From Sphingomonas sp. (lineage in GTDB: Bacteria; Pseudomonadota; Alphaproteobacteria; Sphingomonadales; Sphingomonadaceae): DNA of 64,000 nt. A program made the position numbers and the translations under genes. The stretch covers positions 124,001 to 188,000 of the forward strand of contig NZ_JAQZBC010000001.1 in the NCBI RefSeq assembly GCF_029239295.1. Reading direction: 5' to 3'. Shown one piece after another: positions 1 to 64,000 of this stretch (positions within the stretch are counted from its first letter, which is position 1; each line of letters begins with the position of its first letter). Below the pieces are notes generated by a model, which made no database searches, was not told the DNA's origin, and saw nothing but the letters and a program-made list of their open reading frames with translations.

Positions 1-433
1 GGAGGGCGCCTCTGTGGGCCCCTATGCCCGGCTGCGACCAGGTGCCGTAATGGAGAAGGGAGCCCGGGTCGGCAACTTCGTCGAAATGAAAAAGGCGGTG
101 CTCGGAGAGGGCGCGAAAGCGAACCACCTGACCTATCTCGGCGACGCTGAAGTCGGACCGGGGGCGAACATCGGGGCAGGAACAATCACCTGCAATTACG
201 ATGGTTTCTTCAAATACAAGACGCATATCGGTGCTGGAGCCTTTATCGGATCCAACTCTGCACTGGTGGCGCCGGTGACGATTGGTGATGGCGCGATCGT
301 GGCGGCGGGGTCGACGGTAGTGTCGGATGTCGAAAAGGACTCACTGGCGCTTGTGCGGCCGCCGCAAACTGCCAAGCCCGGTTGGGCGGCGAAGTTCAGG
401 AGCGTGATGCGCGCTCGGAAGGAATCCCGATAA
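1..433 (+). CDS. glmU: GlmU, C-terminal part (bifunctional UDP-GlcNAc synthesis enzyme), 5' truncated
   Basis: This is the last ~143 codons of GlmU, whose C-terminal domain acetylates glucosamine-1-phosphate and whose missing N-terminal domain uridylylates it to UDP-GlcNAc for peptidoglycan and LPS. The visible part is a left-handed beta-helix with hexapeptide turns ([34 protein letters not shown]) and the hallmark TITCNYDG segment of the acetyltransferase site. The frame is open from base 2, so the start lies outside the window. The stop TAA directly abuts the ATG of glmS, a tight pairing that suggests co-transcription of the two amino-sugar genes. Assignment is strong; only the truncation limits it. 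Confidence 0.95.
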
Positions 434-2251
434 ATGTGTGGTATTGTTGGAATTATCGGCCAAGAGCCGGCGGCTGATCGCCTGCTGGACGGTCTGAAGC
501 GGCTTGAATATCGCGGCTACGATTCTGCCGGCATCTGCACCGTGAGCGACGGCGCCTTCGAGCGCCGCCGTGTCCCCGGCAAGCTGCGCAATCTGGCCCA
601 GTGCCTGGCGGAAGACCCGCTGCCGGGGCGAAGCGGCGTCGCGCATACCCGCTGGGCGACGCACGGCGCACCGACGGAGAACAATGCGCATCCACACATC
701 GTTGGGGATGTGGTGGTTGTCCACAACGGAATTATCGAGAACTTCAAACCCTTGCGCGAGGAACTTATTGCGGAGGGGCGGACATTTCTCAGTCAGACAG
801 ATAGTGAAGTGGTTGCGCACTTGATCGCGCGCGAGATCGAGGGCGGTGCGGAGCCGCGCGCTGCGCTGGCGGCCGTACTGCCGCGATTGCACGGCGCGTT
901 CGCGCTGGGTGTAATGGTTCGGACGCACCCGGACCTGCTGCTCGGCGCCCGACTCGGTGCACCGCTGACGGTTGGCTACGGGGACGGTGAGAACTTCCTG
1001 GGTTCGGACGCCTTGGCGCTGGCACCGCTCACGCAGCGCATCGCTTATCTCGAAGAGGGCGATTGGGTTGCGATCACCCATGGTGAGGTCGAAATCTACG
1101 ATTGCGACAATCAGCGCGTCTCGCGCCCGATCGTTAACTCGGGTGCCTCGGGGCAGTTGATGGACAAGGGCAATCACCGCCACTTCATGCAGAAGGAGAT
1201 CTACGAGCAGCCTGTGGTGGTCGCTCAGACCCTTCGCTCGTACCTCCGACCGCTCGAGGCGCAGGTTTCGCTTCCCGATATAGAGTTCGACCTGTCAACC
1301 GTGGAGCGGGTCGTCATCGTAGCCTGCGGCACGGCCAGCTACGTTGGCATGATCGGCAAATACTGGATCGAGAGCCTGGCGAGGATCCCTGTCGAGGTCG
1401 ATGTGGCAAGCGAGTATCGCTACCGCGATCCTGTTTTGCTGCCGAACACCCTGGGGCTGGTGATATCGCAGTCCGGCGAGACGGCGGATACGCTTGCCGC
1501 GCTGCGGCACATGAAGGCCGGCGGGGTGACCACCGGAGGCATCATCAATGTGCCGACGAGCTCGATGGCCCGAGAGGTTGACCTTCTGCTCCCGACCCAC
1601 GCCGGACCGGAGATCGGTGTTGCCTCGACAAAGGCGTTCACTTGCCAGTTGGCCGTCATGGCGGCTCTGGCGACAAACCTTGCGAGGGCGCGAGGTCGTC
1701 TGGCCAACGAAGCGGAAATCGTGAAGCATCTGCAGCACGTGCCCGAAGCCATGAGCATGGCGCTCAGCCATGATGCAGAGATCGAGGCGATGGCGCCGAA
1801 GATCGCGGCAGCGCGCGACGTGCTTTATCTTGGCCGTGGTCCGGAATATCCACTCGCGCTTGAAGGCGCGCTTAAGCTGAAGGAAATCAGCTACATCCAC
1901 GCAGAAGGTTATGCGTCAGGTGAAATGAAGCACGGGCCGATTGCGTTGATTGACGAGGCCGTTCCGCTGATCGTGATCGCTCCTTCCGGCCCGTTGTTCG
2001 ACAAGACGGTCAGCAACATGCAGGAGGCGCAGGCGCGTGGTGCGCAGGTCGTTCTGATCTCCGACGCGGAAGGGATCGCGCAGGCGGGCGAAAACACGAT
2101 CGCGACGATCGAGATGCCGAAGGTTCATCCGTTGATCGCGCCGCTGGTCTATGCGGTGCCGGTTCAGTTGCTGGCCTACCACGTCGCGGTTGCGAAAGGC
2201 ACGGACGTCGATCAGCCGCGCAATCTGGCGAAATCCGTCACGGTCGAATGA
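434..2251 (+). CDS. glmS: Glutamine--fructose-6-phosphate aminotransferase (isomerizing)
   Basis: Makes glucosamine-6-phosphate from fructose-6-phosphate and glutamine, the entry step to UDP-GlcNAc. The 605-residue length is normal. It begins MCGIVGI, so after Met removal Cys1 is the N-terminal nucleophile of the class II glutaminase domain; HTRWATHG and the QTDSE segment follow. Two SIS sugar-isomerase domains occupy the C-terminal half (ACGTASYVG, SQSGETADT, then GRGPEYPLALEGALKLKE and HGPIALI), ending in the usual PRNLAKSVTVE tail that shapes the active site. It starts immediately after the glmU stop, so it is probably translated from the same mRNA. No glmS ribozyme is expected or seen here. 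A strong hairpin follows the stop. Confidence 0.98.
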   Translation: MCGIVGIIGQEPAADRLLDGLKRLEYRGYDSAGICTVSDGAFERRRVPGKLRNLAQCLAEDPLPGRSGVAHTRWATHGAPTENNAHPHIVGDVVVVHNGIIENFKPLREELIAEGRTFLSQTDSEVVAHLIAREIEGGAEPRAALAAVLPRLHGAFALGVMVRTHPDLLLGARLGAPLTVGYGDGENFLGSDALALAPLTQRIAYLEEGDWVAITHGEVEIYDCDNQRVSRPIVNSGASGQLMDKGNHRHFMQKEIYEQPVVVAQTLRSYLRPLEAQVSLPDIEFDLSTVERVVIVACGTASYVGMIGKYWIESLARIPVEVDVASEYRYRDPVLLPNTLGLVISQSGETADTLAALRHMKAGGVTTGGIINVPTSSMAREVDLLLPTHAGPEIGVASTKAFTCQLAVMAALATNLARARGRLANEAEIVKHLQHVPEAMSMALSHDAEIEAMAPKIAAARDVLYLGRGPEYPLALEGALKLKEISYIHAEGYASGEMKHGPIALIDEAVPLIVIAPSGPLFDKTVSNMQEAQARGAQVVLISDAEGIAQAGENTIATIEMPKVHPLIAPLVYAVPVQLLAYHVAVAKGTDVDQPRNLAKSVTVE

Positions 2252-2257
2252 TCGGAG

Positions 2258-2288
2258 CCCCTCCCGCCGTATGATGCGGCGGGAGGGG
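2258..2288. terminator. Strong hairpin after glmS (probable terminator)
   Basis: A perfect 12-bp stem (CCCCTCCCGCCG / CGGCGGGAGGGG) with a 7-nt loop starts 6 bp past the glmS stop and lies between convergent genes. There is no clear T-run on either side, so it may act as a bidirectional transcript end or a 3' stabiliser rather than a classic intrinsic terminator. Confidence 0.7.
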
Positions 2289-2304
2289 AATGATCAACAC
2301 CTGC

Positions 2305-3531
2305 CTAGTCGAAGCCGCGATTGAGAAACCGCTCGGCCAAGGCACAGTGCATGGCGATCCCGTCGGCCATCACTCGTTCTTCGATCGTCATCTTCACATT
2401 ATGCAGCGGCGGGTTTGTGCGTGGATCGCTGCCGTCCGGCGCGACGCCCATGAACGCCATCGCGCCGGGCACTTCGCGTAGCACGTAGGAGAAGTCCTCG
2501 CCGCCCATCATCGGCGCAGGCATGGTCGTCCAGCCGTGCTCGCCTGAAATGTCACTGGCAAGTTCACGCATCATCGCGGTCACACGCGGATCGCAGAAGG
2601 TAACGGGGTAGCCCTCCTCGATCCTTGTCTCCGCAGCGCAACCATGAGCCGAGGCAATATCACCCGCGATCTGATGGAAGGCCGCGCGGGCCTTTTCGCG
2701 GGTAGTCTCCGACAAGGTGCGTAGCGTACCCATCAACTTCACCTCATCGGGGATGATGTTGTGGCTGCTGCCGGCATGGATCTGAGTCACCGTCAGGACA
2801 GCAGGATCGGCGACCGGGATGCGCCGCGCGATGAAGCTCTGGAGCGCCGTGACGATCTCGCAAGCGACCGGGATTGGGTCGATGCAGTCATGGGGCATGG
2901 CGGCATGGCCGCCCTTGCCCTTGATGGTCGCGATCAGCGTGTCGGTGGAGGCAAGAAGCGGCCCTTCGCGGCCGACGAAGACACCCGCCGGAGCGTTGGG
3001 GAAGATGTGAAGCGCAAAGGCGGCGTCAGGGCGCGCAATGTTGAGCAGCCCGTCGTCGATCATCCAGCGCGCGCCGTGATGACCCTCTTCGCCCGGCTGG
3101 AACATGAAGACAATCGTTCCCGGCAGCTCATCCTTGCGGGCGCACAAGGCGCGCGCTGCGCCCGCGAGCATGGCGGAATGGGCATCGTGGCCGCAGGCGT
3201 GCATCGCGCCCGGGATGGTGGACGCGAATGGAAGCCCGGTGTCCTCAGCCATCGGTAGCGCATCCATGTCGCCGCGCAGCAACACGGTTCGCGTGTTATC
3301 GCCCGAGCCACTGCGACCGCCGCGCAAGATCGCGATGAAGCCGGTCGTCGAGGTACTGTCGTGGATTTCAAGCGGCAGCCCAGCAAGCGCCGCCTTCAGC
3401 TTCGAGGTGGTCAGTGGACAGTGAAGGCCGATCTCGGGTTCGGCATGAATGGCGCGTCGCAGCGTGATGGTGTCGTCGAGCTGCGCCACGCCGGCGGCCT
3501 GCCAATCGTCAAGGGTGAGTGGGGCGTTCAT
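2305..3531 (-). CDS. M20-family metallo-amidohydrolase (hippurate hydrolase/N-acyl-amino acid amidohydrolase type)
   Basis: Probable cytosolic hydrolase removing an acyl group from N-acylated amino acids or similar amides, using two metal ions. The 408 residues match the family. Diagnostic motifs are HACGHDAHSAML (metal-binding His/Asp), PGEEGHHGARWMIDDG (catalytic Glu pair), the dimerisation-domain GKGGHAAMPH and the C-terminal MMGGEDFSYVL metal ligand. No signal peptide is seen. Start ATG is preceded by AAAGGA at good spacing. It is the last gene of a minus-strand group, 97 bp after the MDR gene, so it may or may not share its transcript. Substrate cannot be told from sequence; annotation as hippurate hydrolase would be over-specific. 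Confidence 0.9.
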   Translation of the reverse strand: MNAPLTLDDWQAAGVAQLDDTITLRRAIHAEPEIGLHCPLTTSKLKAALAGLPLEIHDSTSTTGFIAILRGGRSGSGDNTRTVLLRGDMDALPMAEDTGLPFASTIPGAMHACGHDAHSAMLAGAARALCARKDELPGTIVFMFQPGEEGHHGARWMIDDGLLNIARPDAAFALHIFPNAPAGVFVGREGPLLASTDTLIATIKGKGGHAAMPHDCIDPIPVACEIVTALQSFIARRIPVADPAVLTVTQIHAGSSHNIIPDEVKLMGTLRTLSETTREKARAAFHQIAGDIASAHGCAAETRIEEGYPVTFCDPRVTAMMRELASDISGEHGWTTMPAPMMGGEDFSYVLREVPGAMAFMGVAPDGSDPRTNPPLHNVKMTIEERVMADGIAMHCALAERFLNRGFD

Positions 3532-3628
3532 GGGCGATCCTTTCCTTGGTTCGTACCTAAATCGGATCGCCGCCGGCGCAAGTCGGCCGCTGCGCCGGCA
3601 GTGTCGGCTAGATCGTAAAAGCCCGGTG

Positions 3629-4636
3629 CTACCAAGCGACCGCGATCTTCCCGAAGTGGCTGGCGGATTCTAGATGACGGAACGCGTCCGCCAGTTCCTC
3701 CAGCGCGAACGTCCTGTCCACGACCGGTCGGATGCCAGTGACTTCCAAGGCGCGGACGCAATCCTCCTGCTCCTCCCGGCTGCCGACGATCAGTCCCTGC
3801 AGCTTCGCCTGTTTCGCCATCAGGAATGCGGTTGGCACCTCGCCACCAACGCCGGTGAGCACGCCGATAAGCGCGATATGGCCGCCGATACGAACGGCCT
3901 CGATCGACTGGCCGAGCGTTCCGGGACCACCGACCTCGACCACAACGTCGACGCCCCGGCCGCCGGTCAGCTCCAGGGCCTTGCGGCCCCACTTCGGCTC
4001 CTGGCGATAGTTGATGATGTGATCGGCGCCGAGTTCCTTCGCGCGCGCCAGCTTCTCGTCGGAGGAGGATGTCACGATCACCTCCGCCCCCATCGCGTGC
4101 GCAATCTGCAAGGCATAGATCGAGACGCCGCCGGTGCCGAGCAACAGCACTGTATCGCCCGCGCGCAGGCCGGCATCGACGATCAGCGCGCGCCAGGCGG
4201 TGAGCCCGGCGGTGGTGATCGTGGCCGCTTCCTTGTGGCTCCAGCCGCGCGGCGCCTTGGTGAAGGCGGTCGCCGGCAGGACGACGGCGTCGCGGGCGAA
4301 GCCGTCGATGCCGTCACCGGGCACCCGGCGAAAATCGGCTACCTTTGGCGGGCCCGCTTGCCAATCCGGGAAGAATACCGACACGACATGGTCGCCGGCG
4401 ACGAAATCGGTCACGCCGTCGCCGACCGCCTCAACCACGCCGGCGCCGTCGGCGAGAGGGATGCGGCCATCAGCCGCGGGGGACTTGCCCGAGCACACCA
4501 GATAATCATGGAAGTTGAGCGAGCTGGCATGAAGCGAAACGCGGACCTCGCCGGCGCCCGGCTTGCCCGGATCAGTTGCATCGGTCAGGCTCAGTCGATC
4601 AAGCCCGCCCGGCTGCGATAGGGTCATCGCCCTCAT
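3629..4636 (-). CDS. MDR-superfamily NAD(P)-dependent oxidoreductase (zinc-free, quinone-oxidoreductase-like)
   Basis: A 335-residue medium-chain dehydrogenase/reductase. The N-terminal GroES-like fold carries LHASSLNFHDYLV and ADGAGVVEAVGDGV; the Rossmann half has LLGTGGVSIYALQIAHAMGA for NAD(P) binding. The cysteine-rich structural zinc lobe and the catalytic zinc Cys of alcohol dehydrogenases are absent, which points to the zinc-free branch that reduces quinones, enals or enones. Its ATG overlaps the cyclophilin stop by 4 nt (ATGA), indicating translational coupling although the functions look unrelated. The actual substrate is unknown. Confidence 0.88.
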   Translation of the reverse strand: MRAMTLSQPGGLDRLSLTDATDPGKPGAGEVRVSLHASSLNFHDYLVCSGKSPAADGRIPLADGAGVVEAVGDGVTDFVAGDHVVSVFFPDWQAGPPKVADFRRVPGDGIDGFARDAVVLPATAFTKAPRGWSHKEAATITTAGLTAWRALIVDAGLRAGDTVLLLGTGGVSIYALQIAHAMGAEVIVTSSSDEKLARAKELGADHIINYRQEPKWGRKALELTGGRGVDVVVEVGGPGTLGQSIEAVRIGGHIALIGVLTGVGGEVPTAFLMAKQAKLQGLIVGSREEQEDCVRALEVTGIRPVVDRTFALEELADAFRHLESASHFGKIAVAW

Positions 4637-5307
4637 GGCTGGTTGCTCGTCTGGCTGGGCACGCTGCGCCGTGCCGCGGTGACCGGGACGGTCGGTTCGA
4701 GCATTTGCCCCTTCATGATTCCCTCTCCCTTGGTTGGCGATGTGGGCATGTCCATGATGCGGTGGACAACATCCATGCCCTGCACGACGCGGCCGAACAC
4801 CGCATAGCCGGGGTTTGCCCCCTCCGCGTCCATCGCCGGCGTGTTGCCGACGATGATGAAGAAATCGCCGCGCGCGGTGCCAGGCTCCGCCATGGCCATG
4901 GAGATGGCGCCGTCCACATGGCTGAGGCCGGTCTTGGTCGTCGGCTCATGTGCAATCGGCGGCAGCGTGCGTTTCGGATCGTTTTGGGTGCCGAACTGGA
5001 TGAAGCCGTAGCGCGGCTCCGCTTGCACCTTCACCGTGCGATAGAATGTCGTTCCATCCAGTCGCTTGCCCTCGACGTACTTCAGGAAATTGGCCGCTGT
5101 CACCGGTGCCCGTTCGGTTTCGATCTCCAGGACGATCGGACCGGCTGCGGTAGAAAGGGTGACCAATGATGTCGCTGCCTTGCGCGGTGCAGGGGCGGGC
5201 GTTGCCTCAGGCGCAGCCGGGGCCGCGGCAGACGAGGGTGCAGGGGCGCCCTGTGCGGCAAGGCCGGACGGAAGCAGAAGGGCAGCACAAAAAAGGATCG
5301 CGCGCAT
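4633..5307 (-). CDS. Exported cyclophilin-type peptidyl-prolyl cis-trans isomerase
   Basis: Folding helper acting on proline bonds of envelope proteins. The 224-residue product starts MRAILFCAALLLPSGLAAQGA, a signal peptide, followed by an Ala/Pro-rich linker (to about residue 45) and the cyclophilin barrel: TTFYRTVK, GFIQFGTQND and GAISMAMAEPG...DFFIIVGNTPAMD, the last being the usual active-site loop. The frame stays open upstream to 5814, but that extension is a shadow of the preceding gene; the ATG at 5307 overlaps that gene's TGA (TGATG) and gives the signal peptide. It is the second gene of a tightly coupled group of three. Confidence 0.92.
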   Translation of the reverse strand: MRAILFCAALLLPSGLAAQGAPAPSSAAAPAAPEATPAPAPRKAATSLVTLSTAAGPIVLEIETERAPVTAANFLKYVEGKRLDGTTFYRTVKVQAEPRYGFIQFGTQNDPKRTLPPIAHEPTTKTGLSHVDGAISMAMAEPGTARGDFFIIVGNTPAMDAEGANPGYAVFGRVVQGMDVVHRIMDMPTSPTKGEGIMKGQMLEPTVPVTAARRSVPSQTSNQP

Positions 5308-5810
5308 CAGCCGACCTTCGCCACGAGCAGGGGCATGCTGTCCGCCTGACTGCCCGATAGCTGGATCGTGTAGCGTCCCGGTTTCAACGTGAAGTCCACC
5401 ATTTTCCTGATCCCCGTGCATTTCGGCCCATGGCTGTGCGCGGTAGAGGGGAGGGCGCCTCCCTCCTGTACCAGATCCACCCATGCCCGCCCGCCCAGCG
5501 CCACGCGGTACGTTCCGCTGTCCTGCACGGTCAGCGTCAGCGTGCCCGCGTGACCATTGGTGTCCTTGGCCGCAGGCGCCAGCGTGACGAGCCCGGTGGG
5601 GTGAAGCGAGACCAGCAGCGACTGGCCAGGCATTACGGATGCGCCGCCGCCGGCCTTTATGCCGGCCGCCACGGGCGTCTGTTTCGACCAGGCGGCAAGC
5701 TCCGCCGGGATGGCGACACGAACATTGCTGCAGGCCGGGTCCTGCGCGGCATCCTGGGCAATGGCTGGAGAGGCGGCCAGTAGAAGGCCGGCAACTGAAG
5801 CACGGATCAC
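5307..5810 (-). CDS. Small exported protein of unknown function
   Basis: A 167-residue protein with a clean signal peptide (MIRASVAGLLLAASPAIAQDAA) and a GTG start behind an AAAGGAA ribosome site. The mature part is beta-strand-like (alternating hydrophobic LTLTVQDSGTYRVALGG, YTIQLSGSQ) with two cysteines (DPACSN and PKCTG) that could form a disulfide, consistent with a periplasmic beta-sandwich. I do not recognise the family. Translational coupling to an exported cyclophilin directly downstream suggests the two act in the periplasm, perhaps as partner and folding helper, but this is inference. Confidence 0.75.
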   Translation of the reverse strand: MIRASVAGLLLAASPAIAQDAAQDPACSNVRVAIPAELAAWSKQTPVAAGIKAGGGASVMPGQSLLVSLHPTGLVTLAPAAKDTNGHAGTLTLTVQDSGTYRVALGGRAWVDLVQEGGALPSTAHSHGPKCTGIRKMVDFTLKPGRYTIQLSGSQADSMPLLVAKVG

Positions 5811-5987
5811 TCAAGGTTCCTTTCTTGCTCGCTTATATCGTCGTTCAACGTGCGAAGCGACGCAAGGGAGCAAGATGAGCGTGATCAATGCGCTGCCACG
5901 GTCTGCAGCACGGGTGGGAGCCCGCCGCGGCCGCCTGCGGATGGTGATTCCTGCAGATGACAACGACGGGCCGCTCCAGACGGTGGC

Positions 5988-7235
5988 TCAGGCCCGGGTC
6001 GGGATTTTCTCGAACGGCACATCCTTGTCGACGCGCACGTCACCCGGCAGCCCGAGCACACGTTCGGCGATGATGTTGCGTAGGATTTCGTCCGTGCCAC
6101 CCTCGATCCGCGTTGCCGGGCTGCGCATCAGCGTCGCCTGGAAGCGTGCCGCATGTGCCGCTTGGGCTGGATCCGTCAGCACCCCGGCTTCGCCCTGAAG
6201 GTCGATCGCGAAGGTGGAGATGTCCTGACTGGTGGCGCCAGCGACCAGCTTGCCGATCGAATTTTCGGGGCCCGGCTCTTCACCCTTCGACAGCGCGGTG
6301 AGTGCGCGCATCGAGGTGTATTTCAGGCCGCTTGCCTTGGTCGCCCAGTCGGCGAGGCGCGAGCGGATCGATGGATCGTCAACCAGCCGGCCGCCATCAC
6401 GCCCCGGTGCCCGAACTGCATAGTCGAGCAGTGTCTCAAACCCAGTCGACATACCGGACCCGATCGACAGCCGTTCGTTCATCAGTGTGGTGAGCGACAC
6501 CGTCCAGCCCTGACCCACGCCGCCCAGACGCTGGCTGTCGGGGATACGAAGGTCGGTGAAGAACACCTCGTTGAAGCCGGATTGCCCGTGGGCCTGAAGG
6601 ATCGGACGCACTTCGATGCCGGGCGACCGCATGTCGACCCAGAACATCGTCAGTCCCTTGTGCTTGGCGACGGTGGGGTCGGTACGGGTGAGCAGGATGC
6701 CATATTGCGAGATATGCGCGCCCGAGGTCCAGATCTTGGACCCGTTGATGACCCATTCGTCACCTTCCTTCACTGCGCGCGTCCGCAGGCCCGCGAGGTC
6801 CGAGCCCGCCGAAGGCTCCGAGAACATCTGGCACCAGATATCCTCCCCGGCGGCGAGCGGCGGCAGCAATGCCTGCTTATCCTCCTCACCCCCCCACGCC
6901 ATCACGGTCGGGCCACACATTCCCTGGCCGATGATGAAGGTGAAGGAGAGGGTGGCATAAACGCCTTCCTCCTGGTTCCAGATGACGCGCTGCATCGGTG
7001 TCGCGCCGCGGCCGCCATATTCCTTTGGCCAGTGCAGGCACGCCCATCCGGCATCGTACTTCTTCTTCTGCCATGCCTTGCTTTCGGCCAGCATGTCGAA
7101 ATCGGCGATGTCGCCAGCTGTGCCGTGTCCGGAACCCGACAGGATCGGGTACAGGTGCTTGGGCGCGTTGGCATCGATCCAGGCGCGCGCTTCGGCGCGG
7201 AAGGCGGCTTCTTCGGGAGTGTCGTCGAAGTTCAT
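5988..7235 (-). CDS. Acyl-CoA dehydrogenase, full-length subunit (probable catalytic-base carrier)
   Basis: FAD-dependent alpha,beta-dehydrogenation of an acyl-CoA. The 415-residue chain has the usual N-terminal helical domain (WPKEYGGRGATP), the FAD-binding beta-domain (CQMFSEPSAGSDLAGLRTRA, WVINGSKIWTSGAHIS) and the C-terminal helical domain ending IEGGTDEILRNIIAERVLG, where the E in EGGT sits near the catalytic base motif. Start ATG (MNFDDTPEEAAF) is fixed by GGAGG 9 nt upstream; the open frame continues to 7778 but that is a shadow of the next gene. It lies 34 bp downstream of a second, shorter dehydrogenase gene and is the last gene of a four-gene minus-strand operon. Substrate unknown. 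Confidence 0.93.
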   Translation of the reverse strand: MNFDDTPEEAAFRAEARAWIDANAPKHLYPILSGSGHGTAGDIADFDMLAESKAWQKKKYDAGWACLHWPKEYGGRGATPMQRVIWNQEEGVYATLSFTFIIGQGMCGPTVMAWGGEEDKQALLPPLAAGEDIWCQMFSEPSAGSDLAGLRTRAVKEGDEWVINGSKIWTSGAHISQYGILLTRTDPTVAKHKGLTMFWVDMRSPGIEVRPILQAHGQSGFNEVFFTDLRIPDSQRLGGVGQGWTVSLTTLMNERLSIGSGMSTGFETLLDYAVRAPGRDGGRLVDDPSIRSRLADWATKASGLKYTSMRALTALSKGEEPGPENSIGKLVAGATSQDISTFAIDLQGEAGVLTDPAQAAHAARFQATLMRSPATRIEGGTDEILRNIIAERVLGLPGDVRVDKDVPFEKIPTRA

Positions 7236-7269
7236 GGCTTTGGGCCTCCGATCTTGTCCGTGGCTTGGC

Positions 7270-8385
7270 TCAGGCAGCGATGGGTTCGTTGGCGGCAGCC
7301 AGGCGGCTGACCAGTTTCTCTTCCCAGTCGGGAAGGCTGCCCAGCGCCAGGCCGAGCTGCGTGGCGCGGCGATAGTAAAGGTGGCAGTCCATCTGCCACG
7401 TGAAGCCCATGCCGCCGTGGACCTGGATGTTGTTCTTGGCGCAATGGCGGAACGCGTTGGTGGCGGACACGCGCGCGGTCGCAGCCGCGCGCGGCAATTC
7501 CGCAGCGCCGGTCGAGAGCGCCCAGGCGCCATAATAGGCATTGGACCGGGCGAGGGTGGCCGACACGTACATGTCCGCCAGCATGTGCTTGATCGCCTGG
7601 AAACTGCCGATCTGGCGCCCAAAAGCCATTCGCTCGAGCGCATAGTCGCGCCCCATCTCCAGCGCGCGATCGGCGCCGCCGATCTGTTCAAACGCGACCA
7701 GTACGGCGGCGCGATCGAGCAGCGTCTGGTATAGCGACCAGCCTTCGCCCTTTTCGCCCAGCCGCTCGGCATCGGCATTGTTGAATGTCAGTTCCGCCTG
7801 GCCGCGCGTGGGATCGACCGTATCCAGCGACCGACGGGCAACGGCGTCCTGCGCCAGATCGACGAGCACCAGGCTGAGGCGGTCACCGTCCTTGGCAAGC
7901 ACGACCGCCACATCAGCGATGTCACCATCGAGCACAGGTGCCTTCTTGCCGGACAATTTGCCGCCGACGAAGGTAGTGCGGACGGACGTGTCACTGACGC
8001 GCTCGCCCTCCGCCGCCGCCAGGCAGCCGATCGCGGCGCCGGCGGCGATCCGTGGCAGCCACGCGGCCTGCTGCTCCGCCGTGCCGAATGACTTGATCGC
8101 CTCGGCCACCAGATAGACGGACGAGAGGATCGGGAGCGGCGTCAGGGCGCGTCCGAATTCCTCCGCGACGGCGCAAAGCTCCAGATAGCCCAAGCCAAGG
8201 CCGCCATGCTCCTCCGGAATGGCGATGCCGAGGAAGCCCATCTCCGCCACGCCGCGCCACAGGTCGCGATCGAAACCGCCCCCCTCCAGCGCCTTGCGCA
8301 CCCGATCCGGCGGGCATTCTGCGGCAAGGAAGCGGCGAGCCTCCTGGCGGAACTCATTCTGTTGTTCGTTGAAATCGAACTGCAT
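7270..8385 (-). CDS. Acyl-CoA dehydrogenase-like subunit lacking the EGT base motif
   Basis: A 371-residue acyl-CoA dehydrogenase fold starting MQFDFNEQQNEFRQEARRFL behind GAGGGAGGGG. The N-terminal domain keeps IPEEHGGLGLGYLELC, but the central FAD loop is short (AAAEGERVSDTSVRTT instead of the E-P-x-A-G-S-D type), and the C-terminus reads VHGGMGFTWQMDCHLYYRRA with no downstream EG(G)T catalytic glutamate. In known alpha2-beta2 acyl-CoA dehydrogenases (actinobacterial FadE/ChsE pairs for steroid side chains) one subunit looks like this and its adjacent partner supplies the base. The partner would be the gene 34 bp downstream. A catalytic homodimer is possible but less likely. Confidence 0.88.
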   Translation of the reverse strand: MQFDFNEQQNEFRQEARRFLAAECPPDRVRKALEGGGFDRDLWRGVAEMGFLGIAIPEEHGGLGLGYLELCAVAEEFGRALTPLPILSSVYLVAEAIKSFGTAEQQAAWLPRIAAGAAIGCLAAAEGERVSDTSVRTTFVGGKLSGKKAPVLDGDIADVAVVLAKDGDRLSLVLVDLAQDAVARRSLDTVDPTRGQAELTFNNADAERLGEKGEGWSLYQTLLDRAAVLVAFEQIGGADRALEMGRDYALERMAFGRQIGSFQAIKHMLADMYVSATLARSNAYYGAWALSTGAAELPRAAATARVSATNAFRHCAKNNIQVHGGMGFTWQMDCHLYYRRATQLGLALGSLPDWEEKLVSRLAAANEPIAA

Positions 8386-8399
8386 CGATCCCCTCCCTC

Positions 8400-8747
8400 T
8401 TATTCCTGCGGCAACTGGTGCACGTAGACTTCGTTGTGCGAGATCCTGTCTCCATCGAGCAGGACCATGTCGAACCCGCGGAGCCGCCCGGCGCCAGCCA
8501 CGTCGCAATACCAGCGGCCGCAGAAGCCGCCGGGGATCGGCCAGGTCTCGTCGGGGGTATAGGTCATCGCCGGAGTCGCGCCGAACAGGCCGGTCAGATA
8601 CGGCCGCAGCGCATCATGCCCCTGGATCCCGGCGGCGGTCTGCGGATCAAAATAGCGGCAATCCGCCGCGTAGAAGCCTATCAGGGTTTCCACGTCCTTG
8701 GCGGTCCAGGCCGCGAGCCAATCGGCGTTGAAGCGCGCGATGTCCAT
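8400..8747 (-). CDS. NTF2/SnoaL-like small protein
   Basis: A 115-residue protein of the cone-shaped alpha+beta NTF2/SnoaL fold: MDIARFNADWLAAWTAKDVETLIGFYAADCRYFDP is the characteristic first helix pair and strand, and GFDMVLLDGDRISHNEVYV the last strands. Members isomerise, dehydrate or hydrolyse hydrophobic cyclic substrates, or merely bind ligands. It lies 3 bp from the monooxygenase stop and 14 bp before the next gene, so it belongs to the same operon and probably handles an intermediate of that pathway. The exact reaction cannot be read from the sequence. Confidence 0.82.
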   Translation of the reverse strand: MDIARFNADWLAAWTAKDVETLIGFYAADCRYFDPQTAAGIQGHDALRPYLTGLFGATPAMTYTPDETWPIPGGFCGRWYCDVAGAGRLRGFDMVLLDGDRISHNEVYVHQLPQE

Positions 8748-8750
8748 CGA

Positions 8751-9980
8751 TCAGGCTCCCACTACGCGCGCAACATGCGCAGGCTCGAAAATCTCTGCCG
8801 GTACCGCTTCGGGGCCAGCAAGGGTCGCAACCCCGTGGAGGCCCAGCATCGGATCAGCGGCAGTCGCCTCGTAGTAGCGGTGTCGGCGCGCGCGCGCGGC
8901 TTCCCCGAACTCCATGTCGAGCGTCGCCTGCATCTCGGCCGCGATGCGCAGCCGGCGCATCCGCTCTGTTCGCTCCTCGGCATAAGGGCGGAAGTCGGGC
9001 GCGCTTGAAGCAGGCGTTTCCTTGAGGATGTCGCTAACCAGGCGCACGTCGCGGTAGGTGATCGACAGGCCCAGGCCGAGGATGGGATCGTTCCAGCCGG
9101 CCGCGTCGCCGACCAGCACCGCGCCAGGCGCATAGGGCTGCTGCGCCGCGCTGCTATTGTTGTAATACGCGAACAAGGGGCTCGCCGGCGTGCCCGATGC
9201 GATCGCCTCGTTATGCGGCGCGGACTTCATGCGGAAGGCGTCTAGGAACCGTGCCGGTCCGTCATTCCCGGCAAAGCGCCGCGTGTCGGCCAGCGACCAG
9301 CCGCCATATACGCGCATCCGCTCCTTCCCCTGCGGAAAGGCGAGGAAGCCGAAATCATCCTCCGTTCCGATGGCTTGGCGCGAATCGTCCCACCCCGCGA
9401 CGCCGTCGACCAGCAGGCCCGCAAACCAATGGTGCGGCTTGTCCTGATGAAGCGCCAGGCCCGCCGCGCGGCGAACGCCGGACTGGCGACCCTCGGCCCC
9501 GACGATCAGCGGTGCGCGCGCGTCATGCTCGACACCCTCCATCAGGTACGTCACGCCGGGCGAGGCGCCGAGCGTGACGGAGGTGATGCTGATGCCGCGC
9601 CGGGTCTCGGCGCCCGCTGCCGCGGCGGTGTCGAACAGCGTCTGGCAATGAACCGGATGGCGCAGGCAGAGCGGGCCCGGCACGTCAGGCGCGAACATGC
9701 CGAGCGGCATGGCGGCAGCCTCCGCGGCGGCGGGATCGCGCGTCTCGTCATAGGTCACGTGGCTGGTCAGGTGATGACCGCCCGCGGCGACCAGCACGTC
9801 GTAGAGGCCGAGGCGCTTCGTCTCGGTGACACCCCAGGGCGAAATCCATTCGCCGCGCACCTTGTCCTCATAGACCGTCGACTTTTCGAGCAGCAGCACA
9901 GAGCGGCCCGCCCGCGCCATCGTCGCCGCCAGCGCCGATCCGCCGATGCCGCCTCCGACGATGATGAGGTCGTATGTCAT
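8751..9980 (-). CDS. FAD-dependent monooxygenase/oxidoreductase (PHBH-like flavoprotein)
   Basis: A 409-residue flavoprotein. MTYDLIIVGGGIGGSALAATMARAG is an N-terminal GxGxxG FAD site, LLEKS ends the second strand, and LVGDAAGWNDPILGLGLS is the GD motif contacting the ribityl chain in PHBH-type hydroxylases. The start MTYDLI is preferred over an upstream GTG/ATG because of GGAGAG just ahead and because the beta-alpha-beta fold begins here. It is the first gene of the operon and has a long imperfect palindrome about 50 bp upstream. It may hydroxylate the ring or chain of a substrate that the downstream dehydrogenases process as CoA esters; a reductase such as a geranylgeranyl-reductase-like role cannot be excluded. 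Confidence 0.85.
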   Translation of the reverse strand: MTYDLIIVGGGIGGSALAATMARAGRSVLLLEKSTVYEDKVRGEWISPWGVTETKRLGLYDVLVAAGGHHLTSHVTYDETRDPAAAEAAAMPLGMFAPDVPGPLCLRHPVHCQTLFDTAAAAGAETRRGISITSVTLGASPGVTYLMEGVEHDARAPLIVGAEGRQSGVRRAAGLALHQDKPHHWFAGLLVDGVAGWDDSRQAIGTEDDFGFLAFPQGKERMRVYGGWSLADTRRFAGNDGPARFLDAFRMKSAPHNEAIASGTPASPLFAYYNNSSAAQQPYAPGAVLVGDAAGWNDPILGLGLSITYRDVRLVSDILKETPASSAPDFRPYAEERTERMRRLRIAAEMQATLDMEFGEAARARRHRYYEATAADPMLGLHGVATLAGPEAVPAEIFEPAHVARVVGA

Positions 9981-10029
9981 GCACGCTCTCCTGCCGTCGG
10001 CGGCCATCGTGAGCTGCGCGATCGGTGCG

Positions 10030-10051
10030 GATTAAGTCGATCGACCTAATC
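10030..10051. promoter_or_regulatory. 22-bp imperfect palindrome upstream of the monooxygenase operon (putative operator)
   Basis: Two 11-bp arms (GATTAAGTCGA / TCGACCTAATC) are inverted complements with one mismatched pair. The site is 50 bp upstream of the monooxygenase ATG, in the right place for a TetR-type repressor to block its promoter. No regulator gene is adjacent. Confidence 0.5.
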
Positions 10052-10160
10052 GCCTGACAGGTACGAGCCTGGCGGGGGACGAGTCAATGGCCGCTGGACC
10101 CGAAGCCGGATCGATGGGGAAGAAGGCATGATGGCTGGCCTAACGGCCACGACGCGATGG

Positions 10161-10247
10161 TCAGAATACGAGGTAGAGCAGGACGACCATGCACAGGCCG
10201 ATCGCGGCCAGAAAGATCAAGACGTTGGTTCCCGATACCTTCGGCAT
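10161..10247 (-). CDS. Possible 28-residue single-span membrane protein
   Basis: The short frame reads MPKVSGTNVLIFLAAIGLC followed by MVVLLYLVF, that is, a six-residue polar start and one continuous hydrophobic stretch of about 20 residues. AAGGATGG lies upstream at somewhat long spacing. It occupies a 540-bp gap otherwise without genes. Composition is what a real small membrane protein would show, but there is no homology evidence I can call on, so it remains a candidate. Confidence 0.4.
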   Translation of the reverse strand: MPKVSGTNVLIFLAAIGLCMVVLLYLVF

Positions 10248-10510
10248 GGTCGACCATCCTTCGCAGCGGCGCTGGCGCCGGGGCAAAGATCATCACCGGC
10301 CTGGCCCGACCATGCATTCAGTAAAGTCCCGTAGCGAGGGTGCTGAGAGAGGTGCGATCGGCAATAGCGGGGGCGATGCGGCGGGGCTTCTCGCTCTCTT
10401 CGATAACGAGGTGACATGCAGACACGCGTCGTGACAGAAAGGCTGCGTGCGCCGCGCTAGCGCCGGCCCACCGTATCGTTGATTAGGAGAAACGTTCCTT
10501 CTCAGCCGGA

Positions 10511-10532
10511 GCAATGCCGCGCAAGGCATTGC
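10511..10532 (-). terminator. Hairpin downstream of tRNA-Lys (possible terminator or processing site)
   Basis: A perfect 8-bp stem (GCAATGCC / GGCATTGC, loop of 6) lies about 20 bp past the 3' end of tRNA-Lys on its strand. No T-run follows, so intrinsic termination is uncertain. Confidence 0.45.
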
Positions 10533-10550
10533 TATCAAACGGAAAGAAGG

Positions 10551-10626
<76 letters not shown>

Positions 10627-10707
10627 GTTCCGGTTTAGGCTGCTGCCGCCGCCGGGAGGCGCGTCATTAGCATCGCTCCCGCGGGACGCAACCACTTTTT
10701 TCGGCGC

Positions 10708-11820
10708 TCACCAATTTTGTTCGCCGCGATTGCTGCGGTCGATCGACATCAGGATGCCCAGGCACAGGAACACCGTCATCTGCGCGGAGCCGCCAAAGCT
10801 GACCAGCGGCAGCGGGATCCCTACGACCGGCGCGAGGCCCATCACCATCGCGAGATTGATCGCGACATAGAAGAAGATGGTGGTCGCGAGGCCGGCGGCG
10901 GTCAGCTTGGCAAAGCGGGTGCGCGCGCGCGTGCCGACGTTGATGCCCCAGCGGATGACCAGAAGATAGGCGACGATGATGAAGAGGCCGCCGAGCAACC
11001 CCCATTCTTCCGCCATGGTCGCAAACACGAAGTCGGTATGCCCTTCTGGCAGGTAATCGAGATGACTCTGGGTGCCGTTGAGGAACCCCTTGCCGGTGAT
11101 CCCGCCTGATCCGATCGCGATCTTCGACTGGCTGATATGGTATCCGGTGCCCAGCGGGTCGCTTTCCGGGTCCATGAAGATGAGCACGCGATTGCGCTGA
11201 TAGTCGTGCAGCAGGAAGTTCACGGCCAGTGGCGCCGCGATCGCGAGCGCCAGCCCGCCAACGACGAAGAGCCGCAGCGGAACGCCCGCCAGGAACATCA
11301 CCGTCAGCCCGCCGCCGGTGATCATCAGCGCCGTACCGAGATCCGGCTGCAGCATGACGAGGGCGGCCGGCAGCCCGATGAGGATCGCAGCGGGCCAGAT
11401 CGCGCCAAAACGCCGGGTCTCATTGGGCGGCAACAGTTCGTAGAAGCGCGCGCAGGCGAGGACGATTGCCGGTTTCATTAATTCTGAGGGCTGCAGCCTG
11501 ATGAAGCCGAAATCGAGCCAGCGCTGACTGCCACCGCGTACCGCGCCGAGCAGTTCGACGGCGAAAAGCAGGACGACGATCAGAACATAGCCGGGGAGGG
11601 CGCCGCGCCGCCAGACATCCTCCGGCACGCGCGAGATCACGATCGAACCGCACAGGAACACCACGAACCGGACGCCTTGCGACAGAGCCCACGGGCGCAC
11701 ATTTCCGCTGGCGGCGGAATATAGGATGACAAGGCCGAAGCCGCCGATTGCGATGACCAGCAGCAACATGCGCCACGGCAGCCGCGTCAACGGTGCAGGA
11801 ACGATCGACGGGCGGCTCAT
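10708..11820 (-). CDS. rodA: Rod-shape SEDS glycosyltransferase RodA
   Basis: Polymerises lipid II into glycan strands in the elongasome together with PBP2. 370 residues with about ten hydrophobic spans. Family signatures include GGSQRWLDFGFIRLQPSELMKPAIVLACARFYE, LQPDLGTALM and the late loop with the catalytic region (QSHLDYLPEGHTDFVFATMAEEWGLLG), followed by GIPLPLVSFGGS. The ATG overlaps the pbp2 stop by 4 nt. As last gene of the mreB-mreC-mreD-pbp2-rodA operon it should be produced at a fixed ratio with PBP2, its transpeptidase partner. Confidence 0.97.
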   Translation of the reverse strand: MSRPSIVPAPLTRLPWRMLLLVIAIGGFGLVILYSAASGNVRPWALSQGVRFVVFLCGSIVISRVPEDVWRRGALPGYVLIVVLLFAVELLGAVRGGSQRWLDFGFIRLQPSELMKPAIVLACARFYELLPPNETRRFGAIWPAAILIGLPAALVMLQPDLGTALMITGGGLTVMFLAGVPLRLFVVGGLALAIAAPLAVNFLLHDYQRNRVLIFMDPESDPLGTGYHISQSKIAIGSGGITGKGFLNGTQSHLDYLPEGHTDFVFATMAEEWGLLGGLFIIVAYLLVIRWGINVGTRARTRFAKLTAAGLATTIFFYVAINLAMVMGLAPVVGIPLPLVSFGGSAQMTVFLCLGILMSIDRSNRGEQNW

Positions 11821-13910
11821 TGCGGATCCGACGGTTCGGTGGTGCCGACGCTCGCCGGGCCTGCGCCATTGGCAATGTCGCTGACGGTCGCCTCCTGCGC
11901 GGCATTCAGCGCGTCGGTTGCCTGACGCACGGCAGGCGCGCGTGTCGGCGCCGGTGCGTCGGTTTCCGTGGCGGCCGCTTGTGCGGGGGAGGGCGCGTTC
12001 GCGGCCGCGCGATAGGCGGCCTCCTGTGCAGCCATGCGCGTCCGGATGTCACCACCCCAGGTCGGCTCGACTTCGGCAAGCGCCTTTAGCGCGCGTTCCT
12101 TGTCGAACAGATAGGTCATGATGTCCCGCCCGATCATCGGCGTGTCGAGATTGCGGATGACGTGGCCGTTATGCTCGAGCACGATGGCTGCCGCATAGCG
12201 CGGCTTGTCCGCGGGCGCGAAGCAGATGAACAATGCGTGGTCGCGCAGCTTGAACGGCAGCTGGCCATTGCTAAGTACGCCGGACCGACGTTCCGCCATG
12301 GTGATACGTCGCACCTGCGCCGTGCCGGTCTTCGCCGCCAGCTCGATGCCCGGAAGGTACAATCGTGAGGCACCGCCCGTGCCGCCGCCATTGACCACTT
12401 TCCACATCGATTCGCGAACGATGCGGAGATGCTCTTCCTTATAGGGCAGGGGCGGCGCGCTATGCCGCAGGCGGTCCATCAACAGGGTGGGCTGGATCTG
12501 CCGACCGGACGCGATCCGCATCGCCATCACAGCGAGCTGAAGCGGATTGGCAAGGACATAGCCCTGACCGATCGACGCGTTCAGTGAGTCCGCGACCGTC
12601 CACTTCGTCTTGTACTTGCGCTCCTTCCACACGCTGTCGGGCACCGTGCCGTAGCGCTGCGTGGAGAAGGGCAGATCATATTTCTTGCCCATGCCGACGG
12701 CGCGCGCCACCGGCGCCACCTTGTCGTAACCGAGGCGGCGGATCATCTCGTAGAAATAGATGTCGCAGCTCTGCGCCACCGCGCTGCGCAGGTCCATCGG
12801 CCCATGCCCGCGCCGCCGGTGGCAGTGGAATACGCCGCTTCCGACCCGCATAGCCCCGCTGCAAAATACGCGTTCGTCCGGACTGACCCCGGCGTCCAAC
12901 AGCGCGAGGCCATTCATAGGCTTCACGGTCGATCCGGGCGGATAGAGGCCCTGCGTCACCTTGTTCATCAGCGGAACGTGATCGTCCGCGGACAACATCT
13001 TCCATTCCAGGTGGCTGATCCCGTCGGAAAAGCTGTTGGGATCATAGGCCGGCATCGACACCATTGCGAGCATCTCGCCGGTCTCGCAATCGAACACCAC
13101 GGCAGAACCTGAGTTCGTGCCCAGCCGCCGAGCGGCATATTCCTGCAATCCCGAGTCGATCGTCAGCTTCTGCGTCTTGCCGGGGACGTCCGGCCGCGTG
13201 GCAAGCTCGGCCACCAGCTTGCCCCGTGCGGTAACTTCGATCCGCTTGGCGCCGGGCTTGCCGCGAAGTTGCGGTTCCAGTGTCTTTTCAAGACCATCCT
13301 TGCCGACCTTGAAACCGGGAGTGAGCAGCAAGGGATCGCGCGTCTGCTTATACTGCTCCGCCGTGGCGCCGCCGACATAGCCGGTGAGATGCGCCACCGC
13401 CGCACCGCCGGGATAGTTGCGCGCAAACCCACGCGTCGGCGCGACGCCTGGCAGTTCTGGCTGGCGCACCTGAACCGCGGCAAAGCGCTCCCAACTGACA
13501 TTCTCGGCTACTTTGACCGGCTGGAAACCCGCAGCCCGCTTCAGGTCGGCACGAACTCGCAGCAGATCCTCGTCGGTGAGCGCCAGTAGGTCGCGCAGCG
13601 CAGCGAGTGTCCGTTCCTCGTCAACCATCCGGTCGGGAATCAGATCAACGCGAAAGTCGGTGCGATTGTCTGCGATCGGCTGTCCGTGCCGATCAACCAG
13701 CCACCCCCGGCGCGGGGGCACGAGGGTCATGTTGACCCGGTTGTTCTCGCTCAGCAGATTATAGCGTTCGTTCTCGGCGATCGAGAGCCACGCCATGCGG
13801 CCGGCGAGCACGCTGCCGACGCCGATCTGCATCGCGCCAAGCAGCCATGCCCGGCGTGAAAACGTGTAGCCTTGCTGCGCCTCGGTGGCGATCCGTGGTG
13901 ACCGGTTCAT
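11817..13910 (-). CDS. mrdA: Penicillin-binding protein 2 (elongation transpeptidase)
   Basis: Cross-links side-wall peptidoglycan with RodA. The 697 residues begin with a short cytoplasmic segment and one membrane anchor (RRAWLLGAMQIGVGSVLAGRMAWL), then the pedestal domain with the typical NRVNMTLVPPRRGWLVDRHG. The transpeptidase domain shows the catalytic S-x-x-K in PPGSTVKPM, the SxD motif in AVAQSCDIYFYEM and the KTG triad in LAAKTGTAQV. A C-terminal Ala/Pro/Thr-rich tail of about 60 residues is longer than in enteric PBP2 and probably disordered. Overlaps of 4 nt with mreD and rodA indicate coupled translation. Confidence 0.97.
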   Translation of the reverse strand: MNRSPRIATEAQQGYTFSRRAWLLGAMQIGVGSVLAGRMAWLSIAENERYNLLSENNRVNMTLVPPRRGWLVDRHGQPIADNRTDFRVDLIPDRMVDEERTLAALRDLLALTDEDLLRVRADLKRAAGFQPVKVAENVSWERFAAVQVRQPELPGVAPTRGFARNYPGGAAVAHLTGYVGGATAEQYKQTRDPLLLTPGFKVGKDGLEKTLEPQLRGKPGAKRIEVTARGKLVAELATRPDVPGKTQKLTIDSGLQEYAARRLGTNSGSAVVFDCETGEMLAMVSMPAYDPNSFSDGISHLEWKMLSADDHVPLMNKVTQGLYPPGSTVKPMNGLALLDAGVSPDERVFCSGAMRVGSGVFHCHRRRGHGPMDLRSAVAQSCDIYFYEMIRRLGYDKVAPVARAVGMGKKYDLPFSTQRYGTVPDSVWKERKYKTKWTVADSLNASIGQGYVLANPLQLAVMAMRIASGRQIQPTLLMDRLRHSAPPLPYKEEHLRIVRESMWKVVNGGGTGGASRLYLPGIELAAKTGTAQVRRITMAERRSGVLSNGQLPFKLRDHALFICFAPADKPRYAAAIVLEHNGHVIRNLDTPMIGRDIMTYLFDKERALKALAEVEPTWGGDIRTRMAAQEAAYRAAANAPSPAQAAATETDAPAPTRAPAVRQATDALNAAQEATVSDIANGAGPASVGTTEPSDPQ

Positions 13911-14416
13911 TCGGCAACGCGACGGCGATCAACCCAGGCAACGGCGCGAGCAGCGAGGGGGAAGAGGAGGATGGACACGATGATCTGGACCACTAGCACG
14001 CTATCAACCTGCGCGCCGAGGGGGGTTGCCAGAAAACGGCCGCCGATCAGACAAAATGCAATCCCGACCGCCGCGATCAGCCAATCCTGTGCGAACGCGC
14101 GGAAGATGGTTCGCTGATCGAACAGGTCGACGAGAAAGAAGGCGAGCGTCCAGAGCAGCATTGCGCTGCCGAGAGGCTGCCCACTCAGGCAATCGTCGAA
14201 CAGACCGAGCAGGGCCGGCGCCCAGCGCCGCAGCGCCAGCGGCGCGAGCAAGCGCCACGACAACAGCATGAGCAGCCCGAAGGGCGGCAGCAGCGGCAGC
14301 GTAGCTACCACCGGAATGATCGTGACCAGCGATCCCGCCATCACCGTCAGCCACGGCAGCGCCCGCGCCGGTGATTGCTGCATCGGCGCCTGAAAAGGTT
14401 TTGGTGCCAAGTTCAC
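13907..14416 (-). CDS. mreD: Rod shape-determining protein MreD
   Basis: A 169-residue polytopic membrane protein with about five to six hydrophobic spans, with the family-typical centre LLGLFDDCLSGQPLGSAMLLWTLAFFLVDLFDQRT. MreD bridges MreC to the PBP2/RodA complex. Position between mreC and pbp2, overlapping both by 4 nt, confirms the call more than the poorly conserved sequence does. Confidence 0.92.
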   Translation of the reverse strand: MNLAPKPFQAPMQQSPARALPWLTVMAGSLVTIIPVVATLPLLPPFGLLMLLSWRLLAPLALRRWAPALLGLFDDCLSGQPLGSAMLLWTLAFFLVDLFDQRTIFRAFAQDWLIAAVGIAFCLIGGRFLATPLGAQVDSVLVVQIIVSILLFPLAARAVAWVDRRRVAE

Positions 14417-15333
14417 GGCGCTGTCGTGCCCTCGGTCGGGGCGGTCTGCCCTGCCTGATCAACGCTGGCACGGGATGCAGGACGCGGCGGGGGCGGGAGG
14501 AATGGCGCGCTGACGATCGCGAAGTCGAACGTGTTCGCTTCGGCAAATGGTTGCGCCGGGGCGCTGTCAGCACCGGGCTTGACGACCTGCGCCACCAGCA
14601 CGCCGGGCGTGTAGAGGCCGCCAATTCCAGAGGTGATGAAGCGATCGCCCGGCTTCAGCCGGGCGTTCGTTGTGCCTACCGAGCGGATTTCGAGCATTCC
14701 GTCGCCGCGGCCGGCCGCCAGAGCGGGGAGCCCGTCGCCGATCCGCTGCACCGGGATGACGCTTTCGGCGTCGATGGTCAGCAGGACCCGTGCGGAATTG
14801 GGACCTGCTTCCACGATCCGTCCGATCAGGCCGTCGGGGCCGCGTACTGGCATGCCGGGGCGGACACCCTGCCAGCGTCCCGCATTGAGGATGCCGAACC
14901 GGCGGGTGCTCGACGCACTGGAACTGACGATCCTGGCGGTTGCTACCGTGTCAGGCGTGGCTTCGCGCAACTTGAGCAGTCCGCGCAGCCGTCGATTGTC
15001 GCGCACGATGATGCGCGCCTGCACCAGCGCATCCCTGGTCCTTGCGGCTTCGGCGCGAAGTGCTGCATTCTCGCCATGTACCCGGAAATAGGTCGAGATC
15101 GTTTCCGGGACCGAAGCCACGCCGCGCACGATCGCCGACAGCCCCGTCGAGACCGGAGCGGTGATCTCGGTCGCGGCAGATCGGAGCGCCGCGAAGGCGG
15201 GCGGATTGAATTGCGAGAGGACGAGCAACACCGCACCGACCAACGCACCAGCGACGGCCAGGATGTAGCTCAAAAAGAGCGTATATTGCGCCCGTCGCGA
15301 GAAACCCGGGCGCCGGTCCCGCGGCGGCGCCAT
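14413..15333 (-). CDS. mreC: Rod shape-determining protein MreC
   Basis: Periplasmic scaffold of the elongasome that activates PBP2. 306 residues: a basic cytoplasmic start (RRPGFSRRAQY), one membrane span (TLFLSYILAVAGALVGAVLLVLS), a coiled-coil helix around residues 75-120 (NAALRAEAARTRDALVQA) and the beta-domain with RRFGILNAGRWQGVRPGMPV and GDRFITSGIGGLYTPGVLVAQV. The last ~35 residues are Pro/Ala-rich. It is 16 bp downstream of mreB and overlaps mreD by 4 nt. Confidence 0.95.
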   Translation of the reverse strand: MAPPRDRRPGFSRRAQYTLFLSYILAVAGALVGAVLLVLSQFNPPAFAALRSAATEITAPVSTGLSAIVRGVASVPETISTYFRVHGENAALRAEAARTRDALVQARIIVRDNRRLRGLLKLREATPDTVATARIVSSSASSTRRFGILNAGRWQGVRPGMPVRGPDGLIGRIVEAGPNSARVLLTIDAESVIPVQRIGDGLPALAAGRGDGMLEIRSVGTTNARLKPGDRFITSGIGGLYTPGVLVAQVVKPGADSAPAQPFAEANTFDFAIVSAPFLPPPPRPASRASVDQAGQTAPTEGTTAP

Positions 15334-15349
15334 TCGCTATTCCTTCAGA

Positions 15350-16432
<1,083 letters not shown>

Positions 16433-16527
16433 TCAATCATCCCGACGCCGCGGCCGCAAGTCGCTTGTTGGGCTTTGATCGTGCTGTCACGGGGTCGCGG
16501 GATGGCGCCGATTGGGCTAGGGGAGTG

Positions 16528-18336
16528 ATGGTGTCAATACGTCGCCTCCCGGAACATCTGATCAACCGCATCGCCGCCGGTGAAGTGGTAGAAAGACCAG
16601 CCAGTGCGTTGAAGGAACTGGTTGAGAATTCTCTCGACGCCGGTGCGACGCGAGTCACGGTGCGGCTGGGGGAGGGAGGCCTCTCGCGCATCGAGGTGAT
16701 TGACGACGGATGCGGGATGAGCGCTGCCGAAATGGCGCTGGCGCTGGAACGCCATGCCACGTCCAAGTTGCCGACGGACGAGATCGATCAGGTGGCGACG
16801 ATGGGCTTTCGCGGTGAGGCCCTGCCCTCGATCGCCAGCGTGGCGCGGCTGACGCTGGAAAGCCGCGTGCGCGGCGCGGATGGATGGTCGCGGGTTACCG
16901 ACAATGGCGTGGTGGTGGCTGACGGCCCGGCGGCGTTGCCGCCCGGCACGCGCGTTTTGGTGGAGGAACTGTTTGCCCGGGTGCCGGCGCGGCGCAAGTT
17001 CCTGCGTTCCGGCCGCAGCGAATATGCCGCGTGCCTGGACGTGGTCCGCCGCCTCGCCATGGCGCGTCCTGACGTTGCGTTCCTGCTGGAGCATGACGGC
17101 CGGCGGGTCCTGGCGGCGCTCCAGCCGGAGGATCGACCGGCCCGCGTTGCCGCGCTGACCGACCGGGCACTGAAGGAGAATAGCGTCGCGGTCGATCTGG
17201 AGCGCGAAGGTCTGGTGCTGGGCGGGGTGGCGGGCCTGCCGACGTTTCACCGCGGCGTTGCCGATCACCAATATCTTTTCGTGAACGGCCGCCCGGTGAA
17301 GGACCGGCTGCTGACGGGCGCGATCCGCGGCGCCTATGCCGAGATGATGCCGCGTGATCGCCACGCGGTGGTCGCCCTGTTCCTCGACGTGCCGCCAGGC
17401 GAGGTCGACGTGAACGTCCATCCAGCGAAGACCGAGGTCCGCTTTCGCGATCCTGCCACGGTGCGAGGGCTTATTGTTTCAGGGCTCCGCCGCGCGCTGG
17501 ACATGGCGGGGCACCGAGTCGCGCACCGCGCGCCGGCCGATGCGATGGCGATGTTCCGGGCGGAGCCGAGTGGGGGCAGCACTGATGCCGCTTCATTCTT
17601 TGCAGCGCAGGGTGCTGCGGCGTTCACGCCTGAGGCGTCGGTCTATCCTGGCATCGGCAGTTTTGGTGGGGTGCGCGATCAGCGACCGACCTTCTTCTCG
17701 CCGCCGCCGCAGGCGCGTGCCGAGCCGGCCACCGCTGCTATCCCCGACACAGGCGATCACCCGCTGGGCGTAGCGCGCGGCCAAGTGGCGAAAACCTATA
17801 TCGTTGCCGAGGCGGCGGATGGGTTGGTGATCGTCGATCAGCACGCCGCGCATGAACGGTTAGTGCTGGAGCGGATGCGCGCGGCGCTGGTCGGTGGGCG
17901 GGTTGCGGCGCAGGCCTTGCTGATCCCCGAAGTGGTCGAGCTGGACGAACCGGCTTGCGATCGAATGGAGTCGCGCGCGGCGGAACTGAGCGAACTCGGC
18001 CTGGATCTGGAGCGGTTCGGCCCCCGCGCCATGCTGGTGCGGGCGACCCCGGCCTTGCTGGGGCGCGGCGACCCGGCCGGCCTGGTGCGCGACCTTGCCG
18101 ATGAACTCGCCGCCTTTGACGAGGCGCTGTCGCTACGTGAGCGGCTCGACGCCGTCGCCGGGACGATGGCGTGTCACGGTTCGGTGCGTGCCGGCCGCGT
18201 GCTGTCGGTCGCCGAGATGAACGCGCTTCTCCGCGAGATGGAGGCGACGCCGCATTCCGGCCAGTGCAACCATGGCCGGCCGACCTGGGTGAAGCTGGCG
18301 CTATCCGACGTCGAGAAGCTTTTCGGCCGAAAGTAG
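16528..18336 (+). CDS. mutL: DNA mismatch repair protein MutL with endonuclease motif
   Basis: Couples mismatch recognition by MutS to strand removal. About 602 residues. The GHKL ATPase motifs are NRIAAGEVVERPASALKELVENSLDAGA, DDGCGM and MGFRGEAL. The C-terminal domain carries DQHA-x2-E-x4-E (near residue 437), the metal-binding nuclease motif lacking in E. coli MutL, plus CHGSVRAG and GQCNHGRP, the other nuclease-site elements. This MutL therefore probably nicks DNA itself, consistent with organisms without MutH. The start is ATG at 16528 or GTG at 16531; the latter has better spacing (5 nt) to GGGAG. The frame open to 16465 is unlikely to be translated. Confidence 0.97.
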   Translation: MVSIRRLPEHLINRIAAGEVVERPASALKELVENSLDAGATRVTVRLGEGGLSRIEVIDDGCGMSAAEMALALERHATSKLPTDEIDQVATMGFRGEALPSIASVARLTLESRVRGADGWSRVTDNGVVVADGPAALPPGTRVLVEELFARVPARRKFLRSGRSEYAACLDVVRRLAMARPDVAFLLEHDGRRVLAALQPEDRPARVAALTDRALKENSVAVDLEREGLVLGGVAGLPTFHRGVADHQYLFVNGRPVKDRLLTGAIRGAYAEMMPRDRHAVVALFLDVPPGEVDVNVHPAKTEVRFRDPATVRGLIVSGLRRALDMAGHRVAHRAPADAMAMFRAEPSGGSTDAASFFAAQGAAAFTPEASVYPGIGSFGGVRDQRPTFFSPPPQARAEPATAAIPDTGDHPLGVARGQVAKTYIVAEAADGLVIVDQHAAHERLVLERMRAALVGGRVAAQALLIPEVVELDEPACDRMESRAAELSELGLDLERFGPRAMLVRATPALLGRGDPAGLVRDLADELAAFDEALSLRERLDAVAGTMACHGSVRAGRVLSVAEMNALLREMEATPHSGQCNHGRPTWVKLALSDVEKLFGRK

Positions 18337-18345
18337 CGGCGGGCG

Positions 18346-21300
18346 TCAGCTTGCCGCCTTCGCCAGCCCCTTTGACAGTTGGAGCGCGCCGTGCAGCCGC
18401 GCCGCCGGATCGGCCCAGTTGCGGGTGAGCGCCAGCTTTGAATCGGGGCGCAGCTTCGCAATCCCGCCGAGCTTGTCGACATAGGCGAGCAAGCCCGGAA
18501 CGTTGGGCGGCGTATCGTCGTGGAAGCTGACCAGCGCGCCCTTCGGCCCCACGTCCATCTTTGCGACGCAGGCCGTCTTGGCGTTCATCTTGATCTCGAT
18601 GACCTTGACGAGATTGTCGGTCGCCTCGGGCAGCGGGCCGAAGCGGTCGATCATCTCGGCAGCGAAAGCCTCCAGCTCGCGCTTTTCGTCCAGCTCGTTG
18701 AGGCGGCGATAGAGCCCCATGCGAAGGTCCAGATCCGGTACATATTCTTCAGGGATGAGGATCGGCGCGTCGACCGTGATCTGCGGCGAGAAATCGCGCG
18801 GGCGATTGGCAAGGCCGCCGGCCTTGGCGTCCATGATCGCCTCTTCCAGCATCGACTGGTAGAGTTCGTAGCCGACTTCCTTGATGTGGCCGGACTGTTC
18901 ATCGCCCAGCAGATTGCCGGCGCCGCGGATGTCGAGATCGTGGCTCGCAAGCTGGAAGCCCGCGCCGAGGCTGTCGAGATCGCTGAGAACCTTCAGGCGC
19001 TTCTCCGCGGCATCGGTCATCTGCCGTTCTGGCGGGGTGACCATATAGGCGTAGGCGCGAGTCTTTGATCGGCCGACGCGGCCGCGCAGCTGGTAGAGCT
19101 GCGCGAGGCCGAAGCGATCAGCGCGGTTGACGATCAGCGTGTTGGCGGACGGAATGTCGATGCCGCTTTCGATGATCGACGTGGAGATCAGCACCTCGAA
19201 CTTCTTCTCGACGAAGGCGGACATGCGCTCCTCCACCTCGGTCGGCGCCATCTGGCCGTGCGCGATGACGTAGCGGATTTCCGGCACTTCCTTCCGCAGG
19301 AATTCCTCGATGTCGGGCAGATCGGCGATGCGCGGCGTGACGAGGAAGCTCTGGCCGCCGCGATAATGCTCGCGCAGCAGCGCCTCGCGCAGGACGACCG
19401 GATCCCAGGGCATGACATAGGTGCGCACCGCGAGGCGATCGACCGGCGGCGTCTGAATGACGGAAAGTTCGCGCAGGCCGGACATCGCCATCTGCAGCGT
19501 GCGCGGGATCGGCGTGGCCGTAAGAGTGAGGATGTGGACGTCGGCGCGGAGGGTTTTCAGCCGCTCCTTGTGAGTGACGCCGAACCGCTGTTCTTCATCG
19601 ACGACAACCAAGCCAAGTCGCTTGAAATCGACATTCTTGGCGAGGAGCGCGTGGGTGCCGATGACGACATCGATCGTACCGTCGGCGAGGCCCTCCTTCA
19701 CACGCTTCGTCTCGGCCGCCGCGACCAGGCGGGAGAGGCGGCCGATACGGATCGGGAAGCCTTCGAAACGGGCCATGAAGTTCTGGTAGTGCTGGCGCGC
19801 GAGAAGCGTGGTCGGGCAGACGACCGCTACCTGCATTCCTGCCATGGCGGCCACGAAGGCGGCGCGCAGCGCGACCTCGGTCTTGCCGAAGCCGACGTCG
19901 CCGACGATGAGCCGATCCATCGGCTTGCCGGCTGAAAGATCGGCGAGCGTTTCCTCGATCGCTCGATCCTGGTCGTCGGTTTCCTGATAGGGGAAGCGAT
20001 CGACGAAGCTGGGATAACCACTGGAATCCGGCTCCGCGACCTCGCCGTGCCGCAGCGCGCGCAGCGCGGCAGTCGCGATCAGCTCACCCGCGATTTCGCG
20101 GATGCGCTCCTTCATCTTGGACTTGCGGCGCTGCCATGCCTCGCCGCCGAGTCGGTCGAGGCTCGCGCCTTCCTCGCCCGAGCCATAGCGGCTGAGGACT
20201 TCGAGGTTCTCGACCGGGACGTAGAGCTTGTCGCCGCCGGCATATTCGAGCTGCACGCAATCGTGCGGTGCCTTGGCGACGGGGACCTGAGTCAGCCCGA
20301 CATAGCGGCCGATGCCGTGATCGGTGTGAACCACGAGATCGCCGGGCGAGAGCGTAGCGAGCTCGGCCAGGAAGGCATCGGCGGACTTGCGGCGCTTCGC
20401 ACGGCGCACCAGTCGATCGCCCAGCATGTCCTGCTCGGTGAGAACCGCGACTTTGGGCGCGGTGAACCCGTGGTCGAGCGGGAGGACGATCAGCGCGACC
20501 TGGGTCTCGCCGACGCCCTGTGCCGCCTGCCACGTCTCGACCGGCTTTGCGCCGGTGAGGCCATGGTCCTTGAGGAGGTTGCCGAGGCGATCGCGCGCGC
20601 CGGTCGAATAGCTGGCGAGGACGGGCGTGCGCCCTTCCTTGCGCAGCTTCTCGACATGGTCGACCACCGCCTCATAGACGTTGGCGTGGACCGCGCGCTC
20701 GGGCGCGAAATCGCGCGGTCCGTCGACGTTGAAGTCTACCACGGTGGCCGATTTGGGCTCGTGAAACGGGGTGGTGACGTGCGCGGTCGCGCTGGCGAGC
20801 GCCTCCTCCCACTCCTTGGGTGGCATGTAGAGCGTCTTGGCGGGCAGCGCGCGGTAGCTGCCGGGCTGTGCCGCCTCAGCGCGCTTGCGGTTCTCGTAAT
20901 AGTCGGCGACCGCCTCGAACCGCGCCTCGCCGGCGGCCTTCACGCCGCCGTCACGGACGACGAGCGCATCCTCGCCGAGATGGTCGAAAAGTGTCTCGAG
21001 CCGCTCCTCGAACAGCGGTAGCCAATGCTCCATGCCGGCGAGGCGACGGCCTTCGCTGACCGCCTGATAGAGCGGATCGCCGGTGGCGGTGGCGCCGAAG
21101 GTTTCACGATATCGTGCGCGGAAGCGCTTGATGCTTTCCTCGTCCAGCAGCGCCTCGGACGCGGGGAGCAGGGTGAAGCCGTTGATGTTGCCGGTGGTCC
21201 GCTGGTCCGCAGGATCGAAGGTGCGCACGCTCTCGATTTCGTCGCCGAAGAAATCGAGGCGAAGCGCCTGTGTCTCGCCCGATGGGAACAGGTCGACCAG

Positions 21301-21801
21301 CCCGCCGCGGACGGCATATTCGCCGGCATCGTGCACGGTGTCAGTGCGGACATAGCCATTGGCGGACAGCAGGGCGGCCAGCTTGTCACGCGCGATCCGC
21401 TCACCCGGCTTCAGGTTGGCGACAAGCTGTCGGATGCGGAACGGCGTCAGCGTTCGCTGGGTCGCGGCGTTGACGGTGGTGAGGACAAGCTGGGACCCCT
21501 TTGGCGTCGCCTGAAGCTTGTGCAGGGCGCCGATCCGCTCCGACATGACGCGCAGCGTCGGAGAGGCGCGATCGTAGGGAAGGCAATCCCACGCCGGAAA
21601 TTCAACGATCTCGATTTCCGGCGCGAAGAAGCGCGCGGTGCCCGCAATCGCCCGCATCGCTGCTTCGTCCGGCGCGATGAAGACCGCGCGCGTCTTCGCC
21701 GCACGGGCGAGATCGGCAAGCAGGCTCGGCAGGAAGCCGGTCGGCACGCCCGACAGGGTGAGCGGCGTCTTGGCGGAAAGGATCGTCTTCAGGTCGGGCA
21801 A
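18346..21801 (-). CDS. mfd: Transcription-repair coupling factor Mfd
   Basis: Removes RNA polymerase stalled at lesions and recruits UvrA. 1151 residues in the classic order: UvrB-like N-terminal module (ARFFAPEIEIVEFPAWDCLPYDRASP), the RNA-polymerase-interacting domain (GDLVVHTDHGIGRYVGL, EYAGGDKLYVPVENL), then SF2 translocase motifs GDVGFGKTEVALRAAF (Walker A), VVDEEQRFGVTHKERLK (DEEQ box), LTATPIPRTLQMAM (TRG-like) and LYQLRGRVGRS (motif VI). The C-terminal D7 regulatory domain follows. It is convergent with mutL, 9 bp apart, and downstream of sdhE on the same strand. Confidence 0.98.
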   Translation of the reverse strand: MPDLKTILSAKTPLTLSGVPTGFLPSLLADLARAAKTRAVFIAPDEAAMRAIAGTARFFAPEIEIVEFPAWDCLPYDRASPTLRVMSERIGALHKLQATPKGSQLVLTTVNAATQRTLTPFRIRQLVANLKPGERIARDKLAALLSANGYVRTDTVHDAGEYAVRGGLVDLFPSGETQALRLDFFGDEIESVRTFDPADQRTTGNINGFTLLPASEALLDEESIKRFRARYRETFGATATGDPLYQAVSEGRRLAGMEHWLPLFEERLETLFDHLGEDALVVRDGGVKAAGEARFEAVADYYENRKRAEAAQPGSYRALPAKTLYMPPKEWEEALASATAHVTTPFHEPKSATVVDFNVDGPRDFAPERAVHANVYEAVVDHVEKLRKEGRTPVLASYSTGARDRLGNLLKDHGLTGAKPVETWQAAQGVGETQVALIVLPLDHGFTAPKVAVLTEQDMLGDRLVRRAKRRKSADAFLAELATLSPGDLVVHTDHGIGRYVGLTQVPVAKAPHDCVQLEYAGGDKLYVPVENLEVLSRYGSGEEGASLDRLGGEAWQRRKSKMKERIREIAGELIATAALRALRHGEVAEPDSSGYPSFVDRFPYQETDDQDRAIEETLADLSAGKPMDRLIVGDVGFGKTEVALRAAFVAAMAGMQVAVVCPTTLLARQHYQNFMARFEGFPIRIGRLSRLVAAAETKRVKEGLADGTIDVVIGTHALLAKNVDFKRLGLVVVDEEQRFGVTHKERLKTLRADVHILTLTATPIPRTLQMAMSGLRELSVIQTPPVDRLAVRTYVMPWDPVVLREALLREHYRGGQSFLVTPRIADLPDIEEFLRKEVPEIRYVIAHGQMAPTEVEERMSAFVEKKFEVLISTSIIESGIDIPSANTLIVNRADRFGLAQLYQLRGRVGRSKTRAYAYMVTPPERQMTDAAEKRLKVLSDLDSLGAGFQLASHDLDIRGAGNLLGDEQSGHIKEVGYELYQSMLEEAIMDAKAGGLANRPRDFSPQITVDAPILIPEEYVPDLDLRMGLYRRLNELDEKRELEAFAAEMIDRFGPLPEATDNLVKVIEIKMNAKTACVAKMDVGPKGALVSFHDDTPPNVPGLLAYVDKLGGIAKLRPDSKLALTRNWADPAARLHGALQLSKGLAKAAS

Positions 21802-21854
21802 ATGCGGGTCCGTTCGTATCGTGATGGCTGATCGCGCACCAGCGTCACTCCGCG

Positions 21855-21878
21855 CGTCCCTCGGCTTCGCCCGGGACG
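21855..21878. repeat. REP-like palindromic element, copy 1
   Basis: A 24-bp element with arms CGTCCC / GGGACG around a TCG-rich core. It matches the element at 50620-50643 at 21 of 24 positions, and both are followed by A-C/A-CGG. It sits between sdhE and mfd. Such short palindromes are dispersed in sphingomonad intergenic DNA. Confidence 0.65.
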
Positions 21879-21894
21879 ACCGGAGAGGAAAGGG

Positions 21895-22179
21895 TCAGGC
21901 GCCGGGCTGGCTCCCCGGGGTGGCGAGCGCGAAATCGACGCGGCGCATCGTCTGCATCATCTCGCCCTCCCATTCAGGTGGGCACGGGATGGAGCCGATC
22001 GCCCAGCCCATGATGTCCACGTCCTGCTCCTCCAGCAGCCGCTCGAACCATTGAAGCTGCTCCTCGGACCAGCTGGCGTGATGCGCATCGAAGAAGCCGC
22101 CAATCATGAAATCGGCCTCACGCGTGCCGCGATGCCAAGCGCGGAAACGGGTGCGCCGCAGTCGAGTCTCTTGATCCAT
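21895..22179 (-). CDS. sdhE: FAD assembly factor SdhE (succinate dehydrogenase flavinylation)
   Basis: A 94-residue helical protein that promotes covalent FAD attachment to SdhA. The family signature RGTREADFMIGGFFD contains the RGxxE motif needed for flavinylation, and the five-helix pattern (WSEEQLQWFERLLEEQDVDIMGW) fits. Two adjacent ATGs exist; the second (MDQETRLR) is preferred because GGAG lies 5 nt before it. It is divergent from recG and 93 bp ahead of mfd on the same strand; a REP-like repeat lies in that gap. Confidence 0.93.
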   Translation of the reverse strand: MDQETRLRRTRFRAWHRGTREADFMIGGFFDAHHASWSEEQLQWFERLLEEQDVDIMGWAIGSIPCPPEWEGEMMQTMRRVDFALATPGSQPGA

Positions 22180-22228
22180 CATGGCTCCAACGACGGTTGG
22201 CCGGCCGTGGTTTCGCACGGTCGGCTGC

Positions 22229-22234
22229 TATAAT
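22229..22234 (+). promoter_or_regulatory. Perfect TATAAT -10 box upstream of recG
   Basis: TATAAT occurs about 60 bp before the recG start in the sdhE/recG divergent region. No good TTGACA-like -35 is seen at 16-18 bp upstream, so strength and factor dependence are open. Confidence 0.4.
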
Positions 22235-22292
22235 TCACCTGCTCGCCTGACAGGATCGATGCGAACGGCTAGGCGTGGCGCCAGAGATAGTC

Positions 22293-24347
22293 ATGCGACC
22301 CGATATCCTCAATCCACTGTTCGCCGAAGTCACCGCGCTGAAGGGCGTTGGCGCCGGGCTGGCCAAGCCGCTCGAGCGGCTGGGGCTGGCGCGCGTCGTT
22401 GACGTGCTGTTCCATTTGCCGAGCGGCTGGCTCGACCGGCTGCCGCGGGACGAGCTGATGGCACAGGATGCGGGGCGCACCATCGCGATCACGCTGACCG
22501 TGCGCGACATTCGCGTATCCTCCTCGCCGCGCGCGCCAACACGGGTGCAGGCAGCAGACGGCTACGGCAACACCGTCAGCCTCGTTTATTTCGGGAGATC
22601 GAGCGGACTGGTGCGCAAGCTCTATACCGTAGGCGAGCCGGTGCGCGTGTCAGGCAAGCTGGAGACCTATGGTCAGGAGCTCCAGATCATCCACCCGGAG
22701 ATCGTGGATGGCGAGGATGGCTTCCGCGAGCGCGAGGCGATCTACCCCCTCTCCGAAGGGATCACCTCGCGGCGCGTCGGTGGGCTGGTCGACCAGGCGA
22801 TCGCGCGGGCGCCAGAGCTTGGCGAATGGATCGAGCCGGGCTTGCTCGCGCAGCGCGACTGGCCGGGGTGGAAGGAGGCGCTGGCGCGTGTCCATGCCGA
22901 TCCGGCCGATGCGGTCGCGCGGGCGCGGATCGCCTATGACGAGATATTCGCCAACCAGCTGGCGCTGTCGCTGGTGCGGCAGGACACAAGGCGGCGGCGT
23001 GGCCGCGCGTTGAAGGGTGACGGGCGGCTGCGCGACATGCTTCGGCTGCCCTATGCGCTGACGGGCGCGCAGGCGCGGACGGCGCGCGAGATCGAGGGCG
23101 ATCTGGCGCAGGACGCGCCGATGCTTCGGCTGCTGCAGGGTGACGTAGGATCGGGCAAGACGCTGGTCGCCGCGCTTGCGTTGCTGATCGCAGTGGAGGC
23201 AGGGGCGCAAGGCGCGCTGCTGGCACCGACCGAGATCTTGGCGCGGCAGCATTACGACACGCTGCGCGAGACGCTGGCCGGCCTGCCGGTGAACATCGCG
23301 GTGCTGACCGGGCGGGACAAGGGCCGGGCGCGCGAGGGCGTGCTGATGGGGCTGGCGGATGGATCGATCGACATATTGATCGGCACGCACGCGATCTTCC
23401 AGGATGCGGTGACTTACCGCGACCTTGGCCTTGTCGTGGTCGACGAGCAGCATCGCTTCGGCGTGGCCGAGCGGCTGGCGCTGTCGGCCAAGGGCAGAAC
23501 GACACCGCATCTGCTGGCGATGACCGCGACGCCGATCCCGCGCACGCTGGTCCTCGCGCAGCACGGCGAGATGGACCAGAGCCGGCTGGACGAGATGCCG
23601 CCCGGGCGCGAGCCGGTGGAGACCCGTGTCATCAGCGAGGAGCGGCTGGACGAGGTGGTCAATGCGCTCGGCCGGCATCTGGCGGAGGGCAAGCAGGCCT
23701 ATTGGGTCTGCCCGCTGGTGGAGGAGAGCGAGAAGAGCGATCTGGCCGCGGCCGAGGCGCGGGCGGCGGCGCTCGCGGGCCGGTTCGGCGACCGCGTGGG
23801 GCTGGTGCATGGCAAGATGCGGCCGGCGGAGAAGGACGCGGTGATGGCGCGGTTCGCCTGCGGCGAGCTTGGTGTGCTGGTGGCGACGACGGTGATCGAG
23901 GTGGGCGTGAACGTGCCCAATGCGACGCTGATCGTGATCGAACATGCGGATCGCTTCGGGCTGGCGCAGCTCCACCAGCTGCGCGGCCGCGTGGGGCGCG
24001 GCGGCGGGCAATCGCGCTGTCTGCTGATGCGGGGCGCGGCGTTGAGCGAGACGTCACGCGCGCGGCTGGCGCTGATGCGTGAGACCAATGACGGCTTCCG
24101 GATCGCGGAGGAGGATCTGCGGCTGCGCGGCGGCGGCGAATTGCTCGGCACGCGGCAATCGGGCGAGGCGGCATTCCGGCTGGCGACCCCGGAGCTGCTC
24201 AATGAGCTGCTGCCGATCGCATACGATGATGCGCGGCTGCTGATCGATCGCGATGGCGGGCTATCCGGCGCGCGCGGGCAGGCGGCGCGGGTGGCGCTGT
24301 ATCTGTTCGAGCGCGATGCTGGCGTCGCGCTGCTGCGATCGGGCTGA
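22293..24347 (+). CDS. recG: ATP-dependent DNA helicase RecG
   Basis: Remodels stalled replication forks and branched DNA. The 684 residues hold the N-terminal wedge/OB domain (LKGVGAGLAKPLERLGL, VDVLFHLPSGW), Walker A GDVGSGKTLVAALAL, the DEQH box VVVDEQHRFGVAERLAL, TATPIPRTL and the LHQLRGRVGRG motif VI, ending with the TRG region (EEDLRLRGGGELLGTRQSG). I chose ATG at 22293 (MRPDILNPLF) over a GTG 18 nt upstream because homologues start with this segment. It is divergent from sdhE. Confidence 0.97.
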   Translation: MRPDILNPLFAEVTALKGVGAGLAKPLERLGLARVVDVLFHLPSGWLDRLPRDELMAQDAGRTIAITLTVRDIRVSSSPRAPTRVQAADGYGNTVSLVYFGRSSGLVRKLYTVGEPVRVSGKLETYGQELQIIHPEIVDGEDGFREREAIYPLSEGITSRRVGGLVDQAIARAPELGEWIEPGLLAQRDWPGWKEALARVHADPADAVARARIAYDEIFANQLALSLVRQDTRRRRGRALKGDGRLRDMLRLPYALTGAQARTAREIEGDLAQDAPMLRLLQGDVGSGKTLVAALALLIAVEAGAQGALLAPTEILARQHYDTLRETLAGLPVNIAVLTGRDKGRAREGVLMGLADGSIDILIGTHAIFQDAVTYRDLGLVVVDEQHRFGVAERLALSAKGRTTPHLLAMTATPIPRTLVLAQHGEMDQSRLDEMPPGREPVETRVISEERLDEVVNALGRHLAEGKQAYWVCPLVEESEKSDLAAAEARAAALAGRFGDRVGLVHGKMRPAEKDAVMARFACGELGVLVATTVIEVGVNVPNATLIVIEHADRFGLAQLHQLRGRVGRGGGQSRCLLMRGAALSETSRARLALMRETNDGFRIAEEDLRLRGGGELLGTRQSGEAAFRLATPELLNELLPIAYDDARLLIDRDGGLSGARGQAARVALYLFERDAGVALLRSG

Positions 24348-24515
24348 TCGCGGCGCAGGCCCGCATCACGGGTAGAGCAGGCGCATGAGCATGTCGGTGA
24401 TCCTGCCGCCGCTCGCCACCATCGCGACTGCTCCCCGGACCGGCTTGTCACCGCGGATCTACGTATAGGACGCCAACTCGCGCCGGCCTTATCACGCCTT
24501 CTGCAGGAGGTTGCC

Positions 24516-25514
24516 GTGCCGAGAAAGAAGATCGCTCGCTTCAAATTCTGCCTGGGCCTGCTGCTGACTGCCGGCATGTCGCTGCCGCCGGTGGCGCAGG
24601 CCTGCTCGCGCCTCGTCTATTTCGGCGGCGACGATCAGGTGGTTACGGCCCGTTCGATGGACTGGGCGAGCGATATCCAGACGAACCTCTGGGTGTTTCC
24701 CCGCGGTATGGCGCGAAACGGGGAAGTCGGCCCAAACTCGATCCGCTGGACCTCGCGCTACGGCAGCGTCATCGCGGCGGCGTATGACAATTCCACATCC
24801 GACGGGATGAACGAGGCGGGGCTGGTCGCGAACATCCTCTGGTTGGCGGAATCACAATACCCCGACAACAGCGGCTCCAAGCCAGGCCTCAGCATTGCCG
24901 CCTGGGCGCAATATGTGCTCGACAATTTCACTACCGTGCAGGCGGCCGTAGACGCGCTGGCGAAGGAACCGTTCATCATCGTCACCGCGCAAGTGCCGGG
25001 GCAGGACAGGGTGGCAAACCTGCACCTCGCGCTGTCCGATCCCAGCGGCGACAGCGCGATCATCGAATATGTAAACGGGCGGCAATTGATCCATCACAGC
25101 CGCGACTATCAGGTGATGACCAATTCGCCGACGTTCGGTCGGCAGTTGGCGATGGAGGAATATTGGCAGCAGATCGGTGGCACGGTGTTCCTGCCCGGCA
25201 CGAACCGTGCCGCCGACCGCTTCGCGCGCGCCTCCTTCTACGTGAGGTCTATTCCGCCAGTATCCGATCCGCTGCAGACCATCGCCACCGCCTTCAGCAT
25301 CATCCGCAACGTCTCGGTGCCGATCGGCATCAGCACGCCTAACCAGCCCAATATTTCGGCCACGCGCTGGCGCACCGTCTCCGATCAGAAGCGCAGGCGC
25401 ACGGGCAAGGTGTTGAAGCTGGACCTTGGACCCAATGAGCGGAACATCTTCTCCGGCATGGCCAACAAGGATTTCAAGCCGGCTAAGCCGTTCCAGTTCG
25501 CCGGCCTGCCCTGA
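24516..25514 (+). CDS. Exported linear-amide C-N hydrolase (choloylglycine hydrolase/penicillin V acylase family)
   Basis: A 332-residue Ntn hydrolase. The signal peptide ends VAQA, leaving Cys30 (CSRLVYFG) as the new N-terminus, which is the catalytic nucleophile of this family. R-S-M-D-W at about residue 46-50 is the usual second motif (Arg and Asp of the site) and [12 protein letters not shown] and MTNSPTF are later family elements. The GTG start has AGGAGG 5 nt upstream. Family members cleave bile-salt amides, penicillin V or N-acyl homoserine lactones; in alphaproteobacteria a quorum-quenching or antibiotic-modifying role is plausible but unproven. Its 3' end overlaps the open frame of the degenerate rhodanese gene on the other strand. 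Confidence 0.88.
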
Positions 25515-26064
25515 TCGGCGCGAAACGTGGCGATCGTGATCGTATCAGTGCGCGCGGCGCTCCGAGTCCACGGCATGATGCGCAGCAGGTTCGCCATGCC
25601 GCACCAGCCGGTCGCTCCGGCAAACATTAGGCCAGCGCCGACGAAGGTGGACAAGCCGAAGAAGGCCGGGGCGACGAACAGGCCTAGCAGCACGCCCGCA
25701 AGCACCAGCATACCCGCCGTGATCTGCACCTGCCGCATGATCTCGAGTGGCTGCGCGCCACCACCCTCGGTTGACCGGCCGAGCGCCGGGCATCGATTCC
25801 GCCCTCGAGAATATAGGCCTGCACGCCTGCGGCAGCGGCGGCGAGCGCGGCGGCATTGGCGGCCCTGCGCATGCCGGACTTGCAGTGGAAGATCACCGGG
25901 CACTCATCGCGCGGCAAGGCGGCGATGCGATTGAGCGGCAGGTTGACCGCGCCGGGAATGCGCTCGCGCGCATGTTCGTCGGCGTCGCGGATGTCGACCA
26001 GCCGGGCGCCGCGGTCAAGGGCCTGGCGCGCATTGCGCGAGGACAGGGGGGAAGCATCCATCAA
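25385..26064 (-). pseudogene. Rhodanese-DUF2892 (YgaP-like) gene split by a -1 frameshift and with lost stop
   Basis: The first frame encodes a rhodanese domain with Cys61 in HCKSGMRR, then [13 protein letters not shown], where family members have GGIDAW. At about 25757-25766 the reading shifts by one base: the next frame continues as [24 protein letters not shown] and two hydrophobic spans ending in [10 protein letters not shown], exactly the YgaP-type membrane half. One missing base would rejoin the two. The second frame also runs about 50 codons past the usual end (MPW..R), overlapping the Ntn hydrolase by 130 bp. It overlaps arsR by 50 bp. The DUF2892 half could still be made from the in-frame ATG at 25738. 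A sequencing error is a real alternative for the shift, but does not explain the missing stop or the W-to-R change. Confidence 0.75.
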
Positions 26065-26377
26065 CGTCCTTGCAGTAGAGCTGGAAGAGGGTTGCGAGCA
26101 GCGTTTCGACGCTCGGATCGGCGATGGCGTACCAGAGGGTCTGGCTCTCGCGCCGGAAGGTAACGAGGCCTTCGTCGCGCACCTTTGCGAGGTGCTGCGA
26201 ACAGGCGAATTGCGAGAGGTCGACGTCGCGAGAGAGGTCCGTGACCGTCACTTCGCCATGTTCGACCAGCTTGCACAGCAGCATCAGTCGGCGTGCGTTG
26301 CCGATCGCCTTGAGCGTTTCGACGACTTGGACCGCTTTTTGTTCGAACGTCGCCAGATCCATCGGCGGCTTCAGCAT
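26015..26377 (-). CDS. ArsR-family repressor, BigR/SqrR/YgaV-like (persulfide sensor candidate)
   Basis: A 120-residue winged-helix repressor: LKAIGNARRLMLLCKLVEHGEV, then the recognition helix DLSQFACSQHLAKVRDEGLV and the wing RRESQTLWYAI. Cys35 and Cys102 are 67 residues apart, matching the spacing of the two cysteines that form a polysulfide bridge in SqrR/BigR; the metal-binding CxC box of arsenic sensors is absent. Overlap with the rhodanese-DUF2892 gene fits the known persulfide regulon. A tandem AT-rich repeat just upstream is the likely operator. The start could be ATG at 26377 or 26362 (MDLATFEQ); neither has a clear ribosome site. Confidence 0.88.
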   Translation of the reverse strand: MLKPPMDLATFEQKAVQVVETLKAIGNARRLMLLCKLVEHGEVTVTDLSRDVDLSQFACSQHLAKVRDEGLVTFRRESQTLWYAIADPSVETLLATLFQLYCKDVDGCFPPVLAQCAPGP

Positions 26378-26390
26378 CGTCGCTACGCCG

Positions 26391-26419
26391 TTAGTAATCG
26401 CTAATATAGTAAATGCTAA
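26391..26419. promoter_or_regulatory. Tandem repeat operator of the arsR-rhodanese operon with overlapping -10
   Basis: Two 14-bp copies, TTAGTAATCGCTAA and ATAGTAAATGCTAA (11 of 14 identical), repeat with a 15-bp period, each being a loose palindrome of the form TAG-n-CTA. On the arsR strand TATATT between the copies could be the -10 with TGGCAC 16 bp upstream, so bound repressor would cover the promoter. AT-rich sites of this kind are typical of BigR/YgaV operators. Confidence 0.6.
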
Positions 26420-26507
26420 GGTATGTGCCAGGGCGCGAGTGTCCTGCCGCCTGCCGTTGGTTGTGGCAGGCGGAGGATGGAGGATCGTGGATCAGCGGGG
26501 CCTCGCG

Positions 26508-27734
26508 TCAGCCCGCGACGAGCAGGCCGTGGTGCTTCTTGCCGGCGGAGATGCGGACCGGCTCGCTCCCCGCGGTGACGGTGGCGGCCTCGTCGGACAC
26601 CTTCTCGCCGGCGACGCGCGCGCCGCCTTGCTTGATTAGGCGTCGGGCCTCGCCCTTCGACGCGCAGAAACCCAGGCCGACGAGGACATCGACCAGCGCC
26701 ACGTCGCCGCTCGCCGCGAAGGTGGGGAGCGCGTCGCCGCTGGCGCCTTCCTCGAAGGTCTTGCGCGCGGTTTCGGCGGCCTGCTCCGCTGCCTCGCGGC
26801 CGCGGCACATGGCGGTGGCCTCGTTGGCGAGGATCTTCTTCGCCTCGTTGATCTCCGCGCCCTCGAGCTTCTCGAGGCGGGCGATCTCGTCTTCCGGCAT
26901 ATCGGTGAACAGGCGCAGGAAGCGGCCGACATCGCGGTCACCGGTGTTGCGCCAGAACTGCCAGTAATCGAAGTGCGGCAGCTGATCCTCGTGCAGCCAG
27001 ACGGCGCCGGAGACGGTCTTGCCCATCTTCTGTCCGTCGGCGGTGGTGAGGAGCGGGGTGGTGACGCCGAACACCTCGGTGCCGTCCATGCGGCGGGCAA
27101 GCTCGATGCCGTTGACGATATTGCCCCATTGATCGCTGCCGCCCATCTGCAGCCGAACGCCGTGGCGCAGCGACAGTTCGCGGAAGTCATAGGCCTGCAG
27201 GATCATGTAGTTGAATTCGAGGAAGCTGAGCGACTGCTCGCGATCGAGGCGCAGCTTCACCGAATCGAACGACAGCATCCGGTTGACGGAGAAATGCTGC
27301 CCGACCTCGCGCAGGAAGGGGATGTATTCGAGCTTGTCGAGCCAGTCGGCATTGTCGACCATCACGGCGTCGGTCGGGCCGTCACCGAACGTGAGGAAGC
27401 GTTCGAAGATGCGGCGGATCGAGGCGACATTGGCGCCGATGCGATCCTCCGTCAGCAGCTGGCGCGATTCTTCCTTGAACGACGGATCGCCGATCTTGCC
27501 GGTGCCACCGCCCATCAGGACGATCGGCTTGTGCCCGGTCTGTTGTAGTCGACGCAGCAGCATAATCTGCACGAGGCTGCCGACGTGCAGCGACGGCGCG
27601 GTGGGATCGAATCCGATATAGCCCGGCACCACCTGTTTCGTCGCGAGCGCATCGAGCGCGGCCGCGTCGGTCGTCTGGTGGATGTAGCCGCGGTCGGTGA
27701 GGACGCGGAGCAGATCGGACTGATGATCGGTCAT
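26508..27734 (-). CDS. tyrS: Tyrosyl-tRNA synthetase
   Basis: Charges tRNA-Tyr. 408 residues, class I fold. The HIGH-type motif is PSLHVGSLV, tyrosine recognition includes YMILQAYDF and GGSDQWGNI, and the KMSKS loop reads [13 protein letters not shown]. The C-terminal S4 RNA-binding domain ([33 protein letters not shown]) is present. It belongs to the TyrRS form common in proteobacteria. It stands alone on the minus strand between arsR and the M23 lipoprotein gene. Confidence 0.97.
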
Positions 27735-27791
27735 AACCGCTCGCCCATGCCCTCCCGGCGCGGCTCCCGCAAGCGGTCGGGCTGCGCGACG

Positions 27792-28859
27792 CTAGCGCCT
27801 GGGGAGCTGAGCGGTCGGATCGACCGGACTGCGGCCCTTCCGCAGTTCGAAGTGGAGTTCGGGCTGATCAGCGAAACCGGTTTCGCCTGACAGTGCGATC
27901 GTCTGCCCCTTCTTCACCGCCTGCCCGCGCTGGACGAGAAGCTTGGACGCATGGCCATAGACGCTGGTCCAGTTCTCGCCATGGCGCACGATGATCAGCC
28001 CGCCCAGCGCGGCGATGCCGTCACCGACATAAGCGACCGTTCCGTCGGCGGCGGCCTTGACCGGCGTCTCCGCGGGTACCGCGATCTTGATGCCGTTATT
28101 GCGCTGCCCGCTGGCGCCGGCGCCGAAGCGCGCGACGATCCGGCCATCGACCGGCCATATGAAGCGGCCGGGGCTGCTGGTGGGCGCAGCGACCGCCGCG
28201 GTGGAGGGCAGGACACGTCGCGGTGTTGCGACCGGTTTTGCTGGCGCCTGGTTCTCGGCGATCGCCGGCTCACCCCCGGTGATGATGTCATCGATGTCGA
28301 GGCGGAAAGCGGCGGCGCGCTCGGCCGCACTGCGCGGACGCGAGTCGCCGGGGATCAGGATCCGTTGGCCGGTTCGCAGGATGTACGGCTCGCTGAGGTC
28401 GTTGGCGGCGACGATGTTCGACCATTCGACGCCATAGGTGCGCGCGATAGCGATTCCGGTCTGGCCCGAGCGGACGAGGTGGTAGCGGCCACCGGGAATA
28501 CGGAGTCGCTGCCCCGCGTAGATGACGAAGGGCGCGGACAGTCCGTTGGCGCGGGCGATCGCCTCCGATCCGGCGCCAGTCCGCTCGGCGATGGCGCGGA
28601 GCGAATCGCCCGAGCGGACGACATAGGTCTGCTCCTCGATTTGGCGGGCATCGTCGGGAACCCCGCGCGACTCCCAGGCCGGGGCCGGGGCCGGGAGCTG
28701 ATCCACCTCTTCCTGCGGTCGCTGATCGCCGCGCGGGGGCGTATGGCTGCCGCGGGAATCTGGCCGCGGCGGTGCCGGTCGGCTGGGTCGATCGACCGAG
28801 GGGATGCATCCCGCCAGCGCAAATGCGAGCGGCAGCGCGAGCGGGATCCGGTTCGTCAT
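27792..28859 (-). CDS. LysM/M23-domain lipoprotein with degenerate peptidase site (NlpD/EnvC-like)
   Basis: A 355-residue outer-envelope protein. The signal ends ALAGC, a lipobox giving a lipidated Cys. Two LysM repeats follow (TYVVRSGDSLRAIAERTG and RYHLVRSGQTGIAIARTYG, about residues 75-170), then a proline-rich linker and an M23 domain. In the M23 part the first zinc ligands (normally H-x-G-x-D) read NNGIKIAV, and the HxH motif is reduced to ELHFEL; only VYGHAS is kept. This matches NlpD/EnvC, which do not cut peptidoglycan but activate amidases at division. An adjacent pcm gene, common near nlpD, is not seen; serS is directly upstream instead. Confidence 0.88.
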   Translation of the reverse strand: MTNRIPLALPLAFALAGCIPSVDRPSRPAPPRPDSRGSHTPPRGDQRPQEEVDQLPAPAPAWESRGVPDDARQIEEQTYVVRSGDSLRAIAERTGAGSEAIARANGLSAPFVIYAGQRLRIPGGRYHLVRSGQTGIAIARTYGVEWSNIVAANDLSEPYILRTGQRILIPGDSRPRSAAERAAAFRLDIDDIITGGEPAIAENQAPAKPVATPRRVLPSTAAVAAPTSSPGRFIWPVDGRIVARFGAGASGQRNNGIKIAVPAETPVKAAADGTVAYVGDGIAALGGLIIVRHGENWTSVYGHASKLLVQRGQAVKKGQTIALSGETGFADQPELHFELRKGRSPVDPTAQLPRR

Positions 28860-28881
28860 TGCCGCTGCATTAACCCTAGTC

Positions 28882-30159
28882 TTACCGCGGCTCCAGACGG
28901 TTCAGCCCGCCCAGATACGGCTGGAGGACCGCCGGCACGGCGACCGAGCCGTCGGCCTGCTGGTAATTCTCGAGGATCGCCACGATCGTCCGGCCGATCA
29001 CCAGGCCGGAGCCGTTCAGCGTGTGGACGAAGCGGGTTGTCTTTTCGCCTTCCGGACGGAAGCGGGCATTCATGCGGCGCGCCTGGAAATCGGTGCAGGT
29101 CGAGCAGGAGGAGATCTCGCGATAGCGGTCCTGCCCCGGCAGCCACACTTCGATGTCATAGGTGCGGGCAGCGGAGAAGCCCATGTCGCCGGTGCACAGC
29201 TTCATGCGGCGGAACGGCAGTTCGAGGCGCGCCAGCACGTCCTCCGCCGCTGCGGTCATCCGCTCATGCTCCGCCTCCGATTGATCCGGCTCGACGATCG
29301 AGACCATCTCGGCCTTGTCGAACTGATGCTGGCGGATGAAGCCGCGCGTATCGCGGCCCGCCGCGCCCGCTTCCGAGCGGAAGCAGGGGGTGAGGGCGGT
29401 GAAGCGCAGCGGCAGATCGGTGGAAGAAAGGATCTTCTCGCGCACGATGTTGGTGAGGCTGACCTCGCTGGTCGGGATCAGCCAGCGACCATCGGTGGTG
29501 CGGAACAAATCCTCGGCGAATTTCGGCAACTGGCCGGTGCCAAACATCGTCTCGTCACGCACCAGCAGCGGCGGGATGACTTCCTCATAGCCATAGTCGC
29601 GCGTCAGAACGTCGAGGCCGAACTGGCCCAGTGCCCGGGCAAGTTTGGCGACATGGCCGCGCACCAGCGTGAAACGCGCGCCGGCCAGCAGCGCACCGGT
29701 TTCGAAATCGAGGCCAAGCTCCGGGCCGATCGCGTCATGCTCGCGGACTGCAAAGTCGAACACCGGAGGCTGGCCGCGTTCGTGGATCAGCTGATTGTCA
29801 TTCTCGTCGGCCCCATCGGGCACGTCAGCGAGCGGAAGATTGGGCAGGCCGGCGAGCAGGCTGTCGAGCTCCCCGCCGAGCCGGGCTTCCTCAGCCTCCA
29901 GCTCGGGCAGGCGCTGCTTCAGCGTGGCGACTTCCGCCATCAGCGCCGCGGCGGTTTCCTCGTCCTTCTTCGCCTTGGCCGCACCGATCGCCTTCGACGC
30001 CTCGTTACGGCGCGCCTGCCCGACCTGAAGCTCGGTCACCACCTCTCGGCGGCGGCGATCGAGATCGAGGATGGTGGCGGCCTCCGCAGGCTTGCCACGG
30101 CGCGCCATGGCGGCGTCGAAGGCGGCGGGTTCGTCACGGATCAGGCGAATGTCGAGCAT
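28882..30159 (-). CDS. serS: Seryl-tRNA synthetase
   Basis: Charges tRNA-Ser (and tRNA-Sec where present). 425 residues, class II. The N-terminal coiled-coil arm ([32 protein letters not shown] and the Glu-rich second helix) binds the long variable arm. Motif 2 is [23 protein letters not shown] and motif 3 lies in the C-terminal [18 protein letters not shown]. It is 22 bp upstream of the LysM/M23 gene, so the two are probably co-transcribed. Confidence 0.97.
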
Positions 30160-30296
30160 GGCGGGGGGCTATGCCGAGGGTGCGGGGTTCAGGCAAGCGG
30201 CGGCGGAGGGCACCTGTACAGGAGACGAAGAGGCAACCCGGCCGGCCGGCGGCGCGTTGGTTCGAACGACAGGCAATAAAACAGGAGACCTTGCTC

Positions 30297-30806
30297 ATGC
30301 ACGTGCCGCACAATTCCGTCGTTCTGGTCGCGGATGGCCGCAAGCTGCTGTTCCTGCGCAACGAGGGCGACGAGGTGCACCCGAACCTGACGGTCGAACA
30401 TGCCGAGGAACGGCCCAACCCGTCAGACCTTGATCAGAAGACCGACAAGGCAGGCCGGGCGTCGTCAACCCAATCTGGCCCTGGCGCTCCGTCGATCGCG
30501 CGCAACGGGTCGAACCATGCGCAGGGTTCCGGCGCGCAATTTGCGCCATCGCGAGGCTCGCTGGGCGAAACCGACTTCCACCAGCTGGAGGAGGACCGCT
30601 TCGCAGCCGACGCCGCGGAGCTGCTGAAGAAGCGCGCCTTTTCCAACGAATATGATTCGCTGATCGTGATTGCGCCGCCCAAGACGCTCGGTGAATTGCG
30701 TAAACACTATCACAAGGAAGTGACCGATCGATTGTCGGGAGAGCTTGCGAAGGACCTGACCGGTCACCCGATCACCGATATCGAAAAGGCGCTGCTCGAC
30801 GCTTGA
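30297..30806 (+). CDS. Host-attachment-family protein (PF10116 type)
   Basis: A 169-residue soluble protein of the family first named for Agrobacterium attachment. It begins MHVPHNSVVLVADGRKLLFLRNEGDE, the usual first strand and turn, has a Gly/Ser/Gln-rich central loop, and ends with FSNEYDSLIVIAPPKTLGELRKHYHKEV, the family's best conserved part, then LAKDLTGHPITDIEKAL. The ATG at 30297 has GGAG 9 nt upstream, so the frame extension to 30171 is discarded. The fold resembles eRF1 domain families, hinting at an RNA or ribosome link, but function is undetermined. An intrinsic terminator follows. Confidence 0.88.
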   Translation: MHVPHNSVVLVADGRKLLFLRNEGDEVHPNLTVEHAEERPNPSDLDQKTDKAGRASSTQSGPGAPSIARNGSNHAQGSGAQFAPSRGSLGETDFHQLEEDRFAADAAELLKKRAFSNEYDSLIVIAPPKTLGELRKHYHKEVTDRLSGELAKDLTGHPITDIEKALLDA

Positions 30807-30836
30807 GCCACCGCAGCGCCTGACCGATTAATGCAG

Positions 30837-30875
30837 AAAGGGCGGCACTCCCGATCAGGAGCGCCGCCCTTTCTT
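30837..30875 (+). terminator. Rho-independent terminator after the attachment-family gene
   Basis: AAAGGGCGGC pairs with GCCGCCCTTT and, past one A/C mismatch, CTCC with GGAG around a 6-nt loop; CTT follows. The symmetric A/T ends make it suited to serve both this gene and the convergent gene at 30903-31748. Confidence 0.85.
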
Positions 30876-30902
30876 GCGCCATGTCGCCAAGTGAGGGAGC
30901 GT

Positions 30903-31748
30903 TCAGCCGGCCGGCTGCACCTTCTTGGCGAAGCGGCGCCGCGCGACGAGGGCAGCGGCAGCCGCGCCGAAGAGGATCATCATCGGCGGCGCGGGGACCG
31001 GCGACGGGTTGCCGCTGCTGTTGCCATGATGCCCGCCGTTCGAGGACCAGCCCTTCGACGAGGAACCCCATCCCTTGGACGACGAGCCCCAGCCCTTCGA
31101 AGACGAGCCGTAGGATGAGCTCGAGGTGGAGCCGGAAGTCGAACCCGACGTGGACGACGACGTCGAAGAGGAAGTGGACGATCCCGTGGACGTCGAGGAC
31201 GAGGTCGACGAACCGCCGGTGGAGGTGGATGTCGAGGAGCCGCCGGTGGACGTAGAGGTCGATGAGCCACCGGTGGAGGTGGACGACCCACCCGACGATG
31301 TGGAGGTTGACCCGCCGCTGGAGCTGGACGTGGAGGAGATCACGATCCCGCTCGAACCTGATCCGCCCGATCCGCCGAAGAACCCACCAGCGAAGAAGCC
31401 GCCGCCGCCAAAGCCGCCGCCCCAGCCGCCGCCGACGATCGGCGCGACATCACCGCCGCCCGATACGACCGATGGCGCAGGAGGCAGCGGAACGGGAATG
31501 GGGGCCGCCTGCGAGGCGACGGTCACGACCGTCGGCGCGCAGACCGGCGGGGTCGCCGCCCGGACGACGCGGCGGACGGTGCTCTTGCGCGGTACGCGTT
31601 TGACGACCTTCTTCGGCGCGGTTTTCACGAACTTGGTGTACGAACTGCGCGCCTTCTGGGTTTCGGCGACGTGAACCGCGCCCCCGCCCACGATTGCACC
31701 GCCAACGGTGCAAGCGCAGAGTTTCGCCAAAGCCATCCGCACCGACAT
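30903..31748 (-). CDS. Exported Ser/Gly/Thr-repeat protein with PEP-CTERM-like tail
   Basis: A 281-residue low-complexity surface or matrix candidate. The N-terminus (MALAKLCACTVGGAIVGGG) is a signal or anchor; a basic stretch (TAPKKVVKRVPRKSTVRRVV) follows. Residues about 100-240 are nearly all Gly, Ser and Thr, with units of SSTSTSTGG and later SSKGWG copies. The C-terminus VPAPPMMILFGAAAAALVARRRFAKK is a VPxP motif, hydrophobic span and Arg cluster, the layout of the PEP-CTERM exosortase sorting signal. Such proteins are often exported with exopolysaccharide. Repeat length probably varies between strains. No exosortase gene is in the window. Confidence 0.8.
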   Translation of the reverse strand: MSVRMALAKLCACTVGGAIVGGGAVHVAETQKARSSYTKFVKTAPKKVVKRVPRKSTVRRVVRAATPPVCAPTVVTVASQAAPIPVPLPPAPSVVSGGGDVAPIVGGGWGGGFGGGGFFAGGFFGGSGGSGSSGIVISSTSSSSGGSTSTSSGGSSTSTGGSSTSTSTGGSSTSTSTGGSSTSSSTSTGSSTSSSTSSSTSGSTSGSTSSSSYGSSSKGWGSSSKGWGSSSKGWSSNGGHHGNSSGNPSPVPAPPMMILFGAAAAALVARRRFAKKVQPAG

Positions 31749-31986
31749 GATGTCACTTTCTCATTCTGGTGGTGACCCTCAGGCCGCCTATGTTCTTCAA
31801 AAGCGTTGCTGCCCCTGTGCGCTCAAGGTGCAGAACAAAGCCTTAAACTCAACAGCAATGGATCGTCTTATCGTCCAATAACCCGTAAAATCCGCAGTGG
31901 CAGCGCGCAATTTTGCGTCATCGTGTCAGTCCGGGACATCGATCGAGCCGTTAATTCGTTCATGTCGGCGCAAGCGAATATCAAAT

Positions 31987-32014
31987 AAGCACTTTTATAC
32001 GCTTGCGAGTGCTT
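31987..32014. repeat. Perfect inverted repeat AAGCACT-N14-AGTGCTT
   Basis: The arms are 7 bp and perfectly complementary. The right arm overlaps the putative dksA -35 box by 2 bp, so a bound protein could control dksA. The regulator is unknown. Confidence 0.45.
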
Positions 32015-32041
32015 GTCGGTTGTCTGCTGCGCGTCTATAGG
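32013..32041 (+). promoter_or_regulatory. dksA: Putative sigma70-type promoter of dksA
   Basis: TTGTCG and TATAGG are separated by exactly 17 bp, about 58 bp before the dksA ATG. The leader then contains a GCCCC/GGGGC hairpin. Match is 4 of 6 in each box. Confidence 0.5.
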
Positions 32042-32098
32042 CCCCCTCCGGGGCGCGGTGGTGCTACGACACCCTGACGCGGGCGGGGAGATAGGTCG

Positions 32099-32560
32099 AT
32101 GGCGACGGCGTACAATCGCGTGGATCAGATAGACCCAGCAGCCCTAGGGGCTGCAAACGACGACGGTTATCGTCCCAGTCCGGAAGAACCGTTCATGAAT
32201 CCCCGACAGCAGGAATATTTTCGTGCCAAGCTGTTGGCTTGGAAGGATGCGATCCTTCGGGAATCGCAAGGCACGCTGTCGCAGCTTCAGGTCGATTCGC
32301 TGCGCGAGGCTGACCTGAACGACCGCGCGTCGAGCGAGACCGATTGGTCGATCGAACTGCGCACGCGGGATCGGCAGCGCAAGTTGATTGGCAAGATCGA
32401 GGCGGCGCTGCGGCGGATCGACGATGGCGAATATGGCTATTGCGAAGTGACCGGGGAGCCGATCAGCTTGGGCCGGCTCGAGGCGCGTCCGATCGCGACC
32501 ATGACCGTCGAGGCGCAGGAGCGGCACGAACGCAACGAAAAGATTTCGCGCGAGGACTAG
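32099..32560 (+). CDS. dksA: RNA polymerase-binding transcription factor DksA
   Basis: Binds the RNA polymerase secondary channel and mediates the stringent response with ppGpp. 153 residues: a variable N-terminal ~35, a long coiled coil whose tip carries Asp72, Asp75 and Ala77 (DLNDRA, the functional DxxDxA), and a C-terminal region YGYCEVTGEPISLGRLEARP. Of the four zinc cysteines of classical DksA only Cys115 remains; the others are Thr or Ser/Ala. Such zinc-free DksA forms are known and still function, and are insensitive to zinc limitation or thiol oxidation. GGGGAG precedes the ATG. Confidence 0.93.
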   Translation: MATAYNRVDQIDPAALGAANDDGYRPSPEEPFMNPRQQEYFRAKLLAWKDAILRESQGTLSQLQVDSLREADLNDRASSETDWSIELRTRDRQRKLIGKIEAALRRIDDGEYGYCEVTGEPISLGRLEARPIATMTVEAQERHERNEKISRED

Positions 32561-32703
32561 CGCTGCCCTTTCGGGCGATGCTGCGCGCTGCATTGCTGCG
32601 ATTCCACGGCGCGTGAGTGCGATTTCAAGACTGGTCCTAAATGGCACAGTCTGGCGGCAGTTCGTTTGCATTTCGTAAACACATGCTGGAATAGTCCTCG
32701 CCC

Positions 32704-33075
32704 ATGGACTCCCCTTCCACGAGCATCTTCCTGGACGATTCCAACACGGCCGCGACCGGCGACCGCGGGCGTGACAGCCTGCTGCTGCTGGCGCGTCTGA
32801 AGGTGGAAGGCATGCCGAATGACCTGTCGGTGCGGGTGCGCAACCTGTCGGCCGGTGGCCTGATGGCAGAGCTTCCCGAGCCGGTGTCGCCGGAGTCTGC
32901 TGTCCAGATCGAACTGCGCGGGATTGGGCTGGTCTCTGGTCGGGTCGCGTGGCAGACGGAGGGACGGGCCGGTATCGCCTTTGATCGCCCGATCGATCCG
33001 CAGCGCGCGCGCAAGCCGGTCAGCAGCGGCAATCCTGACCAGTCCGAGCCACGGACGATGCGCTTCCCCGGCTGA
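32704..33075 (+). CDS. PilZ-domain protein
   Basis: A 123-residue single PilZ domain, a c-di-GMP receptor fold. The core is R-V-R-N-L-S-A-G-G-L-M (the N/DxSxxG part) followed by strands ending GRVAWQTEGRAGIAFD. The upstream Arg pair (RxxxR) is only partly recognisable (R in LLLLARLKVEG), so binding of c-di-GMP is uncertain. It lies between dksA and tRNA-Leu. A GGDEF/EAL enzyme is encoded at 54882-56795, but no local partner is adjacent. Confidence 0.85.
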   Translation: MDSPSTSIFLDDSNTAATGDRGRDSLLLLARLKVEGMPNDLSVRVRNLSAGGLMAELPEPVSPESAVQIELRGIGLVSGRVAWQTEGRAGIAFDRPIDPQRARKPVSSGNPDQSEPRTMRFPG

Positions 33076-33201
33076 TCGGATTTCACGCGCCCCGGTGGGA
33101 AGATAGGGAAGGCGAGTTGCGGCTAACGATAAAGTAACAGCAACGCCGATCGCGGGCTGGACGGGATAACCCGGTTCATGCCAAAGGCGCGCTCCGGGCA
33201 C

Positions 33202-33288
33202 GCGGGTGTGGCGGAATTGGTAGACGCAGCGGACTCAAAATCCGCCTCTGGCAACAGATTGTCGGTTCGAGTCCGACCACCCGTACCA
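33202..33288 (+). tRNA. tRNA-Leu(CAA)
   Basis: 87 nt with the long variable arm of class II tRNAs. It begins GCGGGTGTGGCGGAATTGG, the anticodon arm is GCGGA-CTCAAAA-TCCGC (anticodon CAA), the T-arm has GGTTCGAGTCC, and it ends CACCCGT-A-CCA with CCA encoded. The first acceptor pair is a G-T wobble. Confidence 0.96.
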
Positions 33289-33333
33289 CAAGCCGGCTCG
33301 ACGCCGGCGGCCCCATCGGGCATCGCGCGGCCA

Positions 33334-33849
33334 ATGTCCGCAATTTCCCTGCTTCGCTCCCGTACCGCCCCCGCTCACGACACGGTCGATTCGGCCTTTG
33401 CCGCCCATGACTTTGCCGATCCCGCTGCCTACCGCCGATTTCTATTGGCGCATGCGCGCGCGCTGCCCGCAGCGGAGGCGCGCGCCGCGCAGGTGTGGCC
33501 GGTGCTGCGACGGCGCACGCCGCTGCTTGCCGCAGACCTCGACGCACTGGGCGTCAATGTCGACCTGCCGATTGAAACCGTGTCGACGTCAGTCGCGGCT
33601 GCGTGGGGCGCCTTATACGTCGTGGAGGGATCGCGGCTGGGCGGTGGTTTGCTCGCGCGACGTGTCGCTGCCGGTATGCCGCATGCGTATCTGTCGGCCG
33701 TACATGAGCCGGGGGAGTGGCGGGCGATCCGGACCGCAATCGATCAGGCCGCCGCGGGACGGAACGACGAATGGCACGAGGCGATGATCACGGGTGCGCT
33801 TCAAACCTTCGAACTGTACGAAGCTGCGGCGCATGAACCCGCCGCATGA
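33334..33849 (+). CDS. bphO: Biliverdin-producing heme oxygenase (BphO type)
   Basis: Opens heme to biliverdin IXalpha, releasing iron and CO. 171 residues, short like other bacteriophytochrome-linked oxygenases. LLRSRTAPAHDTVD holds His15, the proximal heme ligand; YVVEGSRLGGGLLARRV is the distal helix with its flexible glycines. ATG at 33334 begins the homologous region; the frame extends back through tRNA-Leu and is discarded. It is convergent with a bacteriophytochrome gene 42 bp away, whose chromophore it would make. Confidence 0.92.
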   Translation: MSAISLLRSRTAPAHDTVDSAFAAHDFADPAAYRRFLLAHARALPAAEARAAQVWPVLRRRTPLLAADLDALGVNVDLPIETVSTSVAAAWGALYVVEGSRLGGGLLARRVAAGMPHAYLSAVHEPGEWRAIRTAIDQAAAGRNDEWHEAMITGALQTFELYEAAAHEPAA

Positions 33850-33891
33850 GCGTCGGTTCATTGCGTGCGGCCGGGCGCGGGATCTTCCCCG

Positions 33892-36027
33892 CTAAAGCGT
33901 ACCGTCCTCGATCGGCGCGGTCAGGATGGCGCGCAGGCCGGGGCTGTTGTCGGCATGATCCAGGGTGCCGTTGAGCCGCCCGACAACGGCCTGCATCATG
34001 CGGCTGCCAAAGCCGACACGGTCGCCGGAGACGCCGCCGCCATTATCCGCCACGATCAACCGGAAGCGATTGCGATACTGCTCCAGCGCGATGTCGATCG
34101 GGCCGGTCGTGCCCTCATAGGCATATTTTGTCGCGTTGATGACCAGCTCCGACGCGATCAGTCCCACACTGATCGCCCGATCGGTTGGAATCAGCAGTGG
34201 CGTCAGGTCGACCGTCATCTGCGAGGCCCATTCATGCCCCAGCGACCCGCGCAGATCCTGCACCAGCTCCTCAAGATAGCGGCCGAGATCCACCGTCTCG
34301 ATCTGATCGTCGCGGTACAGGCGACGATGGACCAGCGCGACCGCGGACAGGCGGGATCGGGCTTCGGTCAACTGGTCGGCAACTTGTCCCGGGCCGGCAT
34401 CACGTGCCTGTAGCGAGAGGAAGGCGGAGACGAGCTGGAGGCTGTTCTGGACGCGATGGTCCACCTCCTTCATCAGCACGTCCTTCTGCGCCAGCGCGCT
34501 ATCCTTGTCGGCGACGGCGCGCTCCAGTTCCTGAAACAGGCGCTGCCGCTCGCGCGAATCGCGTGCGTCGCGGAACGTCCGGCGCAGGCGATGCGTCGCT
34601 TCTATCTGTTCGAGCGTCCAGCGGCGCGAGCGCCCCCGCACGGTCTCACGCCACGATTCGAATGACGTCCGCGGCGTCAGGATAGCGAGCGGATCATGCC
34701 CGACGCCCTTGTGCGGGTTGCCGGCCCATTCAATTTCTTCGACCTCCTCGGCGCGGAACCAGAGCAGGATCGCCTGCTCCTCCGGGACCGGCACCGCCAG
34801 CAGGCCGCTTGCCTTGTCGGCAAACTCAGCGGCAGGCGGGTACTGGCTCGCCAGCATGTGCGTGACGAATGCTTCGGTGGTGTTCCGCTCGGCCAGCCAT
34901 TCGGCGATTGCCTCGACGTCGCGCTTTGCCGGGCATCGACCATAGCAATCGACGCCCTTGGCATGGACCAATGCTACGCCATCGGCGTCCAGCATGCGTT
35001 GAAGGTCATCGTGCCGATCGCCGACCGCGCGCGTCAGCGGCGGCGTCAAGGCGGGGGCCAGCGAATCCTCCGCGGCACGCAGCGCCAGCCGCTCGCGGTA
35101 GCTTTCCGCCTCCTCTTTTGCGCGGATCTGCCGCGCGAGGCCGCCCGCTAGCGTGGTAGCGGCCAGCCGGATGTCGATCGGCATCAGCTTGGCCGTACGG
35201 TTATGACAGGCGATCAACCCCCACAGCACGCCGTCCTTGACGATCGAGATCGACGCGGAGGCGCCGACGTCCATGTTGCGCAGGTAGTCGACGTGGATGG
35301 GGGAGACACTGCGGAGCGACGCGTCGCTCAGATCCGTGCCGCTATAATGCGCGGGGCGGATCGGCGCGGGCGAATAGCTCACGTCCGGGATCACCCGGGC
35401 GCGATTGCGAACGTACAGCGCGCGCGCCTGGCGCGGTATATCAGCGGCGGGGAAATGATGGTGCATGAACGTGCCCAGCGTCGGATCGCGATCCTCGCCC
35501 ACCACTCGGCCGGCTTCGTCATCAAGAAAGCGATACACCATGACGCGGTCGAACCCGGTCAGAGCGCGAAAGGCGCTGGCCGCGCGCGCGCACAACATCT
35601 GAAGGTTGCTCGCGCGTTCGAACCCCGCGGCGATGATGTCCATCCATGACAGGATGTCGCCAGCGAGCAGCGGCTCCGCGCCGGTCGGCTCCAGTTCAAC
35701 GATCACCTGCTCGCCGCCGCGATGGATTGCCACGTCGTACAGGCGATCTTCGATCTTCAGAGGATCGCCGCGAATGATCCCCCCAGGCCCAGCGAGGGTG
35801 GCGGCCATCCGTCCGGCGATATCCTGAGCCAGTAGCTGCGCGAGCGGAGCACCGAGCCAGCCGGTGCCAAACACTTCTTCCAGCGCGCCCGCACCGGCGA
35901 CGACCGTCAGCGTTTCCGGATCAGCGATGAGCAACAGGCCATGTGGCTGGATTGCTCCGGGGATATGGATCGGCTCGCGATCACATTCCGACAATGGGGG
36001 CGCGGCCCGCTCGCTTAGGCTCGCCAT
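33892..36027 (-). CDS. bphP: Bacteriophytochrome sensor histidine kinase
   Basis: Red/far-red photoreceptor of 711 residues. Cys15 (LSECDREPIHIPG) is the biliverdin-attachment cysteine in the N-terminal PAS region. The GAF domain has the ADIPRQARALYVRN segment (PASDIP motif) and SPIHVDYLRNMDVGASASISIVKDGVLWGLIACHN; PHY follows to about residue 500 with its tongue region around ESWRETVRGRSRRW. The kinase core is of the HisKA_2/HWE class: MKEVDHRVQNSLQLVSAFLSLQ contains the phospho-accepting His, and ELVINATKYAY starts the ATPase N-box. No response regulator gene is adjacent, so it phosphorylates one in trans. GGGGAAGG precedes the ATG. Confidence 0.95.
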   Translation of the reverse strand: MASLSERAAPPLSECDREPIHIPGAIQPHGLLLIADPETLTVVAGAGALEEVFGTGWLGAPLAQLLAQDIAGRMAATLAGPGGIIRGDPLKIEDRLYDVAIHRGGEQVIVELEPTGAEPLLAGDILSWMDIIAAGFERASNLQMLCARAASAFRALTGFDRVMVYRFLDDEAGRVVGEDRDPTLGTFMHHHFPAADIPRQARALYVRNRARVIPDVSYSPAPIRPAHYSGTDLSDASLRSVSPIHVDYLRNMDVGASASISIVKDGVLWGLIACHNRTAKLMPIDIRLAATTLAGGLARQIRAKEEAESYRERLALRAAEDSLAPALTPPLTRAVGDRHDDLQRMLDADGVALVHAKGVDCYGRCPAKRDVEAIAEWLAERNTTEAFVTHMLASQYPPAAEFADKASGLLAVPVPEEQAILLWFRAEEVEEIEWAGNPHKGVGHDPLAILTPRTSFESWRETVRGRSRRWTLEQIEATHRLRRTFRDARDSRERQRLFQELERAVADKDSALAQKDVLMKEVDHRVQNSLQLVSAFLSLQARDAGPGQVADQLTEARSRLSAVALVHRRLYRDDQIETVDLGRYLEELVQDLRGSLGHEWASQMTVDLTPLLIPTDRAISVGLIASELVINATKYAYEGTTGPIDIALEQYRNRFRLIVADNGGGVSGDRVGFGSRMMQAVVGRLNGTLDHADNSPGLRAILTAPIEDGTL

Positions 36028-36107
36028 GACCTTCCCCTAACACCACAAGAGGAGTTCGCATGGCGTACTCGAACGAGCCGCGCAACTGATCCAGGTTATA
36101 TCCGTTG

Positions 36108-37250
<1,143 letters not shown>

Positions 37251-37257
37251 CTACCGA

Positions 37258-38625
37258 TCAGAAGACGCTGCCGAGCGCCTGCTTGCCGGAGCGCGGGCGG
37301 ATCTGGCTGTTGCGATAGTCGACGTCGCTCCAGTCGAGTTCCTTGAACTCCTGCCGGCGGGGGCCAAGGTAGCCGAACAGGAAGGCGGCGACCTTGCGCA
37401 TCTGGATCTCTTCCGCGCCTTCGGTGATGCGATAGCGGCGGTGGTGGCGATAGATGTGCTCGAACGCCTTGTGGCGCGAATAGCCGATGCCGCCATGCAC
37501 CTGCATCGCGCGATCGGCCGCCTCGCAGCAGAGGCGGTTGCCCCAGTAATTGCACATCGAGACCTTGTCCGAGAGGCGCTTTTCCACCTCGTGGTGCGGC
37601 ATCTGATCCATTTCCCAGGCGGTCTTGCGGATCAGCAGGCGAAGCATCTCGGCCTGGGTGGCGAGTTCCACCAGCGGGAACTGGATCGCCTGATTGCGGG
37701 CGAGATCCTCACCGAAGGGCTTGCGCTGGCGCGCGTAGCGGATCGATTCCTCGATGCAGTAGGTCGCAGCGCCCAGCGATGACGCGGCCTGGCGAATGCG
37801 GTTTTCGTGCACGAACGCCTGCGCGACCGGCAGACCGTTCTCCGGATCGCCGAAGATCGTCGTCTCTGGCACCCACACGTCGCTGAAGCTGACGCGCGGG
37901 TGATCGGTCGGCATGTTGAAGGTCCAGAGATATTCCTCGATCTTCACGCCTTCGTCGTCGGTCGGCACCAGGAAGCAGGTGATGCCCTTCGCCGCGCCAT
38001 CATCGCCGCTGGTGCGGGCGAACAGCGCGCAATGCGTCGCGACGTGCATGCCCGTCGTCCACATCTTCTCGCCGTTGATGACATAGCCCGGCACGCCGTT
38101 ACGCGATTCGGGTACCGCACGCGTTTCCATGTGGGTCGCGTCGGAGCCGTGATACGGTTCAGTCAGGCCGAAGGTCACTCGCCGGGTGCCGTTCAGCGTG
38201 CCGGTGATGAACTCTTCCTTCTGCTCCTCGGTGCCGAAATCGTCGAACATCTTGGCGAACGGGTTGTTCGCCACGATCGAATGCTCGGTCTGCAGATCGT
38301 TGTGGAGGCCGAGGCCCTTGGCGGCGAGATACTCGCGGATGACGCACATCCACAGGTTCGATCCGCCTTTGCCGCCGAACTTGGGATCCATGGCGAAGCG
38401 CAAATGGCCTGCCTTGTCCGAGCGGCGCTTTGCCTCGCGCATCAATCCTTCCCATTCGTGGCGCGGCAGGCCGCCGGCCTCGAAATCGGTCCGCGCATAT
38501 TCGCGCCGGTGGTCGAAGAAGCGGACATTATCGTCCGCGTCTTCCAGCGGTTTGATCTCCGCTTCGATGAAGGCATCCAGCTCCTTGAGATAGTCGAGCA
38601 GATCCTGCGGCAATCCGAAATCCAT
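37258..38625 (-). CDS. Acyl-CoA dehydrogenase of the ACAD10/11-LvaC type
   Basis: A 455-residue acyl-CoA dehydrogenase, longer than ordinary ones by an N-terminal part (DFGLPQDLLDYLKELDAFIEAEIKPLE...FDHRREYARTDFEAGGLPRHEWEGLMREAKRR) typical of the ACAD10/11 group. FGLTEPYHGSDATHMETRA and VINGEKMWTTGMHVA form the FAD domain and YRITEGAEEIQMRKVAAFLFG carries the base motif. Divergently 90 bp away are a kinase and a DUF6285 gene. In Pseudomonas putida the lva genes for 4-hydroxyacids encode the same trio: LvaA kinase, LvaB small partner and LvaC dehydrogenase, acting on 4-phosphoacyl-CoA. By analogy this enzyme may eliminate phosphate and isomerise, rather than dehydrogenate. Confidence 0.9.
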   Translation of the reverse strand: MDFGLPQDLLDYLKELDAFIEAEIKPLEDADDNVRFFDHRREYARTDFEAGGLPRHEWEGLMREAKRRSDKAGHLRFAMDPKFGGKGGSNLWMCVIREYLAAKGLGLHNDLQTEHSIVANNPFAKMFDDFGTEEQKEEFITGTLNGTRRVTFGLTEPYHGSDATHMETRAVPESRNGVPGYVINGEKMWTTGMHVATHCALFARTSGDDGAAKGITCFLVPTDDEGVKIEEYLWTFNMPTDHPRVSFSDVWVPETTIFGDPENGLPVAQAFVHENRIRQAASSLGAATYCIEESIRYARQRKPFGEDLARNQAIQFPLVELATQAEMLRLLIRKTAWEMDQMPHHEVEKRLSDKVSMCNYWGNRLCCEAADRAMQVHGGIGYSRHKAFEHIYRHHRRYRITEGAEEIQMRKVAAFLFGYLGPRRQEFKELDWSDVDYRNSQIRPRSGKQALGSVF

Positions 38626-38636
38626 GGCCCTCTCCC

Positions 38637-38715
38637 GAATTAAGTCGACTCTTTTAACTTGCGTAGCGGCCTCTCACGGATTTTAAAGCCCTTAATTAAA
38701 ACAAGCTGAGGGGCG
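38637..38715. promoter_or_regulatory. Divergent promoter region of the LvaC-like and kinase genes
   Basis: This AT-rich gap contains AATTAAGTCGACT followed by TTTTAACTT, giving an interrupted palindrome AAGT-n11-ACTT, then TTTTAAAG and TTAATTAAAAC. The ATTAAGTCGA core also occurs in the palindrome at 10030-10051, suggesting a shared regulator. Individual -10/-35 boxes cannot be fixed. Confidence 0.4.
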
Positions 38716-39732
38716 ATGGCGGAGAGGCTTTCGAAAGACGAGTTGGCGCGACGACTGTCGGCGCTCGCACCGCGCATGGCCCCCGGGGCCGGGCGCGTCG
38801 AGAATCTGGTACGGCTGACCGGCGGCGCGAGCATGGAGACATGGGCGTTCGATGCGGTGGGTGAGGGGGAGAGCAAGACTCCGCTTATCCTGCGGCGACG
38901 AACGCGAATGGTGGAAAATTCCGCCGTGTCGAAACCGCCGCTGCGCCGCGAGGCGGAGGCGATCGCCCGCGCCGTCGAGGCCGGCGTGCCGGCACCGATC
39001 GTCACCTATGTCTGCGACGAGGAGGCGGACGGGCTGGACGAGGCGTATGTCATGCACCGGGTCGGCGGCGAGACGCTGGGGAAGAAGATCACCGGCGATC
39101 CCGCGTTCGAGCCGGCACGCGGGAAACTGGCGCGGCAATGCGGCGCGGCCTTGGCGCGGATCCATTCGGTCGAGCCGCTGTCCGGCCTGGACCAGACCGA
39201 CGCCGAAACCACCCTCGCCAATTACGAGGCGACCTGGCGCGCGACTGGCGCCGTACGGCCGACGATCGAGGCGGCGTTCCGCTGGCTGGAGAAAAGGCTG
39301 CCGAAGGAGAAGGTCACGTCACGCTTCGTCCATGGCGATTTCCGCAACGGCAACATCATGGTCGATCCCGAACAGGGTCTGGTCGCGGTGCTCGACTGGG
39401 AGCTGGTGCACGTCGGCGATCCGGCCGAGGACATGGGCTGGCTATGCACCAACAGCTGGAAGTTCGGCCGCCCGGACCGTTACGTCGGCGGCTTCGGCGA
39501 GGTGCAGGACCTGCTCGACGGCTATGCCGAAGCGGGCGGCGAGCCGATCAGCGCCGCTCGAGTCGATTTCTGGTCGATGCTCGGCAGCCTCAAGTGGGGC
39601 GTCATGACGATGGGCATGTACGCCAGCTTCGCCTCTGACCCGACCGCCGGCCCCGAGCGAGGCGTGATCGGGCGCCGCCTGTCGGAAACAGAGGCCGACA
39701 TCGTGGCGATCATCGAAAGGAACGCGGCATGA
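38716..39732 (+). CDS. Aminoglycoside-phosphotransferase-fold kinase, LvaA/ACAD10-kinase-like
   Basis: A 338-residue small-molecule kinase. The N-lobe has VRLTGGASMETWAFDAV (nucleotide loop); the catalytic loop is FVHGDFRNGNIMVD (HGDxxxxN) and the metal site VAVLDWELVHVGDPAEDMGWL (DWE instead of DFG). This sub-group phosphorylates hydroxyacyl-CoA, not antibiotics: in mammals it is fused to acyl-CoA dehydrogenase in ACAD10/11, in Pseudomonas it is LvaA. Here it is divergent from an LvaC-like dehydrogenase and its TGA overlaps the ATG of the DUF6285 gene by 4 nt. It is probably not a resistance gene. Confidence 0.88.
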   Translation: MAERLSKDELARRLSALAPRMAPGAGRVENLVRLTGGASMETWAFDAVGEGESKTPLILRRRTRMVENSAVSKPPLRREAEAIARAVEAGVPAPIVTYVCDEEADGLDEAYVMHRVGGETLGKKITGDPAFEPARGKLARQCGAALARIHSVEPLSGLDQTDAETTLANYEATWRATGAVRPTIEAAFRWLEKRLPKEKVTSRFVHGDFRNGNIMVDPEQGLVAVLDWELVHVGDPAEDMGWLCTNSWKFGRPDRYVGGFGEVQDLLDGYAEAGGEPISAARVDFWSMLGSLKWGVMTMGMYASFASDPTAGPERGVIGRRLSETEADIVAIIERNAA

Positions 39733-40073
39733 TCACGCATCCCACCGCGCAGGAACTGGTGGCGGGCGTCGCGCAATGGCTGCCGGTCGACGGCAGCGCC
39801 AGCGTCTTTGGCCTGCGCGTGGCGCGCAATGCGCTGGAGATCGCCGCGCGCGACATGGCGATGAGCCCCGCGGCGGACGAGCGCGCTGTGGAGCGGATGC
39901 GCGCGCTGTTGCATCGCACCGGCACGCGCGACGAGCTGGACGCCGCCCTGGTCGCAGCAATTCGCAGCGGGACGATTGCGCCCGATGATCCCGCGCTGGT
40001 CGCGCATCTCAAGGCGACGGCGCTCGATACGATCGCGATCGACCAGCCCAAATATGCCCATACGCTTGGCTGA
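39729..40073 (+). CDS. DUF6285 small protein (LvaB-like kinase partner)
   Basis: A 114-residue helical protein: HPTAQELVAGVAQWLPVDGSASVFGLRVARNALEIAARD is the characteristic first part, ending in an acidic/hydrophobic helix and LKATALDTIAIDQPKYAHTLG. It has no enzyme motif. Proteins of this type accompany APH-fold kinases in acyl-CoA clusters; P. putida LvaB, of similar size and position, is needed for LvaA activity. The ATGA overlap with the kinase gene implies equimolar production, fitting a two-protein complex. Confidence 0.85.
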   Translation: MITHPTAQELVAGVAQWLPVDGSASVFGLRVARNALEIAARDMAMSPAADERAVERMRALLHRTGTRDELDAALVAAIRSGTIAPDDPALVAHLKATALDTIAIDQPKYAHTLG

Positions 40074-40212
40074 CTCGCTCCAGTCGCTATAGCCGCTCCA
40101 GACAACGCCGGCCGCGGCATGTCGATGGCGCCTTTACGCCAACCCCAAGTGGGGTGCGAAAGGTACTTCGGCCCACCACGGCGAGGCGATTTAGGTGTAG
40201 GTGGAGCAGATT

Positions 40213-41397
40213 ATGGCCGGCATGGGCGCGTTTGACTGGGCAGATCCCTTTCTTCTCGACGAGCAACTGACCGAGGACGAGCGGATGGTGCGCGATACCG
40301 CGCGCGCCTACGCTGAGGAAAAGCTCGCGCCGCGCATCATCGACGCCTTCGCCAACGAACACACCGATCCCGAAATCTTCCGCGAAATGGGTGCGCTCGG
40401 CCTGCTGGGCCCGACCGTGCCGGAGGAATATGGCGGCGTCGGCGCTTCCTACGTCGCCTATGGCCTCGTCGCGCGTGAGGTGGAGCGGATCGACTCGGGC
40501 TACCGCTCGATGATGAGCGTTCAGTCCAGCCTCGTGATGTACCCGATCCACGCTTATGGCTCGGAGGAGCAGAAGCGAAAGTACCTCCCCAAGCTCGCAA
40601 GCGGCGAATGGATCGGCTGTTTCGGCCTGACTGAGCCTGACGCCGGTTCCGACCCCGGCGGCATGAAGACCCGCGCAGTGAAGACCGACGGCGGCTACCG
40701 CATCAGCGGCAGCAAGACGTGGATCTCCAACGCGCCGATCGCCGACGTTTTCGTCATCTGGGCGAAGAGCGACGCGCATGGCGGCGCGATCCGCGGCTTC
40801 GTGCTGGAACAGGGCATGAAGGGCCTGTCCGCACCCAAGATCGAGGGCAAGCTCTCCTTGCGCGCCTCGATCACCGGCATGGTGATGATGGACGATGTCG
40901 AGGTCGGCGAGGACGCGCTGTTGCCCGATGTCGAGGGGCTGAAGGGACCGTTCGGCTGCCTCAACCGCGCACGCTACGGCATCAGCTGGGGCGCGATGGG
41001 CGCGGCGGAATTCTGCATGCACGCCGCGCGGCAATATGGCCTTGATCGGCATCAGTTCGGCCGGCCGCTCGCCGCGACTCAGCTATATCAAAAGAAGCTG
41101 GCTGACATGGAGACGGAGATCGCGCTCGGTCTGCAGGCAAGCTTGCGCGTGGGTCGCCTGATGGACGAGGGCCGCTTCGCGCCCGAAATGGTCTCCATCG
41201 TGAAGCGCAATAATGTCGGCAAGGCGCTCGATATCGCCCGTGTTTCGCGCGACATGCACGGCGGCAACGGCATCTCGGGCGAATATCAGGTGATGCGCCA
41301 CGTGATGAACCTGGAAACGGTGAACACCTATGAGGGGGCGCATGACGTTCACGCGCTGATCCTGGGCCGCGCGATCACCGGCATCCCGGCGTTCTGA
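40213..41397 (+). CDS. gcdH: Glutaryl-CoA dehydrogenase
   Basis: Oxidatively decarboxylates glutaryl-CoA to crotonyl-CoA in lysine, tryptophan and aromatic catabolism. 394 residues. [32 protein letters not shown] is the family start; [21 protein letters not shown] is the FAD loop; [23 protein letters not shown] is the GcdH-typical arginine segment that binds the substrate carboxylate, and the end [24 protein letters not shown] has the base Glu in TYEG. ATG at 40213 has GGAG 6 nt upstream; the GTG at 40201 is not needed. Next gene is a CoA-transferase 10 bp away. Confidence 0.95.
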
Positions 41398-41407
41398 GCG
41401 CCGACCC

Positions 41408-42520
41408 ATGAAGGACACCCCGCTCAAGGGCATCAAGGTGGTCGAGCTGGCCCGCATCCTTGCGGGCCCCTGGGCGGGGCAGATCCTGGCAGATCTCGGC
41501 GCCGAAGTGGTCAAGGTGCAAAGCCCGGCTGGCGACGACACGCGGACCTGGGGCCCGCCGTTCGTGGAGCACGATGGCGACCGGGCGGCGGCCTATTACC
41601 ATGCGTGCAACCGCGGAAAGACGAGCATCATTGCCGACTTTACCAAGGCCGAAGATGTCGCACGGGTGAAGGCGCTGATCGCCGATGCGGATGTAGTGAT
41701 CGAGAACTTCAAGGTCGGCGGGCTCGCCAAATACGGCCTCGATTATGCGAGCCTCGCGCCCGATCATCCGCGCCTTGTCTATTGTTCGATCACGGGCTTC
41801 GGCCAGACCGGGCCCTACGCCCATCGCGCCGGCTATGATTTCATCATCCAGGGCATGGGCGGGATCATGTCGCTGACCGGGGAGCCCGACGGCGCGCCGC
41901 AGAAGATCGGCGTTGCCTTCGCGGACGTGATGACAGGGCTCTATGCGACGATCGGCATCCAGGCGGCGTTGATGATGCGCGCACGGACTGGTCGCGGGCA
42001 GCAGGTCGATTGTGCACTGCTTGATACGATGGTCGGCGTGCTCGCCAATCAGGCGGCGAATTACTTCGCCAGCGGCGAGAACCCGCCGCGGATGGGCAAC
42101 GCCCATGCCAACGTCAGCCCCTATGCGGTGTTCCCGACCAGCGACGGCTGGTTCATCCTCGCCGTGGGCAATGACGCGCAATATCACCGCTTTGCCGCGA
42201 TCGTCGGCATTGGGCCGGACCCGCGCTGGGACAGCAACGCAGGGCGGATCGAGCATCGCGCGCCCTTGTTCGCGCTGATCGAGGAACGCTGCCGCACGTT
42301 CGAACGTGACGATCTTTTGGCAAAGCTGGAGGCGGCGGGGGTACCCGCGGGCCCGATCAACACCGTCGAGCAGGCGCTGAACGATCCGCAGGTGCAGGCG
42401 CGCGATATGGTGCTGCCGGTGAACGAAACGCGACCGATCGCTGGGCTACGCACGCCGATCCGTTTCTCGGACGCGGATCTTGCGTTGGACAAGGGCGCGC
42501 CGCCACTGCCACGGGCTTAA
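41408..42520 (+). CDS. Class III CoA-transferase (CaiB/BaiF), probably glutarate-acting
   Basis: Transfers CoA between carboxylic acids. 370 residues. LARILAGPWAGQILADLGAEVVKVQ is the CoA-binding N-terminal motif, YCSITGFGQTGPYAHRAGYDFIIQGMGG follows, and VAFADVMTGLYATIGIQAAL contains the catalytic Asp. It begins 10 bp past gcdH, the arrangement seen for succinate/hydroxymethylglutarate or succinate/glutarate CoA-transferase (SUGCT), which makes glutaryl-CoA for the dehydrogenase. Exact donor and acceptor are inferred from context only. Confidence 0.9.
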   Translation: MKDTPLKGIKVVELARILAGPWAGQILADLGAEVVKVQSPAGDDTRTWGPPFVEHDGDRAAAYYHACNRGKTSIIADFTKAEDVARVKALIADADVVIENFKVGGLAKYGLDYASLAPDHPRLVYCSITGFGQTGPYAHRAGYDFIIQGMGGIMSLTGEPDGAPQKIGVAFADVMTGLYATIGIQAALMMRARTGRGQQVDCALLDTMVGVLANQAANYFASGENPPRMGNAHANVSPYAVFPTSDGWFILAVGNDAQYHRFAAIVGIGPDPRWDSNAGRIEHRAPLFALIEERCRTFERDDLLAKLEAAGVPAGPINTVEQALNDPQVQARDMVLPVNETRPIAGLRTPIRFSDADLALDKGAPPLPRA

Positions 42521-42627
42521 CGCAGGCAGAAGCCGCGCCCTCGACCGACGTCAAGCGGCATAACTTTTGTTGTGCTCGCGTTCATGCCGCGATACCCCTC
42601 CCGTAAATTATACAGGAGAGAGCATCC

Positions 42628-43749
42628 GTGAGCACGCCACCCCTTGCCGGTATCCGTGTTGTCGAGTTTGCCGGGATCGGCCCGGGTCCCTTTGCCGGCA
42701 TGATGCTGGCCGATCATGGCGCGGAGGTGATCCGTATCGATCGTCCAGGCAAAACGCAGGGCAATGGCGTCGCGGAGAAGGATCCGCTGCTGCGCAGCCG
42801 CAAGTCGATCGGCATGGACCTGAAGGATCCGAAGTCGATCGCCGCGGTGCGCAAGATTGTGAAAGACGCCGATGCCATCATCGAGGGGTATCGCCCCGGC
42901 GTGATGGAGCGTCTCGGGCTGGGTCCCGACGTGCTGCTCGCCGACAATCCGAAGCTGGTTTACGGGCGCATGACGGGCTGGGGCCAATATGGGCCGATGG
43001 CGTCGGAGCCGGGTCACGACATCAATTACATCGCCATTTCAGGCGCGCTTCATGCCTTCGGCCGCAAGGGTGAGAAGCCAACCCCGCCGATCAATCTCGC
43101 TGGTGATTTCGGCGGCGGCGGCATGTTCCTCGCCTATGGCATGCTCGCCGCGCTGCTTCATGCCGCCCGCACGGGTGAGGGACAGGTGGTCGACGCCGCG
43201 ATGACCGATGGGTCGGCGGTGCTGATGACGATGATGTGGGGCTTCCGCGGCATGGGACGGTGGAGCGACGAGCGTGGCACCAACCTGCTCGATACCGCAG
43301 CGCATTTCTACGACACCTATGAAACGAGCGACGGCAAGTTCATCTCGCTCGGCGCGATCGAACCGCAATTCTACGCCGAGTTCCGCAAGGTCATGGGCCT
43401 GAGTGACGACAAATGGTCGGCGCAGATGGACCAGCGGCAATGGCCGGCGCTGAAGGACGAACTGACTGCCTTGTTCAAGACCAGGTCGCGCAACGAATGG
43501 GTCGACGCGTTCAAGGGTCATGACGTCTGCTTTGCCCCGGTGCTCGGGTTCGACGACGCCTATAATGATGCGCACAACCAGGCGCGCGGCACCTTTGTTG
43601 AGGCCGGCGGGATCAAGCAGCCGGCGCCGGCGCCGCGCTATTCCAAGAGCGGCACCGTGGCGCCCGACCTGGGGGGTGAGCGGCAGGACGCCGCCGTGCT
43701 CCGCGACTTAGGCTTCGCACCGGACGAAATCGCCGCACTCGGCTATTGA
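42628..43749 (+). CDS. Alpha-methylacyl-CoA racemase-like CaiB/BaiF protein
   Basis: A 373-residue member of the same fold but with racemase hallmarks: EPGHDINYIAISGALHAFGR has the active-site His, and PPINLAGDFGGGGMFLAYGMLAALL the Asp of the His/Asp pair used to epimerise 2-methylacyl-CoA. It would let (R)-branched acyl-CoAs enter beta-oxidation, or act on bile-acid/isoprenoid chains. GTG start with AGGAGAG 6 nt upstream. 107 bp separates it from the CoA-transferase, so it may have its own promoter. A long hairpin follows. Confidence 0.88.
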   Translation: MSTPPLAGIRVVEFAGIGPGPFAGMMLADHGAEVIRIDRPGKTQGNGVAEKDPLLRSRKSIGMDLKDPKSIAAVRKIVKDADAIIEGYRPGVMERLGLGPDVLLADNPKLVYGRMTGWGQYGPMASEPGHDINYIAISGALHAFGRKGEKPTPPINLAGDFGGGGMFLAYGMLAALLHAARTGEGQVVDAAMTDGSAVLMTMMWGFRGMGRWSDERGTNLLDTAAHFYDTYETSDGKFISLGAIEPQFYAEFRKVMGLSDDKWSAQMDQRQWPALKDELTALFKTRSRNEWVDAFKGHDVCFAPVLGFDDAYNDAHNQARGTFVEAGGIKQPAPAPRYSKSGTVAPDLGGERQDAAVLRDLGFAPDEIAALGY

Positions 43750-43757
43750 TCGGGATC

Positions 43758-43784
43758 GCCACCTCGACCGTGCGTCGGGGTGGC
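43758..43784 (+). terminator. Hairpin after the racemase-like gene
   Basis: An 11-bp stem (GCCACCTCGAC / GTCGGGGTGGC, one T-G wobble) with a 5-nt loop starts 9 bp past the stop. Only a short T-poor tail follows (GCTGTTCGT), so termination efficiency is uncertain. Confidence 0.55.
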
Positions 43785-43820
43785 GCTGTTCGTCTCGGGA
43801 TTTCCCGCTAAGACGCGCGT

Positions 43821-44357
43821 ATGACGAAGCTGACCGTCAATAATGAAGCGGTCGAGTATCTGCTCGACCCAGACACGCCGCTCCTCTGGGCGCTGCGGGA
43901 TGCGTCCAATCTGACCGGCGCCAAATATGGCTGCGGCACCGGCGCCTGTGGAGCCTGTACCGTCGATGTCGATGGCCGGGCGGTACGGTCCTGTCAGGTG
44001 ACGATCGCGCAAGTGGAGGGAAGCTTCGTCACGACGATCGAGGGCTTGTCCCGCGATCGCGCACATCCGGTTCAGCTGGCGATGCTCGACGGCAACGTGG
44101 TGCAATGCGGCTTCTGCATTCCCGGCATGGTGATGGCCGCGGCGGTGTTGATCAAGGACAGGCGTGATCCGTCCGAGGCCGATATTCGCCGGTCGGTCAC
44201 CAATCTGTGCCGGTGCGGCATCTATCCCCGCCTCGTCGAGGCCGTTCAAAAGGCGGCGCGCGTTGCCCGTGGCGACGAAACGATCAACGCCGGCGCCCGC
44301 CCTGGAGTGGACCCGGCGGAGGCCGCACGTTCAATCCCGGCCCTCAGTCCTCGGTGA
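43821..44357 (+). CDS. Orphan [2Fe-2S] subunit of a xanthine-oxidase-type molybdenum hydroxylase
   Basis: A 178-residue protein with both iron-sulfur domains of the small subunit: a plant-ferredoxin cluster in YGCGTGACGACTV plus SCQ, and the helical C-terminal cluster in VVQCGFCIPGMVM and NLCRCGIYPRLV. This is the IorA/XdhA-type electron-transfer subunit of isoquinoline, nicotinate or aldehyde oxidoreductases. The expected large molybdopterin subunit (~700 residues) is not adjacent; the next gene is a convergent MFS carrier overlapping by 14 bp. It either pairs with a subunit encoded elsewhere or serves another enzyme. Confidence 0.9.
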   Translation: MTKLTVNNEAVEYLLDPDTPLLWALRDASNLTGAKYGCGTGACGACTVDVDGRAVRSCQVTIAQVEGSFVTTIEGLSRDRAHPVQLAMLDGNVVQCGFCIPGMVMAAAVLIKDRRDPSEADIRRSVTNLCRCGIYPRLVEAVQKAARVARGDETINAGARPGVDPAEAARSIPALSPR

Positions 44358-45603
44358 TCCTGCTGTTCGCGCGCGTGTCACGCATACGCAGGTAGACAAT
44401 CAGAGATACTCCAATCATTCCCGTCACATACCAGTAGAAGCCGCGTTCCCATCCGAGGTCCTTGAACTTTAGCGCGACATATTCCGCGGTCCCGCCGAAT
44501 AGCGTATTCGCCAGCGCATAGGGCAGGGCGACACCCAGCGCGCGGATGTTGGCGGGGAACAGCTCAGCCTTCACGACGGCATTGATCGACGTGTACCCCG
44601 TCACGATCACCAACGCCGCCATCACGAGCAGCCCTGCAACGATCGGATTGCGCGCGGTCTCAAGCGCAACGAAGATCGGATAGGTGAGCAGGCAACCCAG
44701 GATGCCGAACGTGACCATCAGCGGTTTTCGTCCGATACGATCGCTCAGACCCCCGGCGATCGGTTGCAGACACATGAAGAAGAACAGCGTCACCGCATTG
44801 ATTCGGCTGGCAACCTCCCGATCGAACCCACTGGTATTTACAAGGAATTTCTGCATGTAGATCGAGTAAGCGTAGAAGGCGAGCGTGCCTCCCGCGGTCA
44901 GCAGCATGACGGTCGCGGTCTCGCGCGGATGATGCGTCACCAGCGTCCAGAAGCCCGATTTCGGCCCGGTGCTCTTCTTGAAGCTCTCGGTTTCTGCAAG
45001 CCCGCGGCGAATGCGGAACACCACGATCGCCAGCACGCCGCCGATTGCGAAGGGCACCCGCCAGCCCCAGGCATCGAGCGTGGCTTCATCCATCACGAGC
45101 TGCAGTACCAGGAGCACGAGCAATGCGGTCAGCTGTCCAGCAATCAACGTGACGTACTGAAAACTGGAGTAAAAACCGCGCCGCTCGCGGCCGGCCATCT
45201 CCGACAGGTAAGTTGCGCTGGCGCCATATTCGCCGCCGACCGACAGCCCCTGCATGAGGCGGGCGAGCACCAGCAGGGCCGGGGCGAAGACGCCGATGGT
45301 AGCGTATCCCGGAGTGACCGCGATCAGGAGGGACCCTGCGCACATCAACGTCACTGACAGCGTCAGGCCGGCTTTGCGCCCTCGACGATCGGCATAGACA
45401 CCCATGATCCAGGCGCCGATCGGTCGCATCACGAAGCCAACGGCAAACACCGCCGCCGCGCTCAACAGTTGCGCTGTGCGATCCTCCGCCGGGAAGAAGT
45501 GCGGCGCGAAATACAGCGAGAAAGCCGCATAGGCGTACCAATCATACCATTCGACGAGATTGCCCGTCGATCCACCGATGATTGATTTCAGCCGCGGGTT
45601 CAT
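44344..45603 (-). CDS. MFS transporter, metabolite:H+ symporter family (KgtP-like)
   Basis: A 419-residue, twelve-span carrier. The start MNPRLKSIIGGSTGNLVEWYDWYAYAAFSLYFAPHFFP is characteristic of alpha-ketoglutarate/dicarboxylate symporters (MHS family). GVYADRRGRKAGLTLSV is the MFS signature in loop 2-3, repeated as GGLSDRIGRKPLMV between helices 8 and 9; RLMQGLSVGGEYGASATYLSEMAG is the second MHS signature. ATG at 45603 is preferred to an in-frame GTG 30 nt upstream because the conserved block begins here. Location between catabolic CoA genes suggests uptake of a dicarboxylate such as glutarate or 2-oxoglutarate. Confidence 0.9.
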   Translation of the reverse strand: MNPRLKSIIGGSTGNLVEWYDWYAYAAFSLYFAPHFFPAEDRTAQLLSAAAVFAVGFVMRPIGAWIMGVYADRRGRKAGLTLSVTLMCAGSLLIAVTPGYATIGVFAPALLVLARLMQGLSVGGEYGASATYLSEMAGRERRGFYSSFQYVTLIAGQLTALLVLLVLQLVMDEATLDAWGWRVPFAIGGVLAIVVFRIRRGLAETESFKKSTGPKSGFWTLVTHHPRETATVMLLTAGGTLAFYAYSIYMQKFLVNTSGFDREVASRINAVTLFFFMCLQPIAGGLSDRIGRKPLMVTFGILGCLLTYPIFVALETARNPIVAGLLVMAALVIVTGYTSINAVVKAELFPANIRALGVALPYALANTLFGGTAEYVALKFKDLGWERGFYWYVTGMIGVSLIVYLRMRDTRANSRITED

Positions 45604-45738
45604 GCCTTCAACCTGTTCTAACGACGAACCCACGGGGTTCGACCGGTGCAGCGCTCCTTACACACCCGCGTAGAAGAGGTGAAAAGAGGTTGATGCACCG
45701 CCGTAACGGCGTGAAAGAAGACTGAAGGGAGAGGCGCG

Positions 45739-48700
45739 ATAAAAAGCCTGTTGATTGCCAATCGCGGCGAGATCGCGATTCGTGTTGCAAGAACCGCCGC
45801 GTCGCTGGGGATCAGGACGGTAGCCGTCTACTCCGCCGATGATGCCGACGCCGCCCATGTCGCGGCCGCCGACGTAGCTATTGCACTCTCCGCGGAGGGT
45901 CCCGCCGCCTATCTGGACGGAGCGGCCTTGATCGCCGCCGCGCAGGCGAGCGGCTGTGATGCGGTTCATCCCGGCTACGGGTTCCTCAGCGAGAACGCCG
46001 ACTTCGCCGCGGCATGTGCCGGTGCATCGCTGCAGTTCGTCGGCCCGACACCTGAATTGCTGGCACTTTTCGGCGACAAGGCTGCGGCGAAGCGGCATGC
46101 GGCGGCAACTGGCGTGCCGGTGCTTGCCGAGGGTGTTGCGACTGACGGCCCGGTGATCGTGAAGGCGGTAGCTGGCGGCGGCGGGCGCGGGATCCGCATC
46201 GTTCACGACCGCGCGAGCCTGGACGCGCAAATAACTGCAGCGCGCGCCGAAGGGCTCGCTGCCTTCGGCTCTGCCGAGGTCATCGTGGAGCGATATATCC
46301 CCGATGCGCGGCATATCGAGGTTCAGCTAGCCGGAGACCAGGCCGGGCGAGTGCTCGCATTGGGCACACGGGATTGCTCGCTGCAACGCCGGCATCAGAA
46401 GATCATCGAGATCGCGCCAGCACAGGAACTCGATCCGGCGGTGGAAGCGCGGATCACGGACGCGGCCATCAAACTGCTTCAAGGAACGGGCTATGTCGGC
46501 CTGGCCACCGCCGAGTTCCTCGTCGATCGCACGCTGCCGTCCGATCATCCTGACGTGTTTGCCTTCCTTGAGGTCAATCCAAGGCTCCAGGTGGAGCATA
46601 CGATCACGGAAGAGGTGCTGGGGCTTGATCTCGTCGCGCTGCAACTGAGCCTTGCCGGCGGTGAGCCGCTTCCGACACGCCCCGCAGAGCCGCGCGGTGT
46701 CGCGATCCAGTTGCGGATCAACGCCGAAACGTTCGGTTCTGATGGATCGCCGCGGCCGTCTGGTGGGACGATCACTGCCTTGACCTTGCCCGGTGGGCCA
46801 GGGGTGCGGGTGGACAGTGCGGCGAGGGTGGGGATGGTCGCCAATCCGCGCTTTGACCCCATGATCGGCAAGGTCATCGTTCACGCAGCGGACTGGCCGA
46901 TGCTGCTGGCGCGCGCCAGGCGTGCGGTTTCGGAGATCCGGGTCGACGGCGTCCGAACCAACCTTGCGCTGCTCGCCCACCTGTTGGAGCGAGACGAAGT
47001 CGCCGGTCATGCGATAGACACCGGCTGGTTAGATCGGAACGCCGCGGGGCTGATGCCGGCGCAATCTGCGGTCGCTGAGGATAGTGCCCCGGATACCGGC
47101 GGCTCCACAGCGATTGCGGCGCCGCTCTCTGGCGTCGTTGTCGCGATCAACGTCGCGGTGGGAGACGCCGTCCGCGCAGGCGCAGAGGTTGGGACGATCG
47201 AAGCGCTGAAGATGCAGCACGCCGTTGTTGCTGTTCGCGGTGGCGTCGTCAGGAACATCGCGGCGTCGCTGAACAGCGTGATCGAAGAAGGCGCCGGTTT
47301 TCTGACGATGGATGCCGTCGAAGGAGGCGACGAAGGCGCGGATGCGGCCACCTTCGTCGATCCGGACATGATTCGGCCGGATCTGGCCGAGGTGCGGGAG
47401 CGACATGCGCCCGGTCTGGATGAGAACCGGCCCGAGTCAGTCGCTCGTCGGCGCAAGACCGGGCAGCGGACAGCGCGCGAGAATATAGCCGACTTGTTCG
47501 ATCAGGGCACCTTCATCGAATATGGCGCGCTGACTATTGCCGCGCAGCGCCGGCGCCGCCCGCTGGACGACCTGATGCGCAACACGCCGGCCGACGGGAT
47601 GATCGGCGGCATTGGTACCGTCAACGCGGCGCAGCATGGCGAAGAAGCGGCCAAGTGCATGGGCCTCGCCTATGACTATACCGTCCTTGCCGGCACGCAG
47701 GGGCACAACAACCATCGCAAGACCGACCGGCTGCTTGGCATCGCGTCGGATATGAAGCTGCCGATCGTCTTCTATACCGAGGGCGGCGGCGGTCGGCCGG
47801 GAGACGTCGATTCTGTCGGGGCGACCGGTCTGGACGTGCCGACGTTCCGCAGCTTCGCGGCTTTATCCGGTGTTGCGCCGCGGATCGGTATCACGTCGGG
47901 CTATGCCTTCGCGGGCAATGCGGTGCTGTTCGGCAGCTGCGACATCACCATTGCGACGCAGGACGCCCACATCGGCGTGGGCGGACCGGCGATGATCGAA
48001 GGCGGCGGTCTGGGCGTCTTTTCGCCCAAGGAAGTCGGCCCCGTCGGGGTTCATTGGAACAGCGGTGCGATCGACGTGCTGGCAGAGGATGAGGCGGAGG
48101 CGACCGATTATGCACGGCGCCTGCTGTCGTATTTCCAAGGCCGCATCACCGGCGGCGAGGCGCCCGATCAACGGCTGCTCCGGCATGTGGTGCCGGAGAA
48201 CCGCCTGCGCGTGTTCGACATCCGTCGCGTCATCCACGGGCTGTTCGATGTCGACAGCTTCATCGAATTGCGGGGCGGTTATGCCAAGGGGATGATCACC
48301 GGACTGGCCCGGATCGACGGTCGGGCAGTGGGGTTGATCGCCAACGATTGCCGTTACCTGTCGGGTGCCATCGACGCAGAGGGCGCGGACAAGGCAGCGC
48401 GTTTCTTCCAGTTGTGCGATGCCTTTGGCGTGCCGATCGTCTCGCTGTGCGACACGCCGGGCTTCATGGTGGGGCCCGAGGCGGAGAAGACCGCGCCGAT
48501 CCGGCGCGCGTCGCGCATGTTCATCGTCGGAGCGGCGTTGTCCGTGCCGATATTCACCGTAGTCGTGCGGAAGGCCTATGGCCTTGGCGCGCAGGGTATG
48601 GCCGGTGGCTCGCTGCACGCCGGGCCATTCACGATTGCTTGGCCGACCGGTGAGTTCGGCGGAATGGGCCTGGAGGGGGCAGTGCGGCTGGGTTATCGGA

Positions 48701-48912
48701 AGGAGCTTGAGGCCATCGCCGATCCAGCAGCACGAGACGAGCGATATCAGCAGCTTGTCGCCAACTCCTATGAACGAGGCAAAGCGGTGTCCGTCGCGCA
48801 ATATCTGGAGATCGACGCGGTGATCGACCCGGCGGACACCCGCGCGTGGTTGCTGCGAGGCTTGGCGTGTGCGCCCGCCAAGCGTTCCGGCCGCTACATC
48901 GATACATGGTGA
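45739..48912 (+). CDS. Single-chain biotin-dependent acyl-CoA carboxylase (BC-BCCP-CT fusion), apparent AUA start
   Basis: Carboxylates an acyl-CoA using ATP and bicarbonate. One ~1057-residue chain carries biotin carboxylase (IANRGEIAIRVART, GGGGRGIRI, EVNPRLQVEHTITEEV; to about residue 440), a biotin carrier domain (IEALKMQH, biotinylated Lys near residue 491) and a carboxyltransferase pair (MGLAYDYTVLAGTQGHNNHRKTDR, SLCDTPGFMVGPEAEK, GAQGMAGGSL). Mycobacterial long-chain acyl-CoA carboxylases have this one-chain architecture. Homology begins at KSLLIANRGE, but the codon in the start position is ATA at 45739, 7 nt after GGAG; the first standard start, TTG at 45751, would cut off the first beta strand. 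Substrate unknown; nearby genes suggest branched or dicarboxylic acyl-CoA. Confidence 0.92.
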   Translation: MKSLLIANRGEIAIRVARTAASLGIRTVAVYSADDADAAHVAAADVAIALSAEGPAAYLDGAALIAAAQASGCDAVHPGYGFLSENADFAAACAGASLQFVGPTPELLALFGDKAAAKRHAAATGVPVLAEGVATDGPVIVKAVAGGGGRGIRIVHDRASLDAQITAARAEGLAAFGSAEVIVERYIPDARHIEVQLAGDQAGRVLALGTRDCSLQRRHQKIIEIAPAQELDPAVEARITDAAIKLLQGTGYVGLATAEFLVDRTLPSDHPDVFAFLEVNPRLQVEHTITEEVLGLDLVALQLSLAGGEPLPTRPAEPRGVAIQLRINAETFGSDGSPRPSGGTITALTLPGGPGVRVDSAARVGMVANPRFDPMIGKVIVHAADWPMLLARARRAVSEIRVDGVRTNLALLAHLLERDEVAGHAIDTGWLDRNAAGLMPAQSAVAEDSAPDTGGSTAIAAPLSGVVVAINVAVGDAVRAGAEVGTIEALKMQHAVVAVRGGVVRNIAASLNSVIEEGAGFLTMDAVEGGDEGADAATFVDPDMIRPDLAEVRERHAPGLDENRPESVARRRKTGQRTARENIADLFDQGTFIEYGALTIAAQRRRRPLDDLMRNTPADGMIGGIGTVNAAQHGEEAAKCMGLAYDYTVLAGTQGHNNHRKTDRLLGIASDMKLPIVFYTEGGGGRPGDVDSVGATGLDVPTFRSFAALSGVAPRIGITSGYAFAGNAVLFGSCDITIATQDAHIGVGGPAMIEGGGLGVFSPKEVGPVGVHWNSGAIDVLAEDEAEATDYARRLLSYFQGRITGGEAPDQRLLRHVVPENRLRVFDIRRVIHGLFDVDSFIELRGGYAKGMITGLARIDGRAVGLIANDCRYLSGAIDAEGADKAARFFQLCDAFGVPIVSLCDTPGFMVGPEAEKTAPIRRASRMFIVGAALSVPIFTVVVRKAYGLGAQGMAGGSLHAGPFTIAWPTGEFGGMGLEGAVRLGYRKELEAIADPAARDERYQQLVANSYERGKAVSVAQYLEIDAVIDPADTRAWLLRGLACAPAKRSGRYIDTW

Positions 48913-48938
48913 CCGACGGAAGAAGGTGAGGATTCTCA

Positions 48939-49562
48939 GTGATCGAATTGTACCATTGCGCCGACGCGCGCTCTTTTCGTGCCTTGTGGGCGCTGGAGGA
49001 GATGCAACTCCCTTACCAGTTGCACGTCATGCCCTTCCCGCCGCGTGCCCGACAGCCAGAGTATCTCGAGGCCAATCCGCTTGGCACCATCCCTTTGCTG
49101 ATCGATGGCGATACACGGATGACGGAATCAGCCGCCATCGCGCAGTATCTCTCGGTTCGTCACGGTCCGACGGACCTCGCCGTGGATCCTGACGCCCCCG
49201 AGTACGGCGCCTGGTTGAATTGGCTGCATTTCGGTGAGGCAACGCTCACGTTCCCGCAGACCTTGGTGCTGCGCTATCGCATGTTGGAGCCGCCCGAACG
49301 CCGCCTGCCGCAAGCGGCGGATGACTATGCACAATGGTTTCATTCACGGCTGCGGCATGTCGAGCGCGCGCTTGTCGACCGCGACCATCTTGTCGCAGGC
49401 CGGTTTACCATGGCCGACATTTCAGTGGGATATGCACTCTTGCTGGCGAAGAGTCTGAAGATCGACTCCGGCTTCCCGCCCGCAGTTGCTGCCTATTGGC
49501 AACGCCTGAAATCGCGCGACGGCTTTGCCCGCGCGAAGGCAGCGCAAAAGGTGGAGGCTTAA
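48939..49562 (+). CDS. Glutathione S-transferase family protein
   Basis: A 207-residue GST. The thioredoxin-like domain runs MIELYHCADARSFRALWALEEMQLPYQLHVM with the cis-Pro element NPLGTIPLLIDGDTRMTESAAIAQYL (TESAAI binds the glutathione carboxylate). The all-helical C-terminal domain has the N-capping box HLVAGRFTMADISVGYAL. GTG start with GGTGAGG upstream, 26 bp after the carboxylase gene. It lacks the SSAAYRVRI start of maleylacetoacetate isomerase, so it does not fill the missing step of the neighbouring homogentisate pathway. Confidence 0.9.
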   Translation: MIELYHCADARSFRALWALEEMQLPYQLHVMPFPPRARQPEYLEANPLGTIPLLIDGDTRMTESAAIAQYLSVRHGPTDLAVDPDAPEYGAWLNWLHFGEATLTFPQTLVLRYRMLEPPERRLPQAADDYAQWFHSRLRHVERALVDRDHLVAGRFTMADISVGYALLLAKSLKIDSGFPPAVAAYWQRLKSRDGFARAKAAQKVEA

Positions 49563-49565
49563 CGT

Positions 49566-50210
49566 CTAGCGGGCGCTCAGCTTGCGCAGTGCCCGTTCGA
49601 TCCGTTCGGGCGGCTGAGCGCCACTAATGACAAACTCACGATCGACGACGATGGTCGGGACTGACGTGATCCCTTCGGATCGCCATTCGATCTCGTCATC
49701 GTGCACCTCTGCGGAATAGTCGCCGCGCGCCAGGATCGTCACGGCCTGCTGCCGATCAAGCCCAGCGGCCTTGGCGGCGTCGGCTAGCACCTCTCGATCG
49801 GACACATTGTGACCCTGTTCGAAATAGGCCCCGAAGAGGGCGTGTTTCAGGGCGCGCTGGCGCCCCTGAACGCGCGACCAATGAAGCAGGCGGTGCGCAT
49901 CGAACGTGTCGTAAAGCCGCTGCGGGCGGCCTGCCATCACGACGCCGGCCTCTTGTGCCGCCGCCTTCACGCCCCCGCCGCGGCTACGCGCCTGTTCTGG
50001 CGTGATCCCGTACTTGCGCGCCATGTTGTCGGCGGTGGCCTCGCCTTCCGGCGGCAAGCCGGGATTGAGCTGCAACGGGTGGAAGGTGATCTCCACCGGC
50101 ACGTCCTCGCCAGTAGCAGCGAGCGCAGTTTCGAGATTGGCGAGGCCGATGACGCACCAGGGGCAGACGATATCGGAGACGATATCCAGCCGTAGAGTTC
50201 GCGTTGCCAT
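49566..50210 (-). CDS. DsbA-family oxidoreductase (FrnE-like)
   Basis: A 214-residue cytoplasmic thioredoxin-fold protein without signal peptide. The active site Cys16-Pro-Trp-Cys19 (SDIVCPWCVIG) opens the fold; SVPTIVVDREFVISGAQPPE contains the cis-proline and the GAQP motif of the FrnE group. The helical insertion between (about residues 55-150) is of normal size. FrnE-type proteins act as disulfide isomerases in oxidative stress or as isomerases with glutathione. It follows the Rieske gene by 10 bp at the end of the homogentisate operon, and is convergent with the GST gene (3 bp apart). Confidence 0.9.
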   Translation of the reverse strand: MATRTLRLDIVSDIVCPWCVIGLANLETALAATGEDVPVEITFHPLQLNPGLPPEGEATADNMARKYGITPEQARSRGGGVKAAAQEAGVVMAGRPQRLYDTFDAHRLLHWSRVQGRQRALKHALFGAYFEQGHNVSDREVLADAAKAAGLDRQQAVTILARGDYSAEVHDDEIEWRSEGITSVPTIVVDREFVISGAQPPERIERALRKLSAR

Positions 50211-50220
50211 GGCCTCTCCT

Positions 50221-50586
50221 TCAGGCGGTGATGATCGCGCCAGCCTCCACCCGAAGCGGCCATGGCGTCAAGGCAGTGCCGGGGCAGGGGCCGCCAAGGC
50301 ACGCACCGCTTTCGATATCGAACAGCGCGCCGTGCCAACTGCACGCGATGCGATCCGCGGCGACATAATCGTCGAGCTTCTGCGCGAGCGGCAAGCTCAT
50401 GTGCGGGCAGCGATCGACGTAGCCGAACACCTGATCGCCGCGCCGAACCGCGAAACCGTGGAAGCGGCCGGCGCGCATTTCGATGACGAAGCTGCGCGCG
50501 GCGCCGTCCGCGATCTGATCGAGCGGGCCGAGCGCGATGCCGGCGGGGGTGGCGCTCAGGCGTTCCACGTTACCGCCAGCTTCCAC
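50221..50586 (-). CDS. Small Rieske [2Fe-2S] protein
   Basis: A 121-residue ferredoxin-like Rieske protein. The cluster ligands are in CPHMSLPLAQ (Cys, His) and CSWHGALFDIESG (Cys, His), spaced as in dioxygenase ferredoxins and NirD-like proteins. It has no anchor or signal. It lies in the hppD-hmgA operon although neither dioxygenase needs a Rieske partner, so it may feed electrons to an oxygenase elsewhere. The GTG start at 50586 has a poor ribosome site; a GTG 21 nt further in is an alternative. Confidence 0.85.
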   Translation of the reverse strand: MEAGGNVERLSATPAGIALGPLDQIADGAARSFVIEMRAGRFHGFAVRRGDQVFGYVDRCPHMSLPLAQKLDDYVAADRIACSWHGALFDIESGACLGGPCPGTALTPWPLRVEAGAIITA

Positions 50587-50619
50587 GAGGCGGAACTCGC
50601 CCCTCCACCGTTTGCGACA

Positions 50620-50643
50620 CGTCCCTCGACTGCGCTCGGGACG
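50620..50643. repeat. REP-like palindromic element, copy 2
   Basis: Same 24-bp element as at 21855-21878 (21 of 24 identical): CGTCCC arm, TCGACTGCG core, GGGACG arm, then AACGG. It lies between the stop of hmgA and the start of the Rieske gene and could form a hairpin in that mRNA. Confidence 0.65.
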
Positions 50644-50695
50644 AACGGAAGCAAGGCGTCCACCGCCGCCGCGATCGCTTCGCCCAAGCGAAGGA

Positions 50696-51979
50696 TCATG
50701 GAAGAACCGCCTTCGGGAAATCGGCCCAGCAGGCGTCGTAATCCGGCTGGGCGTGCTGCAGCGCGAAGCTGGTGGGGCGATAGGGCCAGCAGCTTTCCAG
50801 CATGAACGCCATCGTGCCGCCGATCTTGTGCGGCTTCAGATCGGCGTTCGAGGCCGCGTCCCACGTTGCCTTGTCCGGCCCGTGGCCGCTCAGCAGATTG
50901 TGCAGCGAGAGGCCGCCGGGGCGGAAGCCCTCGGCCTTGGCGTCATAGGCGCCGGTGATCAGGCCCATCGCCTCGGACATGATGTTGCGGTGGAACCAGG
51001 GCGGGCGGAACGTGTCTTCCGCGACCATCCAGCGCGGTGGGAAGATCACGAAATCGGCATTGGCGCGGCCCGGCACGTCCGACGGCGAGGTCAGCACGGT
51101 GAAGATCGACGGATCGGGATGATCGAAGCTGACGGTGTTGATGGTGTTGAAGTGCGCCAGATCATAGCGCCACGGTGCGAGATTGCCGTGCCACGCGACC
51201 ACATCGAGCGGCGAGTGATGGAGCTCGGTCCGCCACAGGCTGCCGAGGTATTTCTGGATCACCTCGCAGGGTTCGCCGCGATCCTCGAACCACGCATTGG
51301 GCGTTTCGAAGTCGCGCGGGTTGGCAAGGCCGTTGGCGCCGATCGGGCCGAGATCGGGCAGGCGGAACATGGCGCCGTGATTTTCCAGCGCATAGCCCCG
51401 TGCAGACCCATCCGGCAGCAGTGCCCGGAAGCGGACGCCGCGCGGCACCAGCGCGATCTGGCCGGGGGCAATGTCGATTCGGCCGAGCTCGGTGAGGAGC
51501 GCCAGGCGGCCCTCCTGCGGCACGAACAGCAATTCGCCATCGGCATCGACGAAGACGCGGTTCTCCATGTCGCGATCCGCGGCGTAGACGTGGATCGCGA
51601 CGCCTTCGAGATCGGCGGGATCGCGATTGGCGAGCATCGTCGTCATGCCCTCGACGAGGTCGACGCCAGTGCCACCGGTGACCGGATCCCAGCGCAGGCG
51701 ATTGGGCGCGAGCGGTTCCCTGACGGTGCCGGGCGCGAAGCGCGCCGCGCCTTCGTAGCGGGTGAACGGCGGATGCTCGGCTGAGGGGCGCAGGCGATAC
51801 AGCCAGGAGCGGCGGTTCTCGTGGCGCGGCGCAGTGAAGGCGGTGCCGGAGAGCTGCTCGGCATAGAGGCCGAAGGGCGGCTTCTGCGGCGAGTTGCGGC
51901 CGATAGGGAGGGCGCCCGGCACTGCTTCGGTCGCGACATGGTTGCCGAAGCCTGGAGTGTAGTGGTTTTCGGTCGGCAT
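50696..51979 (-). CDS. hmgA: Homogentisate 1,2-dioxygenase
   Basis: Cleaves the homogentisate ring to maleylacetoacetate with a non-heme iron. 427 residues. [46 protein letters not shown] is the highly conserved start; the C-terminal barrel has [29 protein letters not shown] with iron ligands (His and Glu) and [21 protein letters not shown] at 51979 is preceded by GGAGAGG; the longer frame to 52219 runs into hairpin-rich DNA and is rejected. It follows hppD on the same strand, with about 250 bp of repeats between them. Confidence 0.97.
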
Positions 51980-52006
51980 TCGTGCCTCTCCGTTTATCGC
52001 TTCGTC

Positions 52007-52027
52007 ATGCCGGGCTTTTCCCGGCAT
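52007..52027. repeat. ATGCCGGG hairpin repeat in the hppD-hmgA gap
   Basis: Perfect 8-bp arms ATGCCGGG / CCCGGCAT with a 5-nt loop, flanked by CGTC and CCAGCG. This resembles a common dispersed intergenic palindrome of sphingomonads; only one copy was noticed in the window. Confidence 0.55.
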
Positions 52028-52197
52028 CCAGCGTGCCGCGTGTCCTGCTTTTGTGGAGTTCGCGGAGGGCCGGACTCTGGCACAGGGCCGGAGTGACGGG
52101 GTGCGGCTGGGCTGTGTAGCGCGTTCTGCCCGCCGGCGCGTCAGACGCGGCAAAGCCGCGCCTTGTGCGCCGGCTTTGCCGCGCTGGCCGGTCGGGG

Positions 52198-52243
52198 GCG
52201 AGCGCCTTCGCGCTCGCATCCGGTCGATGCTTACGCATCGACC
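52198..52243 (-). terminator. Tandem hairpins at the 3' end of hppD
   Basis: Reading the hppD strand, GGTCGATGC and GCATCGACC form a 9-bp stem whose 4-nt loop contains the stop codon TAA; directly after comes an 8-bp stem GCGAGCGC / GCGCTCGC. No T-run follows. They may attenuate read-through into hmgA or protect the hppD mRNA end. Confidence 0.55.
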
Positions 52244-53268
52244 TTAATGACGCCCCGACGGATCTGGTCGAGCTCGATGCTTTCGAACAGCGCCTGGAAG
52301 TTGCCGTTGCCGAAGCCTTCGTTGCCCTTGCGCTGGATGATCTCGAAGAAGATCGGGCCGAACATGTTCTCGGTGAAGATCTGCAGCAGGATGCCTTCAT
52401 CATTCTCGACCGAGCCGTCGATCAGGATGCGGTTCTTGCGGAGCCGCTCGAGATCCTCGCCATGGCCGGGAACGCGCTTGTCGACCAGTTCGTAATAGGT
52501 CTCGATCGTGTCCTGCAGCTTCACGCCGCGGGCGCGCAGGCGCTCGACCGTGTCGTAGATGTCGTCGGTGGTCAGTGCGAGGTGCTGGATGCCTTCGCCC
52601 TGATATTCGCGGATGAATTCTTCGATCTGCGAATTGTCGTCCTGGCTTTCGTTCAGCGGGATGCGGATCGCCTTGTCCGGCGCGATCATCGCCTGGCTGA
52701 ACAGGCCGGTCGCCTTGCCCTTGATGTCGAAATACTTCTGCTCCTCGAAGTTGAAGAGCGTGCGGTAGAACTGGCTCCACACCTGCATCTGGCCGCGGCG
52801 GACATTGTGGGTGAGGTGATCGAGCAGATCGAGGCCGACGTTGTTCTTCGCCTCCGCCTCGCGCCAGCCGTCGAACTCGGCCCAGTTTTCATACAGGTCG
52901 ATACCGTCCTGGATGAAATAGAGGTACGAGCCGCCGATACCCATGATAACGGTATCGTCTTCCTCGGTCGGCTTGCCGCCGTTGGCGAGCGCCCATTCCA
53001 GCGCCTTCTTCGGATCGGCGACGCGGAACGCCATCGCGCTGGCCGAGGCGCCATGTTCGTTGCGGAACTGCTTCGCCCGGCCCGCCTCGTCGCGGTTCAG
53101 CATCAGGTTGATGCGACCCTGCTTGTAGCGGGTGATGTTCTTCGTCGGGTGGCGGTGCGTCGGCACGAAGCCGAGTTGCTCGAACTGCTTCGCCATCGCT
53201 TCGGGATCGGGCGAGGTAAATTCGACGAATTCGAAGCCGTTGAGGCCGAGCGGGTTATCGGCAGACAT
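52231..53268 (-). CDS. hppD: 4-Hydroxyphenylpyruvate dioxygenase
   Basis: Converts 4-hydroxyphenylpyruvate (from tyrosine) to homogentisate. 345 residues, two vicinal-oxygen-chelate domains. [27 protein letters not shown] is the family start; iron ligands are expected in the [13 protein letters not shown] His, the [17 protein letters not shown] His and the Glu of FFEIIQRKG near the end. Of several in-frame ATGs I chose 53268 (MSADNPLGL), which has GAGG 9 nt upstream. A promoter with TTGACA and an operator palindrome lie directly ahead, divergent from a MarR gene. Confidence 0.97.
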
Positions 53269-53285
53269 TGGCAGCATCCTCATTT

Positions 53286-53338
53286 GGTAACATTTGAGAC
53301 TATGATCGCGGCTTGAGCGATCCGTGTCAAATGCTACC
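53286..53338. promoter_or_regulatory. hppD promoter flanked by a MarR-type operator palindrome
   Basis: On the hppD strand TTGACA (53330-53325) and GATCAT (53307-53302, 4 of 6 to TATAAT) are 17 bp apart. GGTAACATTTGA (53286-53297) and TCAAATGCTACC (53327-53338) are inverted copies matching at 11 of 12 positions; one overlaps the -35, the other lies between -10 and the start codon. Within the first, CATTTG is also directly repeated 10 bp apart. This layout fits repression by the divergent MarR protein, perhaps through DNA looping or two dimers. Confidence 0.7.
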
Positions 53339-53346
53339 GGTCGTGC

Positions 53347-53787
53347 ATGACCAACCAGCTCGTGCTTGACCGGTTCCTGCCGTATCGGCTTTCGATCACT
53401 TCCAACCTGGTGAGTGACCGGATCGCCAAGGCCTATGAGTCGCTATTTGGCCTGACCATTCCCGAGTGGCGACTGGTAGCCGTGATCGCCGAAGTGGAGG
53501 CCATTACCCAGGCGGATATCGGTGAACGAACACGCATGGACAAGGTAACGGTCAGCCGCGCCGCGATCGCGTTGGTCGAGCGGGGGCTGCTGGCACGCGC
53601 GCCCAATCCCGGCGACAAGCGATCGCATCATCTGTCGCTGACCGATGCCGGGCGGGATCTTTATCGCAACGTCGCGCCCAAGGCGCTGGAACTCGAAAGC
53701 AAGATATTCGCTCGGTTCTCACGCGCCGAACTGGACCGCTTCGTCGCGATGCTGCGCCGGATCGACATGGCAGCGCTGGAGACCTGA
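53347..53787 (+). CDS. MarR-family regulator (probable repressor of the hppD operon)
   Basis: A 146-residue winged-helix regulator. LTIPEWRLVAVIAEVEAITQADIGERTRMDKVTVSRAAIALVERGLLAR is the helix-turn-helix, followed by the wing PNPGDKRSHHLSLTDAGRDLY. It is divergent from hppD across a 78-bp gap that carries a matching palindrome, the usual arrangement of MarR repressors such as HmgR/HpdR-like regulators of tyrosine catabolism. A probable inducer is homogentisate or 4-hydroxyphenylpyruvate. The ROK kinase gene begins 1 bp after its stop and is probably co-transcribed. Confidence 0.88.
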   Translation: MTNQLVLDRFLPYRLSITSNLVSDRIAKAYESLFGLTIPEWRLVAVIAEVEAITQADIGERTRMDKVTVSRAAIALVERGLLARAPNPGDKRSHHLSLTDAGRDLYRNVAPKALELESKIFARFSRAELDRFVAMLRRIDMAALET

Positions 53788-53788
53788 C

Positions 53789-54682
53789 GTGGATGATGGG
53801 GCGCTGATTGCCGGGGTGGAACTGGGCGGCACGAAGTGCGTGCTCATCCTGGCGACCGGCCCCGAGGACATCCTTGTGCGCGTTGAGCTGCCGACCAGGA
53901 AGCCGGACGAGACGCTCGCGGCGATCGAAGAGGTGATCGACGGCTGGAGCGGCTTCGCGGCGCTGGGCATCGCCAGCTTTGGCCCCATTTCGATCAATCG
54001 ACGTGCAGGTGATTATGGGCACATCACCTCGACCCCTAAGCCTGGATGGCAGGGCACAGACGTCGCCCGGCGGCTTGCTCGTCGTTACAACGTGCCTACG
54101 GGGTTCGATACGGACGTCGTTGGCGCTGCCCTTGGTGAGGCCCGCTGGGGCGCGGCTGCGGGACTCCAAGACCTTGCCTATGTCACCGTTGGCACCGGCG
54201 TCGGGGTTGGCCTAGTGGCGCATGGACGTCCGGTGGATGGCCTGACGCATGGCGAGCTCGGGCATATCCGTCCGGTACGGTTGGGGGGCGATGATTGGAC
54301 GGGCAGCTGTCCCTATCACGGCGCCTGCGTGGAGGGGTTGGTTTCGGGGCCAGCGATTGCGGCACGAACAGGTTTGAAGGGCGCGGACGTTCCAGCTGAC
54401 CACCCGGTGTGGACCGGGGTCGCTCACGCGCTCGCGCAATTGCTGCACACGATCACGCTCACCGGCGTTCCTCGCCGGATCGTGCTCGGCGGCGGCGTGA
54501 TGATCGGCAATCAGTTCCTCTTTCCGCAAATCCGCGCCGCCCTGCATCAGTCACTCGGGGGCTATGTCGCGCTACCGGATGTCGAGGACGTCGACAGGTT
54601 CGTGGTTCCTCCTGCGCTTGGCAACAATGCTGGCCCGCTGGGCGCCATCGTTCTGGGCCAGCAGGCGCTGGCTAGCGGATGA
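53789..54682 (+). CDS. ROK-family sugar kinase (fructokinase-like)
   Basis: Phosphorylates a hexose with ATP. 297 residues. GVELGGTKCVLI is the phosphate-1 loop, SFGPISIN a sugar-site segment, YVTVGTGVGVGLV phosphate-2, and GELGHIRPVRL...GSCPYHGACVEGL the zinc-binding ROK motif (His and three of the Cys/His ligands), followed by IVLGGGVMIG. This is closest in pattern to bacterial Zn-type fructokinases. GTG at 53789, 1 bp past the MarR stop, with GGAG 7 nt upstream. A link between hexose kinase and tyrosine regulator is not obvious. Confidence 0.88.
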   Translation: MDDGALIAGVELGGTKCVLILATGPEDILVRVELPTRKPDETLAAIEEVIDGWSGFAALGIASFGPISINRRAGDYGHITSTPKPGWQGTDVARRLARRYNVPTGFDTDVVGAALGEARWGAAAGLQDLAYVTVGTGVGVGLVAHGRPVDGLTHGELGHIRPVRLGGDDWTGSCPYHGACVEGLVSGPAIAARTGLKGADVPADHPVWTGVAHALAQLLHTITLTGVPRRIVLGGGVMIGNQFLFPQIRAALHQSLGGYVALPDVEDVDRFVVPPALGNNAGPLGAIVLGQQALASG

Positions 54683-54881
54683 GCCGTGGCGCAGGTCGCG
54701 GGATGGGCCGTAACATTGCGAATTGCGCTGACGTGCCGAACATGCGTGACTGTCCGGAGTGGTCGCAGGAGCGACGTCTACAGCTTCTTCTCCAGAACGG
54801 ATCGTTTGAGGGGAAGACGATGGGATTACAGCTCGTTAATCCGCGCGGTCACGCAATTGCGGTGGGGAGGTCGGTCGCGTC

Positions 54882-56795
54882 ATGCTTGGGTCAACGCGGG
54901 TACGCCTCCTGATCGTCGACGATGATCCTGGCGTGCAGGAGGCTTACCGCTTCAGCTTTCATCCAGAAGGACGTGCGGAGACCCGCTCCATTGAAACCCG
55001 GACAACGCCGCTCTCGATTAGTCATGATGCGGAGCGGCTTCGATCTGCCTCACTCCCTACGTTCGACTGCACATTTCTTGATCAAGGCGTCGACGCCGTT
55101 TCGGAGATCAGGCGGGCGTTGGACGAGAACCGGCCCTATCAAGTCGCGTTCATCGACATTCGCATGCCGCCGGGTATCAATGGGAAAGAGACGGCGCGGC
55201 TCGTTCGCTTGCTTGATCCTGACATCAATTTCGTCATCGTCACCGGCTATTCCGATGTGTCCCCGGCTGAGATCATCGAAGTCGCGGGTCCTGCCGAAAA
55301 ATTGTTTTATCTCGCCAAGCCGTTCGAGCCCGCCGAGGTGGTTCAGACAGCAATTGCACTGGGCAAAAGGTGGGAAGTTGATCGTGAGCTGGCGGCTGCA
55401 CGAGCGACACTGGCGCAGCAGGTCGCGCTGCTCGAGCAACAGGCCGCTGAGCTCGAGGCGAACGAGCGCCGCGCTATTCATGTTGCCAGCCATGATGCGC
55501 TGACGGACGCGCCCAACCGGCTGGCGTTTCAGAATGCCCTGACGGAACGCGCGCGACGGCCTGGCCCGTTTGCGGTGGCGATGGTTGACCTTGATCGGTT
55601 CAAGTTGATCAACGACACCCTTGGCCACCTCGCTGGGGACGAGATGATCCGCGAGGTATGTGCGATCCTCAAGGCCACTATGCCAGGCGGCGGTCTAGTC
55701 GCGCGGTTAGGGGGCGACGAATTCGGTTTGCTATTCGAGACCGTTGGCGAGGAAGCGGCGCTGATGGCATGTGAGCGGCTCGTCGCGGCGTGCGATGTCT
55801 CGTTTCGCGTGCTGGGGGATACTGTGCATGGGTCCGTCTCCGCGGGCGTTGTCGCCGCAGGCGATAGTGGCTCGCGCGATCCGGTGGATTTGATGCGCCG
55901 CGCGAACCTGGCGCTCAACGAGGCCAAGCGAAGCGGCCGTAACGTCGCCCGGCTGTTCGACAAAAGCTTTGAAGAAGGAATTCGCCTGCGTCGTCGGATC
56001 GAAGGCAATCTGAGCCAGGCGATCGCGCGCGGCGAGTTGGGCATGTTGTTCCAGCCGATCGTCACCACGGAGGCTTTCGAGATCGTCGGGTTTGAAGCGT
56101 TGCTACGGTGGCATGCGACCGAGTTCGGCCCGATCAGCCCGTCAACCTTCGTCCCGATCGCCGAGGAATCGAACCTGATCCACGAGTTGGGGGATTGGGT
56201 GCTCGCGAAATCGCTCGAGGTGTTGAACGACTGGCCAAGCCAGTATGTGTCGGTCAACTTTTCGCCGCGTCAGTTCCGTCGGCACAACTTCGTCGGCTAT
56301 GTCGTGGAACAGGTGCAGCGTGCCGGGGTCGCCCCGGCCCGGCTTCAGATTGAGATCACCGAAACAGCAATCTTCGACGATGCCGAGCGCGCGGCGGAAA
56401 CAATGTATCGCCTTCGGCAGATGGGCTTTCGCATCGCGCTGGACGACTTTGGCACTGGCTACTCCAGCCTCTACAATATCCGGAAGTTCGCGCTCGACAG
56501 CCTGAAGATCGACCGAAGCTTCATCGAAGGGATGGCACGCGAACGGGAGTCGGCCGCAATTGTCCACGCCATCATCCATCTTGGCCGCGCCTTGGGGCTG
56601 GGCGTTATCGCAGAAGGTGTGGAGACGGATGGACAGGTCGCCATGCTGCGCGCGGCAGGGGCCAGTCATCTCCAAGGGTATCTATTTGCGCGACCGATAA
56701 GCGCCGACGAGGCCGCTACCCTGGCCCAGGCGGGGTTTGCCTATGCCGCTGCTGGGGAGCCGGACGGATCCTTGGGAACCGGAACGGGAGGATGA
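54882..56795 (+). CDS. REC-GGDEF-EAL c-di-GMP turnover protein
   Basis: A 637-residue response regulator with both c-di-GMP synthesis and breakdown domains. REC: LLIVDDDPG acidic pocket (Asp13-15), FIDIRMPPG phospho-acceptor near residue 92 and AKPFEP. A coiled coil (about residues 165-195) links to GGDEF with VARLGGDEFGLLFE, intact; the inhibitory RxxD site upstream of it is missing. The EAL domain keeps EALLRW, NFSPRQF, EITETAI, DDFGTGYSSL, KIDRSFI, AEGVET and QGYLF, so the phosphodiesterase should be active. No histidine kinase is adjacent; the orphan bacteriophytochrome at 33892-36027 is a conceivable but unproven partner. ATG at 54882 with GGGGAGG 11 nt upstream. Confidence 0.93.
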   Translation: MLGSTRVRLLIVDDDPGVQEAYRFSFHPEGRAETRSIETRTTPLSISHDAERLRSASLPTFDCTFLDQGVDAVSEIRRALDENRPYQVAFIDIRMPPGINGKETARLVRLLDPDINFVIVTGYSDVSPAEIIEVAGPAEKLFYLAKPFEPAEVVQTAIALGKRWEVDRELAAARATLAQQVALLEQQAAELEANERRAIHVASHDALTDAPNRLAFQNALTERARRPGPFAVAMVDLDRFKLINDTLGHLAGDEMIREVCAILKATMPGGGLVARLGGDEFGLLFETVGEEAALMACERLVAACDVSFRVLGDTVHGSVSAGVVAAGDSGSRDPVDLMRRANLALNEAKRSGRNVARLFDKSFEEGIRLRRRIEGNLSQAIARGELGMLFQPIVTTEAFEIVGFEALLRWHATEFGPISPSTFVPIAEESNLIHELGDWVLAKSLEVLNDWPSQYVSVNFSPRQFRRHNFVGYVVEQVQRAGVAPARLQIEITETAIFDDAERAAETMYRLRQMGFRIALDDFGTGYSSLYNIRKFALDSLKIDRSFIEGMARERESAAIVHAIIHLGRALGLGVIAEGVETDGQVAMLRAAGASHLQGYLFARPISADEAATLAQAGFAYAAAGEPDGSLGTGTGG

Positions 56796-56962
56796 TGCCG
56801 TGATTTGAAGCCATTGGATAGCGGAGCTCGCGGCCTTTGCTGCCGGACGAACGCTCACACTCTGGCCGCGCTGATAGAACACCTTGCACTCACAGCGCCC
56901 AGCGGGCCAACTTGTGAGGGCGAACGCCCGATCATAACTACATCAAAGAAATGCCTGCTAAG

Positions 56963-57061
56963 TCAGCGAGGGCGACGAGCCAGTAGCAGCATGCCGCTCA
57001 TGACAGTGATGGCGCCTACGCCTGCAACACCAAGCAGAACCACGTTCGCGTATTCCATCAT
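56963..57061 (-). CDS. Possible 32-residue single-span membrane protein
   Basis: The frame reads MMEYANVVLLGVAGVGAITV followed by MSGMLLLARRPR: a short acidic start, about 22 hydrophobic residues and a basic end, the positive-inside pattern of a small inner-membrane protein. GGGGACAGG precedes two adjacent ATGs. The frame stays open to 57202 but the extension is compositionally unlike protein. No family recognised. Confidence 0.4.
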   Translation of the reverse strand: MMEYANVVLLGVAGVGAITVMSGMLLLARRPR

Positions 57062-57202
57062 CCTGTCCCCATTATTCCGGACACGCCGGTTATTATTATT
57101 CGGGGAACCTGCCCTGACCTTCTCGTCTGCGCAAGCGCCGATGTGATGAAGGACGATTTTGAGCCGCCCGCCAAGCGCGGTGGCCATAATTGCCGTTCTC
57201 AA

Positions 57203-57286
57203 GCGCCTCGCCCCTGACGGACAAAGGTATTGTGGGACGAGGCGCCCGGCTGCGAACCTCGGATCCGGCGTTTGCCGGTCCGTTTT
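57203..57286 (+). other. Two-hairpin structured segment with T-run end
   Basis: GCGCCTCG and CGAGGCGC (57203-57210, 57238-57245) form a perfect 8-bp stem over a 27-nt loop; 15 bp later CCGGC-GTTT-GCCGG with a bulged GG/CC extension is followed by GTTTT. The second part looks like a Rho-independent terminator, so a short plus-strand transcript may end here, either a small RNA or a long 3' UTR. Confidence 0.35.
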
Positions 57287-57604
57287 CCTGCTTTTGCTGA
57301 GGATGGATCATGACGCAAGCGGATCATTCAACGATTCGATCTACATGAGCGCCGCATCTGCGAGGGAGTTCGTATCGATGCGGCGCTCACTAGCGGCGCG
57401 TTCAGCAGTCGATGCTTGAAGCCGATGTGAGACTATCGGAGAAACGTAGGCAAAAGGCAAGGCTGGCGTAGACCGTGCTAGGTCGCGCCACCTCGGCGCT
57501 CTTCGCCACCCGCTGCTGCCGGGAGGTTGATCGCCTTTCTCCGGGCGCGGCAGTGAGACATCGCCCAACATCTCACCGCTCAAAGCCGCCTCCGCCCATG
57601 TCCC

Positions 57605-58288
57605 TCAACCGATTGCCAGCAGGGCCGCCACGAGCGGATCGCCCGCACGGCCGGGATTCCGGCGAATAGCTGCTTCTTCCTGGCCGATGGCCCGCCAAAC
57701 GGCCTGGGCTGCCTGGGTCGTGATCGTCCGTTCGATAGCGGCAACGTTGATCCCCGTGGCGGCGCCTAACACTGGTCCCAGAACTGACTGGTTATCGAAC
57801 TGCCGCAAAGCGCCGCCGACTTCCGGCAGCATGGCATCGATGATCCGGTCGCCAATTGCACGCTCCAGGTAGGTCGTGGCGGCGGTCGGACCGCCCTGAA
57901 CGATTCCCAACGCATCGGAGAAGGTGAGCGAACGAATGGAGTCGAAGATCAAAGGGGCTGCGCGATCCGCCGCTGCTGCGGCTGCGCGGTTGATCGCGAG
58001 CGTCAATTCGCGTCGCACGGGTACTGATCCAAGCAGCGCGCCGAGAATTGCGCCTGACCGGTCGCCTGCTGCCGTACCAGGGATCGTCAGCCGAGTTTGC
58101 GGGTCGTTGAAGAAACCATTGTCGGCGACGAGGCGCGTCATCGCGCGTTCGCTCGAGATCGCGAGCAGGCGCCGCAACGCCTCGGTCATGTCGCCGGGCA
58201 TTGCGGTAGTGGCGCACCCTGAGAGAAACAGTCCCGGAACGGCGATGCCCGCCCCAATCAGCAATGCACGCCGGGTAACATCAGTCAT
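57605..58288 (-). CDS. DUF4197 lipoprotein
   Basis: A 227-residue lipoprotein. The N-terminus MTDVTRRALLIGAGIAVPGLFLSGC starts twin-arginine-like RR and ends in a lipobox with the lipidated Cys at about 25. The mature part is helical and Ala-rich with the family block GFFNDPQTRLTIPG and later YLERAIGDRIIDAMLPEVG. The ATG at 58288 has GGAGAG upstream; the longer frame to 58432 has none. Function of DUF4197 is unknown. Confidence 0.82.
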   Translation of the reverse strand: MTDVTRRALLIGAGIAVPGLFLSGCATTAMPGDMTEALRRLLAISSERAMTRLVADNGFFNDPQTRLTIPGTAAGDRSGAILGALLGSVPVRRELTLAINRAAAAAADRAAPLIFDSIRSLTFSDALGIVQGGPTAATTYLERAIGDRIIDAMLPEVGGALRQFDNQSVLGPVLGAATGINVAAIERTITTQAAQAVWRAIGQEEAAIRRNPGRAGDPLVAALLAIG

Positions 58289-58612
58289 CCACAACTCTCC
58301 AACTGTCGTATCGCCCGGTTGGCTGCGACTTTTGGAACGTTGGCTGAACGTGCACAGGGTGGGGGTAAGAGCGCACATGCTTTGCAAAAGGGTGCGCTGG
58401 ATCGGCTGACACGATGCTGGGACAGCAGCCACGCCGCAGTGCTTGCCCGTAGCGGAGCGTACGGGGAGGCGGGGATCGCTGGTGAAAGCGCCGGATGGGA
58501 GGAGGTATCATCCCAGGTCAGGCGGGCCCGGCAATAAGGCGGACCCGCGGCCGCACAGTGTGTTCCTCGTCGAGGAGCAAACCGATAGCGCGACCGCGGG
58601 TCGTTTGTCCTT
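58289..58612. other. 324-bp gap without a gene
   Basis: Upstream of the DUF4197 gene and downstream of the next lipoprotein gene. I see no RNA gene, repeat or convincing promoter; open frames here are short and lack ribosome sites. Confidence 0.5.
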
Positions 58613-59182
58613 CTACGACTTGGGAAGCTGGATACTTGGTCCGAGGGTCGCGATAACCTGATTGGCGTCGAAGCTGCCCTTGCCGGTCGCGGGACCACGC
58701 TGCATCTGGATATCCGCTTGGGCCTCGTATTTGGTCACGGTGCTGACATCGACCGTATCGGCCCAGAACGGGTCACCCGTCCATGGATCCCAGCTGCGCC
58801 ATCCAAACCCGCCGTAGTAGCGCCAGGCGGGACGCCACCAGCCATAAGGGCCGGTGAAGAGCGGGTCCGGCGTCAGCTGCGTCTCGACGTCGCTTTCGCT
58901 CACGTTGGTGAGGATCTTGAAGCTCTGGAACCCGTTCTGCACGGTGAGTTGCGCCGCGCGGTACAGCAGATAATCGTCGACCGTCTTGCGCGAGGTATAG
59001 TCGTTGCCGACGAACGTCACACGGTAGCGATCAGGAGCAAGCCGCGTGTCGGAATAGCCGCCGCTCACCTTGCCAGAGCCCATCGGCTGGTAGGGCGTGG
59101 GCGTTGTGGCGCATCCTGCGAGCGTCCCAACGGAGATCGCCAGAGCGGCCGCGACGGTGGTCTTTCTGAAGGTGTTGGTCAC
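58613..59182 (-). CDS. Lipoprotein with aromatic-rich C-terminal part (CC0125/CC1285-like)
   Basis: A 189-residue lipoprotein: signal TNTFRKTTVAAALAISVGTLAGC with lipobox LAGC, then PTPYQPMGSGKVSGGYSDTRLAPDRYRVTFVGNDYTS, a conserved block of CC0125/CC1285-type and related lipoproteins, LLYRAAQLTVQNGFQSFKIL, and a Trp/Tyr/Gly-rich stretch (PYGWWRPAWRYYGGFGWRSWDPW). It ends with a strand-like QADIQMQRG. GTG at 59182 is chosen because AAAGGAG is 8 nt upstream. Role unknown; probably outer-membrane associated. Confidence 0.8.
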   Translation of the reverse strand: MTNTFRKTTVAAALAISVGTLAGCATTPTPYQPMGSGKVSGGYSDTRLAPDRYRVTFVGNDYTSRKTVDDYLLYRAAQLTVQNGFQSFKILTNVSESDVETQLTPDPLFTGPYGWWRPAWRYYGGFGWRSWDPWTGDPFWADTVDVSTVTKYEAQADIQMQRGPATGKGSFDANQVIATLGPSIQLPKS

Positions 59183-59255
59183 TGACACGTCTCCTTTCTT
59201 ATGTTTTCGGATGAAATCGCGGTGGGCCGCTATGGTGAGGCCATGAACGTGCTCC

Positions 59256-60065
59256 TCAATGGGCCATGAACAGGCTGACATTGCTGTTGGTGGAAAGCGC
59301 CTGGGTCACGCCGCCGAAGATCCGCTCCTGCAGCCGAGCATGGCCGTAAGCGCCCATCACGATGTACGATGCGCTCAGCTCGGCTGCCGTCTCGCTTAGT
59401 ACCTCGCTCGGGATCCGGTCGGACTGAGGAAGCTCGCGGATCTCGGACTTGATCTCGTAATAGCCCAGGTATTCGGCCGCGTCCGTGGGCGCGAGCCCTT
59501 GCTCCTTCCCCTCCTGCAGCGTGACGATCGTCACGCCCTGCGCTCGCGCCAGGAGGGGGGTCGCAGCGCGAAGCGCCCGGGCTGCTTCGGCTGAGCCGTT
59601 CCAGGCGACCATGGCATTGGCATATGAGTCGAAACGGGAGCCGCCGGGCGCGACCGCCAGCACCGGCGTGTTGCTTTGCGTAGCCAGCCGCGCTGGTGCC
59701 GGCGGGCGATCACCCAGTTCGATCTTTTGCGGAATGCTGACGATGGTCAGATCGACCAGCGCCATTCGCTCCAGCGCCGAACTCCGTGGATAGCGGGTGC
59801 CTGTGATCCACGTGCGCGGCGCGTCGGCGCGTTGCAGCCGCGCATCGATCTCCTGCCGGTTCTTTGCCTCGCGCTCGCGCATGTCTTCGAGAAGGTCGAA
59901 CATCGGATAGACACCGCCGAACGGGTCCATCGCAACGAACGTGTCCGGCGTGATCATCTGCAAGCAATGAAGGTGGGCGTTGAAGGCGCCGGCGATATTG
60001 AGTGCAGCTTCGACCCGATCGATCGTGCCACTATCCTCGTTCGCATAAAGCAGGATCGACCGCAT
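59256..60065 (-). CDS. Universal stress protein with tandem UspA-like halves
   Basis: A 269-residue protein with two Usp halves. The first begins MRSILLYANEDSGTIDRVEAAL; the second begins FDSYANAMVAWNGSAEAARALRAATPLLARA and ends YIVMGAYGHARLQERIFGGVT, close to the ATP-binding G-x2-G-x9-G-S/T motif. Start ATG follows GGGGAAGAGG; the open frame to 60275 is a shadow. Tandem Usp proteins accumulate in stasis or low oxygen in proteobacteria. It is 73 bp upstream of the lipoprotein gene, same strand. Confidence 0.88.
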   Translation of the reverse strand: MRSILLYANEDSGTIDRVEAALNIAGAFNAHLHCLQMITPDTFVAMDPFGGVYPMFDLLEDMREREAKNRQEIDARLQRADAPRTWITGTRYPRSSALERMALVDLTIVSIPQKIELGDRPPAPARLATQSNTPVLAVAPGGSRFDSYANAMVAWNGSAEAARALRAATPLLARAQGVTIVTLQEGKEQGLAPTDAAEYLGYYEIKSEIRELPQSDRIPSEVLSETAAELSASYIVMGAYGHARLQERIFGGVTQALSTNSNVSLFMAH

Positions 60066-60181
60066 CCTCTTCCCCGCGCATCTATGAGTGCCTGGATGAA
60101 GAAACTGGCCCTTCCCGCAACGAAACGGTATACGTAACGATGCGTAGGGTGTTCTATACGAAGTCTTTGGGCGGCAGAATA

Positions 60182-61306
60182 TCACGCCATTTGAGTGATC
60201 ACTGCGCGGAAACGCCGCAGCGCAACCACAAAAAAGAAAGCGCCGATAACGACGAGCGCAATCATTTGTGGCCAAACCACCTCAAGCCCGGCGCCGCGGA
60301 ACAATATTGCCTGACCCAGGCTGATGAAGTGGGTGGTCGGCGCTGCCAGCATCACGTTCTGAACAATTTGCGGCATGCTTTCGCGCGGGGTAATCCCGCC
60401 GGACAGCATTTGGAGCGGGATCAGCACCAGGACAGCCAGCATGCCGAATTGCGGCATGTTGCGTGCGACCGTCGCCATGAAGATGCCGATCGATGTGGTG
60501 GCAAACATGGCCAGGATCGCGCCCGCGAAAAACAGCGGAAGCGAGCCGGTGATCGGAACATGAAGGAGCCCGCGCACCACCAACTGGATCGACAGGAACG
60601 ATCCGATCAGAACGACAAGGCTCATCGACCAGACCTTGCTCGCCATGATTTCAAAGGGGGTCACCGGCATGACGAGCAGGTGTTCGATCGTGCCGTGTTC
60701 GCGCTCGCGGATCAGTGCTGCGCCGGTCAGGAGGATCGCGAGCAGCGTGATCTGATCGATCACTTGCACCAAGGCGCCAAACCACGTCGCATTGAGCGTG
60801 GGGTTATAGCGGGCACGCAGTTCGATATCGACTGGAAGTGATGTCTGGCCTTGTTGACGTGCGACGAAGCTGTTCACTTCGCCAAGGGCGATCTGCTGAA
60901 TGTAGTTGCTGCCGGTGAATGCCTGCGTCATCCGCGTGGCATCAGTGTTCAGTTGCAGCTCCGGCCCGCGTCCCCGCACGACATCACGCTGAAAATTGGC
61001 CGGTATGCGCAACACGAACGTGTAGCGACCCGCGTCCAGCCCAGGATCGATCTGGGTGCTATCGATCAGCACCGGCGGCGCGAACTGAGGTGGATAAAAG
61101 GCGTCGACGATCCGCTGCGACAATGGTGAGCGATCCTCGTCGACGATCGCTATCGATGCTATATGCAGAGATTCTGGCATTGCCTTCGCTGAGGTGTAGA
61201 CCACGCCAGTGAAGGTGAAGACTATCAGCACCAGCATCACCGGATCGCGCCAGAGGCTCCAGAGCTCCTTCATGCCGAGCCGGTAGATGCTGGACAATGC
61301 ACGCAT
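60182..61306 (-). CDS. ABC-2-type exporter permease (YhhJ-like)
   Basis: A 374-residue inner-membrane permease. One N-terminal span (DPVMLVLIVFTFTGVVYTSA) is followed by a ~150-residue periplasmic domain (SPLSQRIVDAFYPPQFAPP, TQAFTGSNYIQQIALGEV) and five C-terminal spans with the ABC-2 block REREHGTIEHLLVMPVTPFEIMASKV. It is 4 bp downstream of the rbbA-like gene, as yhhJ follows rbbA in enterics. It probably dimerises with the permease domain of that protein to export a hydrophobic compound. Confidence 0.92.
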   Translation of the reverse strand: MRALSSIYRLGMKELWSLWRDPVMLVLIVFTFTGVVYTSAKAMPESLHIASIAIVDEDRSPLSQRIVDAFYPPQFAPPVLIDSTQIDPGLDAGRYTFVLRIPANFQRDVVRGRGPELQLNTDATRMTQAFTGSNYIQQIALGEVNSFVARQQGQTSLPVDIELRARYNPTLNATWFGALVQVIDQITLLAILLTGAALIREREHGTIEHLLVMPVTPFEIMASKVWSMSLVVLIGSFLSIQLVVRGLLHVPITGSLPLFFAGAILAMFATTSIGIFMATVARNMPQFGMLAVLVLIPLQMLSGGITPRESMPQIVQNVMLAAPTTHFISLGQAILFRGAGLEVVWPQMIALVVIGAFFFVVALRRFRAVITQMA

Positions 61307-61310
61307 TGGG

Positions 61311-64000
61311 TCAGCGCTCCTGCTTGTGAAGCAACAGGATCGATGTGATCGTGATCACCGGCCAGGTAATCAGCAGCGGCCACAGTGACGCCCAGAGATC
61401 GTGGAAGCCCAGACCCTTGTTGAACACGCCGCGCGTGATCGTGATCATGTGCGACGAGGGGTAGATTTCGCCAAAGATCCGCCCGCCGCCTTCCAGGGAA
61501 GTCACCGGATCGATCATGCCGCCATAGGTGAGAGTCGGGATCAATGTGCCGATCATCGCCAGGAACAATGCGGCGATCTGACTGCGGGTGACCGACGACG
61601 CGAGCAGCCCCATGCCGGTCGAGACAAAGGAAAACAGGAGGGCGCCGACCGTCAGCGCCGCGATGTTGCCGGTGATCGGGACGCCGAAGATCCATCGCGC
61701 CATCAGCACCATGATGGTGAAGTTGATCATGGCGAGCGCGACGTAAGGAAGCTGTTTGCCCAGCAGGAACTCGCTTCGGGTCACCGGCGTCACATAGAAA
61801 TTGATGATCGATCCCGTTTCCTTCTCCCGCACTACCGCCATCGCGGCGAGCATCGCGGGCAGCATCAACAGCAGGAGCGGGATGACGCTCGGCACCATTG
61901 CGGGCAGGCTTCGTATGTCGGGATTGTAACGGTAGCGGTTCTGCACCGCGACGGACGTGTTGGCGCCTGCACGCGTCCCCCCAGTCAGCCCTGCCTCCCG
62001 CATCTCCGTCGCCAGCCAGCGTTGATGCAGGCCCTGGACGTAGCCGCGGATCGTCTCTGCGCGCAGTGGCATCGCCCCATCGTACCAGGCAGCGATGGGT
62101 TGCGGGCGCCCGCGACGGAGGTCGCGGCCAAACCCAGGCGGGATCTCTACCGCAAGCGCGATGTCCCCGGCACGCATACGACGATCCATGTCGTCGTAGC
62201 TCGTGATCGGGGCGCGTTGGACGAAGTATTTCGAACTGGCGATGCCCTCCGAGTATTCCCGGCTGATCGCGCTCTGGTCACGATCAAGGACGGCATAGCG
62301 TATGTCGTCGACATCAAGGCTGATTCCGAACCCGATCACCAGCAGCAGGATCATCGACCCGGCCAGCGCGAGCGCGCCGCGTACCGGATCGCGCTGAAGC
62401 TCCAGCGTTTCGCGCCACAGATAGCTGTACATTCGCCGCGGGCTAAACCGGCTTCGCCGCCTCGACGTCCGTTCATCCTGATCAGGCGACGCGAGCGCTT
62501 CCATCGGTGCTTCCGCCGCGGCGTCGCTACTCGCTTCAACCAGATAGGAGATGAAGGCTTCTTCCAGCGTTGCTGCGCCCCGCTTCTCCATCAATCGCGC
62601 GGGGGTGTCGCTGTCCAGCACCTTGCCCGCGTCCATCATCGATATGCGGTCGCAGCGCTCGGCTTCATTCATGAAGTGGGTCGAGACGAAGATCGTGACC
62701 TGGTCGCGACGTGATAGCTCGATCAGCAACCGCCAGAACGTGTCGCGCGCCACCGGATCAACGCCCGAGGTCGGCTCGTCGAGGATCAGTATCTCGGGCC
62801 GATGAACCATCGCGACGGCTAACGACAATCGCTGCCGCGCACCCAGCGGCATGGCGGGCGGCAGGTCCTGTGCCGCTTCCTCCAACCCGAAACGCTGCAT
62901 CATCTCGGCGACGCGGCCGGGGATCTCCTCTGCCGCCACGTTAAACAGGTGGGCGTGGAGTTCTAGATTCTGGCGAACCGTCAGTTCGCTGTAGAGCGAA
63001 AAGGCCTGGCTCATGTACCCCACGCGGCGACGCACGTTGATGTCTCGGGGATCGATCGGTTTCCCGAAAAGCTGCGCTTCTCCTTCGCTGGGTGGAAGAA
63101 GCCCCGTGAGCATCTTCATCGTGGTCGATTTGCCGCAGCCGTTGGAGCCGAGAAAGCCGAAGATCTCACCGCGTACGATGCGGAAGCTGACATGGTCTAC
63201 GGCGACGAAATCGCCGAAACGCATGGTCAGCCCGCGAGCCTCGATCGCGACATCCTTCTCGTCGATGGCCAACGGCGGTTTGACGACCGGGGTGTGATCG
63301 CGCTTCTTGTCCTCTGGAAGAAGCGCGATGAACGCTTCGTCCAGCCGGGGCGACGCCGTCTGCGTCATCAACTCCTGGGGCGTGCCGGTTGCGAGCACGC
63401 GGCCGTCGTCCATCGCGATCAACCAGTCGAACCGTTCCGCCTCATCCATGTATGCGGTGGCGACCACGACGCTCATGCCGGGATTCTGTTCACGGATCTG
63501 ACCGACCAGGATCCAGAACTTGGCCCGAGCAAGCGGGTCGACGCCCGTCGTCGGTTCATCCAGGATCAACAGGCGCGGTTCATGGATCAGGGCGCAGCAT
63601 AGGCCCAGCTTCTGCTTCATCCCGCCCGAGAGCTTTCCCGCGGGACGCGACAGGAAGTTCTCCAGCCCGGTGGCTCGCGTCAGATCGTGGATCCGCCGCA
63701 GCCTTTCGTCAGGTGCCTGGCCGAACAGGCGAGCGAAGAACTGAAGGTTCTCCTCAACCGAAAGCGTGGGGTACAGGTTCTTGCCCAGCCCTTGCGGCAT
63801 GTAGGCGATCCGCGGACACACAATGTCGCGGTGACTGCGATCCCGCATGTCGCCGCCGAGCACCTCGACAATTCCTTCCTGGATGACGCGGGCGCCGGCC
63901 ATGAGGGAAAACAGGCTGGACTTTCCCACCCCGTCGGGGCCGATGATGCCCACCATCTGACCGGCGGGAAGCGCGAGATTTAGGTTGTCGAGCGCGATCG
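61311..64000 (-). CDS. rbbA: RbbA-type ABC exporter: two ATPase domains fused to a permease, 5' truncated
   Basis: About 896 visible codons; the frame is open to the window edge, so the true start lies beyond. First ATPase: Walker [10 protein letters not shown], signature [11 protein letters not shown], Walker [14 protein letters not shown]. Second ATPase: [19 protein letters not shown] (signature degenerate, LG in place of LSGG), [12 protein letters not shown]. From about residue 520 a permease with one span, a periplasmic domain and five spans ([30 protein letters not shown]). RbbA was named as a ribosome-associated ATPase, but the layout is that of a drug or metabolite exporter with an HlyD-like adaptor, which would be encoded just outside the window. 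Confidence 0.93.

Follow-up and report, generated by a model that had tools for sequence, protein, structure and literature searches.

A kinase, a DUF6285 protein and an acyl-CoA dehydrogenase in Sphingomonas: a probable parallel version of levulinate and ACAD10/11 chemistry

Three adjoining genes on a Sphingomonas sp. contig encode an APH-fold kinase, a DUF6285 protein and an acyl-CoA dehydrogenase (ACAD). Do they form a levulinate (Lva) module that has lost the rest of its operon, as an initial annotation proposed, or a module of another kind? In the levulinate pathway, LvaA is reported to act on 4-hydroxyvaleryl-CoA (PMC6692424, PMC11342911). LvaB reportedly co-purified with LvaA in a pulldown and was required for the cells to grow on levulinate (PMC6692424). 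As the Lva reference we used the annotated Pseudomonas copy on plasmid p12939-PER (NZ_MF344569; locus L103). DUF6285 is the LvaB family, as the initial annotation held: the annotated LvaB matches PF19802, the same family as the DUF6285 protein studied here. Such a protein need not be obligate, because the levulinate cluster of P. citronellolis is described as one in which no lvaB was found (PMC6692424). The word DUF6285 itself appears in no paper of the literature that we searched.

Gene layout and flanking genes

The window, the whole stretch of 64,000 nucleotides that was analyzed, holds the trio between positions 37258 and 40073. The dehydrogenase, here called ACADw (455 residues; 37258..38625, reverse strand), has Pfam Acyl-CoA_dh domains and starts 90 bp from the kinase gene (338 residues; 38716..39732, forward strand; PF01636, 124.8 bits), which lies on the opposite strand. 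The kinase gene in turn overlaps that of the DUF6285 protein (114 residues; 39729..40073, forward strand; PF19802, 90.2 bits against a cutoff of 28.1), its stop and the following start sharing 4 nt as ATGA (39729-39732). This arrangement, together with the kinase motifs HGDxxxxN and DWE, had been described in the initial annotation and is confirmed in the sequence. Within the divergent intergenic region (38626..38715), the block CGCTACGCAAGTTAAAAGA..TCGACTTAA shows few changes in 6 of the 10 Sphingomonas loci aligned (alignment A3).

Downstream of ACADw lies a gene for an NMO/FabK-like flavoprotein (36108..37214, reverse strand; PF03060, 195.9 bits). It adjoins the trio in every Sphingomonas locus that has the divergent order (11 of 11: L134-L142, L145, and L146) and is also near it in L079 and L099; the flavoprotein is possibly an accessory of the pathway. 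The six flanking genes that were scanned (36108-45633) encode this flavoprotein, an ACAD, two CoA-transferases, a 2Fe-2S protein and an MFS transporter; LvaD (SDR), LvaE (CoA ligase) and LvaR are not among them. A fused carboxylase gene, named by eye, also lies near the trio. The glutaryl-CoA and racemase-type neighbors of the earlier description correspond here to an ACAD resembling glutaryl-CoA dehydrogenase, at 40201, and to two genes of CoA-transferase family III, at 41408 and 42628; none of the three reaches its NCBIfam cutoff. As a clue to the substrate they are weak: the glutaryl-CoA dehydrogenase, CoA-transferase and fused carboxylase neighbors are present at only some Sphingomonas loci, and the first two tell little about what the trio acts on.

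The kinase and the DUF6285 protein

The window kinase carries the motifs HGDFRNGN and DWE, and the catalytic D/N/D columns are conserved across the kinase alignment. We built a quick tree of 102 of the 136 aligned kinases, thinned by identity, with SH-aLRT support only and without antibiotic kinases; seven kinases with a missed, cut or decayed DUF6285 were regrouped by hand. The DUF6285-linked kinases grouped together (SH-aLRT, 98), and within this group those linked to LvaC (99) and those linked to ACADw (96) formed two separate clades. The window kinase fell among those linked to ACADw, beside the clade of LvaA and not inside it. The NCBIfam models of antibiotic phosphotransferases gave it 18.8 to 24.8 bits against cutoffs of 205 to 650, none of which was reached, and macrolide phosphotransferases matched it in the PDB only at 2.7e-4 to 2.8e-4. 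The view that this is no antibiotic kinase thus holds on the model scores.

In 18 of the 50 linked named loci (described below), the kinase and DUF6285 are fused into one open reading frame (ORF). The predicted model of the window DUF6285 protein has five helices (pLDDT, 90; pTM, 0.74) and no PDB fold match at an E value of ≤0.001 (best E, 4.1). To detect divergent members we used our own DUF6285 HMM, built from 32 of 58 loci. A small protein of haloarchaea gave no significant match to DUF6285 (hmmsearch E, 0.1 to 0.37; hhalign probability, 2.6 percent), and no Pfam family matched it above the family's cutoff.

The fold of these kinases also bears on the kind of substrate. The hydroxyl on which the kinase acts could belong to a compound other than a CoA thioester, or lie elsewhere than at C4 (e.g., a tertiary alcohol); ACADw would then act at a later step, on the CoA ester. 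ATP-dependent dehydration by a kinase and a lyase has been proposed for the 25-hydroxysteroid kinase system (PMC8449060), and the predicted model of a fused relative (L175; pTM, 0.85), whose fold matches cover only residues 1 to 321, the kinase part, matches 3dxp (Z, 26.3), 3ats (Z, 23.7) and 25-hydroxysteroid kinase 9ft5 (Z, 23.5; rmsd, 3.8 over 308 residues), Z scores within 1 of each other being tied. In sequence, on the other hand, the PDB matches of the window kinase at an E value of ≤1e-3 (phmmer) include 3dxp as the best (1.8e-11), 9o56 and ACAD11, and not 25-hydroxysteroid kinase (9ft5/9fsg); LvaA, of the neighboring clade, works on a 4-hydroxyacyl-CoA. A further point, which counts for a non-CoA substrate and also for the kinase-DUF6285 module proposed below, is Arg176 of ACAD11, modeled at CoA (PMC12440821): in a poorly aligned region, the window kinase has Thr in this column, and Arg is found there in 0 of 110 DUF6285-linked kinases, in 3 of 3 PDB chains and in 8 of 12 kinases that have no DUF6285 and no ACAD nearby. 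The motif argument is weak, since in 49 of the 110 an Arg stands no more than 4 columns away and all 4 haloarchaeal kinases adjoining ACADw retain the Arg. Taken as a whole, we consider a non-CoA or non-C4 hydroxyl improbable.

The dehydrogenase

ACAD11 is reported to need R626, H634, R637 and D753 for its phosphoacyl-CoA substrate (PMC12440821). At these positions (mouse numbering) the window ACADw has F, Q, S and Glu. The signature F/Q/(S or G)/E occurs in 104 of 104 ACADw relatives, and R/H/R/D in 10 of 10 ACADs scored as LvaC; another 21 ACADs could be assigned to neither class by score, and of these 9 have R/R/H/R/D. Judged by these residues, ACADw is not of the LvaC or ACAD10/11 type and has neither a catalytic Asp nor the R/H/R phosphate cluster. 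The label "ACAD10/11-like" in the initial annotation does not survive this comparison, nor does the best PDB match agree with it, being caffeyl-CoA reductase CarC at 144.5 bits versus 87 for ACAD11. The LvaC-type active-site residues, set beforehand as one of the refuting tests, are absent. With cluster and Asp missing, the locus is not a reduced Lva operon: it is a module parallel to Lva, with a dehydrogenase of a different kind. What stands of the Lva-type description is a real three-gene module whose kinase lies beside the LvaA lineage.

The two dehydrogenase classes nevertheless have something in common. When classes were defined by residue signature (124 and 26 sequences, respectively; rows with gaps or odd signatures dropped and 17 other ACADs kept), N476, H597 and Q624 were common to the ACADw and LvaC types and occurred in 0 of the 17 others. 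The two types were sister clades in one tree (SH-aLRT, 90); in a more careful tree the fork joining ACADw and ACAD10/11 had support of 65/80 and included one long-branch row of neither type, and an AU test did not reject the relation (p-AU = 0.376). By sequence, ACADw is possibly sister to ACAD10/11. These likenesses, and the same three protein families adjoining one another, are what an ordinary Lva-type module with an ACAD10/11 or LvaC homologue would offer. With all four diagnostic residues different in every one of the 104 relatives, the kinase outside the LvaA clade and the three further Lva proteins missing from the flanking genes scanned, such a module is very improbable here.

Co-occurrence across genomes

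We drew genomes from the order and the phylum, read as Sphingomonadales and Pseudomonadota from the named relatives of the window. Among 147 genomes of the order, the window's own included, ACADw was present in 41 of 41 with DUF6285 and in 5 of 106 others (Fisher P = 3e-31 by genome and 6e-13 by genus, kinship ignored). All five of the latter have an adjacent kinase with a decayed DUF6285-like tail (22 to 35 bits with our own HMM). In the phylum draw (348 genomes), ACADw occurred in 29 of 39 DUF6285 genomes; one scoring of ACADw in this draw took only 4 candidates per genome and recovered all 22 genomes of a separate search. The remaining 10 all have an LvaC-type ACAD at ≥300 bits, in 8 cases within 3 kb of the kinase.

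At the level of loci, 50 of 80 named ACADw loci had a kinase 58 to 1650 bp away (HMM envelopes) and a DUF6285 match in the stretch. Some of the other 30 are cut by contig ends; DUF6285 was found elsewhere in 23 of the 24 genomes searched for these. The trio recurs in alpha- and gammaproteobacteria and also in Nocardia, where DUF6285 was detected by our own HMM only, and this recurrence makes the grouping more than chance. On a Sulfitobacter plasmid it is set among ligase, hydratase and thiolase genes. Twelve plasmid records carry ACADw, and the kinase adjoins it in 6 of the 7 examined; the exception is the QY30 plasmid, where the 19-kb stretch around ACADw holds no match to the kinase or to DUF6285. 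DUF6285-linked kinases of Variovorax (L101) and G453 (L084) adjoin ACADs of neither type. We clustered the ORFs of the 80 linked loci and scanned 10 representatives, and the neighbors suggested no substrate: three were recognized, as an AMP-ligase, an enoyl-CoA hydratase and a member of the DNA polymerase I family, and the 7 others had no Pfam match and are probably wrong-frame ORFs.

The same genomes hold other dehydrogenases, and phosphate could be eliminated by one of the R/H/R/D type (ACAD10/11 or LvaC) encoded elsewhere, with ACADw performing an ordinary dehydrogenation before or after this step of the same pathway. ACADw has Glu at the base position and no phosphate cluster, and the window's own genome encodes R/H/R/D ACADs at C22, C7 and C17, away from the trio; the one at C22 is an LvaC homologue (57 percent identity) with no kinase match in its 19-kb stretch. 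ACAD10/11-like ACADs (E ≤ 1e-90, by score and not by residues) occur in 122 of the 147 order genomes, including all 41 with DUF6285, and of 124 ACADw loci 13, the Sulfitobacter cluster (L099) among them, also encode an R/H/R/D ACAD within the stretch, so the elimination could be by that enzyme. Against this, ACAD10/11-like ACADs are also common where DUF6285 is not (81 of 106 order genomes), no close LvaC homologue (E ≤ 1e-80) occurs in 28 of the 41 DUF6285 genomes of the order draw, and in 8 of the 10 DUF6285 genomes of the phylum draw without ACADw the LvaC type stands near the kinase, as if one replaced the other. A division of labor between two dehydrogenases is, on this balance, unlikely, and still the strongest competitor.

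Proposed pathway

The DUF6285 family, the kinase clade, the co-occurrence of ACADw and the fusions together point to a parallel kinase-DUF6285-dehydrogenase module. Sequence comparison suggests that the trio is probably a separate version of the chemistry of levulinate degradation and of human ACAD10/11, with a different dehydrogenase. We lean slightly toward a catabolic role, in which the module uses ATP to activate a hydroxyacyl-CoA and ACADw is its dedicated partner.

In this module, the kinase and the DUF6285 protein would form one two-subunit kinase, as LvaA may with LvaB, the DUF6285 subunit being non-catalytic and completing or stabilizing the substrate/CoA site. The target of this complex would be an acyl-chain hydroxyl of a CoA thioester, with C4 the most likely position of phosphorylation. 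ACADw would then take the phosphorylated acyl-CoA; Glu402 would abstract the alpha proton, a hydride would pass to FAD and phosphate would leave, giving an enoyl- or dienoyl-CoA for beta-oxidation. ACADw would thus fill the place of LvaC in the levulinate operon, though it forms a clade of its own and has a differently built active site. A hydroxyacyl-CoA is a likely substrate; the 4-position has an even chance of being the site of phosphorylation, and it is equally balanced whether the phosphorylated intermediate is processed by ACADw itself. More tentatively, and with the chances somewhat against it, the trio may represent a second, independently conserved "phosphorylate and eliminate" route, built from a kinase-DUF6285 holoenzyme and a previously unrecognized ACAD class that would process phosphoacyl-CoAs with a His/Arg-rich site and a Glu base, found in Proteobacteria, Nocardia and haloarchaea (there with the small protein that gave no significant DUF6285 match).

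Gene fusion, the split of the kinases into two clades and the ACADw/LvaC partition tie DUF6285 to these kinases and single out a dehydrogenase family. Many genes of sphingomonads, Caulobacteraceae and Bradyrhizobium that carry the annotation "phosphotransferase family protein" are predicted to encode hydroxyacyl-CoA kinases and not antibiotic kinases. The partition would also be a natural swap, in which one kind of kinase complex works with two dehydrogenase classes, with and without the residues critical in ACAD11.

Comparison with known systems

The putative phosphotransferase Reut_A1007 (3dxp) is both the best sequence match of the window kinase and the best fold match of its fused relative; unlike the window kinase, it groups in the tree with DUF6285-free ACAD10/11-like kinases. 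The 25-hydroxysteroid kinase of Sterolibacterium denitrificans (9ft5, 9fsg) has the same APH fold and turns an alcohol into a phosphate ester from which phosphate can be lost, but its substrate is a steroid without CoA, unlike the CoA thioester proposed here. Mammalian ACAD10/ACAD11 (PDB 8v3u and 8v3v) likewise combine a kinase with an acyl-CoA dehydrogenase and share N476, H597 and Q624 with ACADw. They do so in one polypeptide, whereas the window kinase and ACADw are encoded by separate, divergent genes with DUF6285 added, and the window proteins are without R626/H634/R637/D753 and without an Arg at the poorly aligned Arg176 column. Compared with lvaA-lvaB-lvaC of Pseudomonas, the window dehydrogenase is of another clade, with F/Q/S/E for R/H/R/D, the gene order is divergent, and LvaD, LvaE and LvaR are absent from the scanned flanks. 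Like that operon, the trio joins an APH-fold kinase gene overlapped by a DUF6285/LvaB gene to an acyl-CoA dehydrogenase, and the kinases of the two systems belong to neighboring clades.

Gene organization and conservation of the trio

Open reading frames and Pfam searches confirmed the gene coordinates of the initial annotation: an APH-fold kinase of 338 amino acids (aa) (38716 to 39732, plus strand; Pfam APH, 124.8 bits), a 114-aa DUF6285 protein (39729 to 40073, plus strand; Pfam DUF6285, 90.2 bits against a cut-off of 28.1) and a 455-aa acyl-CoA dehydrogenase with Pfam ACAD domains (37258 to 38625, minus strand), which we refer to, together with its clade, as ACADw. The kinase gene ends and the DUF6285 gene starts within ATGA, and 90 bp separate the ACADw start from the kinase gene. 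Within this divergent intergenic region (38626 to 38715), the block CGCTACGCAAGTTAAAAGA..TCGACTTAA is largely unchanged in 6 of the 10 Sphingomonas loci that were aligned and is a candidate site for a shared regulator.

The DUF6285 match is the only one in the 3.47-Mb genome. Sphingomonas sp. Ag1 and IC-11 encode ACADw proteins 99% identical to that of the window and keep the trio's neighbor genes as well; none of the 10 same-genus genomes listed matched DUF6285, which makes the distribution of the module across the genus patchy. An NMO/FabK-like flavoprotein gene (36108 to 37214), possibly a reductase of the pathway, adjoins ACADw in 11/11 Sphingomonas loci with a divergent trio (L134 to L142, L145, and L146) and lies near the trio in L079 and in Sulfitobacter (L099).

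Linkage and co-occurrence

The initial annotation treated the three genes as one module, which both linkage and co-occurrence bear out. In a genome scan, 50 of 80 named ACADw loci had a same-family kinase and a DUF6285 match in the stretch (14 divergent, 36 codirectional), with the kinase and DUF6285 fused in 18 of the 50. Among 147 genomes of the order, our own included, DUF6285 occurred in 41 and ACADw in 46, all 41 lying within the 46 (P = 3 × 10−31 by genome; 16/16 versus 1/39 by genus, P = 6 × 10−13 [by Fisher tests that ignore phylogeny]). In the five ACADw-only genomes, the adjacent kinase has a C-terminal extension scoring 22 to 35 bits with our DUF6285 HMM; such decayed tails were sought only beside ACADw, in these 5 of the 106 genomes without a DUF6285 match. 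Loci L238, L239, L240, L242, and L243 have the decayed tail on the kinase (22 to 35 bits, same HMM), with ACADw still adjoining. Where ACADw had no kinase in the stretch, DUF6285 was found elsewhere in 23 of the 24 genomes searched; the single exception, the L143 genome (apparently G134), has a second ACADw copy beside a decayed-tail kinase.

Sampling 348 genomes of the phylum gave DUF6285 in 39, ACADw in 30, and both in 29, the sole ACADw-only genome (G051) being one of the five with a decayed-tail kinase. All ten DUF6285 genomes lacking ACADw had an ACAD of the type of LvaC, the levulinate-operon dehydrogenase (at least 300 bits). In 8/10 it had the residues R626, H634, R637, and D753 (mouse ACAD11 numbering; R/H/R/D), and the kinase was at most 3 kb away; in G362 and G393 the LvaC-type ACAD, assigned by score alone (at least 300 bits), was not linked to the kinase. 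Thus, in this sample, any genome with DUF6285 but not ACADw has the LvaC type. Outside the order, 6 of 22 ACADw genomes had an ACAD with at least 300 bits to LvaC. The association of ACADw, kinase, and DUF6285 is strongly supported as real. The ACADs adjoining DUF6285-linked kinases in Variovorax (L101, 8995 to 11518) and in G453 (L084) are of neither type and are perhaps a third partner class.

Outside the Proteobacteria, three consecutive genes of Nocardia farcinica encode a DUF6285-like protein (22 bits, own HMM), a kinase, and ACADw. On four haloarchaeal plasmids, ACADw, a 157- to 159-aa protein, and a kinase adjoin one another; own-HMM, profile-profile, and Pfam comparisons did not establish the small protein as DUF6285, and no Pfam family exceeded its cut-off. 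In three of these loci (L245, L246, and L250), genes for hydantoinase/oxoprolinase A and B and for a luciferase-like oxidoreductase follow these three genes, and acetoacetate decarboxylase family genes are close by in L246 and L250. On the QY30 plasmid, the stretch around ACADw had no kinase match.

DUF6285 and the kinase

As judged by family, DUF6285 is LvaB, in agreement with the LvaB-type protein initially proposed for the trio: the annotated LvaB of plasmid p12939-PER scores 85.3 bits against PF19802. The cluster there comprises a prpR-like regulator, kinase, LvaB, ACAD, SDR-like dehydrogenase, and acyl-CoA synthetase. Pseudomonas putida LvaB was reportedly pulled down with the kinase LvaA and needed for growth on levulinate, and the region analyzed of the P. 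citronellolis levulinate cluster had no lvaB (PMC6692424). On Thermus plasmid pHC11 (L100, 8962 to 10932), kinase-DUF6285 is followed by a histidine phosphatase gene; one has also been described from the P. citronellolis cluster (PMC6692424).

A quick tree built from 102 kinases (with SH-aLRT as its only support) places the DUF6285-linked kinases (n = 84) in one group (98). The proposed kinship with LvaA held to the extent that both kinases belong to this group; the window kinase falls outside LvaA's clade of LvaC-linked kinases (support 99; 12 rows), in a clade whose members are linked to ACADw or unlinked (96; 70 rows). One LvaC-type-linked Thermus kinase and one unlinked kinase lie outside both. 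Thirteen of 14 DUF6285-free ACAD10/11-like kinases, with ACAD11, 3dxp, and 9o56, split from the remainder (99); the fourteenth, L125, is a long branch on the opposite side, as are the four haloarchaeal kinases.

Arg176 of ACAD11 has been modeled at CoA (PMC12440821). Arginine occupies this column in 0/110 DUF6285-linked kinases, 3/3 PDB chains, 8/12 kinases lacking both DUF6285 and an ACAD nearby, 1/3 DUF6285-free kinases adjoining the LvaC type, and 6/8 kinases near ACADw without detected DUF6285 (4 of the 6 haloarchaeal). An arginine lies within four columns in 49 of the 110, and Asp220 and Asn225 are invariant across all kinase groups. The pattern fits, and does not demonstrate, a DUF6285 protein that takes over part of the CoA site.

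The dehydrogenase and known systems

In mouse ACAD11, R626, H634, and R637 are phosphate ligands and D753 is the catalytic base, conserved with LvaC (PMC12440821). We set ACAD classes by score (>550 bits to the window protein or >250 bits to LvaC) and read the columns afterwards. The label "ACAD10/11-like" for the window dehydrogenase did not survive this comparison: the window-scored class has F, Q, S or G, and E in 104/104, whereas the LvaC-scored class has R, H, R, and D in 10/10. The general Arg631 is retained in both, and 9 of 21 further ACADs in neither class have R, H, R, and D. A PDB search with the window protein gave CarC at 144.5 bits and ACAD11 at 87 bits. By these residues, the window dehydrogenase is not of the LvaC/ACAD10/11 type.

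The occurrence of ACAD10/11-type enzymes suggests that one of these may eliminate phosphate, with ACADw performing an ordinary dehydrogenation. An ACAD10/11-like ACAD (E ≤ 1e−90, by score alone) is present in 122/147 genomes of the order, including 41/41 with DUF6285 (and 81/106 without), and our genome has R/H/R/D ACADs at three further places (C22, C7, and C17). The one at C7 adjoins a DUF6285-free kinase (L130, 8239 to 11868), and at C22 a close LvaC homologue has no kinase in the stretch (L129, 8720 to 9877). R/H/R/D ACADs share a stretch with ACADw in 13/124 loci, 8 of the 13 from one family of genomes. Close LvaC homologues (E ≤ 1e−80) favor DUF6285 genomes (13/41 versus 11/106; P = 0.005), but this lean is far smaller than that of ACADw.

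The module is likely a kinase complex for hydroxyacyl-CoAs, served by a dehydrogenase of its own. In a library with few subscription papers, no title or abstract beginning listed for DUF6285, the Lva genes, or phospho-acyl-CoA and related terms described this second module.

ACADw forms a single clade (100) in trees and is possibly sister to the LvaC/ACAD10/11 type (SH-aLRT, 90; a tree holding them together was not rejected, p-AU = 0.376). It has invariant basic residues of its own, e.g., H394, H395, and R397, directly ahead of Glu402, which we speculate might form another anion site. N476, H597, and Q624 are common to ACADw and the R/H/R/D types (96 to 100%) and occur in 0/17 other ACADs. The two also share D722, R747, and R750, which occur in 12 to 35% of the others. 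Overall, a real, conserved three-gene module is well supported, its kinase half LvaA/LvaB-like and its dehydrogenase, by residues, not of the LvaC/ACAD10/11 type.
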